A DNA stretch of 42,092 bases from Clostridiales bacterium. Lineage in GTDB: Bacteria; Bacillota; Clostridia; Peptostreptococcales; Anaerovoracaceae. The notes below the pieces were generated by a model. The model saw only the letters and a program-made list of their open reading frames with translations, ran no database searches and was not told the origin of the DNA. Both the position numbers and the translations under genes were made by a program. This document shows, piece after piece, positions 1-42,092 of the stretch (position 1 is the stretch's first letter; each line of letters opens with the position of its first letter). The stretch covers positions 1 to 42,092 of the forward strand of contig JALEQY010000102.1 of NCBI GenBank assembly GCA_022763735.1, written 5' to 3'.

Positions 1-300
1 GGAGGCGACATGACAAAAGTAGGTCCGCCGGACGGAGAAAGTACGGGAGAGTTCGCCCTGAGGATCAGAGGAGGATTTGAGGACCTGATGCAGCGCCATC
101 AGCTCAAAGCGCTGTCTTTGAGGCACAAGAAGGAGAATGCCCTTTCGGTGGCGGTATGCCATGGGGGCAGCATATCAGTGATAATGGAGATACTTTATCC
201 TGGAGTTAAAGATAATTTCTACCAGTGGATACCGGATCCGGGGCACGGTTATGTGCTTTATCTTGAAAATGGGGCTGTAGTGAATGCAGAGAAATTTTAG
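1..300 (+). CDS. Histidine phosphatase (phosphoglycerate mutase-like) family protein, 5'-truncated by the window edge
   Basis: The reading frame is open from base 1, so the ATG at 10 is probably an internal Met and not the start. What is present is the C-terminal half of a histidine phosphatase. A PPDGES segment matches the usual P-x-GES motif, and AVCHGGSISVIM holds the second conserved His of the fold. A C-terminal W-x-PDPGHGY region follows, as in CobC/GpmB-like enzymes. The N-terminal RHG motif with the phosphorylated His must lie before the window. GGAGG at 1-5 resembles a ribosome site, but here it encodes Gly-Gly within the protein. The substrate cannot be told from this part. cysK begins 9 bases after the stop, so the two are probably co-transcribed. 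Confidence 0.7.
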   Translation, partial: GGDMTKVGPPDGESTGEFALRIRGGFEDLMQRHQLKALSLRHKKENALSVAVCHGGSISVIMEILYPGVKDNFYQWIPDPGHGYVLYLENGAVVNAEKF

Positions 301-309
301 GAGGCAGTT

Positions 310-1242
310 ATGAAAATCAGGAATACCGTTACTGAGCTGATCGGAGGCACACCGCTTCTGAGACTGGGTAAAATGGAAAAGAAATTCGGTACTGCAGGTG
401 AGCTTGTCGCCAAGGTTGAGTTTTTTAACCCTGCAGGAAGCATCAAGGACAGAGTCGGATATAATATGGTGATAGAGGCGGAAAAGGACGGCAGACTGAA
501 ACCGGGTGGGACGATAATTGAGCCCACCAGTGGCAATACAGGCGTAGGTATCGCTATGACAGCAGCGGCTCGCGGCTATAAGGCTATCATGGTTATGCCC
601 GAAAGTATGAGCATGGAAAGGCGTATGCTGCTGGCGGCTTTTGGTGCTGAGCTTGTGCTTACCGATAAGGAGAAAGGCATGCAGGGCAGTGTGGAAAAGG
701 CACAGCAGCTGGCTGAGGAAATCCCGGGCAGTATCATTGCAGGTCAGTTTGAAAATCCAGCCAATCCGCAGGCTCATTATGAGACTACCGGACCGGAGAT
801 ATGGGCGGATACGGACGGACAGGTGGATATTCTGGTGGCAACATTCGGGACAGGAGGAACTGTTTCAGGAGTCGGGAAATATCTGAAAGAAAAGAATCCG
901 GACATAAAGGTTGTTGCCATTGAACCTGCAGCATCACCGCTGATTACTGCAGGCAAGGCAGGTCCCCATAAAATTCAGGGTATAGGTGCCAATTTCATTC
1001 CGGAGGTGCTGGACAGAAGCGTGATAGATGAGGTTATGACAGTTACCGATGATGATGCGCTGGATACGATGAAGGCACTGGCTGTAAGCGAAGGGCTTCT
1101 GGTGGGAGTATCATCGGGTGCCGCAGTTTACGGGGCGTCACAGGTTGCTGCACGTCCTGAGAACGAGGGCAAGAGGATTGTTGTTATCCTGCCGGATACA
1201 GGCGAGAGATATCTGAGCATATTCCAGCAGGAAGAAAGATAA
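310..1242 (+). CDS. cysK: Cysteine synthase (O-acetylserine sulfhydrylase)
   Basis: This PLP enzyme makes L-cysteine from O-acetylserine and sulfide in the cytoplasm. At 310 residues it has the normal length. The PLP lysine is K46 in NPAGSIKDR, the substrate loop TSGNTG is at 73-78, and the phosphate-binding loop GTGGT is near residue 180. The C-terminal PDTGERYLS is typical of the CysK/CysM group. The ATG is preceded by AGGAGG (299-304) at good spacing. It may be read with the phosphatase upstream. CysM (thiosulfate-using) or a beta-cystathionine-type homologue cannot be fully excluded, but the motif set fits CysK best. A weak hairpin (GCGGAA 1243-1248 with TTCCGC 1291-1296) follows the stop. 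Confidence 0.93.
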   Translation: MKIRNTVTELIGGTPLLRLGKMEKKFGTAGELVAKVEFFNPAGSIKDRVGYNMVIEAEKDGRLKPGGTIIEPTSGNTGVGIAMTAAARGYKAIMVMPESMSMERRMLLAAFGAELVLTDKEKGMQGSVEKAQQLAEEIPGSIIAGQFENPANPQAHYETTGPEIWADTDGQVDILVATFGTGGTVSGVGKYLKEKNPDIKVVAIEPAASPLITAGKAGPHKIQGIGANFIPEVLDRSVIDEVMTVTDDDALDTMKALAVSEGLLVGVSSGAAVYGASQVAARPENEGKRIVVILPDTGERYLSIFQQEER

Positions 1243-1314
1243 GCGGAAGCACCGGGATTTATTCTGACTGCCATTCAATGGTGAACAGGGTTTCCGCCAC
1301 ACAAGGAGGATAGT

Positions 1315-2208
1315 ATGAAGGATATCATTTCAGTTGCAGTTGTCAACTTCAAAGTGAATGCAGCAGATAAGGAGAACAATCTTTCAAGAATGTGCGGCTA
1401 TGCTGAAGCTGCAGCTAAACGGGGCGCAGATCTGATACTGTTTCCTGAGCTTTGCCTTTATGGTTATGATTTCTACGTGGATGAAGATGTTACACAGGCT
1501 GACAAGATCCTGACAGCAGAAACCATCAGCGGACCATCATGTGCAGCTTTAGCGGAAGTTGCCGGAAAATACGGTATCTACATAGTATTCGGCATGGCAG
1601 AGAAAGCAGAAGATACAGCAGACTCGGTACTTTACAACTCAGCAGTAGCAATAGGACCGGACGGAGTAATAGGTTCATACAGGAAGATGCACCCCTTTGA
1701 AACAGAGAGTATCTGGTGTGAGAAGGGTGACAGACCTTTCATGTTTGATACACCATGGGGTCCGGTATCAGTAGGAATATGCTTTGATACATATCAGTTC
1801 CCGGAACTGCAGAGATATTACTGTGCTCAGGGTTCAAGACTTTATCTGAATCCTACAGCTGTAGTTGAAGAAATTCCAAAGGAAGGCAGCAGGCAGGCTT
1901 TTATTGATTACTATGCACCGACTCTGGAGTATGGTGTACTGTGCAACACAATATATGTTGCAAGCTCAAATCTTACTGGCAGAGATATTGTAAACTACTT
2001 TGGCGGCGGAAGCTGCATGATAGGACCTGCGATATCACCGTTCTATGAAACCGGTCTGCATTATTACTGCGGTAACAAGAATAACGTTCAGGAAGAATTA
2101 TTCATAGCCACAATAGATCTCTCCCTTGCCACGAGAAGACTCTTTACCAGCAAGGAGATTACAGGTGTTCCTGACTACAGACCGGAGATTTATAAGCAGT
2201 TTATATGA
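1315..2208 (+). CDS. Carbon-nitrogen hydrolase (nitrilase superfamily) of unknown substrate
   Basis: A 297-residue nitrilase-superfamily amidohydrolase. The catalytic triad is visible: E45 in LFPELCLYGY, K124 in YRKMHP and C156 in GICFDTYQFPE. The family hydrolyses amide C-N bonds, usually releasing ammonia from a small amide or carbamoyl substrate. Length and the SYRKMHP segment fit the aliphatic-amidase/N-carbamoyl-D-amino-acid amidohydrolase-like branches, but I cannot name the substrate. The ribosome site AAGGAGG lies just before the ATG. A strong terminator follows the stop, so this is the last gene of its unit. Its position before a purine operon whose PurF lacks a glutaminase site is noted as a finding; the link is speculative. 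Confidence 0.85.
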   Translation: MKDIISVAVVNFKVNAADKENNLSRMCGYAEAAAKRGADLILFPELCLYGYDFYVDEDVTQADKILTAETISGPSCAALAEVAGKYGIYIVFGMAEKAEDTADSVLYNSAVAIGPDGVIGSYRKMHPFETESIWCEKGDRPFMFDTPWGPVSVGICFDTYQFPELQRYYCAQGSRLYLNPTAVVEEIPKEGSRQAFIDYYAPTLEYGVLCNTIYVASSNLTGRDIVNYFGGGSCMIGPAISPFYETGLHYYCGNKNNVQEELFIATIDLSLATRRLFTSKEITGVPDYRPEIYKQFI

Positions 2209-2224
2209 AAATATCTGATATAGA

Positions 2225-2258
2225 ACAAAACCGATGCCTGTTACAGCATCGGTTTTGT
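2225..2258 (+). terminator. Intrinsic terminator after the nitrilase-family gene
   Basis: A 13-bp perfect stem, ACAAAACCGATGC (2225-2237) with GCATCGGTTTTGT (2246-2258), encloses an 8-base loop. The T-run lies in the 3' arm. It sits 17 bases after the stop at 2208. Confidence 0.85.
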
Positions 2259-2403
2259 CCATAGTCACATATTATTTATTATTTATTTAGGAGAGGTGGT
2301 TTTGTTTGGTACGCTTATATAATAACAATGGATTATGCTGTTTTAGCGTACTGAATGTGAAGAGTTGCTGAAGAAGATGTGGTGAAAAGAAGTTTGAAGC
2401 AGT

Positions 2404-2448
2404 AATTTCGACGTGTCAAATTCTTAAAGCAGGTGGAACGTCGAAAAA
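2404..2448. repeat. Interrupted palindrome unit 1
   Basis: The left arm TTTCGACGTGTCA (2406-2418) pairs with the right arm ACGTCGAAAA (2438-2447). Its T-run is shorter than in units 2-4. Confidence 0.8.
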
Positions 2449-2475
2449 ATTTTGCTTGCCAAAACGAAGTGATTA

Positions 2476-2520
2476 TTTTTCGACGTGTCAGTGCAGAATT
2501 GATTACAGTACGTCGAAAAT
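2476..2520. repeat. Interrupted palindrome unit 2
   Basis: Left arm TTTTTCGACGTGTCA (2476-2490), right arm ACGTCGAAAAT (2510-2520). The interior is unlike that of unit 1. Confidence 0.85.
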
Positions 2521-2580
2521 TTCATACGAGATTCAATACAAACTGACAACACCTAGAGATCGAGAGGAATATTATATGAT

Positions 2581-2625
2581 TTTTTCGACGTGTCGCTGCC
2601 TTGGAGTGTGAAACACGTCGAAAAT
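2581..2625. repeat. Interrupted palindrome unit 3 (best pairing)
   Basis: TTTTCGACGTGT (2582-2593) and ACACGTCGAAAA (2613-2624) form a perfect 12-bp stem around a 19-base loop. Confidence 0.85.
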
Positions 2626-2653
2626 GTTATCAGCAGAACTGGTCACAAAATTA

Positions 2654-2698
2654 TTTTTCGACGTGTCGTACCCTTAAAATATGAAACGCGTCGAAAAT
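2654..2698. repeat. Interrupted palindrome unit 4
   Basis: Left arm TTTTTCGACGTGTC (2654-2667), right arm CGCGTCGAAAAT (2687-2698). One base (G for A at 2688) breaks the perfect dyad. The flank GAAAC before the right arm is shared with unit 3. Confidence 0.85.
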
Positions 2699-2764
2699 GC
2701 CTCTCAAGTCCTTTTTTTTGCAAAAGGACTCTATATTAGGCGTCGAAATCAACGCACACCGCAA

Positions 2765-2810
2765 AAACGCGAACTTTAAAATGTAAATGATGCTACAATG
2801 TTCGGAAAAT
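2765..2810. promoter_or_regulatory. PurBox-like inverted pair (candidate PurR operator)
   Basis: The PurR box of Bacillota is roughly AWWWCCGAACWWT. On the reverse strand, bases 2797-2809 match 12 of 13 positions (plus strand AATGTTCGGAAAA). On the forward strand, AAACGCGAACTTT at 2765-2777 matches 11 of 13. The two face each other with 19 bases between them, close to the 16-17 known for PurR box pairs. The extended -10 motif at 2791-2799 overlaps the second box, as expected for repression. Matches were made by eye; no PurR gene lies in the window. Confidence 0.55.
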
Positions 2811-2842
2811 GTTGAAATTTCATAGTTTTTTAATGAAAAAGA

Positions 2843-2871
2843 TTGATTAAAAAAAGCAAAAGTGCTAACAT
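2843..2871 (+). promoter_or_regulatory. Candidate sigma-A promoter for the purine operon
   Basis: TTGATT (2843-2848), a 17-base spacer, and TAACAT (2866-2871) preceded by TG-C, giving an extended -10. A second extended -10, TGCTACAAT, lies at 2791-2799 within the PurBox pair but has no clear -35. A perfect TATAAT at 2968-2973 also lacks a -35. Which one is used cannot be decided from sequence. Confidence 0.45.
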
Positions 2872-2903
2872 TACATTATCAAAGAAGAACAGAAATGGAA
2901 TAA

Positions 2904-2925
2904 CGGAGCTTCTGCTCCGGTTTTT
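2904..2925 (+). terminator. Terminator-like hairpin in the purL leader (possible attenuator)
   Basis: CGGAGC (2904-2909), loop TTCT, GCTCCG (2914-2919), then G and five T. It is a compact intrinsic-terminator shape. It lies downstream of the promoter candidates at 2791 and 2843, so it would have to be read through for purL expression. It could instead end a transcript from the palindrome array. A second hairpin (GGCAG/CTGCC, about 2945-2962) follows before the ribosome site. Confidence 0.6.
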
Positions 2926-3002
2926 CCGTGTAAACTCTGCAGCGGGCAGCTGTTAACTGCCGGGCAGTATAATTGCACACAGATCAGAAAGGACGAATAT
3001 CC

Positions 3003-6000
3003 ATGGTAAGAAGAATTTATGTTGAAAAGAAAAAAGGCTTCGATGTTGAAGCGGCATCACTCTTCAATGATATCAGGGAGAACCTTCACATTAAAGAACT
3101 TACAGGTGTAAGGGTACTTAACCGATATGATATTGACGGAATTGATGATGCTACTTATGAAGCAGCTAAACTTACAGTATTTGCAGAACCGGCTATAGAC
3201 GTCGTATATGAAGAAACGATGCCTGAAGAATTGGGTTCTGCTATTTTTTTCGCAGTGGAATATCTGCCGGGACAGTATGATCAGAGAGCGGATTCTGCAT
3301 CACAGTGTATCAAGCTCATGAATGCGGAGGCGGACGCTACAGTTAAATTTGCCAGAGTTATAATTCTCGAAGGCGATCTTGATGACCAGCAGGTTGAAAC
3401 AATCAGAAGCTACTGCGTAAACCCTGTTGATTCACAGATTGCAGCCGATGAGAAGCCTGAGAATCTCGAAATGGAAACAACAGTGCCGGAGGATGTGGCA
3501 GTTATCACAGGTTTCAGAACCATGGATGAAGCAACACTGGAAAACTACAGAAAAAAAATGGGATTTGCCATGAGTCCTGCAGATATCCAGTTCGTACAGA
3601 AATATTATGCAGAGGACGAAGACAGAGACCCGACTCTCACAGAGTTGAAGGTTATTGACACATACTGGTCAGATCACTGCAGACATACAACCTTTAATAC
3701 AACACTTGAGGAAGTGACTTTTGAAGACAGTCCTTACGGCAGGATTGTCAAAGAGGCATTTGACCAGTACATGGCTATGAGGAAAGACGTATACGGAGAT
3801 AGAGATAAGAATCTCTGCCTCATGGATATGGCATGTATCGGAGCTAAATATCTCAAAAAGCACGGCAAAGTTGACAATCTCGATGAATCAGAGGAAATCA
3901 ATGCATGCAGCATCAAGGTGAAGGCAAAAATAGACGGTAAGGAGGAAGACTGGCTCGTTATGTTCAAGAACGAGACCCATAACCATCCGACAGAAATCGA
4001 ACCATTCGGCGGAGCTGCAACATGTCTTGGCGGAGCAATCAGAGACCCGCTTTCAGGAAGAGTATATGTTTATCAGGCAATGAGAGTGACCGGTGCAGCA
4101 GATCCGAGAAAGCCTATCGAGGAAACACTGGCAGGCAAGCTTCCTCAGAGGAAGATCACTCAGGAGGCAGCTGCAGGCTACAGCTCATACGGCAACCAGA
4201 TAGGTCTGGCTACAGGACTTGTTGACGAAGTATACCACGAAAATTACGTTGCCAAGAGAATGGAAATCGGAGCAGTTGTAGGTGCAGCACCAGCAGACCA
4301 TGTTATCAGGAAGGTTCCTGCAAAAGGGGACGTGATCATACTGGTAGGCGGCAGAACAGGCCGTGACGGCTGCGGCGGAGCAACAGGCTCATCAAAAGAG
4401 CACACTGAGGAGTCAATCCTGCAGTGCGGTGCTGAAGTACAGAAGGGAAATCCGCCTGTAGAAAGAAATATCCAGAGAATGTTCAGAAGAAAGGAAGTTG
4501 CAACCCTCATCAAGAGATGCAATGACTTCGGAGCAGGCGGTGTTTCGGTAGCTATCGGAGAGCTGGCCGATGGTCTTGAAATCAACCTTGATCTGGTACC
4601 GAAGAAATACGAAGGTCTGGACGGAACAGAACTGGCAATCTCCGAATCCCAGGAGAGAATGGCAGTAGTTGTAGATGCAGACAAGGAAGCCGAATTTATT
4701 AAATACGCACATGAAGAAAACCTGGAAGCCACAACAGTAGCCAAGGTTACAGATACAAACAGAGTGAGGATGCACTGGAGAGGAAAATGCATACTGGATC
4801 TTTCCAGAGACTTCCTCAACACCAACGGAGCACAGCAGTTCGCCAAAGCATACGCTGCAAACGAAGTGACAGTGTCCCCTGCGGAGCTTTTTCACGAAAC
4901 CAGGATAAAGAAAGAGCTGCTGACAGACCTTAACTGCTGCAGCAAGAAGGGACTCATCGAAAGATTCGACAGCACCATCGGAGCAGCTACAGTTCTCATG
5001 CCTTTGGGCGGCAAATATCAGCTTTCACCGGCAGCAGGAATGGCAGCCAAACTTCCTGTGGTAAACGGGGAAACAGAGACAGCCACTATCATGGCCTATG
5101 GTTTTGACCCTGAATTTGCTGTAAAGAGCCCGTTCCACAGTGCCCTTTACGCGGTTGTCGACTCAGCAGCGAAGATTGCGGCAATGGGCGGTGATTACAG
5201 GAAAATCAGACTCACATTCCAGGAATATTTCGAGAAACTGGGTACGAGTGCGGCAAGATGGGGCAAGCCTATGGCTGCACTGCTGGGAGCCCTCAGAGTT
5301 CAGAAGGAGCTGGAAATTCCGGCAATCGGCGGCAAGGACAGTATGTCAGGAACCTTCATGGATATAGATGTTCCTCCGACCCTGACTTCATTTGCCATTA
5401 CAGATATCGATGCAGACGATATAGTGTCGACAGAGTTCAAGCAGGAGGGAAGCAGACTGGTTCTTCTGACTTCGCCGGTTGATGAAGACGGAATTCTTGA
5501 TTTTGAAGTGTTCAGGAAGAACCTCCTGAAGGTAAGAGAACTGGCAGCTGCAGGCAAGCTTCTGGCCGCAGATACCATCGGCAGAGGCGGACTTTATATC
5601 ACCCTCGTTAAGATGGCTGTCGGCAACGGAATCGGCGCAGATGTAAAGTGGGACGGTGATATTCTGGCACCGCTTTATGGTTCTCTGGTAATCGAAGTTG
5701 CTGCTGATGAGGATGTGGATGCACTGATGGCAGGAGCAGGGTATGCAGTTATAGGCGAAACCACAGCAGATGGAAAGCTGACTGTGAACGGCGAAGCTGA
5801 GTCTGTTGCTGAAATCACAGCTGAATGGCAGGAGCCTGTTGAAGGTGTATTCCCTGTAAGAACAGCAGACTTCAGAAATAAGAAGGATACAACTGCAGTA
5901 AGCAGAAGTCTGTATACAGATAGAAATTCAGCAGGACCAGCAATTAAAATTGCAAGACCGAAGGTAGTGATTCCAGCATTCCCTGGAACAAACTGCGAGG

Positions 6001-6752
6001 TGGATTCAGCTAGGGCCTTCAGAAAAGCAGGAGCAGATGCAGACATTCATATCATCAGAAACCTGACAACAGCACAGCTGGAGGATTCCATCAGAGAGCT
6101 TGAGAAAAAGATAAGAGAAAGCCAGATTATAATGATTCCGGGTGGATTCTCAGGCGGAGACGAACCGGACGGTTCTGCCAAGTTTATCACCGCAGTATTC
6201 AGAAACCCTGCAATCAAGGATGCGGTTACAGACCTGCTGGAGAACAGAGACGGTCTGATGCTGGGTATATGTAACGGTTTCCAGGCGCTCATCAAACTGG
6301 GTCTGGTTCCTGAAGGAAAAATCGTGGATATGACTGAAAACAGCCCGACTCTGACATACAATAAGATAGGAAGACATGCTTCATGTCTCGTAAGAACAGG
6401 AATCACATCTGTCAAGTCACCATGGCTGGCAGGAGTTGAAGCGGGAGATGTCTTCACAATTCCTGTATCTCATGGAGAAGGAAGGTTCATCGCAGATGAT
6501 GAAACTCTGGCAAGACTTGCAGCCAACGGACAGATAGCAACTCAGTACGTTGATTTCGACGGAAATCCGTCAATGGATATAGCCTTCAACCCTAACGGTT
6601 CGGTTATGGCTATCGAAGGTATCACATCGCCTGACGGCAGAGTGTTCGGAAAGATGGGACATTCAGAACGTATAGGAAAGAATGTTTACAAGAACGTAAC
6701 AGGAGAAAAGGACCAGAAGATATTCGAATCCGGAGTTAAATATTTTAAATAA
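3003..6752 (+). CDS. purL: Phosphoribosylformylglycinamidine synthase, single-chain clostridial type
   Basis: Converts FGAR, glutamine and ATP to FGAM, the fourth step of purine synthesis. The ATG at 3003 is chosen because GAAAGGA (2986-2992) sits at proper spacing; the in-frame TTG at 2973 adds ten unlikely residues. The 1249-residue product is a fusion of the synthetase and glutaminase parts. KNETHNHPTEIEPFGG marks the ATP/substrate site, and two PurM-like halves follow. The C-terminal class I glutamine amidotransferase has its nucleophile in GICNGFQ (C1090) and VSHGEGRF near the end. The length fits the clostridial clade of single-chain FGAM synthases. It is the first gene of the operon, and unlike the PurF below, its glutaminase site is intact. 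Confidence 0.95.
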   Translation: MVRRIYVEKKKGFDVEAASLFNDIRENLHIKELTGVRVLNRYDIDGIDDATYEAAKLTVFAEPAIDVVYEETMPEELGSAIFFAVEYLPGQYDQRADSASQCIKLMNAEADATVKFARVIILEGDLDDQQVETIRSYCVNPVDSQIAADEKPENLEMETTVPEDVAVITGFRTMDEATLENYRKKMGFAMSPADIQFVQKYYAEDEDRDPTLTELKVIDTYWSDHCRHTTFNTTLEEVTFEDSPYGRIVKEAFDQYMAMRKDVYGDRDKNLCLMDMACIGAKYLKKHGKVDNLDESEEINACSIKVKAKIDGKEEDWLVMFKNETHNHPTEIEPFGGAATCLGGAIRDPLSGRVYVYQAMRVTGAADPRKPIEETLAGKLPQRKITQEAAAGYSSYGNQIGLATGLVDEVYHENYVAKRMEIGAVVGAAPADHVIRKVPAKGDVIILVGGRTGRDGCGGATGSSKEHTEESILQCGAEVQKGNPPVERNIQRMFRRKEVATLIKRCNDFGAGGVSVAIGELADGLEINLDLVPKKYEGLDGTELAISESQERMAVVVDADKEAEFIKYAHEENLEATTVAKVTDTNRVRMHWRGKCILDLSRDFLNTNGAQQFAKAYAANEVTVSPAELFHETRIKKELLTDLNCCSKKGLIERFDSTIGAATVLMPLGGKYQLSPAAGMAAKLPVVNGETETATIMAYGFDPEFAVKSPFHSALYAVVDSAAKIAAMGGDYRKIRLTFQEYFEKLGTSAARWGKPMAALLGALRVQKELEIPAIGGKDSMSGTFMDIDVPPTLTSFAITDIDADDIVSTEFKQEGSRLVLLTSPVDEDGILDFEVFRKNLLKVRELAAAGKLLAADTIGRGGLYITLVKMAVGNGIGADVKWDGDILAPLYGSLVIEVAADEDVDALMAGAGYAVIGETTADGKLTVNGEAESVAEITAEWQEPVEGVFPVRTADFRNKKDTTAVSRSLYTDRNSAGPAIKIARPKVVIPAFPGTNCEVDSARAFRKAGADADIHIIRNLTTAQLEDSIRELEKKIRESQIIMIPGGFSGGDEPDGSAKFITAVFRNPAIKDAVTDLLENRDGLMLGICNGFQALIKLGLVPEGKIVDMTENSPTLTYNKIGRHASCLVRTGITSVKSPWLAGVEAGDVFTIPVSHGEGRFIADDETLARLAANGQIATQYVDFDGNPSMDIAFNPNGSVMAIEGITSPDGRVFGKMGHSERIGKNVYKNVTGEKDQKIFESGVKYFK

Positions 6753-6766
6753 TGAAGAGTGACCGG

Positions 6767-6789
6767 AGCTGCCGGCATAGCCGGCAGCT
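6767..6789 (+). other. Intercistronic GC-rich hairpin, purL-purE
   Basis: AGCTGCCGGC (6767-6776) and GCCGGCAGCT (6780-6789) form a perfect 10-bp stem with loop ATA. An outer GAAGA (6754-6758)/TCTTC (6793-6797 region) pairing may extend it. No T-run follows, so RNA processing or stability is more likely than termination. Confidence 0.7.
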
Positions 6790-6839
6790 GACGTCTTCGT
6801 TAACTGATGATAAAAAATGAGAAAGGAATACTCACGTTC

Positions 6840-7325
6840 ATGAAAGTAGCAATAATAATGGGCAGCAAATCCGACTATCCTGTAGTGCAGAAAGCGGAGA
6901 AAATGCTGGAAAAGTTCAATGTTGAATATGAAACAAGAATCATATCGGCCCACAGAACTCCTAAACAGGCTGAGCAGTTCGCAGCTGATGCAGAAGCAAA
7001 CGGCTTCGGATGCATTATAGCAGCGGCAGGCAAAGCCGCACATCTGGCAGGTGTGCTGGCAGCGACAACACCGTTGCCTGTAATAGGTATTCCGATGAAA
7101 TCCAGCACCCTTGACGGACTGGACTCGCTCCTTTCCGTGGTGCAGATGCCAAAGGGAGTGCCTGTGGCAACAGTTGCAATTGACGGTGCAGAGAATGCAG
7201 CGATTCTGGCAGTACAGATGCTGGCAGCAGCAGACCCTGCTCTGAGACAGGCAATCAAAGACTTTAAAAAACAGCAGGAAGAAGACATCGTAGCTCTTGA
7301 TGCCGAATTCCAGTCAGAGAAATAA
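6840..7325 (+). CDS. purE: 5-(Carboxyamino)imidazole ribonucleotide mutase or AIR carboxylase
   Basis: PurE forms CAIR from either N5-CAIR (class I, with PurK) or AIR plus CO2 (class II). The ATG at 6840 begins the expected [12 protein letters not shown] core. The ATG at 6807 would add 11 non-conserved residues, so I prefer 6840 (161 aa, normal length). Family motifs are GSKSDYPVV near the N-terminus, SAHRTP in the middle, and [19 protein letters not shown]. The active-site loop reads [10 protein letters not shown] where the E. coli class I enzyme has GAGGAAHLPG. Together with the lack of purK here this raises the possibility of class II; see findings. The class call is inference. Confidence 0.93.
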
Positions 7326-7329
7326 ATTA

Positions 7330-7365
7330 CGGCAGAAGCCTGCGGGAACGAGTGCAGGCTTGCCG
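7330..7365 (+). other. Intercistronic hairpin, purE-purC
   Basis: CGGCA-G-AAGCCTGC (7330-7343) pairs with GCAGGCTT-GCCG (7354-7365) around a 10-base loop. There is no T-run after it, and it lies about 35 bases before the purC ribosome site. Confidence 0.65.
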
Positions 7366-7414
7366 GCAAACAGATAACAACAACACTGCGCATGAGAAAC
7401 AGGAGGTGATAACA

Positions 7415-8122
7415 ATGCGTAAATTAGAGCAGTTATATGAAGGTAAAGCGAAAAAAGTATTCAGGACAGATGATCCTAAAAAGCTGATAGTGGACTATAA
7501 GGATGATGCAACAGCGTTTAACGGTGTGAAAAAAGGTCAGATTGTGGGAAAAGGCGTTGTGAACAATACAATGAGCAATATTCTGTTCCAGATGCTTGAA
7601 ACAAAAGGTGTACCTACACATTTCGTAGAACAGCTGAGCGATAGAGAAACTGTTGTGAAAGCAGTAGAGATCGTACCGCTGGAGGTTATAGTAAGAAATG
7701 TTTCTGCAGGTTCCTTTGCCAAGAGATACGGTGTTGAAGAAGGAATAGAATTCGACAGACCATCTTTTGAAACCTCATATAAGAATGATGACCTGGGTGA
7801 TCCTCTCATGTGTGAATCCCATGCACTGGCACTGAAAATAGTGACAGAAGAGCAGCTGGAAACTATTAAGAAATACGCATTGATTATCAATGATACTCTG
7901 AAGGAGTTTTTCCTGGAAAAAGGACTTAAACTGATAGACTTCAAGATCGAATTCGGCCTTTATGACGGAGAAATTATACTGGCAGATGAAATATCACCTG
8001 ACACCTGCAGACTCTGGGATGTTGAAACAAACGAGAAGATGGACAAAGACAGGTTCAGAAGAGATCTTGGAAATGTTGAAGAAACATATGCAGAAGTGTT
8101 AAGAAGAGTTAAGGGAAACTAA
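7415..8122 (+). CDS. purC: Phosphoribosylaminoimidazole-succinocarboxamide (SAICAR) synthase
   Basis: Joins CAIR and aspartate to give SAICAR using ATP. The ATG at 7415 has a near-perfect ribosome site, AGGAGGTGA (7401-7409). A GTG at 7352 in the same frame falls inside the hairpin before it and is rejected. The product of 235 aa has the usual length. It opens with [13 protein letters not shown], the nucleotide-binding start of the family, and contains [30 protein letters not shown] and [15 protein letters not shown] are also typical. PurB, needed for the next step (SAICAR lyase), is not in this window. Confidence 0.95.
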
Positions 8123-8136
8123 ACAAGACAAAACCG

Positions 8137-8167
8137 GCCGGCGGCGTCTTAGCAGGCTCCGCCAGGC
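8137..8167 (+). other. Intercistronic hairpin, purC-purM
   Basis: GCC-GGCGG (8137-8144) pairs with CCGCC-A-GGC (8159-8167), with one bulged A and a 14-base loop. It is immediately upstream of the purM ribosome site AGGAGG (8171-8176). It has no T-run. Confidence 0.5.
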
Positions 8168-8184
8168 ATCAGGAGGATATAAAC

Positions 8185-9234
8185 ATGGAAGAAAAAAAGC
8201 TTACATACAAGGATGCGGGCGTTGATACCAAAGAAGGCGAAAGAGCCGTATCGCTGATGAAGGAGCATGTAAAAGGCACGTTTAACGAAAATGTACTCAC
8301 CGGGCTCGGCAGCTTCGGAAGCCTGTTCAATCTGGATGTTAAAGGCATGGAGCAGCCTGTACTGGTATCAGGAACCGATGGCGTAGGCACAAAGCTCAAG
8401 ATAGCTTTCCTTATGGACAAGCATGATACAGTGGGAATCGACTGCGTTGCAATGTGTGTCAACGATGTGCTGTGTCAGGGAGCCAAGCCTCTCTTTTTCC
8501 TTGACTATATCGCAACGGGAAAAGTTAAAGCAGAGAAAATTGCAGATATCGTGAAAGGAATTGCAGAAGGATGCAAACAGGGCGGAAGTGCGCTGGTAGG
8601 CGGCGAAACAGCAGAGATGCCTGATTTCTACAGTGAAGGTGAATACGATATGGCAGGATTTTCTGTAGGTATTGTGGACAAGCCTGAAATCATAACAGGA
8701 GAAAAAGTTGCAGTCGGCAATAAAATCGTAGGAATCGCATCGAGCGGTATCCACAGCAACGGATATTCACTGGTAAGAAAAGTATTCTTTGACAAGATGC
8801 AGATGGATGTTAAGGACTATGTGGATGAGCTGGGAATGACTCTCGGCGAAGTTCTGCTTACACCGACAAAAATCTATGCTAATGCATGTGATGCAGTTCT
8901 GCCGAAATTCGATGTCAAAGGAATCGTTCATATTACAGGCGGCGGTTTCTATGAGAATATCCCGAGAATACTGCCTGACGGCACTGCAGTCTCCATTGAT
9001 GTAGGCACATGGGACGTGCCGCCGATTTTCCCTTATATCAAAAAATGCGGAAACATCGACAGGAAGGAAATGTTCTCAACCTACAACATGGGTGTAGGAA
9101 TGATGATGGTGGTAGATGCAGCTGATGCGGATGCAGTGGTTGAGTCACTGAGGGCAGCAGGTGAAACAGCGAATATCATCGGTGAAATAGTAGAAGATAA
9201 AGGTGAAAGGGTAATTCTCAACTATCAGGACTAG
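8185..9234 (+). CDS. purM: Phosphoribosylformylglycinamidine cyclo-ligase (AIR synthetase)
   Basis: Closes the imidazole ring, FGAM to AIR, with ATP. The 349-residue length is normal. The start [16 protein letters not shown] and the ATP-binding [15 protein letters not shown] are diagnostic. [26 protein letters not shown] and [14 protein letters not shown] also belong to the family, and [16 protein letters not shown] lies in the second half. The ribosome site AGGAGG sits 8 bases before the ATG. It lies in the middle of the purine operon, 62 bases after purC and 18 before purN. Confidence 0.96.
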
Positions 9235-9252
9235 AGAAAGGCAGAAAAATTT

Positions 9253-9837
9253 ATGGAAAAAACCAGAGTTGCTGTGCTTGTCTCCGGCGGCGGCACAAAT
9301 CTGCAGGCGATAATAGATAAGGTGGCTGACGGCAGTCTGCCTCAGGTGGAGCTGGTAAAGGTCATTGCCAGCAAGGAAAGTGCATATGCGCTGGAACGTG
9401 CAGCGAAAGCAGGGATAGAAACAGCTGTAGCAAAGGAACAGCCGCAGGTGCTGGAGGAGCTTGAGGGCAGCGGAGCCGAGATAATAGTTCTGGCAGGCTA
9501 CATGAAGGTGCTTTCGCCTGAAATAATAAAGAAATACAGGAACAGGATAATCAATATACATCCTTCCCTTATACCTAAATACTGCGGCAAGGGTTTTTAT
9601 GGAATAAGGGTACATAATGCAGTTATCGCGGCTGGTGAGAAGGAAAGCGGAGCTACAGTGCATTATGTCGATGAGGGAGTGGATACCGGAGAAATAATAC
9701 TGCAGGAAAAAGTCCCTGTGCTTGAAGGTGACACCCCTGAGGATCTGGCAGCCAGAGTGCTGAAAACAGAGCATGTGATTCTGGCTGAAGGTCTGAAAAT
9801 TGCAATACAAAATTTGGAAAAGGAAGGAATAGAATAA
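9253..9837 (+). CDS. purN: Phosphoribosylglycinamide (GAR) formyltransferase
   Basis: Transfers a formyl group from 10-formyl-THF to GAR. At 194 residues it has the standard length. The N-terminal VLVSGGGTNLQAIID is the family opening. The catalytic Asn-His pair is in INIHPSLIPKYCGKGFYG, and the catalytic Asp in VDEGVDTGEIILQE. The stop TAA (9835-9837) shares its last base with the purF ATG at 9837, so the two are probably translationally coupled. The formate-using PurT is not seen here, so this step is folate dependent, with glyA later in the window a possible one-carbon source. Confidence 0.95.
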   Translation: MEKTRVAVLVSGGGTNLQAIIDKVADGSLPQVELVKVIASKESAYALERAAKAGIETAVAKEQPQVLEELEGSGAEIIVLAGYMKVLSPEIIKKYRNRIINIHPSLIPKYCGKGFYGIRVHNAVIAAGEKESGATVHYVDEGVDTGEIILQEKVPVLEGDTPEDLAARVLKTEHVILAEGLKIAIQNLEKEGIE

Positions 9838-11255
9838 TGGGTGGAGTAATAGGTTTTGCCTCAAAAAACGATTGTGTAATGGATCTGTTTTTTGGAACCG
9901 ACTATCATTCACATCTCGGAACAAAACGAGGCGGTATGTGCGTGCTTGAAAAAGACGGATTCAATCGTTCCATTCACAATATCGAAAACTCACCTTTCAG
10001 AAGCAAGTTTGAAAGCGATATTGAAGAAATGAAAGGAAATATGGGAATCGGCGCGATAAGTGACAGCGATCCCCAGCCTCTGACGGTTTACAGCAGACAT
10101 GGCAATTTCGCCATTACAACTGTAGGCAGAATAAACAACAAGGAAGCTATTGTCAGGGAGCTTCTGAAGGACAGACCAAGCCAGTTCATGGCAATGAGTC
10201 ATGGAGAAATCAATAATACAGAGCTTGTAGCTGCACTTATTTCAACGGGAAGAGATATCGTTGACGGAATCAGAATAGCACAGGGCAAAATAGATGGGTC
10301 AGTGACAATGCTGGTGCTTACAGAAGACGGTCTGTATGCAGCCAGAGACAAATACGGAAGGACACCTCTTATCATAGGACAGAAGGATGGTGCCTATTGT
10401 GCTGCGTCAGAATCCTTTGCATTTATAAACATTGGATATAAGTACAAAAGAGAACTTGGTCCGGCAGAAATCGCTTTTCTGACTCCTGATGAAGAAAAAA
10501 CTGTGGGAGAGCCTCAGGAGGGCATGAGGATATGCGCTTTTCTGTGGACATATTTCGGTTATACCACATCGATATATGAAGGCAGAAATGTTGAGCTGAT
10601 GAGAAACCGCAATGGTGAGCTTCTGGCTGAACGTGACGGCGATATGGATGTTGACTATGTTGCAGGAGTGCCGGACAGCGGTACAGCCCATGCTCTCGGA
10701 TATGCCAACAGATCCAGAGTACGCTATGCGAGACCTCTGATCAAATACACCCCGACATGGCCGAGAAGCTTCATGCCTCAGAACCAGAAGGCCAGAAACC
10801 TGATTGCAAAAATGAAGCTTGTGCCTGTATTCCAGATAATCAAGGACAAGAAATTCGTACTGATCGATGACTCCATCGTTAGAGGAACACAGCTTTCGGA
10901 GACCGTATCATACCTTCTGGACAACGGAGCCAAGGAGATCCATGTCAGATCAGCATGTCCTCCGATTATGTACGGATGTAAATTCCTTAACTTTTCAAGA
11001 TCTGTAAGTGACCTTGAGCTTATAACAAGACGTGTGATTATCGCACTGGAAGGAATCGAAGGCGATGATATTCCGGCAGAACTGCTGGCAGAGTACGCAG
11101 ACAGCAGCACAGAAAAGCACGCTGCAATGGTAGAGGAAATCAGGAAGAGGCTTCAGTTCGACAGCCTGAAATTCCAGCGCCTTGAAGATACAATAGAAGC
11201 TATCGGAGTAGATAAGTGCAAGCTCTGCACATACTGCTGGGACGGAAGGGAGTAA
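9837..11255 (+). CDS. purF: PurF-like amidophosphoribosyltransferase with a degenerate glutaminase domain
   Basis: PurF normally makes 5-phosphoribosylamine from PRPP and glutamine. Here the PRTase half is recognisable: VAGVPDSGTAHALGYA at 275-290 and the PRPP loop VLIDDSIVRGTQ at 341-352. Cysteines at 233, 381, 461 and 464 align with the four [4Fe-4S] ligands of B. subtilis PurF. The N-terminal Ntn-glutaminase fold is traceable, but its catalytic residues are gone. The protein starts MGGVIGFASK with no Cys at or near position 1. The usual HVRYST (glutamine-binding Arg) is GAISDSD at 72-78, the NGN loop is VGRINN at 96-101, and the TSDTE Asp region is HGEINNTE. It should therefore depend on free ammonia or play another role. 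It is the only PurF in the operon. Confidence 0.85.
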   Translation: MGGVIGFASKNDCVMDLFFGTDYHSHLGTKRGGMCVLEKDGFNRSIHNIENSPFRSKFESDIEEMKGNMGIGAISDSDPQPLTVYSRHGNFAITTVGRINNKEAIVRELLKDRPSQFMAMSHGEINNTELVAALISTGRDIVDGIRIAQGKIDGSVTMLVLTEDGLYAARDKYGRTPLIIGQKDGAYCAASESFAFINIGYKYKRELGPAEIAFLTPDEEKTVGEPQEGMRICAFLWTYFGYTTSIYEGRNVELMRNRNGELLAERDGDMDVDYVAGVPDSGTAHALGYANRSRVRYARPLIKYTPTWPRSFMPQNQKARNLIAKMKLVPVFQIIKDKKFVLIDDSIVRGTQLSETVSYLLDNGAKEIHVRSACPPIMYGCKFLNFSRSVSDLELITRRVIIALEGIEGDDIPAELLAEYADSSTEKHAAMVEEIRKRLQFDSLKFQRLEDTIEAIGVDKCKLCTYCWDGRE

Positions 11256-11261
11256 ACTCAC

Positions 11262-11975
11262 ATGGAGAGAAAATCATTAGCAGCAACATTAAGTGAAAAT
11301 TCATATCCGGGACGCGGCATCGTAATCGGCCGCTCTCAGGATGGCAAAAGCGCAGTAACTGCTTACTTCATTATGGGCAGGAGTGTCAACAGCCGTAATC
11401 GTATATTCAAGGAGTATGAACAGGGGATCAGGACAGAAGCTTTTGATATCAGCAAGTTGAGCGATCCGAGCCTTATTATTTATGCACCGGTAAGAGTGCT
11501 GGGAGATACAACCATCGTGACAAACGGAGATCAGACAGATACAGTGTACGATCTGATGGCAGAAGGGAAAACTTTTGAAGAATCGCTGAGAACACGTGAA
11601 TTCGAGCCTGACGAGCCTAACTATACACCTAGAATTTCAGGAATCATGAATGTGAAGGATGGTAACTATGATTTTGCCATGTCTATCCTTAAGAGCCAGG
11701 ACGGAAATCCTGAATACTGCATCAGAAATACATTCGCTTATCCAGGATGTCCTGCAGGCGAAGGACGCTTTATCCACACTTACATGGGTGATGGCAATCC
11801 GCTGCCAAGCTTTGAAGGTGAGCCGGAAAAGGTGGATATTAACGGCGACATCGATGAATTCACGCAGCTGGTATGGGAAAACCTGAACGAAGACAATAAG
11901 GTTTCTCTGTTTGTCAGATACATAGATATCGCAACAGGCGAATACGAAACCCGAATCATAAACAAGAACAAATAG
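11262..11975 (+). CDS. purO: IMP cyclohydrolase, PurO-like (archaeal type)
   Basis: Predicted to close FAICAR to IMP, the last step of the pathway. The 237-residue sequence opens with ATLSENSYPGRGIVIG and continues with TAYFIMGRSVNSRNRIF, which I recognise as the IMP_cyclohyd (PurO) family first described in archaea. It is unrelated to the MGS-like cyclohydrolase domain of bacterial PurH. Its place directly before an AICAR transformylase lacking the cyclohydrolase domain supports the assignment. It starts 6 bases after the purF stop. I have not verified catalytic residues beyond the N-terminal signature. Confidence 0.8.
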   Translation: MERKSLAATLSENSYPGRGIVIGRSQDGKSAVTAYFIMGRSVNSRNRIFKEYEQGIRTEAFDISKLSDPSLIIYAPVRVLGDTTIVTNGDQTDTVYDLMAEGKTFEESLRTREFEPDEPNYTPRISGIMNVKDGNYDFAMSILKSQDGNPEYCIRNTFAYPGCPAGEGRFIHTYMGDGNPLPSFEGEPEKVDINGDIDEFTQLVWENLNEDNKVSLFVRYIDIATGEYETRIINKNK

Positions 11976-12018
11976 GAGTTAAACCGATAAAATAATTGTA
12001 TCCATGAGGAGATAGATG

Positions 12019-13194
12019 ATGAAAGAATTAGAATTGAAATATGGCTGTAACCCGAATCAGAAGCCTTCACGTATTTTCGTGGAGGAGGGTGAACTGCCTA
12101 TTGAAGTGCTGAACGGCAGACCGGGTTACATCAACTTTCTGGATGCCTTCAACGGATGGCAGCTTGTGAAGGAACTGAAGGAAGCTACAGGACTTCCTGC
12201 AGCAACCTCTTTCAAGCATGTTTCACCTGCAGGCGCAGCAGTGGGGCTTCCACTCAGTGAAGTGGAAAGAAAAATATACTGGGTCGATGAGGATGCTGAG
12301 CTGTCTCCTCTGGCATGCGCTTATGCCAGAGCAAGAGGCGCCGATAGAATGTCATCCTTCGGAGATTTCATTTCTCTGTCGGATGTATGTGACGTAGCAA
12401 CAGCAATGCTCATCAAGCCTGAAGTATCTGATGGAGTGATTGCACCAGGATATGAACCTGAAGCACTGGAGATCCTGAAGAGCAAGAAAAAAGGGAACTA
12501 CAATGTTATTAAAATAGATCCTGAATACAGACCTCAGCAGCAGGAACGCAAGCAGGTGTTCGGAATCACTTTCGAGCAGGGCAGAAACGAAATGCCGATC
12601 AACGAAGAATTCCTGGGCGAAATTGTGACAGAAAACAAGAACATTTCGGAGGAAGCCAAGCGAGATCTGATCATAGCTCTCATAACACTGAAATACACTC
12701 AGTCAAATTCCGTATGCTATGCCAAGGGTGGACAGGCAATAGGAATCGGAGCAGGACAGCAGTCACGAATCCACTGCACAAGGCTGGCAGGACAGAAAGC
12801 AGACAACTGGCTTCTGAGACAGAGCCCGAAGGTACTGAATCTGCCTTTCAGAGAAGATGTGGGAAGACCAAACAGAGATAACGCTATCGATGTTTACATG
12901 AGCGACGACTATGAAGACGTGCTGGCAGACGGACAGTGGGAGAAATTCTTTACTAATAAGCCTGAACCACTCACAAGAGAAGAGAAAAAGGAATGGCTGG
13001 CACAAATGGACGGGGTTGCACTGGGCTCAGATGCATTCTTCCCGTTTGATGACAACATTCAGAGAGCTGCACGCAGCGGAGTAAAATACATAGCTCAGCC
13101 AGGAGGCTCGATGAGAGATGATATTGTAATAAACTGCTGCAATGAGAACGATATCGTGATGTATTTCTCAGGCATGAGATTGTTCCATCACTAG
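12019..13194 (+). CDS. purH: AICAR transformylase domain protein (PurH C-terminal half only, PurV-like)
   Basis: Transfers a formyl group from 10-formyl-THF to AICAR. The 391 residues match only the AICARFT part of bifunctional PurH; the N-terminal IMP cyclohydrolase domain is absent from the gene and replaced by the preceding purO. The catalytic Lys-His pair is K66-H67 in TSFKHVSPAGAA, and SNSVCYAKGGQAIGIGAGQQ is the conserved transformylase core. DAFFPFDDNIQ and PGGSMRDD lie near the C-terminus. There are two adjacent ATGs, 12016 and 12019. AGGAG (12007-12011) is 7 bases from the second and 4 from the first, so I chose 12019. Confidence 0.92.
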   Translation: MKELELKYGCNPNQKPSRIFVEEGELPIEVLNGRPGYINFLDAFNGWQLVKELKEATGLPAATSFKHVSPAGAAVGLPLSEVERKIYWVDEDAELSPLACAYARARGADRMSSFGDFISLSDVCDVATAMLIKPEVSDGVIAPGYEPEALEILKSKKKGNYNVIKIDPEYRPQQQERKQVFGITFEQGRNEMPINEEFLGEIVTENKNISEEAKRDLIIALITLKYTQSNSVCYAKGGQAIGIGAGQQSRIHCTRLAGQKADNWLLRQSPKVLNLPFREDVGRPNRDNAIDVYMSDDYEDVLADGQWEKFFTNKPEPLTREEKKEWLAQMDGVALGSDAFFPFDDNIQRAARSGVKYIAQPGGSMRDDIVINCCNENDIVMYFSGMRLFHH

Positions 13195-13215
13195 TTTTGG
13201 AGGGAATACACATAA

Positions 13216-14532
13216 ATGAGAGTAATGGTAGTTGGAGGCGGCGGCAGAGAACATGCTATATGCTGGAAACTGGCACAGAGCCCCAAGGTAACAGAACTGT
13301 ACTGTGCACCCGGCAATGCCGGAATAGCTGATGTGGCTGAATGCATCGGCGTTGGTGCAGAAGATATAGAAGGAATCTGCAAAGCAGCAGAAAAAAAGAA
13401 AATTGACCTGGCAGTCATCGGACCTGAAGTGCCACTGGCTATGGGCATCGTTGACGAGCTTGAAAAGCTGGGAATCAAGGTATTCGGGCCGAATAAGAAA
13501 TGTTCGCAGCTTGAAGCCAGCAAATCATTCACTAAAGCATTCCTGGCAAGACATAACATACCTACTGCAGGGTACAAAGAGTTTACTGACAAGCAGGAGC
13601 TCCTCGATTCTGTGGGGCTATACGGATATCCGATGGTACTCAAGGCGGACGGTCTGGCTGCAGGCAAAGGCGTTGTGATTCCTGAGAACGAAGAGGATGC
13701 CGTTAAAGCTATCGAAGAAATGATGGGCGACAAAGTATTCGGTTCCGCTGCAGATAAAATTGTCGTTGAGGAATTCCTTACCGGAGTGGAAGCGTCCATG
13801 CTTTGCTTTGTGGACGAAAACACCATAGTGCCGATGGAATCAGCTCAGGACTACAAGAGAGTATTCGACAACGACAAGGGTCCAAATACAGGAGGAATGG
13901 GAACCTATTCACCAAGCCTGCTGTTTACACCTGAACTTGAAAAACAGATAAGAGAGCAGATTCTGGAACCGACATTAAAAGGCTTCCAGGAGGACGGACT
14001 TGATTTCAAGGGCGTTCTGTTCATAGGTCTTATGCTGTCAGATGACGGTCCGAAGGTAATCGAGTTCAATAATCGATTCGGTGACCCTGAAACTCAGTCT
14101 GTGCTGGCGAGACTGGACAGCGACCTGCTTGACATTTTCCTGGCTGTTACCGAAAACAGGCTGGCAGACATAGAGATAAAGTGGAAAAATGAACGTGCTG
14201 TATGCGTCGTACTTGCTTCGGGTGGGTATCCGGGAAGCTATGAAAAGGGCAAGCTGATTACAGGTCTTGATGATGTAGATGACGATGTCATCGTGTTCCA
14301 CGCCGGAACTAAATTCGCTCCGATGCCTGAAGGCAGCAAATGTGCAGACTGCAGTGATGACTGCGATATGAAGAAAGCTGCAGTGCTGACATCAGGAGGA
14401 AGAGTTCTTGGAGTCACTGCACTTGGAGCCACTCACGAAGAAGCCAGAGCAAAAGCTTACGAAAATCTTAAGAGAATAAACTTTGAAGGCGCTCAGTACA
14501 GAAATGATATAGGAATCATCAACAGACATTGA
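13216..14532 (+). CDS. purD: Phosphoribosylamine-glycine ligase (GAR synthetase) with a Cys-rich insertion
   Basis: Joins phosphoribosylamine and glycine using ATP, the second step of the pathway. Its ATP-grasp fold is clear: VVGGGGREHAICWKL at the N-terminus, PMVLKADGLAAGKGVV near 139-154, GPNTGGMGTYSP at 222-233 and EFNNRFGDPETQ at 283-294. The 438 residues are slightly above the usual 420-430. The excess is a segment between FHAGTK and LTSGGRVLGVTA, at about 367-388, carrying C376, C379 and C383 in a Cys-x2-Cys-x3-Cys pattern absent from textbook PurD sequences. This may bind a metal. It is the last gene of the purine operon and is followed by a strong terminator. Confidence 0.95.
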   Translation: MRVMVVGGGGREHAICWKLAQSPKVTELYCAPGNAGIADVAECIGVGAEDIEGICKAAEKKKIDLAVIGPEVPLAMGIVDELEKLGIKVFGPNKKCSQLEASKSFTKAFLARHNIPTAGYKEFTDKQELLDSVGLYGYPMVLKADGLAAGKGVVIPENEEDAVKAIEEMMGDKVFGSAADKIVVEEFLTGVEASMLCFVDENTIVPMESAQDYKRVFDNDKGPNTGGMGTYSPSLLFTPELEKQIREQILEPTLKGFQEDGLDFKGVLFIGLMLSDDGPKVIEFNNRFGDPETQSVLARLDSDLLDIFLAVTENRLADIEIKWKNERAVCVVLASGGYPGSYEKGKLITGLDDVDDDVIVFHAGTKFAPMPEGSKCADCSDDCDMKKAAVLTSGGRVLGVTALGATHEEARAKAYENLKRINFEGAQYRNDIGIINRH

Positions 14533-14558
14533 TGAAGACTGATACTGATGAAGTTGTG

Positions 14559-14602
14559 ATTCTCCCGAAAACCTTGTATAATAAGGTTATCGGGAGAATT
14601 TT
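14559..14602 (+). terminator. Terminator of the purine operon
   Basis: ATTCTCCCGA (14559-14568) and AACCTT (14570-14575) pair with AAGGTT (14583-14588) and TCGGGAGAAT (14590-14599). This makes a 16-bp stem with one small bulge and a TTTT tail. It ends 27-70 bases after the purD stop. Confidence 0.9.
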
Positions 14603-14603
14603 C

Positions 14604-14640
14604 GCATATCCGGAAGCATAAACAGCAGCAGAGGATATGC
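14604..14640 (+). other. Hairpin in the ansA leader
   Basis: GCATATCC (14604-14611) pairs with GGATATGC (14633-14640), an 8-bp stem with a 21-base loop. It follows directly on the purine terminator and precedes the ribosome site GAAAGGA of the asparaginase gene. Function unknown. Confidence 0.5.
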
Positions 14641-14671
14641 CCCAAATAATCCGAAAGGAACCATTCACAAA

Positions 14672-15673
14672 ATGAAAAAGAAGCTACTGATCATGACGAC
14701 AGGCGGAACAATTGCATCTGTAATGACACCATCAGGTCTCATACCTGCGCTTTCTTCAGAACAGCTGATGTCATATCTCCCTGAAATAGGCGAAGATTTC
14801 CAGCTGACCACCAGAGCACTTTACAGTCTGGACAGCACAGATGTGACCCCGGAGCACTGGCTGACCATAGCAGAAGAAATAAGAAAAAGCTATGATGACT
14901 TTGATGGATTCGTCATATGCCATGGTACAGACACAATGGCATATACCGCAGCCGCATTGTCATATCTGGTTCAGGATTCACCAAAGCCTATTGTACTCAC
15001 CGGGGCACAGAAGCCTATCGGTTTTGAAATAACAGATGCCAAGGCCAATCTGCGGGACAGCATCATATATGCTGCAGATGCGGAATCCTGTGGTGTTCAG
15101 ATCGTATTTGACGGAGAGGTGATTCTGGGAACGAGAGCCAAGAAAACAAAATCTCTCAGCTACGCTGCATTCTCCAGCATCAATTATCCTGTACTGGCAT
15201 CTATCCGCGACGGCAGGATAATACGGTATATCAGACAGGAACAGGCAGGGGCAGGACCGGTTTTTTATGACAGACTCAATACTAAAGTGTTTCTTCTCAA
15301 AATCACGCCAGGCGAGCTGCCCACACTGCTTCCGGAAATTTTCCGTGTGTATGACTGTGTGATAATAGAAAGCTTCGGCGTGGGAGGAATCCCTGACAGC
15401 CTGGAAAGTGCACTTTTCCGTGAATTAAAAAAATACAGACCTGAAGAAAAGATTCTTGCCATGACCACACAGGTGACATATGAAGGCAGTCATATAGAAA
15501 CATATGAGGTGGGCAGAAAGCTCAAGGACACCTTCAGCATTCTTGAGGCAAAGGACATGACTCTCGAAGCACTGCTGACAAAGCTCATGTGGATACTTGC
15601 AGACGAAGGACAGAGCTGGGAAGAGATATGCGGCAGATTTTACAGGCCTGTTGCAGCCGATACGCTGTATTAA
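14672..15673 (+). CDS. ansA: L-asparaginase, type I (cytoplasmic)
   Basis: Hydrolyses asparagine to aspartate and ammonia. It has 333 residues and no signal peptide, which fits the cytoplasmic type I enzymes. Nucleophile loop: MTTGGTIASVMTPSG, with T13 as the likely nucleophile. The second Thr-Asp motif is CHGTDTMAYTAAAL (T86, D87), and the conserved Lys lies in ILGTRAKKTKS near residue 155. It stands between two hairpins after the purine terminator, so it is not obviously part of the purine operon. It does produce the ammonia and aspartate that purine synthesis consumes. A glutaminase-asparaginase activity cannot be excluded from sequence. Confidence 0.93.
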   Translation: MKKKLLIMTTGGTIASVMTPSGLIPALSSEQLMSYLPEIGEDFQLTTRALYSLDSTDVTPEHWLTIAEEIRKSYDDFDGFVICHGTDTMAYTAAALSYLVQDSPKPIVLTGAQKPIGFEITDAKANLRDSIIYAADAESCGVQIVFDGEVILGTRAKKTKSLSYAAFSSINYPVLASIRDGRIIRYIRQEQAGAGPVFYDRLNTKVFLLKITPGELPTLLPEIFRVYDCVIIESFGVGGIPDSLESALFRELKKYRPEEKILAMTTQVTYEGSHIETYEVGRKLKDTFSILEAKDMTLEALLTKLMWILADEGQSWEEICGRFYRPVAADTLY

Positions 15674-15760
15674 AAGACAGAAGAAAGAACAAAATACCGC
15701 ATGTGCCTTTTTTCAGAGGCAGATACGTGATAGAATAAAGATATACGAGGAGGAGCAGTA

Positions 15761-16375
15761 ATGGATAAGAAACTGATTACAATAAGCAGAGAATTCGGAA
15801 GCGGCGGAAGACTTATCGGCAAACGCCTCGCAGAAAAGCTGGATATACCTTATTATGACAAGGAGCTTCTCGACAGAATTGCGGAAGAATCCGGTTTCAG
15901 CAAAGAAATGATTGTGGAAGCAGAAAAAAAAGCTAAGAACAGCTTTCTGTACAGTCTGGCATCAGCCATGGGAACAGGGGAAGCCGGTCCGGAGAGCCTT
16001 TCCCTCAACGAAAGATTTTTCCTGGCGCAGTTTGATACAATCAGAAGAATAGCTGATGAAGGTTCATGTGTTATTGTCGGAAGATGTGCGGACTATGTGC
16101 TCAGAGGAATGCCGGAAGCGACCAATGTGTTCATTTACGCTGAAGAAGCAGACAAAATCAAGAGAGCAGTGCAGGAATACGGTGTTCCTGAGGATTCTGT
16201 AAAAAAGCTGATGAAGGATACCGACAAGGCAAGAGCCAATTACTATTCATATCACACCGGCAGGAAATGGGGAGATCATGTGAATTACAATCTTTCCATC
16301 GATAGCGGATACATAGAGATAGAGGATATAGTGGATCTCATAATCAAGTATACGGATGTGAAGCTTTACAGATAG
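15761..16375 (+). CDS. Cytidylate kinase-like family protein
   Basis: A 204-residue P-loop protein of the cytidylate-kinase-like family. It starts with LITISREFGSGGRLIGKRLA, where the Walker A is the modified REFGSGGR form. It continues with DIPYYDKELL and CVIVGRCADYVL, which are typical of this family. Members are common in Clostridia, often beside redox or transport genes, and most have no proven substrate; true CMP kinase activity is uncertain. The ribosome site GAGGAGGAG precedes the ATG. The EFR1-type gene follows about 50 bases later, so the two may form a short operon. Confidence 0.85.
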   Translation: MDKKLITISREFGSGGRLIGKRLAEKLDIPYYDKELLDRIAEESGFSKEMIVEAEKKAKNSFLYSLASAMGTGEAGPESLSLNERFFLAQFDTIRRIADEGSCVIVGRCADYVLRGMPEATNVFIYAEEADKIKRAVQEYGVPEDSVKKLMKDTDKARANYYSYHTGRKWGDHVNYNLSIDSGYIEIEDIVDLIIKYTDVKLYR

Positions 16376-16391
16376 TTTTTGAGATTTATGC

Positions 16392-16411
16392 AGCTCCGCA
16401 GTTTTGGAGCT
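16392..16411 (+). other. Small hairpin before the EFR1-type gene
   Basis: AGCTCC (16392-16397) pairs with GGAGCT (16406-16411), ending three bases before the ribosome site AGGAGG (16415-16420). Confidence 0.4.
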
Positions 16412-16424
16412 TTCAGGAGGCATT

Positions 16425-17321
16425 ATGGAAAAAAGAATAAGAGCCATGTATTTCACAGGCACCGGCACTACTGCGAAGGTTACGTCCGGTGTGGCATACA
16501 GAATGTGGGAGGAAATGAAAAAAAACGGGAAAGAGGCAGATCCCGCTGTCAGTTTTGTAAAAGCTGCGAATATCAACTTTTCTCCGTTTGAGGCAAGGCA
16601 GAAGGTTTATACTTTTGATGAAAACGATATAGTGGTTTTCGGAACGCCTGTAATTGCAGGAAGAGTACCGAATGTACTGCTGAAATTTCTCGATACCATT
16701 GAAGGCGGTGGAGCAATGGCGATACCAGTTGTGCTTTACGGCAACAGAAATTATGATGATGCACTGATAGAACTGAGAAATATCCTTGAAGTCAGGGGTT
16801 TTCACACGGTGGCAGGAGCAGCATTCATAGGGGAGCATTCATTTTCCAGAACTCTGGCAGCCGGAAGACCTGACAGCAGAGATATGGAGATTGCATACAG
16901 CTTTGCTGCCGATACTGCCGGGAAAATTACGGCACTGATAAATGAGAATGATGGCGATAATGCAAAAATTGCACAGGCACTTGAAGCTGCCGGCCCTGTT
17001 TATGTGAAGGGACAGGATCCGATTCGCCCGTATTATAAGCCACAGGACAGACAGGGTAATCACATCAATATTCTGAAAGTGAAACCGAAGCTTGATGAGG
17101 CAAAATGCACAGGCTGCGGACTTTGCGTGACAGTATGTCCCATGGGTTCCATCAAGGCGGAGGCTCCCGGAGTTGTAGACGGCATCTGTATCAAATGCTG
17201 CGGCTGTGAGAAGAAGTGTCCTGAAGGAGCGCTGTATTTTGACGACCCGGGATATCTCTATCATAAAGAAGAACTGGAACTGGGCTATGCAGACAGGAAA
17301 GAACCGGAGCTGTTTATCTAG
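16425..17321 (+). CDS. EFR1 family ferredoxin: flavodoxin-like domain plus two [4Fe-4S] clusters
   Basis: A predicted electron carrier. The N-terminal two thirds resemble a flavodoxin: MYFTGTGTTAKV at 8-19 is the FMN phosphate loop, and VVFGTPVIAGRVPN follows near 70-83. The C-terminal part has two four-Cys motifs, CTGCGLCVTVCP (C228, 231, 234, 238) and CIKCCGCEKKCP (C255, 258, 261, 265), for two [4Fe-4S] clusters. This layout matches the EFR1 group of clostridial ferredoxins. The ATG at 16425 follows AGGAGG by four bases. The in-frame TTG at 16404 would precede that site and is rejected. Length is 298 residues. The redox partner is unknown. Confidence 0.88.
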   Translation: MEKRIRAMYFTGTGTTAKVTSGVAYRMWEEMKKNGKEADPAVSFVKAANINFSPFEARQKVYTFDENDIVVFGTPVIAGRVPNVLLKFLDTIEGGGAMAIPVVLYGNRNYDDALIELRNILEVRGFHTVAGAAFIGEHSFSRTLAAGRPDSRDMEIAYSFAADTAGKITALINENDGDNAKIAQALEAAGPVYVKGQDPIRPYYKPQDRQGNHINILKVKPKLDEAKCTGCGLCVTVCPMGSIKAEAPGVVDGICIKCCGCEKKCPEGALYFDDPGYLYHKEELELGYADRKEPELFI

Positions 17322-17362
17322 AGCGTTGACGGACAATATCAATGATGATATTCTAATATATA

Positions 17363-17439
17363 CTGTCGCTTCTATGCGACGGCAATCTGCTGCTCATCCG
17401 CAGCAGAATACAATACTACCCGCATCCCATTTGATGCGG
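17363..17439 (+). other. Three tandem hairpins in the metG leader
   Basis: Hairpin 1: CTGTCGC (17363-17369) with GCGACGG (17376-17382), including a G-U pair. Hairpin 2: TCTGCTGC (17386-17393) with GCAGCAGA (17400-17407), 8 bp perfect. Hairpin 3: CCGCATC (17420-17426) with GATGCGG (17433-17439), 7 bp perfect. All three loops are exactly six bases (TTCTAT, TCATCC, CCATTT). The third ends just before the ribosome site AAAGGA. No T-box sequence (GGTGG-N-ACCGCG) and no T-run terminator is present. Confidence 0.75.
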
Positions 17440-17455
17440 TGCATGAAAGGAAGAA

Positions 17456-19399
17456 ATGAAAATGGCAGAAAACAAAGGTAAATATTATATTACCACACCT
17501 ATTTACTATCCGAGCTCAAACCTGCATATCGGACACACGTACTGCACGGTTATGGCTGACGCAATGGCAAGGTTCAAGAGACTTTGCGGATACGATGTGA
17601 GATTCCTCACAGGTACTGACGAGCACGGACAGAAGATCCAGACAATAGCAGAAAAAGAAGGCGTTACACCGCAGGAATACGTTGACAAGGTTGTTGACGG
17701 AATCAAGGAACTGTGGAAAACCATGGAAATCTCCAACGATGACTTCATCAGAACAACTGAGCCGAGACACGTCAAGCGAGTTCAGGATATTTTCATGAAG
17801 CTCTATGAGAAGGGAGATATATACAAAGGCGAATATGAAGGAATGTACTGCACTCCTTGCGAATCCTTCTGGACAGAGAGCCAGCTGGTTGACGGCAAAT
17901 GCCCTGACTGCGGCAGACCTGTAGAGAAGGCCAAGGAGGAAGCGTACTTTTTCCGTCTCAGCAAATATCAGGACAGACTGCTGGAGCTGTTTGAAACAAA
18001 CCCTGATTTCCTGCAGCCTGACACAAGAAGAAACGAAATGATTGCTTTCGTTAAGCAGGGTCTTGAGGATCTGTGTATTTCCAGATCAACCTTTGACTGG
18101 GGAATTCCCGTACCTATTGACGATAAACATGTTATTTACGTATGGCTTGACGCTCTCACAAACTATATCACTGCACTGGGTTATCCTGATGAACCGGAGC
18201 TCTATGAGAAATACTGGCCTGTGGATGTACATCTTGTCGGTAAAGAAATCGTAAGATTCCACTCAATCATCTGGCCTGCAATGCTGATGTCCATGGAGCT
18301 GCCTCTGCCTAAGCAGGTAAGAGGTCACGGATGGCTGCTCCTGGAAGGCGGCAAAATGTCCAAGTCAAAGGGCAACGTGGTAGACCCGGTTACACTTATT
18401 GACAGATACGGCATCGATGCTCTCAAATATTTCCTGCTGAGAGAATATACCTTCGGACAGGATGGAGTATTTACTAATGAAGTAATGCTCAAGAGAATGA
18501 ACTATGATCTGGCAAACGATCTGGGAAATCTTGTATCAAGAACAGTATCCATGATCGAAAAATATAATGATGGTTATGTGCCTGACCTTACAGATGCGAA
18601 GGAGCCTGTGGATGATGAGCTGAAAAATATAGCAATCGGTGCTGCCGACAAGGTTGAAGCCAACATGGATGAATTCAAATTCAACATGGCCCTTGAGGAG
18701 ATCTGGATCGTGGTAAGAAGAGCCAACAAATATATCGATGAAACTATGCCGTGGGTTCTTGCCAAGGATGAAGCCAGCAAGCCTAGACTTGACAACGTGC
18801 TCCACAATCTGGCGGAAACACTGAGAATAATATCAGTGCTTATTCATCCGTTCATGCATACTACATCAGACAAGATCAGGAAACAGCTTGGTCTGTGGTA
18901 CGCAGATGTAGCATGGGAGGATGCGTTTGAATTTGAAATGATGCAGGGAGAACAGGTGAAGAAGGGCGAAGCCATCTTCCCGAGACTTGATATAGAAAAA
19001 GAACTCAAAGAATTAGAAGAACTGCAGGGTGCAGGCAAAGGTGAAGAGAATATTCCGCTGGAACTGAAACCTGAAATCGAATACGATGATTTCGCCAAGA
19101 TAGACTTCAGAGTGGGAACTATCATTTCTGCTGAGAAGCACCCGAAGGCTGACAAACTGCTGGTTTTCCAGGTGAAGATGGGAACAGAAAAACGTCAGAT
19201 AATCTCAGGCGTTGCAGAGCATTTCAAGCCTGAAGACTGCGTGGGACAGAAGGTTCTCGTCGTTGCCAACCTGAAGCCGAGAAAACTGAGAGGGCTTGAA
19301 TCAAAAGGTATGATCATGTTTGCCGACAATGAGGTTGACGGAAAGAGCAGACTGGAGTTCATGTCAACAGCTGCTGAAGACGGAAACCCGGTAGAATAG
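17456..19399 (+). CDS. metG: Methionyl-tRNA synthetase with C-terminal tRNA-binding domain
   Basis: Charges initiator and elongator tRNA-Met. Class I synthetase signatures are HIGH at residues 24-27 and KMSKSKGN in the middle. Between them are Cys pairs of a zinc knuckle (CTPC and CPDC, about residues 127-150). The last ~110 residues ([22 protein letters not shown] onward, about 540-647) form an EMAP/Trbp111-like tRNA-binding domain that supports dimer formation. Total 647 residues, usual for this form. ATGs at 17456 and 17462 are both possible with the ribosome site AAAGGA (17446-17451), at spacings of 4 and 10; I kept the first. The leader carries three hairpins. Confidence 0.95.
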
Positions 19400-19490
19400 G
19401 CGGTATGTGGTTTCAGATCTCTGCTGTTGCAGGCGGCTGTTTCAAATTCGGCTGAGCAAAGCGCAGATGTTATAAATGGATAAGTGTTCT

Positions 19491-19561
19491 AAACGTGTAT
19501 AATTCGAAGTCCCTGCATAAACTTCAAAAAGCAGGCACCTTTTCTGATTATACACGTTTTT
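19491..19561 (+). terminator. 13-bp palindrome with nested possible pseudoknot and T-run (terminator-like) after metG
   Basis: AAACGTGTATAAT (19491-19503) and ATTATACACGTTT (19547-19559) pair perfectly over 13 bp and run into TTTTT. The 43-base interior contains GAAGT/ACTTC (19506-19510, 19521-19525). Its loop CCTGC (19512-19516) can pair with GCAGG (19531-19535) across five A. This looks like an H-type pseudoknot inside a terminator-like stem. It may simply end metG, but the complexity is unusual. Confidence 0.6.
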
Positions 19562-19682
19562 CCTTCTGAATCCAACCCAACGATAGAACCGGCTCAAACC
19601 GATCTGACCACAGATGACCCGCATACCCCGGGCTGGCCCTGATCCGGACAACCTGGGCAATCCAGACCAATAAGGAGGAAAA

Positions 19683-20528
19683 ATGTTATTTGATTCTCAT
19701 GCACATCTGAACAATGAAGGCATGACAGAAGAAGAAAGAGAAGAAACTGTCAGAGCCATAAAAAGCTCACAGCTTGATTACGTAATGGATATCGGCTTCG
19801 ATCTGGCAAGCTCCAGGCTTGCTGTCGAACATGCCGGAAAGTACCCGTGGTGCTATGCCGCTGTAGGCGTACATCCCCATGATACAGAGGGAATGGATGA
19901 TATGCAGCTGGTAATGATAAAAGGGCTGGCAAAAAAGAACAAAGTAAAGGCCATAGGAGAGATAGGCCTTGATTTTCATTATGATTACTCACCTCGCGAT
20001 GAGCAGCGGGAATGGTTCAGGAAGCAGATAAGACTTGCCAATGAACTCAGAATGCCGATAGTGATTCATTCCCGTGAAGCGGATCAGGAGGTAATGGACA
20101 TACTGAAAGAAGAAGGTGCTTTTTCAGACGAGCGTAAAAGCTGGTTCCATGAGCGCCCTGATACAACAGGCTTCGTGAAAGGTGACACAGCCGCACCTGA
20201 TGCCAGAGTTCTGCTTCACTGCTTCTCAGGGAGTGCAGAGTTGGGAAGACAGTACGTGAAGCTGGGAGCCACTCTTTCTATAGCAGGTCCCGTAACCTAC
20301 AAAAACAACCGGAAGACGACAGCAGTAGTAGAGGAAATTCCTATCGATTTCCTTCTGGTGGAGACAGATTCACCTTATCTGACTCCCGAGCCGTACCGTG
20401 GCAGGAAAAACATGTCACCTTATGTGGAGCATACAGCACGCAAGGTGGCTGAAATAAAAGGGCTGACTTTTGAAGAAATCGCAGTGGCAACAAAAGCAAA
20501 CGCCATGAGATTTTTCGGAATAAAGTAG
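19683..20528 (+). CDS. tatD: TatD family metal-dependent hydrolase (deoxyribonuclease)
   Basis: A TIM-barrel amidohydrolase-type nuclease. Metal ligands are visible: H6 and H8 in FDSHAHLN, the Glu in AIGEIGLDFHYD near 91-101, His in IVIHSREA near 129, His in LLHCFSGS near 179 and Asp in VETDSPYLTPEPYRG. It has 281 residues against about 255 for most TatD/YcfH proteins. The excess is a hydrophilic segment at about 145-173 between the second and third metal motifs. metG-tatD is a common gene order in Bacillota, which supports the call. The ribosome site AAGGAGG is at 19672-19678. Confidence 0.92.
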   Translation: MLFDSHAHLNNEGMTEEEREETVRAIKSSQLDYVMDIGFDLASSRLAVEHAGKYPWCYAAVGVHPHDTEGMDDMQLVMIKGLAKKNKVKAIGEIGLDFHYDYSPRDEQREWFRKQIRLANELRMPIVIHSREADQEVMDILKEEGAFSDERKSWFHERPDTTGFVKGDTAAPDARVLLHCFSGSAELGRQYVKLGATLSIAGPVTYKNNRKTTAVVEEIPIDFLLVETDSPYLTPEPYRGRKNMSPYVEHTARKVAEIKGLTFEEIAVATKANAMRFFGIK

Positions 20529-20580
20529 TATTTATTTTCTCTGTGCAGTAATTATGACAAATTGTGCCATGCCGGTACAG

Positions 20581-20586
20581 TATAAT
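20581..20586 (+). promoter_or_regulatory. Candidate -10 element for the spoIIE-like gene
   Basis: A perfect TATAAT at 20581-20586, 30 bases before the ATG. No convincing -35 is found at 16-18 bases upstream (TTGTGC lies too close, at 13), so this is tentative. Confidence 0.3.
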
Positions 20587-20615
20587 GACAGTGTATTGGG
20601 ATTGGAGATAATATA

Positions 20616-22382
20616 ATGGAAAATACTTCAAGGACAAGCCTACATGCACTGACAGGGCGAAAAGTCATACAGACTGCAATACTGATTGCATTCGCAGGAC
20701 TGGTGTGCAGAACACCGCTGGCAGGGGAGTTTTTCCCGGCAGCAGCGGCGGTAACAGCATACATGGTGTCACGAAAGCCACAGTACATTTATCTTATGCT
20801 GCCGATAGCAGCAGGTATACTGCCATATTATACCAGAGGGTATGACATATGGTGCGATCTGATATCAATGAGTGTCTGCGGGCTGTTTTTTGCAGCAGCT
20901 CATCGTATAGGCTTCAGACTGTGGCACAAAGCACTGACCGCTGCAGCCATAACCATAATATGTACATGTATATACAGAATGGCAACGCTGACAATATACA
21001 AAACCGATGTCCAGACGTTAGTATTCGAAGGCTTTCTTGTGTTCGCAATGGTGTTTCTCACAGACGGATTCTGTCACAGCCTGACAGAAAAACACGACAC
21101 AGCAGCCCCGGAGATACCGATAGCCGCTCTCGCAGCCGCATGCCTCCTGATCGTCTGCGGAGCGGGGCTGTCATTTCTTCTGTGGCCGGCAGCAGTATTC
21201 GTGAGTCTCTGGGCCGCGGCATATCAGCCGTCAGGACAAGCTCTCTTCACAGCCACAGCAGCAGGAATTACAGCAGCTCTGGCAGGACAGCCACAGTGGG
21301 GGTTCCTGATGACCATCATCATAGGACTGTGTGCGGCGTCGTTATGTAAAAGGCACACTATGCTGCTTAAGGGAATCGTTTTTATTCTTACCTGTGCAGC
21401 TCTTCGAAGTGTTGAAAGCGGTGTAGTACTTGGCATTGACAATTACTGTCTTTTTCTGGGAACTGCAGGATTCCTGGTGGTTAACTGGAAATTCGGCAGA
21501 AGCATGAGAAAAATCATGGAACTGTTTGCAGGCAGCAGAGATTATAAGGATGAAAGTCGGGATTCAGAACTGTACTCGCTGCTGCAGAAACGCGAATCGG
21601 AAATGAACGATTTATCACAGCTTTATTCAACTTATCTCGATAAACGCTCAGTGCTTGCAGGTCAGTTCAATATTACAGCACAGATCATGGAAGCAGTAAG
21701 GAGGAGTTCCAGAGAAAAGGTAAGAAATACGGCAGAGAAATACGATCTTGATATAGCCGTATCCCAGTGCGCAGCGGCCGGTACAATAAACGGAGACTGC
21801 TGCGGATGGAATGAGATCGGAGATGACCGCATGGCAATGGTATTGAGCGATGGCATGGGCAAGGGGAAAAAAGCGGCTGCCGAAAGTCTGATGGTGGTTA
21901 AGACCATCATGTCTCTCCTCAGATGTGGTGTGAGTACAGATCTGACTCTTAAAATGGTGAATACAATAATGATGATCAAAGATGATGACGATTCCTTCGC
22001 CACAGTAGATCTTATTATCGTCGATAAACGAACAGGTCATGCACGATTCTATAAAATAGGGGCAGCACCCACTCTCGTCAGGCACAAAGACAACGTTGAG
22101 GAAGTCAGACTGTCGGCAGTGCCTCTGGGCATAGTCAATGGTCTTAAAATCAGGTACGTGGAAATGAATGTCAGACGGGGAGACTGGATAATAATGATGT
22201 CGGATGGCATCACAGATGGCGGTGACGGAAAAGGTATAATGACCCGCATCAGAGACACCGCTGCAGGTATCCGTTCATCAGATCCGCAGATAATGTGTGA
22301 TCTCATACTTGACCAGGCGGCAGACAGCTATATAGGCAGAGAACGTGATGATATGACGGTGATGGCAGCCAGAATTGTCTGA
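20616..22382 (+). CDS. spoIIE: SpoIIE family PP2C phosphatase, multi-pass membrane protein
   Basis: Residues about 15-290 are largely hydrophobic, with around ten membrane segments. Residues about 300-375 form a short linker. The rest is a PP2C/SpoIIE phosphatase domain with INGD (D394), LSDGMGKGKKAAAES (410-424), MSDGITDGGDG and a C-terminal ERDDMTVMAARIV. In B. subtilis SpoIIE (827 aa) dephosphorylates SpoIIAA to activate sigma-F. This protein is 588 residues because the central FtsZ-binding/oligomerisation region is mostly missing. The neighbours tilS and ftsH match the Bacillus spoIIE locus order, supporting orthology. Whether the organism sporulates cannot be told from this window. GGAG at 20604-20607 is the ribosome site. 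Confidence 0.85.
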   Translation: MENTSRTSLHALTGRKVIQTAILIAFAGLVCRTPLAGEFFPAAAAVTAYMVSRKPQYIYLMLPIAAGILPYYTRGYDIWCDLISMSVCGLFFAAAHRIGFRLWHKALTAAAITIICTCIYRMATLTIYKTDVQTLVFEGFLVFAMVFLTDGFCHSLTEKHDTAAPEIPIAALAAACLLIVCGAGLSFLLWPAAVFVSLWAAAYQPSGQALFTATAAGITAALAGQPQWGFLMTIIIGLCAASLCKRHTMLLKGIVFILTCAALRSVESGVVLGIDNYCLFLGTAGFLVVNWKFGRSMRKIMELFAGSRDYKDESRDSELYSLLQKRESEMNDLSQLYSTYLDKRSVLAGQFNITAQIMEAVRRSSREKVRNTAEKYDLDIAVSQCAAAGTINGDCCGWNEIGDDRMAMVLSDGMGKGKKAAAESLMVVKTIMSLLRCGVSTDLTLKMVNTIMMIKDDDDSFATVDLIIVDKRTGHARFYKIGAAPTLVRHKDNVEEVRLSAVPLGIVNGLKIRYVEMNVRRGDWIIMMSDGITDGGDGKGIMTRIRDTAAGIRSSDPQIMCDLILDQAADSYIGRERDDMTVMAARIV

Positions 22383-22429
22383 AACGAACAGCCTGAAGCA
22401 TCTGCGGTATAGCCTGAATTCATGTGGTA

Positions 22430-22438
22430 TGGTATAAT
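22430..22438 (+). promoter_or_regulatory. Extended -10 promoter element before tilS
   Basis: TGGTATAAT at 22430-22438 is a perfect extended -10 (TG-N-TATAAT). A start near 22445 would leave a 50-base leader to the ATG at 22497. It places the more upstream in-frame ATG at 22422 outside the transcript. Confidence 0.5.
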
Positions 22439-22496
22439 AGACGCAATACGAAGTTTATGTGTGCCATATGCGCAGGAAAAAGATGGAGAATCAGCA

Positions 22497-23582
22497 ATGC
22501 CGGCAGAAAAAGTCAGGAAAACAATAGAAGAATATAATTTAATACAGAATAATCAGCACATCGTGATAGGACTGTCAGGAGGTCCCGATTCGATGTGCCT
22601 TTTTCATATACTGCTGCGTTTCAGGGAAGAATATAACCTGACACTGCATCCGGTTCATGTGAATCACAAATTCAGACCGGGTGCAGCAGAACGGGATCAG
22701 CAGTTTGTAGAGCAGTTCTGTGCACAGAAAGGGATACCGTGCCGGACATTTGTGGTGGACTGTGGCCGGATGGCGGAGCAGCTCGGCATGACAAGCGAGG
22801 AAGCCGGACGCAAAGCCAGATATGATGCGTTTTACCAGGTAGCAGGGGAAATAGCGAAGGAAAGACCGGAAGCGCAGGTGAAAATCGCTGTGGCGCAGAA
22901 TGCCAACGATCAGGCGGAGACCATTCTTTTCAGACTCCTGAGGGGGACAGGTACCGACGGACTTGCAGGCATCGCCTATGAACGTCAGGAACGTGGTTTC
23001 AGTGTGATACGGCCGCTGCTGGATGTCTGCAGAGATGAAATAGAGGAATACTGCAGAAAGAATAAACTGAATCCGGTAACCGATCATACGAACAATGAAG
23101 CAATATATGCCAGAAACAGAATCAGACTGGAACTGCTGCCGCATCTTGAGAAAAAATATAATGAGAATATGAAGGAAAGCCTGGTAAGACTCGGCAGGAT
23201 AGCAGCAGCAGATAAGGATTATATCTGGCAGCAGGTGGAGCGGGAGTACAAAGTTCTTGCCAATCGACAATATACGATATCAGACGACGGCATTTCCTCA
23301 GGCGGGAACATATCGGAGCCGGAAGGCGGAATTCCGAAAGCGGTGATCATGGACAGAGAGAAACTGAACAGCATTCACCCGGCGGTGAGACATCGTCTGA
23401 TTCTCAAAGCTTTCGGAGAAATAGGTCTGGATAAGGATATATCGGAGGAACGTATCAAAGCTGCTGATCAGATTATAGGCAGGAAGCAGGGCCCTAAAAC
23501 AGTCCAGTTCCCCAGAGGGTACAGACTTACAGTGGCAAAAGGAAAAGTGATTTTTTCAATCGGTGAAGTTTCTGTGAAGTAG
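22497..23582 (+). CDS. tilS: tRNA(Ile)-lysidine synthetase
   Basis: Modifies the wobble C of tRNA-Ile2 (CAU) to lysidine, changing its decoding from AUG to AUA. The PP-loop SGGPDSMCLF is at 27-36, followed by HVNHKFRPGA and ANDQAETILFRLLRGTG, all typical. The 361 residues include a shorter C-terminal region than E. coli TilS. The ATG at 22497 is chosen because GGAG (22485-22488) is 8 bases upstream and an extended -10 lies between it and the ATG at 22422. In many Bacillota tilS is followed by hprT and then ftsH; here hprT is missing. Confidence 0.92.
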   Translation: MPAEKVRKTIEEYNLIQNNQHIVIGLSGGPDSMCLFHILLRFREEYNLTLHPVHVNHKFRPGAAERDQQFVEQFCAQKGIPCRTFVVDCGRMAEQLGMTSEEAGRKARYDAFYQVAGEIAKERPEAQVKIAVAQNANDQAETILFRLLRGTGTDGLAGIAYERQERGFSVIRPLLDVCRDEIEEYCRKNKLNPVTDHTNNEAIYARNRIRLELLPHLEKKYNENMKESLVRLGRIAAADKDYIWQQVEREYKVLANRQYTISDDGISSGGNISEPEGGIPKAVIMDREKLNSIHPAVRHRLILKAFGEIGLDKDISEERIKAADQIIGRKQGPKTVQFPRGYRLTVAKGKVIFSIGEVSVK

Positions 23583-23603
23583 ACCAAAAAAATCGGGCAA
23601 CTA

Positions 23604-23632
23604 TTGAATTTTATTAGTTTGCATGCTAAAAT
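23604..23632 (+). promoter_or_regulatory. Sigma-A promoter for ftsH
   Basis: TTGAAT (23604-23609), 17-base spacer, TAAAAT (23627-23632) with TG-C in front, which makes an extended -10. The leader to the ftsH start would be about 80 bases. It separates ftsH transcription from tilS. Confidence 0.65.
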
Positions 23633-23719
23633 TATGTATTAATTTGTTTCAATCAACAAAGAATACCGTCGATTGGGAATCTGACATAAATATATTGACA
23701 GATCAGGAGGAAAGAGAAC

Positions 23720-25987
23720 TTGAAGAAAGCAAGAAATATCAGCATATATGTCATAATATTTGCACTCGTCCTGGGTATGGTGTGGTTTTACAACAGTGAT
23801 TCGGGTGAAGCCGAGAAGGAGATTAAAACTTCAACTCTTGTAAGTTACCTGAAGCAGCATGAGGTGGAGAGCATCAACGTGACTGAGACCAAGCTCACTG
23901 CCAGGCTTAAGAGTGATGAGAAGGTATATGCATATGTCAACAGTGCAGTGGACATGAGCTATATTTATGAAATGTATATCATGCCTCAGGTGGATGAAGG
24001 AACCCTGAAGCTGGACAGTGATGCGCCGAAGAAGAATTCAGTTATACTGAATCTGCTGCCTACTATTATAATGATAGGCATAATGATTTTCTTCTTCATG
24101 ATGATAATGAATCAGAGCGGCGGCGGAGGCAAGGCAATGTCCTTCGGCAAGAGCAGAGCCAAGCTGCAGAAGGACGGAGGCGGCAAGAAGATAACCTTCA
24201 AGGATGTTGCGGGACTCAAGGAGGAGAAGGAAGAGCTTGAGGAAATAGTTGACTTCCTGAGAAACCCTGCCAAATACAACAGTCTCGGTGCCAGAATTCC
24301 TAAGGGAATACTGCTGGTAGGCCCTCCGGGAACAGGTAAGACCTATATTTCGCGTGCGACAGCAGGTGAAGCCGGCGTGCCGTTTTTCACCATAAGCGGA
24401 TCAGACTTCGTGGAAATGTTCGTAGGTGTCGGTGCGTCAAGAGTCAGAGATCTGTTTGAGCAGGCCAAGAAAAATGCTCCTTGTATCGTTTTTATCGATG
24501 AGATCGATGCAGTAGGACGTAAGAGAGGTGCCGGCATCGGCGGCGGTCATGACGAAAGAGAACAGACTCTCAATCAGCTGCTGGTTGAGATGGACGGATT
24601 CGCTGAGAATGCAGGTATAATCATTCTGGCAGCTACAAACAGACCGGACGTTCTGGATCCTGCACTCCTCAGACCGGGCAGATTTGACAGACAGATAGTT
24701 ATAGGCATTCCTGATATCACAGGAAGAGAAGAGATCTTCAAGGTGCATTCCAGAAACAAGCCTCTGGCAGAAGGCGTTGATCCTAAGGTACTTGCCAGAA
24801 GGACACCGGGATTTTCACCTGCTGATATTGAGAATATGCTTAACGAAGCAGCTCTTCTGGCGGCAAGAAGAAACGGCATGAAGATCAGGATGGAGGAAAT
24901 TGAAGAGGCTATCACCAAAGTGATTGCAGGTCCTGAGAAGAAGAGCAGAGTCATCAGCGAAGAAGAGAGGAAGCTTACTGCATACCATGAAGCAGGACAT
25001 GCAGTTGTGGCACATGTTCTTCCTAAGACCGACCCTGTTCATCAGATTACTATAATACCTAGAGGAAGAGCCGGCGGATTTACCATGATCCTGCCTAAGG
25101 AAGATAAATATTACGGAACAAAGGAAACCATGCGTGAGCAGATCATACATCTGCTGGGAGGACGTGTGGCTGAAATGCTGACCCTTGACGATATAAGCAC
25201 AGGCGCGAGCAATGATATACAGCGTGCAACCGATATAGCCAGAGAAATGGTTACGAAGTACGGTTTCAGCGATAAGCTGGGTCCTGTGAATTACAGTGCA
25301 TCAGAGGAAGTATTCCTCGGCAACGATTTTTCGTCAAAGAAGAATTATTCAGAGGAAACAGCAGCTGAAATCGATGAAGAAGTCAAGGCCATCGTGGAAG
25401 AAGCTTTCGAAGCTGCGAAGAAGATACTCACAGATCATATGCAGCAGCTTACGAATGTTGCAGAAGGTCTTCTTGAAGTGGAAACTCTTGATAACGCACA
25501 GTTTGTGCAGCTGTTTGACGGTGATAAGACTCCTGAACAGCTTGCAGAGGATCTGCAGGCAGAAATGGAAGCCAGGAAAGAAAAGGATAAGGCTGAAGCG
25601 GCGGAATCTGCCAAGATCCGCAAGCGTGAAGCGGAGCTGGAGAAGAAACGTATTGAAGAGGCTGCCAAGCTTCTGGAATCTCAGGGTAAACGCGGTAAAT
25701 TCAAACCTACGATAATGACATACAATGATCTGACGAAAAAGGCGGAGCCGCTGGACCTGGGAAAGCTTGCGACAGATGATGAGGATGATGAAAAGCCACC
25801 TCAGACAGAAGGCGATGACCAGATTATAGAAGAAGATGACGACATGCCTTCCGAAGAAGAACTTGCGGTTTATGATACAGACTATCTCAATGCTGACGAT
25901 GACGAAGGATCTGAAGCAGAAGAAACTTCAGAAGAAGTGGCAGATGACGACAGTTCCGTTGATGGAGAAGAAAAGAGGAATGAATAA
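23720..25987 (+). CDS. ftsH: ATP-dependent zinc metalloprotease FtsH, TTG start, long acidic tail
   Basis: Membrane-anchored AAA+ protease for quality control. Membrane segments lie at about 6-24 and 108-130, with an extracytoplasmic domain between. Walker A GPPGTGKT is at 201-208, Walker [13 protein letters not shown] at 255-266, and the second region of homology near 297-322. The zinc site HEAGH is at 423-427. The start is TTG at 23720: AGGAGG (23705-23710) is 9 bases upstream, and the next residues fit the membrane anchor. At 755 residues it is about 100 longer than most. The extra is a charged, coiled-coil-like part followed by a tail from about 690 dominated by Asp and Glu. The stop overlaps the next ATG by one base. 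Confidence 0.95.
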
Positions 25988-27555
25988 TGAAGGTTACAGT
26001 AGCTGACTGCCTGGAACTCAATGCTTTCAGAAATGCGGAGTTTGCTGCCGGCAGGGTTAATGCAGATAACGAAGTGAAATCGATATCAGTTCTAGATATC
26101 TGCAGTACTGATGATTTCTGGCTGAAAAAAAGTGATCGTACTGAAATACTTCTGACAGGTTTTCTCGGATGCAGGAAAGATGTTGAAACACAGTGCTCAA
26201 TCGTCAGACAGGCGGCTGAAAAGGGGTGTGCTGCACTTGTAGTGTATTATACAGGTAAGGCAAACAGGAACCTTGACCGCAGAGTGATAAACACTGCGGA
26301 GAGTGAACAGCTTCCCCTTATTATTATGGATCCGTCGGCAGACTATTCACAGGCGATAACAGAAGTGATGGACCGGGTGCTTTATGGTGACAATTTCAGA
26401 AACAGCCTTATAAGCAATACCGTCTTTCATCTGCTTAATTTCGAGAAACACAGCAATTTCCAGTCGGCAGTCAGGGAGGCTGCTATCAACAATGATTTTC
26501 AGCTGATCATTCTCAGTGAGGATTTTAACCCTATCCTGACAGTGGAAACGAGGCACAAAGCGACTATAGCCGATGCGATAAGACTCGGAAAAGAGCGGAA
26601 TGTTGAAGGCGATTCCAAAGTGTATACCATGATTGATGTCAACGGAGTTCTCACATACTGGGGGCCGGTGACTATCAATAATGATAAATACTATATGTTC
26701 ATAGTGGATAACGAGGATTCATACACTGCAGGAGAGATTACCAAACTTGCTGAGATTATAGAACTTGCTATGGGAATGTGGAAATACACTCCCGAGCGTG
26801 ATGCGAAGGCTGAATTCATCAAGGCACTTATCAGGGGCAACAAGAGTCTTGCTTATACATTGAAGGATGAAGCCAGAATAAACGGCGACGAAATACTCAG
26901 CGTATTTTTTACAAAAGGAATAGGGCAGGAAGCAGAAAGCCAGATCTTTGCTGAATTTGAAAAAACAGAGGATCTTAATATAATGAAAATCACTGAAGGT
27001 GATGAAACCTACGGTATGATACTGACATATGAGGAAGAAGGCAGCACTCCTGAATACAGGAACAGCTGCATGCAGCTGTTTGACAGACTTAAAAGCAATA
27101 AGAAAGCACGCATTTTCCATGTGACAGGTCTTAACGGGATAGAGGGCGCAGGAGATGCGTACAGGCTCATAAGCGAGAGCTGGTCCTTCGTGCAGAATGT
27201 ATTTCCGTACAAGAGGGTTTTTACCAAGTATGAGCTTACGCTGGTGAGCAACTGCATCAATATTCAGATTCAGGGCGGTTTTGTAAAAAAGAATTATATC
27301 GAGCTACTGGAGCCTTTCAAGGCTGCCGGAGAAAATAAAGGAAGGCAGCTGCTGGAGACTCTTGAAACTTTTGTTCTGGATGCCGGAATGAACAGCGGTA
27401 AGACAGCAGAATTCATGGGAATACATACGAATACCGTACAGTACAGACTCAAGAAGATAAATGAGATGCTGGGAGTAGAAATAACTGGCAACCGTGTTAT
27501 CCCGGGACTGACCATGGCACTTGCGCTTAAGCGGCTCGAACGGGTTGTGAGCTGA
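25987..27555 (+). CDS. PucR family transcriptional regulator
   Basis: 522 residues with the PucR layout. The N-terminal domain (about 1-125) has TVADCLELNAF and the LLTGFLGCRKDVETQ type segment. The middle region fits a CdaR GGDEF-like domain. A C-terminal PucR-type helix-turn-helix (about 470-520) has TAEFMGIHTNTVQYRLKKI. PucR relatives often control purine or nitrogen catabolism, but the target here is not evident. The ATG at 25987 uses the last base of the ftsH stop (TAATG), indicating translational coupling to the protease, an unusual partner. glyA follows 31 bases later with its own ribosome site and is probably in the same transcript. Confidence 0.88.
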   Translation: MKVTVADCLELNAFRNAEFAAGRVNADNEVKSISVLDICSTDDFWLKKSDRTEILLTGFLGCRKDVETQCSIVRQAAEKGCAALVVYYTGKANRNLDRRVINTAESEQLPLIIMDPSADYSQAITEVMDRVLYGDNFRNSLISNTVFHLLNFEKHSNFQSAVREAAINNDFQLIILSEDFNPILTVETRHKATIADAIRLGKERNVEGDSKVYTMIDVNGVLTYWGPVTINNDKYYMFIVDNEDSYTAGEITKLAEIIELAMGMWKYTPERDAKAEFIKALIRGNKSLAYTLKDEARINGDEILSVFFTKGIGQEAESQIFAEFEKTEDLNIMKITEGDETYGMILTYEEEGSTPEYRNSCMQLFDRLKSNKKARIFHVTGLNGIEGAGDAYRLISESWSFVQNVFPYKRVFTKYELTLVSNCINIQIQGGFVKKNYIELLEPFKAAGENKGRQLLETLETFVLDAGMNSGKTAEFMGIHTNTVQYRLKKINEMLGVEITGNRVIPGLTMALALKRLERVVS

Positions 27556-27586
27556 TAATAATGATAACTGGAAAAGGAGAAGATAA

Positions 27587-28840
27587 ATGTATTTCAATTA
27601 CCTAGAAAAAGCAGATCCGGAAATTACTGCGGCAATTAAACGTGAAATAGGAAGGCAGGAGTCCAAGATTGAGATGATTGCTTCAGAGAATTTCGTGAAT
27701 TATGAGATTATGGAAGCGGCGGGAAGTGCTCTGACTAACAAGTATGCAGAAGGGTACCCGGGAAAAAGATATTATGGAGGATGTGAGTTCGTAGATGAAG
27801 TTGAAACGCTGGCTATCGAACGTGCAAAAAAGATTTTTGGTGCAGATCATGCCAACGTGCAGCCGCACTGCGGAGCGAATGCCAATACAGCAGTCTATCA
27901 GGCTGTTCTTGATTACGGAGACACAGTGCTCGGAATGGATCTCTCCAACGGCGGACATCTGTCTCACGGATCCCCTGTTAATATCTCAGGTAAATCCTAT
28001 AATTTCGTTTCATACGGACTTGATCCAGAGACAGAAACCATCGACTTCGATAATGTGAGAGAACTTGCTCTCAAGCACAGACCGAAGCTTATTGTAGCAG
28101 GAGCATCAGCTTATCCGAGGACAATACATACAGATAAATTCAGGGAGATAGCTGATGAGGTGGGTGCGATTCTGATGGTGGATATGGCCCATATTGCAGG
28201 TATCGTGGCAGCAGGACTTCATCCTAATCCGGTGGAATATGCGGACATCGTTACCAGCACGACTCATAAGACTCTCAGAGGTCCCAGAGGCGGTCTGATT
28301 TTATGCAGAGAAAAATATGCCAAGGCAATAGATAAGGCTATATTCCCTGGAACTCAGGGTGGCCCTCTGATGCATATAATTGCGGCAAAAGCGGTATGCT
28401 TCAAAGAAGCTATGGAGCCGGAATTTATAACTTATCAGGAGCAGACTCTCAAAAATGCCCAGGCACTGGCAGGTGCCCTCAATGAGAAGGGATTTGATCT
28501 GGTTTCTGGAGGAACAGATAACCATCTGGTTCTTGTTAAACTGGTAAACAAGGGAATTACAGGCAAGCTTGCAGAAAAGCTGCTGGATGATGCCAATATA
28601 ACAACAAACAAGAATGCTATTCCTGACGACCCTGAAAGTCCGTTTGTAACCAGCGGCCTGAGAATGGGAACTCCTGCAATGACAAGCAGAGGCTTCAAGG
28701 AAGAAGATGTGATAAAAACTGTAGAAGCTATAGCACTGGTTATTGATAATCCTGAAAGTGCGGAAGCTATGCAGCAGGCCAGAGCAATAGTGAAGGAGCT
28801 TACAGATAAATATCCTCTCCACAGGAATTTCAGATATTAA
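27587..28840 (+). CDS. glyA: Serine hydroxymethyltransferase
   Basis: Interconverts serine and glycine while charging tetrahydrofolate with a one-carbon unit. The 417-residue length is normal. The PLP lysine is K228 in [31 protein letters not shown] at about 31-47, [15 protein letters not shown] at 51-65 and [14 protein letters not shown] at 116-129 are family hallmarks. The ribosome site AAAAGGAGA precedes the ATG. Its product supplies both glycine (for PurD) and, through folate, formyl groups (for PurN and PurH), linking it functionally to the purine operon, although it lies 13 kb away. A very strong terminator follows. Confidence 0.97.
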
Positions 28841-28878
28841 TTTCCCGCAGGGAGATATAACAGAATAATGAGTAATAT

Positions 28879-28921
28879 AAAACTCCTGCATCTGTGTGAA
28901 ATACACAGATGCAGGAGTTTT
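28879..28921. terminator. Bidirectional terminator between glyA and the PBP gene
   Basis: AAAACTCCTGCATCTGTGT (28879-28897) and its exact complement (28903-28921) form a 19-bp perfect stem with a 5-base loop. There are A4 on one side and T4 on the other, so it serves both converging transcripts. Confidence 0.92.
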
Positions 28922-28937
28922 CAGCTATCGGATGATT

Positions 28938-30305
28938 TCAGTCCACAACTTCCTGAAGGACCTTGTTTGCCACAGCGCCGGCCGCCTCTGAGCCGTAGCC
29001 GCCGTTTTCAACCAGAACCACGAAAGCATACGGAGTCTCATCATCGTTGAGGAAACCGGTAAACCATGCGTTCGGCTGATTGCCGTTGCCTACCTCGGCA
29101 GTACCTGACTTGGCGCATATATCAAGTCCGGGGAAATTAGAGGAACCGTAATTATTCTCAACATTGTTAGCCATCATTTCCTGAAGCGATGATGCGGTGG
29201 TCGATTCAATCATATCTCTGGTTTTGGTTCCTACTTTAGGGATCTTTTTGAAATAATCGGTTACGAGGGATGACGGCTCGATAATATACGGCATCACTGC
29301 AGTTCCGTCATTGGCGATAGCCCCCATGAATACCATCATTGAGCACGGATTGACCATGTCATGGTACTGACCTATTCCCGTCCATGCCAGATTGACACCC
29401 TCGTCCGGGAAATCAAATGTGCCTTTGGCAGTGTCTATTCCATTGATGTCAACCGCTTTGGTAAGGCCGGCTTTTTTAGTGTAGTCTTCCAGAACTCCAG
29501 GGCCCAGCTTTTCGGCAAGCTGACCGAAATAACAGTTGCATGATACTTCAAGTGCTTTTTTCAGATCAACTGTACCGTGAACCGCCAGGTCGGTGACTTT
29601 ATCCCCGTGACCGTAATCAACAGAGCCTGTACAGTTTACTTCCCAGCTGTATGCATCATCCAGCGTCTCAATAGATGCAGCTGCAGTTACAAGCTTGAAA
29701 ATGGAGCCCGGTACAAAAGTGGCTGAAGTGAAACGATTGATGTAGACCCCTGAGTACTGATCTTCATTGTATTCATTTATTACAGGAGGGTCAGCAGGAT
29801 CATATGAAGGGCAGCTGACCAGACAGATGATCTCTCCGGTTTTGTAATTATAAACTCCTACTGTACCTTTCCTGCCGTTCATTGCATCATAGGCTGCAGC
29901 GCATACATCGGCATCCAGAGTCAGGGTGATATCGCGGCCTTCATTATTCAGCGTGTATATGCCGTTGATAAAATCATAGCCGACCATCTCGTCGATAAAT
30001 GCTCTGTTGGCACCGGTGGTGATGTTGTTGTCCCTGTCGCCGGTTATATGCATCAGAGAGCATCGTACCGAATAATTATCATTATATATCATACCTTCTG
30101 AAGAGTTTTTCATCAGAAGCTGGTTGTTCCTGTCAAATAAGGTCCCTTTGGCCAGGTCTCCTTCAGCGTAAAGATCCCGGTTGCCTTCGTATATGGCCCA
30201 TTCATCGCCATGTACGAAATAGCGGTAGGTGAATACTCCCACACCTACGAAAAGAACACAGGCCAGCAGGAGACACATTATTGCACGTTTTTCTATTTTT
30301 TTCAT
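28938..30305 (-). CDS. Penicillin-binding transpeptidase (PbpA/FtsI-like, class B)
   Basis: Cross-links peptidoglycan outside the membrane. One N-terminal membrane anchor (about 8-26) is followed by a small N-terminal region and the transpeptidase domain. The active site is S201-x-x-K204 in VPGSIFKLVTA, the SxN motif S256-C257-N258 (SCN) and KSGT at 399-402. At 455 residues it lacks the large N-terminal and PASTA parts of other class B PBPs and is closest to actinobacterial/clostridial PbpA. The start ATG overlaps the stop of the upstream FHA-SEDS gene (ATGA), the classic pairing of a SEDS glycosyltransferase with its class B PBP. Confidence 0.93.
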   Translation of the reverse strand: MKKIEKRAIMCLLLACVLFVGVGVFTYRYFVHGDEWAIYEGNRDLYAEGDLAKGTLFDRNNQLLMKNSSEGMIYNDNYSVRCSLMHITGDRDNNITTGANRAFIDEMVGYDFINGIYTLNNEGRDITLTLDADVCAAAYDAMNGRKGTVGVYNYKTGEIICLVSCPSYDPADPPVINEYNEDQYSGVYINRFTSATFVPGSIFKLVTAAASIETLDDAYSWEVNCTGSVDYGHGDKVTDLAVHGTVDLKKALEVSCNCYFGQLAEKLGPGVLEDYTKKAGLTKAVDINGIDTAKGTFDFPDEGVNLAWTGIGQYHDMVNPCSMMVFMGAIANDGTAVMPYIIEPSSLVTDYFKKIPKVGTKTRDMIESTTASSLQEMMANNVENNYGSSNFPGLDICAKSGTAEVGNGNQPNAWFTGFLNDDETPYAFVVLVENGGYGSEAAGAVANKVLQEVVD

Positions 30306-32440
30306 TTCTTATCGCCTCCGAAAATATCATCTAAAGTCAGCGGCTGGTAATCCTCTTCTCTCTGTCGGGGTCTGCTGCTTTTGCCTGCGGACCTTTGGGC
30401 CTGAGATCTGGATGATGTTCCTGAAGATCTGGAAGCAGACGTTCCTGACGGAGATTTCGGTCTGTCAGTAGGGCCGTTTCGGAGGGTATCCAGTATATCA
30501 TCATTGTTTCTGTTTCTGGATGGTGCTGATTGCTCAAGCTTGCTGAAGAAATCATCATCCGAAAGGTCCTTGTACTGTATCTGCCGTTTCTTTGATGAAA
30601 CCTGAGTTTTCATTATCGTAGGCTTATCGTTGTGATAAGTGTAATCCATCTGATTGAAGGTGTTCTGTCTCGGTTTGCCGCCCTTTACTTCGCGTATGAT
30701 TTCTTCAGGGTTATCAGGACCCTCGCTTTCCATCTCGTTATCGAAATCTCCTTTGCGGTCAAGGCGTATTGCTATGCTGGCATTCTGCCGTGTATCAGCC
30801 GCTTTGAGAAAAGCGAGCATGCCCCATGAGGCAATCATACTGGTACCTCCCGAGGATACAAACGGGAAGGTTACGCCGGTAAGAGGAAGCAGATCCACTG
30901 AGCCGAATACATTGAGTATGGTCTGGAAGATAAACAGTGAAGTTGCGGCACAGGCAGCAATGCTGTAGTATGTTGATCTGCCTGCAATTATTGAGCGGAC
31001 AGCGAAAACACCTAAGGTTATGATGCACAGTACGGCCAGAATTGCTATTATAAGACCCCATTCTTCAGCCAGAAGTCCGAAAACCAGGTCCGTATTGGCA
31101 GCAGCTACATCACTGAGGTTGCCTTCTCCGGCTCCCAGACCGACAATGCCGCCGCTGGCGGCTGAAGTCATGGTCTGTACCTGCTGGAAACCTCCGCCGG
31201 TCGGATCATCCCACACATGTCCCCATGTGTCGAAACGGGTTGCTATATAAGGCTTGAATCGCAGTACCATCATTCCCATCAGACCTGCAGCTCCGATGAT
31301 CAGAATAAGCTTGGAGAAATCGCCGCTTCGCAGGAATGATATGATGAGGAATGTCACGAAAAAGATCATGGCAGTACCGAAGTCCCCCATAAGCGCCAGG
31401 CACCCCAGACAGAAAACAGAGAATCCCATGAATATCGTCAGGTTCTTTTTCTTCTGAAGATCATCCAGAGTAGCGGCACCCACGAAGATGAATACTATTT
31501 TTACAAGCTCCGAAGGCTGGATCGTGAAGCCTCCGATGGATATCCAGTTCTGAGCTCCGAATTTCGCTGTACCGAAGGCAAGATTGATTATAAGCAGGAA
31601 AACGCTTATTCCCATCAGTATGTACATTATTCTCTTGATTCTGTTAAGATCTCTCAGGAACCAGCACAGCCCGAAGAACAGTACGACTCCCAGGAACACA
31701 CATATGACCTGCTTGAATGCTGAACCTGGATATGCGGATGTCGTTACCGAGAGACTTAAGGTGGAAAGGAAGAACGCTATCATTTCCATTTCGAAGCCAA
31801 CACGTCTGAAAAGCCGCAGCACTATGACATAAGCCCACATAAGTGCACACAGCAGAGCAAAAGCCAGTGGCAGCTGTGGAGGGAAATCATCTCCCAGAGA
31901 AATGCTGAACTGAATGACGGTAAGCAGCTGAAACAGTGTGAGAGCCACAAGGGACGGCCACGGTGAAACCGGTGTTGTCTTGCGTTTTCTTTTCTCGATA
32001 TTGGACATCCTCTCTTCAAGACTTATCGGATACAGAGTGAAATCCGCACCTCCGATGGTCAGAACGTCGCCTGCTTTGAGGACAGTAGGCTCCTTGACGC
32101 GGACGCCGTTGATGGCAGAACCGTTCTTGGAGTTGAGATCGTTGTACTTCCATACACCTTCAGAATCACGCATCAGTGTGGCATGGCTTCTTGAAACGCT
32201 GTTCAGATTAAGTATGATATCGCAGCCCCGGCCTCTGCCGATCAGGTTTTCCCAGTGGGTGAGGGGTACACTGCTTCCGTCCGGGCACCCCAGATAAGCC
32301 CAGATCTCCGAAGGGTTCTTTGCCCGCAGGAGAGAGCGTATCTGTCTTGCCAGAATGAACAGTGCCAGAATCATGAAAATCCATCGTGCTGCAGTTGTGA
32401 AGTATAATCCTGCAAGCTCCAGCAGAGTGTCAAAATCCAT
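30302..32440 (-). CDS. FHA domain fused to a FtsW/RodA/SpoVE (SEDS) polymerase
   Basis: A 712-residue membrane protein. There is one membrane segment at about 15-31, then a cytoplasmic FHA domain at about 48-137 (GRGRGCDI at 69-76, SVSRSHATL at 81-89, NSKNGSAINGVRV at 103-115). A SEDS multi-pass region spans about 160-565, including WISIGGFTIQPSELVKIVF. A hydrophilic, Ser/Arg-rich tail of roughly 140 residues ends the protein. SEDS proteins polymerise glycan strands; FHA domains bind phosphothreonine, so a Ser/Thr kinase may control it. The ATG at 32440 has AAAGGAG six bases upstream (32447-32453 on the plus strand); the frame extends to 32497 but without a ribosome site. The gene overlaps the PBP by four bases. 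Confidence 0.9.
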   Translation of the reverse strand: MDFDTLLELAGLYFTTAARWIFMILALFILARQIRSLLRAKNPSEIWAYLGCPDGSSVPLTHWENLIGRGRGCDIILNLNSVSRSHATLMRDSEGVWKYNDLNSKNGSAINGVRVKEPTVLKAGDVLTIGGADFTLYPISLEERMSNIEKRKRKTTPVSPWPSLVALTLFQLLTVIQFSISLGDDFPPQLPLAFALLCALMWAYVIVLRLFRRVGFEMEMIAFFLSTLSLSVTTSAYPGSAFKQVICVFLGVVLFFGLCWFLRDLNRIKRIMYILMGISVFLLIINLAFGTAKFGAQNWISIGGFTIQPSELVKIVFIFVGAATLDDLQKKKNLTIFMGFSVFCLGCLALMGDFGTAMIFFVTFLIISFLRSGDFSKLILIIGAAGLMGMMVLRFKPYIATRFDTWGHVWDDPTGGGFQQVQTMTSAASGGIVGLGAGEGNLSDVAAANTDLVFGLLAEEWGLIIAILAVLCIITLGVFAVRSIIAGRSTYYSIAACAATSLFIFQTILNVFGSVDLLPLTGVTFPFVSSGGTSMIASWGMLAFLKAADTRQNASIAIRLDRKGDFDNEMESEGPDNPEEIIREVKGGKPRQNTFNQMDYTYHNDKPTIMKTQVSSKKRQIQYKDLSDDDFFSKLEQSAPSRNRNNDDILDTLRNGPTDRPKSPSGTSASRSSGTSSRSQAQRSAGKSSRPRQREEDYQPLTLDDIFGGDKK

Positions 32441-32471
32441 ATTAAACTCCTTTACAAAGTAAGCATCTAGG

Positions 32472-33416
32472 TTATATATTCTGTAAAAGTACTGCAAACA
32501 GCGGTATCGTGAAAATACACATGAGGGTCGTCAGAAGAACACCCTTTGTAGCAAAGGAAACATCTGCCTTGTACTGCTCCGAGAAAATCACCGAGCACAT
32601 GGCTACAGGCATGGCGGCCTGAATAACGATGACCGTTGACAGCAGCGAACCTGTCCCGATGATGAGCCTGACGAGGACAAGGGCGATGGCCGGTGCAACA
32701 ATAAGCTTCAGCAGACATACCAGATAACTGTATTTATTGGTGAACAGTTCTCTGAATCTGATGTCCGCAAGATGCGAGCCGACTATTATCATAGCCAGCG
32801 GGCTGGTGACAGATCCGATGGATTTCACCGGTCCGCCGATAATATCAGGAAGGGTCGTTCCCGATATATAGAGAATAAGCCCTATGATAACACCGAAAAA
32901 GCACGGGTTTATAAGACCCTTCAGTGTTTCGGACATTCTACGTTTCGATTCCTCGGCAGCAGAGCTCTGAATCAGTGAGATGCCTACTGTGAACATGAAC
33001 AGATCATAGGATGCATCGCACAGAGCTCCGTAGAATACCGCCTCCGAACCGAAAAGCCCGTTGAGAACAGGCAGTCCGATAAATCCGGTATTGCCGAATA
33101 CCAGCATGAAAGCCAGCATGCCGGAACGGGATGCCGGGAGCTTCAGGATTCTGGTAATTAGCTTCGAAAGCAGCATTGCTATCACGATAACGCACATGAA
33201 TATCAGTACTACGTATTTACAGTTGTCAAGCACCCGCATCGAGAACTCCATCTGCATTGCGCTTATTACAAGGCAGGGATATGTGATACAGGTGATCAGT
33301 GATGACATGCCCTGAGTGTATTCTCTGGTAAGTATACCCATTTTTTTCAGAACAAAGCCAGGTAATATTATAATAAAAGTTTTTGTTAAAGCTGTGATGA
33401 TTTCAAGCGTTCCCAT
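32472..33416 (-). CDS. AEC family (auxin efflux carrier-like) transporter
   Basis: 314 residues with about ten membrane segments in two halves, as in the AEC/PIN-like family. Recognisable parts are GFVLKKMGILT near the N-terminus, VFGNTGFIGLPV in the first half and SPLAMIIVGSHLADI at the start of the second half. Bacterial members move dicarboxylates such as malate or malonate, or amino acids; the substrate here is unknown. The ribosome site is AAAGGA, about 9 bases before the ATG, and a promoter lies at 33456-33484. The FHA-SEDS gene starts 31 bases after its stop with its own ribosome site, so co-transcription is possible. Confidence 0.85.
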   Translation of the reverse strand: MGTLEIITALTKTFIIILPGFVLKKMGILTREYTQGMSSLITCITYPCLVISAMQMEFSMRVLDNCKYVVLIFMCVIVIAMLLSKLITRILKLPASRSGMLAFMLVFGNTGFIGLPVLNGLFGSEAVFYGALCDASYDLFMFTVGISLIQSSAAEESKRRMSETLKGLINPCFFGVIIGLILYISGTTLPDIIGGPVKSIGSVTSPLAMIIVGSHLADIRFRELFTNKYSYLVCLLKLIVAPAIALVLVRLIIGTGSLLSTVIVIQAAMPVAMCSVIFSEQYKADVSFATKGVLLTTLMCIFTIPLFAVLLQNI

Positions 33417-33455
33417 ATAATCACGGGTCCTTTCGGGAAAAAATATTACAGTTAA

Positions 33456-33484
33456 ATTATACTAAAAAACTCTTTGACGGGCAA
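33456..33484 (-). promoter_or_regulatory. Sigma-A promoter for the AEC transporter
   Basis: On the reverse strand: TTGCCC (33484-33479), 17-base spacer, perfect TATAAT (33461-33456). The leader to the ATG at 33416 is about 33 bases. Confidence 0.6.
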
Positions 33485-33500
33485 TAGTTAAAGAATTCTG

Positions 33501-33506
33501 TATAAT
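33501..33506 (+). promoter_or_regulatory. Candidate -10 element for the duplicated-domain protein
   Basis: A perfect TATAAT at 33501-33506, with TG directly before it. A second TATAAT lies at 33556-33561. Neither has a good -35 at 17 bases (TTGACG at 33474 is 21 bases from the first), so the choice is open. Confidence 0.3.
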
Positions 33507-33595
33507 TTGCGGTGTAAGTCAGTTAAATATTGCACAGTAAAAATCAAAGTGATATTATAATGTAAAAGTCAAGAGATATTTCAAGGAGGTACGAA

Positions 33596-34141
33596 ATGTT
33601 AAAATTTGCTTATATCATCAATATGCCCGGACAGACTCCCGATACATATTCAGCCGTTTATGAGAATGCTGAAAGCTACAATAAAATTGTAGGAGTCGAT
33701 GGTGTGGAATCAGCTAAGGATTATGTGAAATCACTGGCGGATGATGGATATACACTCTTTAATCTGTGCGGCGATTTTGATGATGAGATTACTGCAGATA
33801 TACAGGCGGCAGCAGGTGAGGATGTCAAGATCAGACATGCTGATTATCTGCCTGAGGAAATGGAGAAAATGGGCAGACTGGAGGATCTTTCAACATATGG
33901 TATCGTGATAGTTATGCGCGGTGTTGAAACCCCTCAGCAGGTTGAACTCAAATGTGATGACTGTGATACTACAGCTATTTTTGTCAAGGATCTGGAGCAG
34001 GCTCAGGAAGCGGCAAAGACGCTGACAGACGGTGGAATCGCGTTTATCGAACTCTGCAGCTGGTTTGACAAGGAAAAGACCGAGGCAGTTATTGATGCAG
34101 TAGGTGGAGCAGTTCCTGTAGGATCATGCGGAGAACTCTAA
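33596..34141 (+). CDS. Small protein with two tandem copies of one domain (DUF6506-like)
   Basis: 181 residues, no signal peptide or membrane segment, acidic. It contains an internal duplication. Residues about 36-73 (ESAKDYVKSLADDGYT, FNLCGDFDDE) match residues about 131-171 (EQAQEAAKTLTDGGIA, FIELCSWFDKE) in spacing and in the shared L-C-x-x-F-D motif. Each copy begins with a hydrophobic strand (FAYIINM, YGIVIVM). The pattern reminds me of the DUF6506 family, an uncharacterised group, but I cannot confirm this. The second copy has extra cysteines (C120, C123). The ribosome site AAGGAGG precedes the ATG, and the gene stands alone between a divergent transporter and a convergent hydrogenase. 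Function unknown. Confidence 0.75.
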   Translation: MLKFAYIINMPGQTPDTYSAVYENAESYNKIVGVDGVESAKDYVKSLADDGYTLFNLCGDFDDEITADIQAAAGEDVKIRHADYLPEEMEKMGRLEDLSTYGIVIVMRGVETPQQVELKCDDCDTTAIFVKDLEQAQEAAKTLTDGGIAFIELCSWFDKEKTEAVIDAVGGAVPVGSCGEL

Positions 34142-34161
34142 CGGAACCGGAATACTGGAAC

Positions 34162-34198
34162 AAAATACCCGGGCTGAATCTCAGCCCGGGTATTTTTT
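34162..34198. terminator. Bidirectional terminator between the duplicated-domain gene and hydA
   Basis: AAAATACCCGGGCTGA (34162-34177) and TCAGCCCGGGTATTTT (34181-34196) form a 16-bp perfect stem with a 3-base loop. T6 follows on the plus strand and T4 on the minus strand. Confidence 0.92.
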
Positions 34199-34249
34199 GG
34201 GGATTTTTAGGTAAGTAAATTACTTATTACATATTGTCTTATGTCAGTT

Positions 34250-35962
34250 TTATTTATAATGCAGAAGTCTGTGAGCATTATCGCCCTTGAGAAGATCCTT
34301 GTAGAGTGCTTCTGCAATAGGGTTGCTCTGTGACGTACGAACATTTGACATTCTGTCAGCCTCGTACATACCTTCTGATCTCTCCACTCTTGCTCTGTCT
34401 TCTACGAACGGCTGACCTGCACCTGCGATACATCCGCCTTTGCATGCCATAACTTCGATGAAGTCATAATAAGCCTCGCCCTTCTGGATGGCCTGAATCA
34501 GATTTTCTGCATTTCTGAGCCCGCTTACGATAGCGATGGAGATTTCTCTGTCTTCACCGTAAGGCAGTTTAACTTCTTTGACGCCTTCAAGCCCTCGTAC
34601 TCCTGTGAAAGCGATTTCAGCCAGAGTGTTTCTGTCTTCAGGGTCTACAACGTGTCTGATAACAGCCTCTGTTACACCTCCGGTAACACCGAAAATGATT
34701 CCGGCACCGCTGGCGATGCCGAACGGCATATCTATAGGTTCTGGCTGAAGCTCTTCGAAGTTGAGTCCTGTTTCTCTGATCATGTCAGCCAGTTCCTGAG
34801 TTGTTATTGAAAGGTCAACAGCCTGTTCGCCTTCGAACATTCCTCTTTCCTGATGTATCTCATGCTTCTTTGCAGTACAAGGCATGATGGCAACGACTTT
34901 AGTCTTTTTCTTTGATTTTGTTGCTTCTGCCTGTCTGTTTGCTTTTTCCTTAAGAATAGAACCGAACATTTCCATCGGTGACTTACAGCTGGAAAGGTTG
35001 TCCAGCAGCTCAGGATGGTAGTTTTCGGCGTATTTGAACCATGCCGGGCAGCATGAAGTGAAGAGCGGGAGGTTTTCGCCGCTTTCAAGCTTGGCAACGA
35101 ACTCTCTTGCTTCCTCTATAACTGTGAAGTCAGCACCTGTTGCTGTATCATACACATCATCAAATCCGATTTTTCTGAGGGCTGCGACGATTTTTCCCAT
35201 TACGTTTTCGCCTTTTTCGAAGTTGAACTCGTCACCGAGAGCTACTCTTACTGCAGGAGCGATCTGTGCCTGAACGATAGTGTTGTCGTCAGCAAGCATT
35301 TCCCACAGTTCTGCAACGTTGCTCCTGATAGTGATAGCTGCAGTTGGACATACTGCCGCACACTGTCCGCAGTTTACACATTTTGTTTCTGCAATCGGCA
35401 TATTGAATGCAGGCTGCACTTCCATCCTGGAACCTCTGTTCACAAAGTCGATGGCGCCTACTCTCTGGATTTCATCACACACACGTACGCAGTCTCCGCA
35501 GAGGATACACTTGTCAGGGTGACGGATGATGGCAGGAGATGAAGAGTCCTTTGTGCCATCCATGCTGTATGTTTCAAAACGTACGTCATCGATTCCGAAA
35601 CGTTCAGCCAGCTCCTTGAGCTGACAGTTCTGTCTCTTCTCGCATGTTGTACAGTCCCTGTTGTGGTCGGCCAGCATCAGCTCGAGAATCATTTTTCTGT
35701 ATTCTCTGAGTCTAGGTGTGTTTGTCTTGATTTCCATACCTGCTCTTGGAGGTGTGGAACATGAAGCCATGATGTCGCCTCTTTTATCTTCAACGATACA
35801 CATTCTGCATGCACCATATGTTGAAAGCTTTGAATAGTAGCACAGCGTAGGCATGTCGAAGCCTGCTTTTCTGATGATTTCCAGCAGGTTCTTTTCGCCT
35901 TCGATAGGTACAGGCATTCCGTTTACGGTCATAGTTCTTTTATTATTAATCGTATTCATCAT
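34250..35962 (-). CDS. hydA: [FeFe]-hydrogenase catalytic subunit (HydA/HndD) of an NADH-linked, probably bifurcating complex
   Basis: Makes or consumes H2. Clusters in order: N-terminal [2Fe-2S] (C41, C52, C55, C68); a His-Cys3 [4Fe-4S] site (H100, C104, C107, C113); two [4Fe-4S] sites (C152/155/158/162 and C195/198/201/205). The H-cluster domain has L1 TSCCPAW (302-308), L2 MPCTAKK (360-366) and L3 MACKGGCIAGAGQP (505-518). A small-subunit-like tail ends the protein. In L3 the usual ACPGGC is ACKGGC and the GGG of the glycine loop is GAG. 570 residues is a normal size. The ATG (35962) shares a base with the hydB stop. A second ATG directly follows and may be the real start. Confidence 0.95.
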   Translation of the reverse strand: MMNTINNKRTMTVNGMPVPIEGEKNLLEIIRKAGFDMPTLCYYSKLSTYGACRMCIVEDKRGDIMASCSTPPRAGMEIKTNTPRLREYRKMILELMLADHNRDCTTCEKRQNCQLKELAERFGIDDVRFETYSMDGTKDSSSPAIIRHPDKCILCGDCVRVCDEIQRVGAIDFVNRGSRMEVQPAFNMPIAETKCVNCGQCAAVCPTAAITIRSNVAELWEMLADDNTIVQAQIAPAVRVALGDEFNFEKGENVMGKIVAALRKIGFDDVYDTATGADFTVIEEAREFVAKLESGENLPLFTSCCPAWFKYAENYHPELLDNLSSCKSPMEMFGSILKEKANRQAEATKSKKKTKVVAIMPCTAKKHEIHQERGMFEGEQAVDLSITTQELADMIRETGLNFEELQPEPIDMPFGIASGAGIIFGVTGGVTEAVIRHVVDPEDRNTLAEIAFTGVRGLEGVKEVKLPYGEDREISIAIVSGLRNAENLIQAIQKGEAYYDFIEVMACKGGCIAGAGQPFVEDRARVERSEGMYEADRMSNVRTSQSNPIAEALYKDLLKGDNAHRLLHYK

Positions 35963-37839
35963 TAGTCCTCCTTAATGGCGTTGAACTTGCATTTTTCGAT
36001 ACATGCACCGCACTTGATGCACTTGCTCGCGTCGATCACGAACGGTTCCTTTACCTTTCCTGAAATAGCGCCTACAGGACATACTCTTGAGCAGAGAGAA
36101 CATCCTTTGCAGCTTTCAGCATCAATGAAAATGGACTTGAGTGCCTGACAGTTCTTGGTTCTGCATTTCTTATCAACAATGTGCTCTACATATTCGTCTC
36201 TGAAGTACTTGAGTGTTGAAACTACAGGGTTTGCTGCAGTTTTTCCGAGACCGCACAGAGCTGTGGAAGTGATTGTGTCGGCCAGTTTTTCAAGAGTGTC
36301 AAGGTCGGACATTTCTCCATTGCCTGCAACGATCTTTTCGAGGATATCCAGCATTCTTCTTGTACCTTCTCTGCAAGGTACGCACTTACCGCATGATTCG
36401 TTCTGTGTGAAGTTCATGAAGAATCTTGCAACTTCAACCATGCATGTGTCTTCATCCATAACAACCAGTCCGCCTGATCCGATCATGGCGCCGGCTTTCT
36501 TAAGGCTGTCAAAGTCGAGAGGGAGGTCAAGATGTTCTTCGGTCAGACATCCGCCGGAAGGTCCGCCGATCTGTACTGCCTTGAATTTTTTGCCGCCTCT
36601 GATGCCGCCGCCGATATCATATATAATCTGTCTTAATGTTGTTCCCATAGGAACTTCGATAAGACCTGTGTTTACAATGTTTCCTGTGAGTGCGAATGCT
36701 TTTGTTCCCGGACTCTTTTCAGGACCTATGGTCTTGTACCAGTCTGCACCCTTTTGAATGATGATTGGTACATTGGCAAATGTTTCAACATTGTTCAGGA
36801 GTGTCGGTTTGCCGAAAAGGCCCTGTTCAACTGTTCTAGGAGGCTTGACTCTAGGCATTCCTCTGAAGCCTTCGATGGAGGTTGTAAGAGCACTTCCTTC
36901 ACCGCATACGAATGCGCCTGCGCCCTTTACAATATGAATATCGAAGCAGAAATCAGTTCCCAGAATGTTCTCGCCCAGAATGCCCACTTCTCTTGCCTGT
37001 GCAATAGCTTTTTCAAGTCTTTCAACTGCCAGAGGGTATTCAGCTCTTACATATATGTAGCCTTCTGTGGCTCCTGCTGCATAACCGGCAATCATCATAC
37101 CTTCAAGCATCTTGTGAGGGTCGCCTTCCATGATACTTCTATCCATGAATGCACCCGGGTCTCCTTCGTCTCCGTTACATACAACGTATTTGATAGGTGA
37201 TTTCTGAGCTTTTACCTGAGTCCATTTTCTTCCTGCAGGGAAACCGCCGCCTCCTCTGCCGCGCAGGTTAGAGTCATAGATAGTCTTTACGATTTCATCA
37301 CGGTCGATGTCGAAGAGACATTTTTCCAGAGCGCTGTAGCCGCCGTAAGCAATGTATTCTCTGATTGCTTCTGCATCAATCTGTCCGCAGTCTTCCAGAA
37401 CGATTCTTGTCTGATGTTTGTAGAACGGAATCTCTTCCTGTACAGGATATTTGATACCGTCTCTTGTATAGATGAGACTATCAACGATTTCGTCGTTAAC
37501 AATTGATTTTTCTACGATGTCTTCGCAGTCTTCAGGCTTGACCTTGAGATAGAACAGCTTTGCTGGTTCGATTCTGAGTACAGGACCCATTTCGCAGAAG
37601 CCGTGGCATCCGCTTTTTTTCAGACCGATGCTGTCTCCACAAGCGTCGGCTTCAAGAGTAATGTCGCATCGGAGTCCTTTTTCTTCGATGAGCCTCTTTA
37701 ACTCTTCGTAGATTTCCATTGAACCACCGGCAACACATCCTGTACCACCGCATACATATACCTTTTTCTTCTGTGTTTCAAGATGAGCCAGATATTCTTC
37801 TCTGCGCTTTATCAATTCATTTCTGTTATTAATTTTCAT
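35962..37839 (-). CDS. hydB: NADH-binding subunit of the hydrogenase (HydB/HndC, NuoF-like)
   Basis: Carries FMN and the NAD(H) site that feed the hydrogenase. Domains: an N-terminal thioredoxin-like [2Fe-2S] region (VCGGTGCVAGGS near 29-40, then GCHGFCEMGP near 78-87). A NuoF-like core follows, with LRGRGGGGFPAGRKW at about 193-207, NGDEGDPGAFMDRS near 222-235 and GAGAFVCGEGSALTTSIEG further on. The [4Fe-4S] motif ESCGKCVPCREGTRRML comes next. The C-terminal fused ferredoxin has two CxxCxxCxxxC motifs (CKGCSLCSRVCP and CIKCGACIEKC). The 625 residues match the HydB layout of electron-bifurcating trimeric hydrogenases. It sits between hydC and hydA in one operon. Confidence 0.95.
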   Translation of the reverse strand: MKINNRNELIKRREEYLAHLETQKKKVYVCGGTGCVAGGSMEIYEELKRLIEEKGLRCDITLEADACGDSIGLKKSGCHGFCEMGPVLRIEPAKLFYLKVKPEDCEDIVEKSIVNDEIVDSLIYTRDGIKYPVQEEIPFYKHQTRIVLEDCGQIDAEAIREYIAYGGYSALEKCLFDIDRDEIVKTIYDSNLRGRGGGGFPAGRKWTQVKAQKSPIKYVVCNGDEGDPGAFMDRSIMEGDPHKMLEGMMIAGYAAGATEGYIYVRAEYPLAVERLEKAIAQAREVGILGENILGTDFCFDIHIVKGAGAFVCGEGSALTTSIEGFRGMPRVKPPRTVEQGLFGKPTLLNNVETFANVPIIIQKGADWYKTIGPEKSPGTKAFALTGNIVNTGLIEVPMGTTLRQIIYDIGGGIRGGKKFKAVQIGGPSGGCLTEEHLDLPLDFDSLKKAGAMIGSGGLVVMDEDTCMVEVARFFMNFTQNESCGKCVPCREGTRRMLDILEKIVAGNGEMSDLDTLEKLADTITSTALCGLGKTAANPVVSTLKYFRDEYVEHIVDKKCRTKNCQALKSIFIDAESCKGCSLCSRVCPVGAISGKVKEPFVIDASKCIKCGACIEKCKFNAIKED

Positions 37840-37849
37840 TCTGATCCTC

Positions 37850-38314
37850 CTATTTCAGTTCTTCGATGAGAGCTGTAGCTGATTCCGGAGTCATTGCCGG
37901 ATGTACTTTGTCATTTACAGTCATTACAGGAGCCAGTCCGCATGCGCCGAGGCATGATACGGTTTCTACTGTGAAAAGTCCGTCATCAGTAGTTTTCTTG
38001 CCTTCAGTAAGACCGAGCTTGTTTCTGAGTGCGTTTAAAATAGGAATGGATTTTCTAACGTGGCAGGCAGTTCCGTCACATATTTTGATAACGTATTTGC
38101 CTTTAGGTTCAAGTGAGAAGTTTTCATAGAATGTAGCCACGCTGTAAATTTTGGCAATGCTTACGTCTACAGCATCAGACAGATACAGAAGCGCTTCCTT
38201 TGGAAGGTACCTGTATTCTTCCTGAATGTCCTGCAGAATTGCTACGATAGGCCTTTTTGGTTCGTGCTTCGCGATTATTTCGTCGATTTTCTTGCACATA
38301 TCTTTGTTTTCCAT
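37850..38314 (-). CDS. hydC: NuoE-like [2Fe-2S] subunit of the hydrogenase (HydC/HndA)
   Basis: A 154-residue thioredoxin-like ferredoxin subunit. The [2Fe-2S] ligands are the Cys of CDGTACHVRKS and of VSCLGACGLAPV. EEYRYLPKEALLYLSDAVDVSIAKIYSVATFYENF holds the NuoE signature. The ATG at 38314 follows AAAGGG at suitable spacing on the reverse strand. An in-frame TTG at 38353 without a ribosome site is rejected. It is the first gene of the hydC-hydB-hydA operon, 10 bases before hydB. This three-subunit set is the arrangement of electron-bifurcating hydrogenases that couple ferredoxin and NADH to H2; whether this one bifurcates is inferred from the subunit set only. Confidence 0.93.
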   Translation of the reverse strand: MENKDMCKKIDEIIAKHEPKRPIVAILQDIQEEYRYLPKEALLYLSDAVDVSIAKIYSVATFYENFSLEPKGKYVIKICDGTACHVRKSIPILNALRNKLGLTEGKKTTDDGLFTVETVSCLGACGLAPVMTVNDKVHPAMTPESATALIEELK

Positions 38315-38387
38315 CTTATCTGCCCTTTCTGATTTCTGATACGTTTTTAACAATTATCCTTATTATTTTTCGAAAGTTTACATGAAT

Positions 38388-38416
38388 ATTTTACATTAAG
38401 GCAATACCCTTGTCTA
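38388..38416 (-). promoter_or_regulatory. Sigma-A promoter for the hydCBA operon
   Basis: Reverse strand: TAGACA (38416-38411), 17-base spacer, TAAAAT (38393-38388). Both hexamers match consensus at five of six bases. The leader to the hydC ATG is about 65 bases. Confidence 0.65.
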
Positions 38417-38551
38417 GATATTACCTTGCTTTTTGTGCTGAAATTTGGAAAAAAATCGCTGTTTTTTAGCTCGAATTGAATAAAATTTCCGGTAAACTCG
38501 CAAAAAAATACCGAAATTCTTTAAAAAAATGAAAAAAAATTCATTGATTTT

Positions 38552-38569
38552 CTGTGAAATTATTAACGC
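38552..38569. promoter_or_regulatory. Rex-like operator candidate
   Basis: CTGTGAA-ATTA-TTAACGC resembles the Rex consensus TTGTGAA-N4-TTCACAA, or TTGTTAA-N4-TTAACAA in Clostridia. The left half matches 6 of 7 and the right half 5 of 7 against the clostridial form. Rex senses NADH/NAD and often controls hydrogenase genes. It lies about 140 bases upstream of the hydC promoter, which is far for direct repression. Confidence 0.35.
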
Positions 38570-38629
38570 AACTGCAAGAAAGTACATTTTTTCGGCTAAT
38601 TTTTACGTAGAAATCAGATAACTTTCATG

Positions 38630-38635
38630 TATAAT
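38630..38635 (+). promoter_or_regulatory. Candidate -10 element for the GAF-LuxR gene
   Basis: TATAAT at 38630-38635 with TG immediately before it. There is no clear -35 at 17 bases. Its start would fall near 38642, just ahead of the ribosome site AAAGGAG (38642-38648), leaving almost no leader. Confidence 0.35.
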
Positions 38636-38655
38636 CATGGTAAAGGAGTAGCAAT

Positions 38656-39405
38656 ATGGATAAGAATACAGTACTTGCTTTAAATAATGTAATATATCAG
38701 ATATATAATACTGAAGAATTTGAGGAAATGAAAAAGAATCTGCTGATTTCTGTAAGCACACTTGTTCCCAATGCATGCGGAAGTATTCTCATGGCTGCAG
38801 ATTCAGGCAGCGAAACTCTTCTCTGCGACCCGGTATGCTTTCCCGAAAGGTTTGTTGAGATGGAGAAAAGGTACATGCTGCTTGAGAAACGCGATTATGG
38901 CAGATGGATTATGCAGAGAAAGCAGACAACGATCATTACGGCTTCATCTATGATGAGCGATGAAGAACGCAGGTGTACAGAACTTTACAGAGCCTGTTTC
39001 TCACCATTCGGACTGCATTATTCAGTGGATATGACAATAGTGCATAAAGGAGAGTTTCTTGGGGTTATTGCGCTTTACAGGCGGGAAGATGAAGGGGACT
39101 TCACTGAAGATGAGATTTTTATTATGGAAAACCTGAGTGATCATCTGAATGTCAGGTTTTATAATGAACAGAAAAAGAGAGAAAACCCAGCGAATAAAAA
39201 TCACATGGGTTTTCTGATTAAAAAGTATGGACTTACTGCTCGTGAAGCAGAAATACTGCGTATGGTTTTCTCGGAAAAAACCAATGGTGAAATCTGCTCG
39301 GAGCTCTATATCAGCAATAACACTCTGAAAAAACATCTTCAGAATATATACCGAAAAACGGGTGTCCCTAATCGAATAGGTCTCATGGGCATCAGCTGTC
39401 TTTGA
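38656..39405 (+). CDS. LuxR-type transcriptional regulator with an N-terminal GAF-like sensor
   Basis: 249 residues. The first ~170 look like a GAF-type sensor: alternating strands, VPNACGSILMAA, and DMTIVHKGEFLGVIALYRRE near the domain end. The C-terminal part (about 185-249) is a LuxR/GerE helix-turn-helix with YGLTAREAEILRMVF and ELYISNNTLKKHLQNIYRKTG. It has no receiver domain, so it probably responds to a ligand and not to a kinase. It is divergent from the hydrogenase operon, a possible target. AAAGGAG lies seven bases before the ATG. Its 3' end overlaps the convergent EamA gene by 14 bases. Confidence 0.85.
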   Translation: MDKNTVLALNNVIYQIYNTEEFEEMKKNLLISVSTLVPNACGSILMAADSGSETLLCDPVCFPERFVEMEKRYMLLEKRDYGRWIMQRKQTTIITASSMMSDEERRCTELYRACFSPFGLHYSVDMTIVHKGEFLGVIALYRREDEGDFTEDEIFIMENLSDHLNVRFYNEQKKRENPANKNHMGFLIKKYGLTAREAEILRMVFSEKTNGEICSELYISNNTLKKHLQNIYRKTGVPNRIGLMGISCL

Positions 39406-40264
39406 GCGCAATGCACATGACTGCGCCTATAATAAGGGCAGCACCGGTAAACTGAAGCGGTGAAAGCACAGTGCCATATATTATGAAAGCAAGTATTATT
39501 GTCACTACAGGCAGCAGATTTTCAAAAGCAGATGCCACAGTAACTGACAGATTGCCGATAGCGTATACATAGCCCGCTTCTCCGATGATAAGACAGATGA
39601 TTGTCGTTACAATGAGAATAATAATTCCCGAAGGTGTGATGCTGAAATGAGGCTGGCTGAGCAGTGCTATCGGAAGCTGAAATACTGCTCCGGATATAAA
39701 TACTCCTGTTAGTATTGTCACAAGGTCGTATTTTTCGTAAAGCGGCTTCATATATGCAATCTGGAACACCCAGACTATGGCCGCCATTATGATGAACCCG
39801 AGACCTTTGAGCTTCGGACCGCTGAGATCGCCGGCAACCAGAAGATATACGCCGATAATTGAAATAATTATACAGATAACCTTTAATCCGGTTATCTTTC
39901 TTTTATATATTATTCTGTCTCCAATTATTCCGAAAACTGGCACGGTGGCCAGTATCAGAGAGCCGAAGGATGCAGAAGTGAGTGAAATTCCTATACCCTC
40001 CAGAGTGAAATAAAGCGACATTGCGGCAGCTCCGCAGATGAAAAACCGCGGCATGTCGTTCTTTTTTATATGAATGCCTCTGTTTTTTATGATACATACA
40101 GAGACAAGCACTGCACTTCCCGTCAGAAGCCTCAGCAGAGTGAAAACTCCGGAAGACATATACTGCAGCATATATTCTATGGCTATAAAATCAAAACCCC
40201 ATATAAAAATTACACATGTTATTACTATCAGAGGAATAGGTCGTTGTTTAGATATTTTTCTCAT
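39392..40264 (-). CDS. EamA/DMT family transporter
   Basis: 290 residues with about ten membrane segments in two EamA repeats. The first begins near ITCVIFIWGFDFIAIEYML; the second begins near FIIMAAIVWVFQIAYMKPLYEKY. The drug/metabolite transporter superfamily usually exports amino acids, cofactors or drugs; the substrate is unknown. I take the ATG at 40264 as the start, although a GTG at 40273 is possible, and GAAAG is the only weak ribosome site. Its stop lies inside the end of the LuxR-type gene on the other strand, with no terminator between them. Confidence 0.85.
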   Translation of the reverse strand: MRKISKQRPIPLIVITCVIFIWGFDFIAIEYMLQYMSSGVFTLLRLLTGSAVLVSVCIIKNRGIHIKKNDMPRFFICGAAAMSLYFTLEGIGISLTSASFGSLILATVPVFGIIGDRIIYKRKITGLKVICIIISIIGVYLLVAGDLSGPKLKGLGFIIMAAIVWVFQIAYMKPLYEKYDLVTILTGVFISGAVFQLPIALLSQPHFSITPSGIIILIVTTIICLIIGEAGYVYAIGNLSVTVASAFENLLPVVTIILAFIIYGTVLSPLQFTGAALIIGAVMCIALKDS

Positions 40265-40338
40265 TTTAATCACACTTTCGGTTTTTATGCTGCAGATTTC
40301 AGCATATTATTATCAGCCAGGTATAAACCGCAGTATAC

Positions 40339-40348
40339 ATTATATAAT
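40339..40348. promoter_or_regulatory. Palindromic -10-like element between the EamA and AI-2E genes
   Basis: ATTATATAAT contains TATAAT on both strands. On the reverse strand it is about 75 bases before the EamA ATG and could be its -10. The -35 (TTTAAC) is poor. Confidence 0.3.
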
Positions 40349-40408
40349 ACAGATTGATGCAGTTAAAGGCAATTATTCTGATTACAGTGCAAAGGTGAAA
40401 TTTGGATT

Positions 40409-40460
40409 ATCTCATACTCCTTTTGTACTCCTGCTGCGTTTTTGCGGTGTGGTATGAGAT
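40409..40460. other. Intergenic inverted repeat upstream of the AI-2E transporter gene
   Basis: ATCTCATAC (40409-40417) and GTATGAGAT (40452-40460) form a 9-bp stem. The interior can pair partly (CTGC with GCGG around TTTTT). It does not match any riboswitch consensus I know. Confidence 0.5.
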
Positions 40461-40561
40461 TGTGAAATATGTGTTGATTAAGTAAAATTTGTGTGACGTA
40501 TGTTGAACCTTTAAATATATAGTGGTACGCTGAATTCAGCATAAGCAAAGAGGGTGATTAT

Positions 40562-41686
40562 TTGGATAAGAGTATGAAGGAAAAATGCCTGCTGATTGTT
40601 TTTGCGCTGGCGTTATTTGCAGTGTTTTATAATATTGAACTTGTATTGGAACTTCTGAAGCATGCGGGGAGCCTGATTTTTCCCATAGTGCTGGGACTCG
40701 TCCTGGCTTTTGTGCTGAATGTTCCGATGAACGGCTTCAGCAAAAAAATAATGAAGCTTGCAGCCAGGCTCGGTAGGAGTCCGAATCAGAAACTTGTCAA
40801 TATGGCAAGTCTTCTGCTGACGATAATCAGCATAATACTTGTGATTTTTTTCGCTGGGTGGCTGCTGGTGCCTGAACTGATAAATTCGGTGAACAGTGCC
40901 TATGACATGTTCAGGGACAAATGGCCTGAGCTGAGCCTGATTCTACAGAAGTATGATATCAATACAGATTATATAACGTCATGGCTTGCAGGCTTTAATG
41001 CGGAGACCCTGATAAAGAATATCGTAAACGGGGCAGGCTCGGTTGCCAGTCATGTTGTTGATGTTGCCAGCACAACCGTGTCCGGTGTGGTTTCTGCCGG
41101 TGTTGCTATTGTAGTGTCCATATATGTGCTTCTCAGCAAAATAACTCTGTCGAGACATTGCAGGAAAATCTGCTACGCATATCTTAAGAAGAATACTGCA
41201 GACAGGATATATCATGTGGCAGAGCTTCTCAAGGATACATATGCCAGGTTTCTGTCGGGACAGTGTGTCGAGGCCATTATACTGGGAATGCTCATTCTTA
41301 TCGCCTTTACAATCTTCAGGCTGCCTTATGCCGGGATCACGGCAATGCTTACCAGCATATGTGCGTTTATTCCATATATCGGGGCATTCTGTGCCTGCGG
41401 TATAGGCGCGCTGCTTACACTTCTGGCTGAACCGTCAAAGGTGATTGTATGTATTATCGTGTATCTGGTGGTGCAGTTTATCGAGAATCAGTTTATTTAT
41501 CCCAATGTTGTGGGAAGCTCAGTAGGTCTTTCGCCTCTCTGGACGCTGGTTGCGGTATTTGTCGGAGGCAAGCTTTTCGGGCTGCTGGGCATGATACTTT
41601 TTATTCCGCTGGCTGCTGTGCTGTATGCCCTTGTGCGCGATGATGCAAACCGCAGACTTGAGCTCAAAGCCGGGGAGAGCAGATAG
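40562..41686 (+). CDS. AI-2E family (TqsA/PerM-like) membrane transporter
   Basis: 374 residues with about eight membrane segments. The family's opening is seen in LIFPIVLGLVLAFVLNVPMN. A long soluble part with SAYDMFRDKWPEL lies in the middle. The C-terminal permease core has GITAMLTSICAFIPYIGAF and QFIENQFIYPNVVGSSVGLSP, which is diagnostic. Members export autoinducer-2 in E. coli but others act as Na+/H+ antiporters or have unknown cargo. The start is TTG at 40562 with AGGGTGAT (40551-40558) just before; an ATG four codons later (40574) is the alternative but is further from that site. A terminator follows. Confidence 0.88.
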   Translation: MDKSMKEKCLLIVFALALFAVFYNIELVLELLKHAGSLIFPIVLGLVLAFVLNVPMNGFSKKIMKLAARLGRSPNQKLVNMASLLLTIISIILVIFFAGWLLVPELINSVNSAYDMFRDKWPELSLILQKYDINTDYITSWLAGFNAETLIKNIVNGAGSVASHVVDVASTTVSGVVSAGVAIVVSIYVLLSKITLSRHCRKICYAYLKKNTADRIYHVAELLKDTYARFLSGQCVEAIILGMLILIAFTIFRLPYAGITAMLTSICAFIPYIGAFCACGIGALLTLLAEPSKVIVCIIVYLVVQFIENQFIYPNVVGSSVGLSPLWTLVAVFVGGKLFGLLGMILFIPLAAVLYALVRDDANRRLELKAGESR

Positions 41687-41710
41687 TGTGCATTTTACAT
41701 AATAAAATAA

Positions 41711-41755
41711 AACGGCTCCGTGAACTGCTGATTTTCGCGGAGTCGTTCTTATTAT
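41711..41755. terminator. Terminator between the AI-2E gene and the reverse LuxR-type gene
   Basis: AACGGCTCCGTGAA (41711-41724) pairs with TTCGCGGAGTCGTT (41734-41747), 14 bp with two G-U pairs on the forward transcript. AT-rich flanks follow on both sides. It probably serves both converging genes. Confidence 0.75.
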
Positions 41756-41790
41756 GTTTTATTAGAAAAGGGATTATATGATGTCTGCTG

Positions 41791-42092
41791 TTATTTTATG
41801 TCCGGCTGATTTACAAGATAGATAATTTCTTCACGGTCAGACACGTCCAGCTTCTGGCAGATGTCATTCATGATGAGCCTGACGGTATACTGAGGTATCT
41901 TGAGTTTAACGGATATTTCAGAAACTGTCAGACCCTTGCAGATCAGGCCCAGAATTTCATGTTCATCAATGGTGAGACCGTGTGAATCTGAAATATTTTC
42001 GACTCTGCTACCGGTGCCTGGTGTTTTAAGCCTGAATAATTCTGAGAAGTCTTCATAGTGTATCAGCATCATGGTAAGCACATTTATTATGA
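41791..42092 (-). CDS. LuxR-type helix-turn-helix regulator, 5' part beyond the window
   Basis: The C-terminal 100 or so residues of a reverse-strand gene. The frame is open to the window end (base 42092), so the GTG at 42081 is unlikely to be the true start. HGLTIDEHEILGLICKGLTVSEISVKLKI followed by YTVRLIMNDICQKLDVSDREEIIYL is the LuxR/GerE DNA-binding domain. About 35 residues precede it and probably belong to a linker or sensor domain. It resembles the DNA-binding part of the GAF-LuxR protein at 38656 in type, though not closely in sequence. Confidence 0.75.
   Translation of the reverse strand, partial: IINVLTMMLIHYEDFSELFRLKTPGTGSRVENISDSHGLTIDEHEILGLICKGLTVSEISVKLKIPQYTVRLIMNDICQKLDVSDREEIIYLVNQPDIK

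Follow-up and report, generated by a model that had tools for sequence, protein, structure and literature searches.

Dispersed palindromic repeats are common in bacteria, and their role is a long-standing question. In the stretch of DNA analysed here (the window; 42,092 nucleotides from a Clostridiales bacterium, genome G000), four interrupted palindromes with nearly identical arms and differing interiors lie between a nitrilase-like and a purL-like gene (Table 1). The original prediction took this as a sign of selection on the arms and offered a dimeric protein, RNA hairpins or a recombinase/mobile-element unit as causes. What reads these arms, and does it do so on DNA or on RNA?

Table 1. 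Features of the window around the palindrome array.
Feature	Position	Strand	Remarks
Palindrome 1	2406..2446	no strand	TTTCGACG-N25-CGTCGAAA, 41 bp
Palindrome 2	2478..2518	no strand	starts 72 bp from the start of palindrome 1
Palindrome 3	2583..2623	no strand	105 bp (10 turns) past palindrome 2
Palindrome 4	2656..2696	no strand	73 bp past palindrome 3
Whole array	2406..2696	no strand	homology with arrays elsewhere stops at or near the outer palindromes
Nitrilase-like gene	ends 2208		before the array; named from reading its translation
purL-like gene	ATG at 3003		after the array; named from reading its translation
PurBox-like inverted pair	2763-2810		CGAAC at 2770-2774, GTTCG at 2800-2804; 5' of the purL-like gene

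The four palindromes of fixed geometry are real: each consists of 8-bp arms (TTTCGACG and CGTCGAAA) around a 25-bp interior, 41 bp in total. The 45-bp length and 29-base distance first given for them express the same fixed geometry, but as figures they vary with the point taken as the end of the arm. The gaps between copies had been called irregular, which is wrong: the starts lie 7, 10 and 7 helical turns apart, and such steps of the 72/105/73 type recur in other arrays of the family. In all four window copies the left arm is further extended by GTGTC, while family-wide the nearly invariant part is TTTCGACG only and positions 9-11 show a preference. The half-site TTTTCGACGTGT, with up to two mismatches, is matched 12 times in the window against 2.26 expected. 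Palindrome 4 resembles the lone palindrome at the orthologous site of the close congener G031. The PurBox-like pair is separate from the array but matches its arms in how far the half-sites lie from the dyad.

To see how widely the palindrome occurs, we searched for TTTCGACG-N23..26-CGTCGAAA in 100 genomes (G000, 48 congeners and 51 others). There were 26 matches per strand in G000 against 0 for the reversed control and 63 per strand in G031 (reversed control, 1); the pattern was absent from the 47 other congeners and confined, among the genomes searched, to these two. With up to three mismatches allowed, 24 of 296 genomes matched, 22 of them with only 1-2 matches each, about the level of the reversed control. 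Confinement to this one locus, which the original prediction regarded as a sign against a functional system, is therefore not what we found: the arrays occupy seven loci in G000 and 15 groups in G031, yet only 2 of the 49 congeners carry them. In G000, six arrays have four palindromes and one, at a contig start, has three; in the fetched loci of G031 the groups hold 2-9 palindromes each, and there are two solo palindromes. The three-palindrome groups are L029 (at a contig start, without an inner palindrome present in L047), L056 (where the locus is cut) and L060 (near a contig end). The arrays lie between tandem, convergent and divergent genes, and the flanking genes, judged by eye from ORF lists, are mixed and ordinary-looking. 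A longer pattern run against genome contigs returned 14 stretches, 13 from the MAG Bacillota bacterium S22M_St_64 (= G031) and one from Methylocystis. The latter (L058, 1097-1178), one exact palindrome plus an extra half-site within an ORF, is read as a chance match, with a rough estimate of 0.05 such matches for the whole collection. No arrays were found in the viral contigs, plasmids and phages searched.

The spacing of the palindromes follows the DNA helix. All 66 intervals within the arrays of G000 and G031 fall into the classes 72-74 bp (45 intervals), 84 bp (1), 94-95 bp (12) and 104-105 bp (8), which are 7, 8, 9 and 10 turns of B-DNA. The duplicate array pair L050 of G031 differs in its middle interval, 104 vs 94 bp, by one turn. 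Sites that are whole helical turns apart would align several dimers on one face of the DNA.

The arms themselves are conserved. Comparison of four ortholog pairs shows 1 change in 224 sites at arm positions 1-8 and 12 in 84 at positions 9-11, against 62 of 262 in cores, 86 of 406 in linkers (21-24% for cores and linkers) and 187 of 790 in flanks; because all 15 array groups of G031 were fetched through the exact pattern, the figure for arm constraint is biased upward. The two solo G031 sites, which were reached through flanking genes, have intact arms. A single arm change each was seen in copy 3 of L025 and in copies 3 and 4 of L047. In the logo, arm positions 1-8 are nearly invariant, positions 9-11 prefer TGT and the core weakly prefers GCYYTTWAARRGC; copies were accepted with up to two arm mismatches, and the logo and the pairing tests described below used those 74 of the 89 copies that measure 41 bp, the solo palindrome L113 standing outside the 89. 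The contrast between 1 change in 224 arm positions and 62 in 262 core positions upholds the predicted selection on the arms. Arm constraint together with the phasing points to a dimeric protein that reads the arms on double-stranded DNA, its dimers bound in register, rather than to RNA. Of the proposed causes, dimer binding is supported by these sequence patterns, the spacing being direct evidence that these repeats are read by protein on double-stranded DNA.

How the arrays came to be dispersed can be followed in part. Long matches between non-orthologous arrays have 68-87% identity and end at or within ~16 bp of the outer palindromes (for example, the window array vs L026 and L027 vs L049). 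The recent copy pair L048/L060 also has 36 bp of one flank in common. At two loci, four palindromes in G000 stand against exactly one in G031, and the junction is the left arm. Two G031 arrays, L052 and L059, have flanks that match different G000 contigs: a rearrangement, or for L059 possibly a paralogue of 71% identity. The notion of a mobile or recombinase unit survives in part, in that homologous arrays occupy non-orthologous sites. Small non-coding units at non-orthologous sites are also a trait of MITEs; unlike those, the arrays have conserved internal sites, and no transposase-bearing long copy was seen. The array ends are themselves palindromes, at which homology stops, and the orthologous sites examined hold one palindrome or are rearranged, with neither a clean empty site nor a target-site duplication found among them. 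Selfish spread alone does not explain why the arms are kept at orthologous sites; this retention may reflect host use or continued turnover. In one subfamily (L047, L048 and L060), a GC-rich stretch like GCCGGCAGGCCGCAG directly borders the left side of the array.

The same architecture occurs with other arms. When stretches of related genomes were scanned for repeated interrupted palindromes, arrays with eight other arm sequences were obtained: TTCTATAAA (L164) and TTCAGCTAAA (L171 and L174) in G023, TTTTGTGTA in G022 (L149, two palindromes only), GTACACG in G030 (L187), ATTACCCGT and GATACATTT in G044 (L136/L243), TTTACGAAA at several sites of G000 and G031, and AGTCTCCAAA at several sites of G031. 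A strict scan of 1.44 Mb of contig-start sequence, sampled from nine genomes with G000 and G031 among them, gave three other-arm arrays, with the plain tandem duplication L198 (77 bp), one of four contig-start clusters, not counted as an array; Markov resamples of these samples gave 0 arrays in 5. When one mismatch per arm was tolerated, any given arm occurred in a single sampled genome (the GTACACG locus lies outside the sets), save TTTCGACGT, present in G000 and G031, and TTTACGAAA, present in G000 and G031 with one copy in G043.

The 21 distinct spacings of the eight other arm families have a period of 10.35 bp with a resultant of 0.89, which 0 of 5000 random sets equalled; this test left out (i) the off-phase doubtful pairs of 113 bp (L080/L244), 185 bp (L188) and 77 bp (L198), (ii) the spacings of 125 bp at L079 and 198 bp at L255, (iii) the single-word clusters at window position 39128, at L240 13268 and at L251, and (iv) the near-identical second AGTCTCCAAA array of L086. 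At 10.4 bp per turn, the spacings amount to 4.0, 5.0, 6.0-6.2, 6.9-7.2 and 8.0-8.1 turns, and the longer ones to 8.9-9.0, 11.2, 12.0, 13.0 and 13.9 turns. One geometry is present in several species of the genus, and each arm family has a sequence of its own.

Arrays of different families can be neighbours. In G031, TTTACGAAA palindromes lie beside other-arm arrays at L085 (9260) and L086 (8660), in the latter with a centre distance to the neighbouring array of 94 bp, or nine turns. In G044 (C118, 753-1258; L136/L243), a Y1 transposase gene of IS200 type adjoins two neighbouring arrays that differ in their arms.

A candidate for the reader of the arms is encoded near some of the arrays. The gene beside the L164 array encodes a protein of 251 aa. 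Homologues of it are encoded next to the C13 array of G000 and by the orthologous G031 gene (278 aa), with 34-36% identity over 138-167 aa and an E of ~1e-24 in a database of the ORFs of the loci fetched by that point. Members of this family are 250-280 aa long, and an alignment of seven of them shows invariant R-S, E177, D-F (D207) and W-E-H-x-G (E222-H223), so that the catalytic-type motif reads W-E-H instead of E-x-K. There was no match above cut-off in Pfam or NCBIfam. In PADLOC, the C-terminal domain of PDC-S68 matches that of all seven members tested (E 4e-34 to 4e-18), and PHROG gave a weak endonuclease match (E 9e-4). A single-sequence AlphaFold model had a pLDDT of 38, too low to use. 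We describe this previously uncharacterised family as having an N-terminal region of unassigned fold and a putative PD-(D/E)XK-like domain at the C-terminus. The resemblance to PDC-S68, a candidate defence protein of ~1200 aa, is limited to this one domain; the array-linked protein is far shorter and has another N-terminus. A tblastn search with the array-linked protein hit three unannotated phage records (human faeces) and eight plasmid places, all partial and in the C-terminal half only, while none of 26 pattern matches in viral contigs was confirmed.

Proximity of such a gene to an array was observed in four arm families. The distance is 123-126 bp for TTTCGACG arrays (L028/L054), 48 bp for the TTCTATAAA array (L164) and 125 bp for a TTCAGCTAAA array (L174); the GTACACG array (L187) is 980 bp from the gene, with an Rpn gene between. 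The family was defined from L028 and L164, both noticed because they stand beside arrays. Homology then added five members, L168, L174 and L184 (G023), L187/L101 (G030) and L188/L092 (G269), of which two, L174 and L187, have an array within 1.2 kb. L188 has one lone palindrome, its arms 13 bp long, placed 106 bp upstream of the gene, and no array was detected near L168 or L184. In the stretches read, no family member adjoins the TTTACGAAA, AGTCTCCAAA, TTTTGTGTA, ATTACCCGT and GATACATTT arrays, and in the contig-start sample one of the three arrays has one beside it. Few cases underlie the association of gene and array. L174 ties gene and arms together best: three palindromes upstream of the gene, seen by eye, have the TTCAGCTAAA arms of L171, an array that lies on a different contig of this genome and had been found before the L174 gene was known; these arms are absent from the other genomes sampled.

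Rpn/PDDEXK_2 genes also adjoin arrays repeatedly (L049, L050 and L086 in G031; L187 in G030, where the order is nuclease-like gene, Rpn, array). As a partner, Rpn/PDDEXK_2 (PF12784) was rejected: it adjoins arrays in G031 at L049 and L050 but was not found in G000, and it is present in 13 of 49 congeners.

We tentatively favour, at a little short of an even chance, a reading in which the window palindromes make up one copy of an intergenic element that is dispersed through the genome and composed of binding sites for a protein dimer, with the PD-(D/E)XK-like protein as its likeliest reader and a pairing like that of REP and RAYT, in which one gene has its own array and further arrays with the same arms are dispersed. 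Each 41-bp palindrome would be one dimer site, with two inverted half-sites of 8-12 bp about three turns apart around a free core, and several dimers on one face of the DNA would likely form one complex on double-stranded DNA. Less surely, the reader may be the PD-(D/E)XK-like protein encoded near the arrays, its N-terminal region perhaps reading the DNA and the protein perhaps cutting it. More speculatively, breaks or copying at the arms could let arrays spread, expand and shrink. The arrays and their neighbour gene suggest a system of protein-bound repeats that has not been described before; in the searches made of open-licence PMC papers, neither these arms nor this architecture turned up. 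It is possible, though we hold it with distinctly less than even confidence, that they form a class of prokaryotic repeat system of their own: a PD-(D/E)XK-like family that diversifies fast and whose members each read a half-site of their own (8-12 bp), with helically phased arrays multiplying along the chromosome and retained as functional nucleoprotein platforms. If so, this would be a double-stranded DNA counterpart of RAYT/REP. A candidate reader with testable arm specificity sits near the arrays, and arm families that have one geometry and differ between close species make the co-evolution of repeat and reader testable.

The main rival to a reading by the PD-(D/E)XK-like protein, doubtful but to be taken seriously, is that the arrays are sites for a host architectural or partition-like protein in chromosome organisation and that the nuclease-like gene is a mere neighbour. 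Orthologous loci do keep their arms between species, the flanks (by eye) have no evident bias to promoters or to one gene class, and the phasing implies a cooperative complex, all as such a protein would have it. It is harder to square with an arm present in 2 of 49 congeners, with the presence of several arm families in a single genome, a pattern not expected of one core protein of the chromosome, and with the match between the arms beside the L174 gene and those of another array in the same genome.

Far less probable is a classical REP/BIME moved by an IS200/IS605-type (Y1) transposase. Dispersed intergenic palindromes fit this, Y1_Tnp genes are present in G000 (two) and G031 (one), and the Y1_Tnp locus of G044 (L136/L243) adjoins two other-arm arrays. 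However, of the 14 congeners (among 49) that have Y1_Tnp, 12 lack this arm, and the Y1 loci of G000 and G031 (L133, L135 and L256) have no TTTCGACG palindromes. As described in PMC3733652, the GTAG and CGTC super-families of REP/BIME have an unpaired GTAG or CGTC tag at one end, hairpins with a stem of 8-9 bp and a loop of 4-5 bp (CGTC) or a stem of 5-13 and a loop of 2-20 (GTAG), and, for GTAG families, an accompanying Y1 (RAYT) transposase gene. Set against that description, CGTC occurs in our arrays only within the paired arm and, by symmetry, at both ends, and in the 41-bp copies a 25-bp interior separates the invariant 8-bp arms; where the pairing arms of a copy are longer, its inner gap is near 17-21, which the GTAG loop range alone would not exclude. 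No Y1 partner accompanies the TTTCGACG arrays, although the Y1 gene at L136 does adjoin arrays with other arms. The arrays do share with REP/BIME/REPIN and RAYT that they are short, dispersed, intergenic and clustered palindromes, specific to one or a few species, with apparently one gene for several repeat loci. They differ in having arms of 8-12 bp round a free core of ~16-25 bp instead of a short-loop hairpin, in lacking a GTAG tag at one end or an unpaired CGTC tag, in their spacing by turns of B-DNA, and in a PD-(D/E)XK-like candidate partner where RAYT is a Y1 HUH enzyme. We file them as a variant of the dispersed-palindrome-plus-enzyme kind whose defining features are other than those of REP/RAYT.

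A transcribed RNA element with four hairpins, the structured RNA of the original prediction, is very improbable. The arms can pair, and among the 74 copies that measure 41 bp, matches at positions 9 and 10 exceed those in shuffles (p 0.0025 and <0.001), but the excess is weak in a non-redundant set of 34 copies (p 0.14 and 0.08), which leaves no clear covariation, and the sequence of the arms is fixed beyond mere pairing. Rfam models matched neither window 1-6000 nor any of four G031 loci. The spacing also disfavours RNA, since its steps are of one B-DNA turn and an RNA would not set the linker length in this way. That PurR, the purine repressor, or one of its paralogues uses the arms as operators, as the nearby purL and the shared dyad offset of CGA in the arms and the PurBox pair (2768-2804) might suggest, is scarcely credible: G000 and G031 have only one PuR_N gene each, PuR_N occurs in 11 of 49 congeners, 9 of which lack this arm, and the other arrays do not look purine-linked (by eye, ORF starts).

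Two further kinds of array invite comparison. Replicons and repressors have phased operator or iteron arrays, in which several protein sites likewise share one DNA face; unlike those, the present arrays stand at many loci, not beside one rep, par or regulated gene, and there are several arm families per genome. CRISPR arrays too are spaced palindromic units with variable parts, but here only the arms repeat and the cores vary within the unit; no cas genes were recognised by eye in the ORFs listed.

Finally, palindromes were also seen 5' of purL in two relatives. A degenerate TCTATA group in G023 (L080/L244), in the same purL-upstream region as the window array, was considered as a second copy of the L164 family and rejected, as it failed the one-mismatch test; the ORF before it is Mrr-like by eye, with a short C-terminal match to an FtsK model. 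In G043 (L079, 756-914), two AGTAACA palindromes lie 125 bp apart, the first of them terminator-like.
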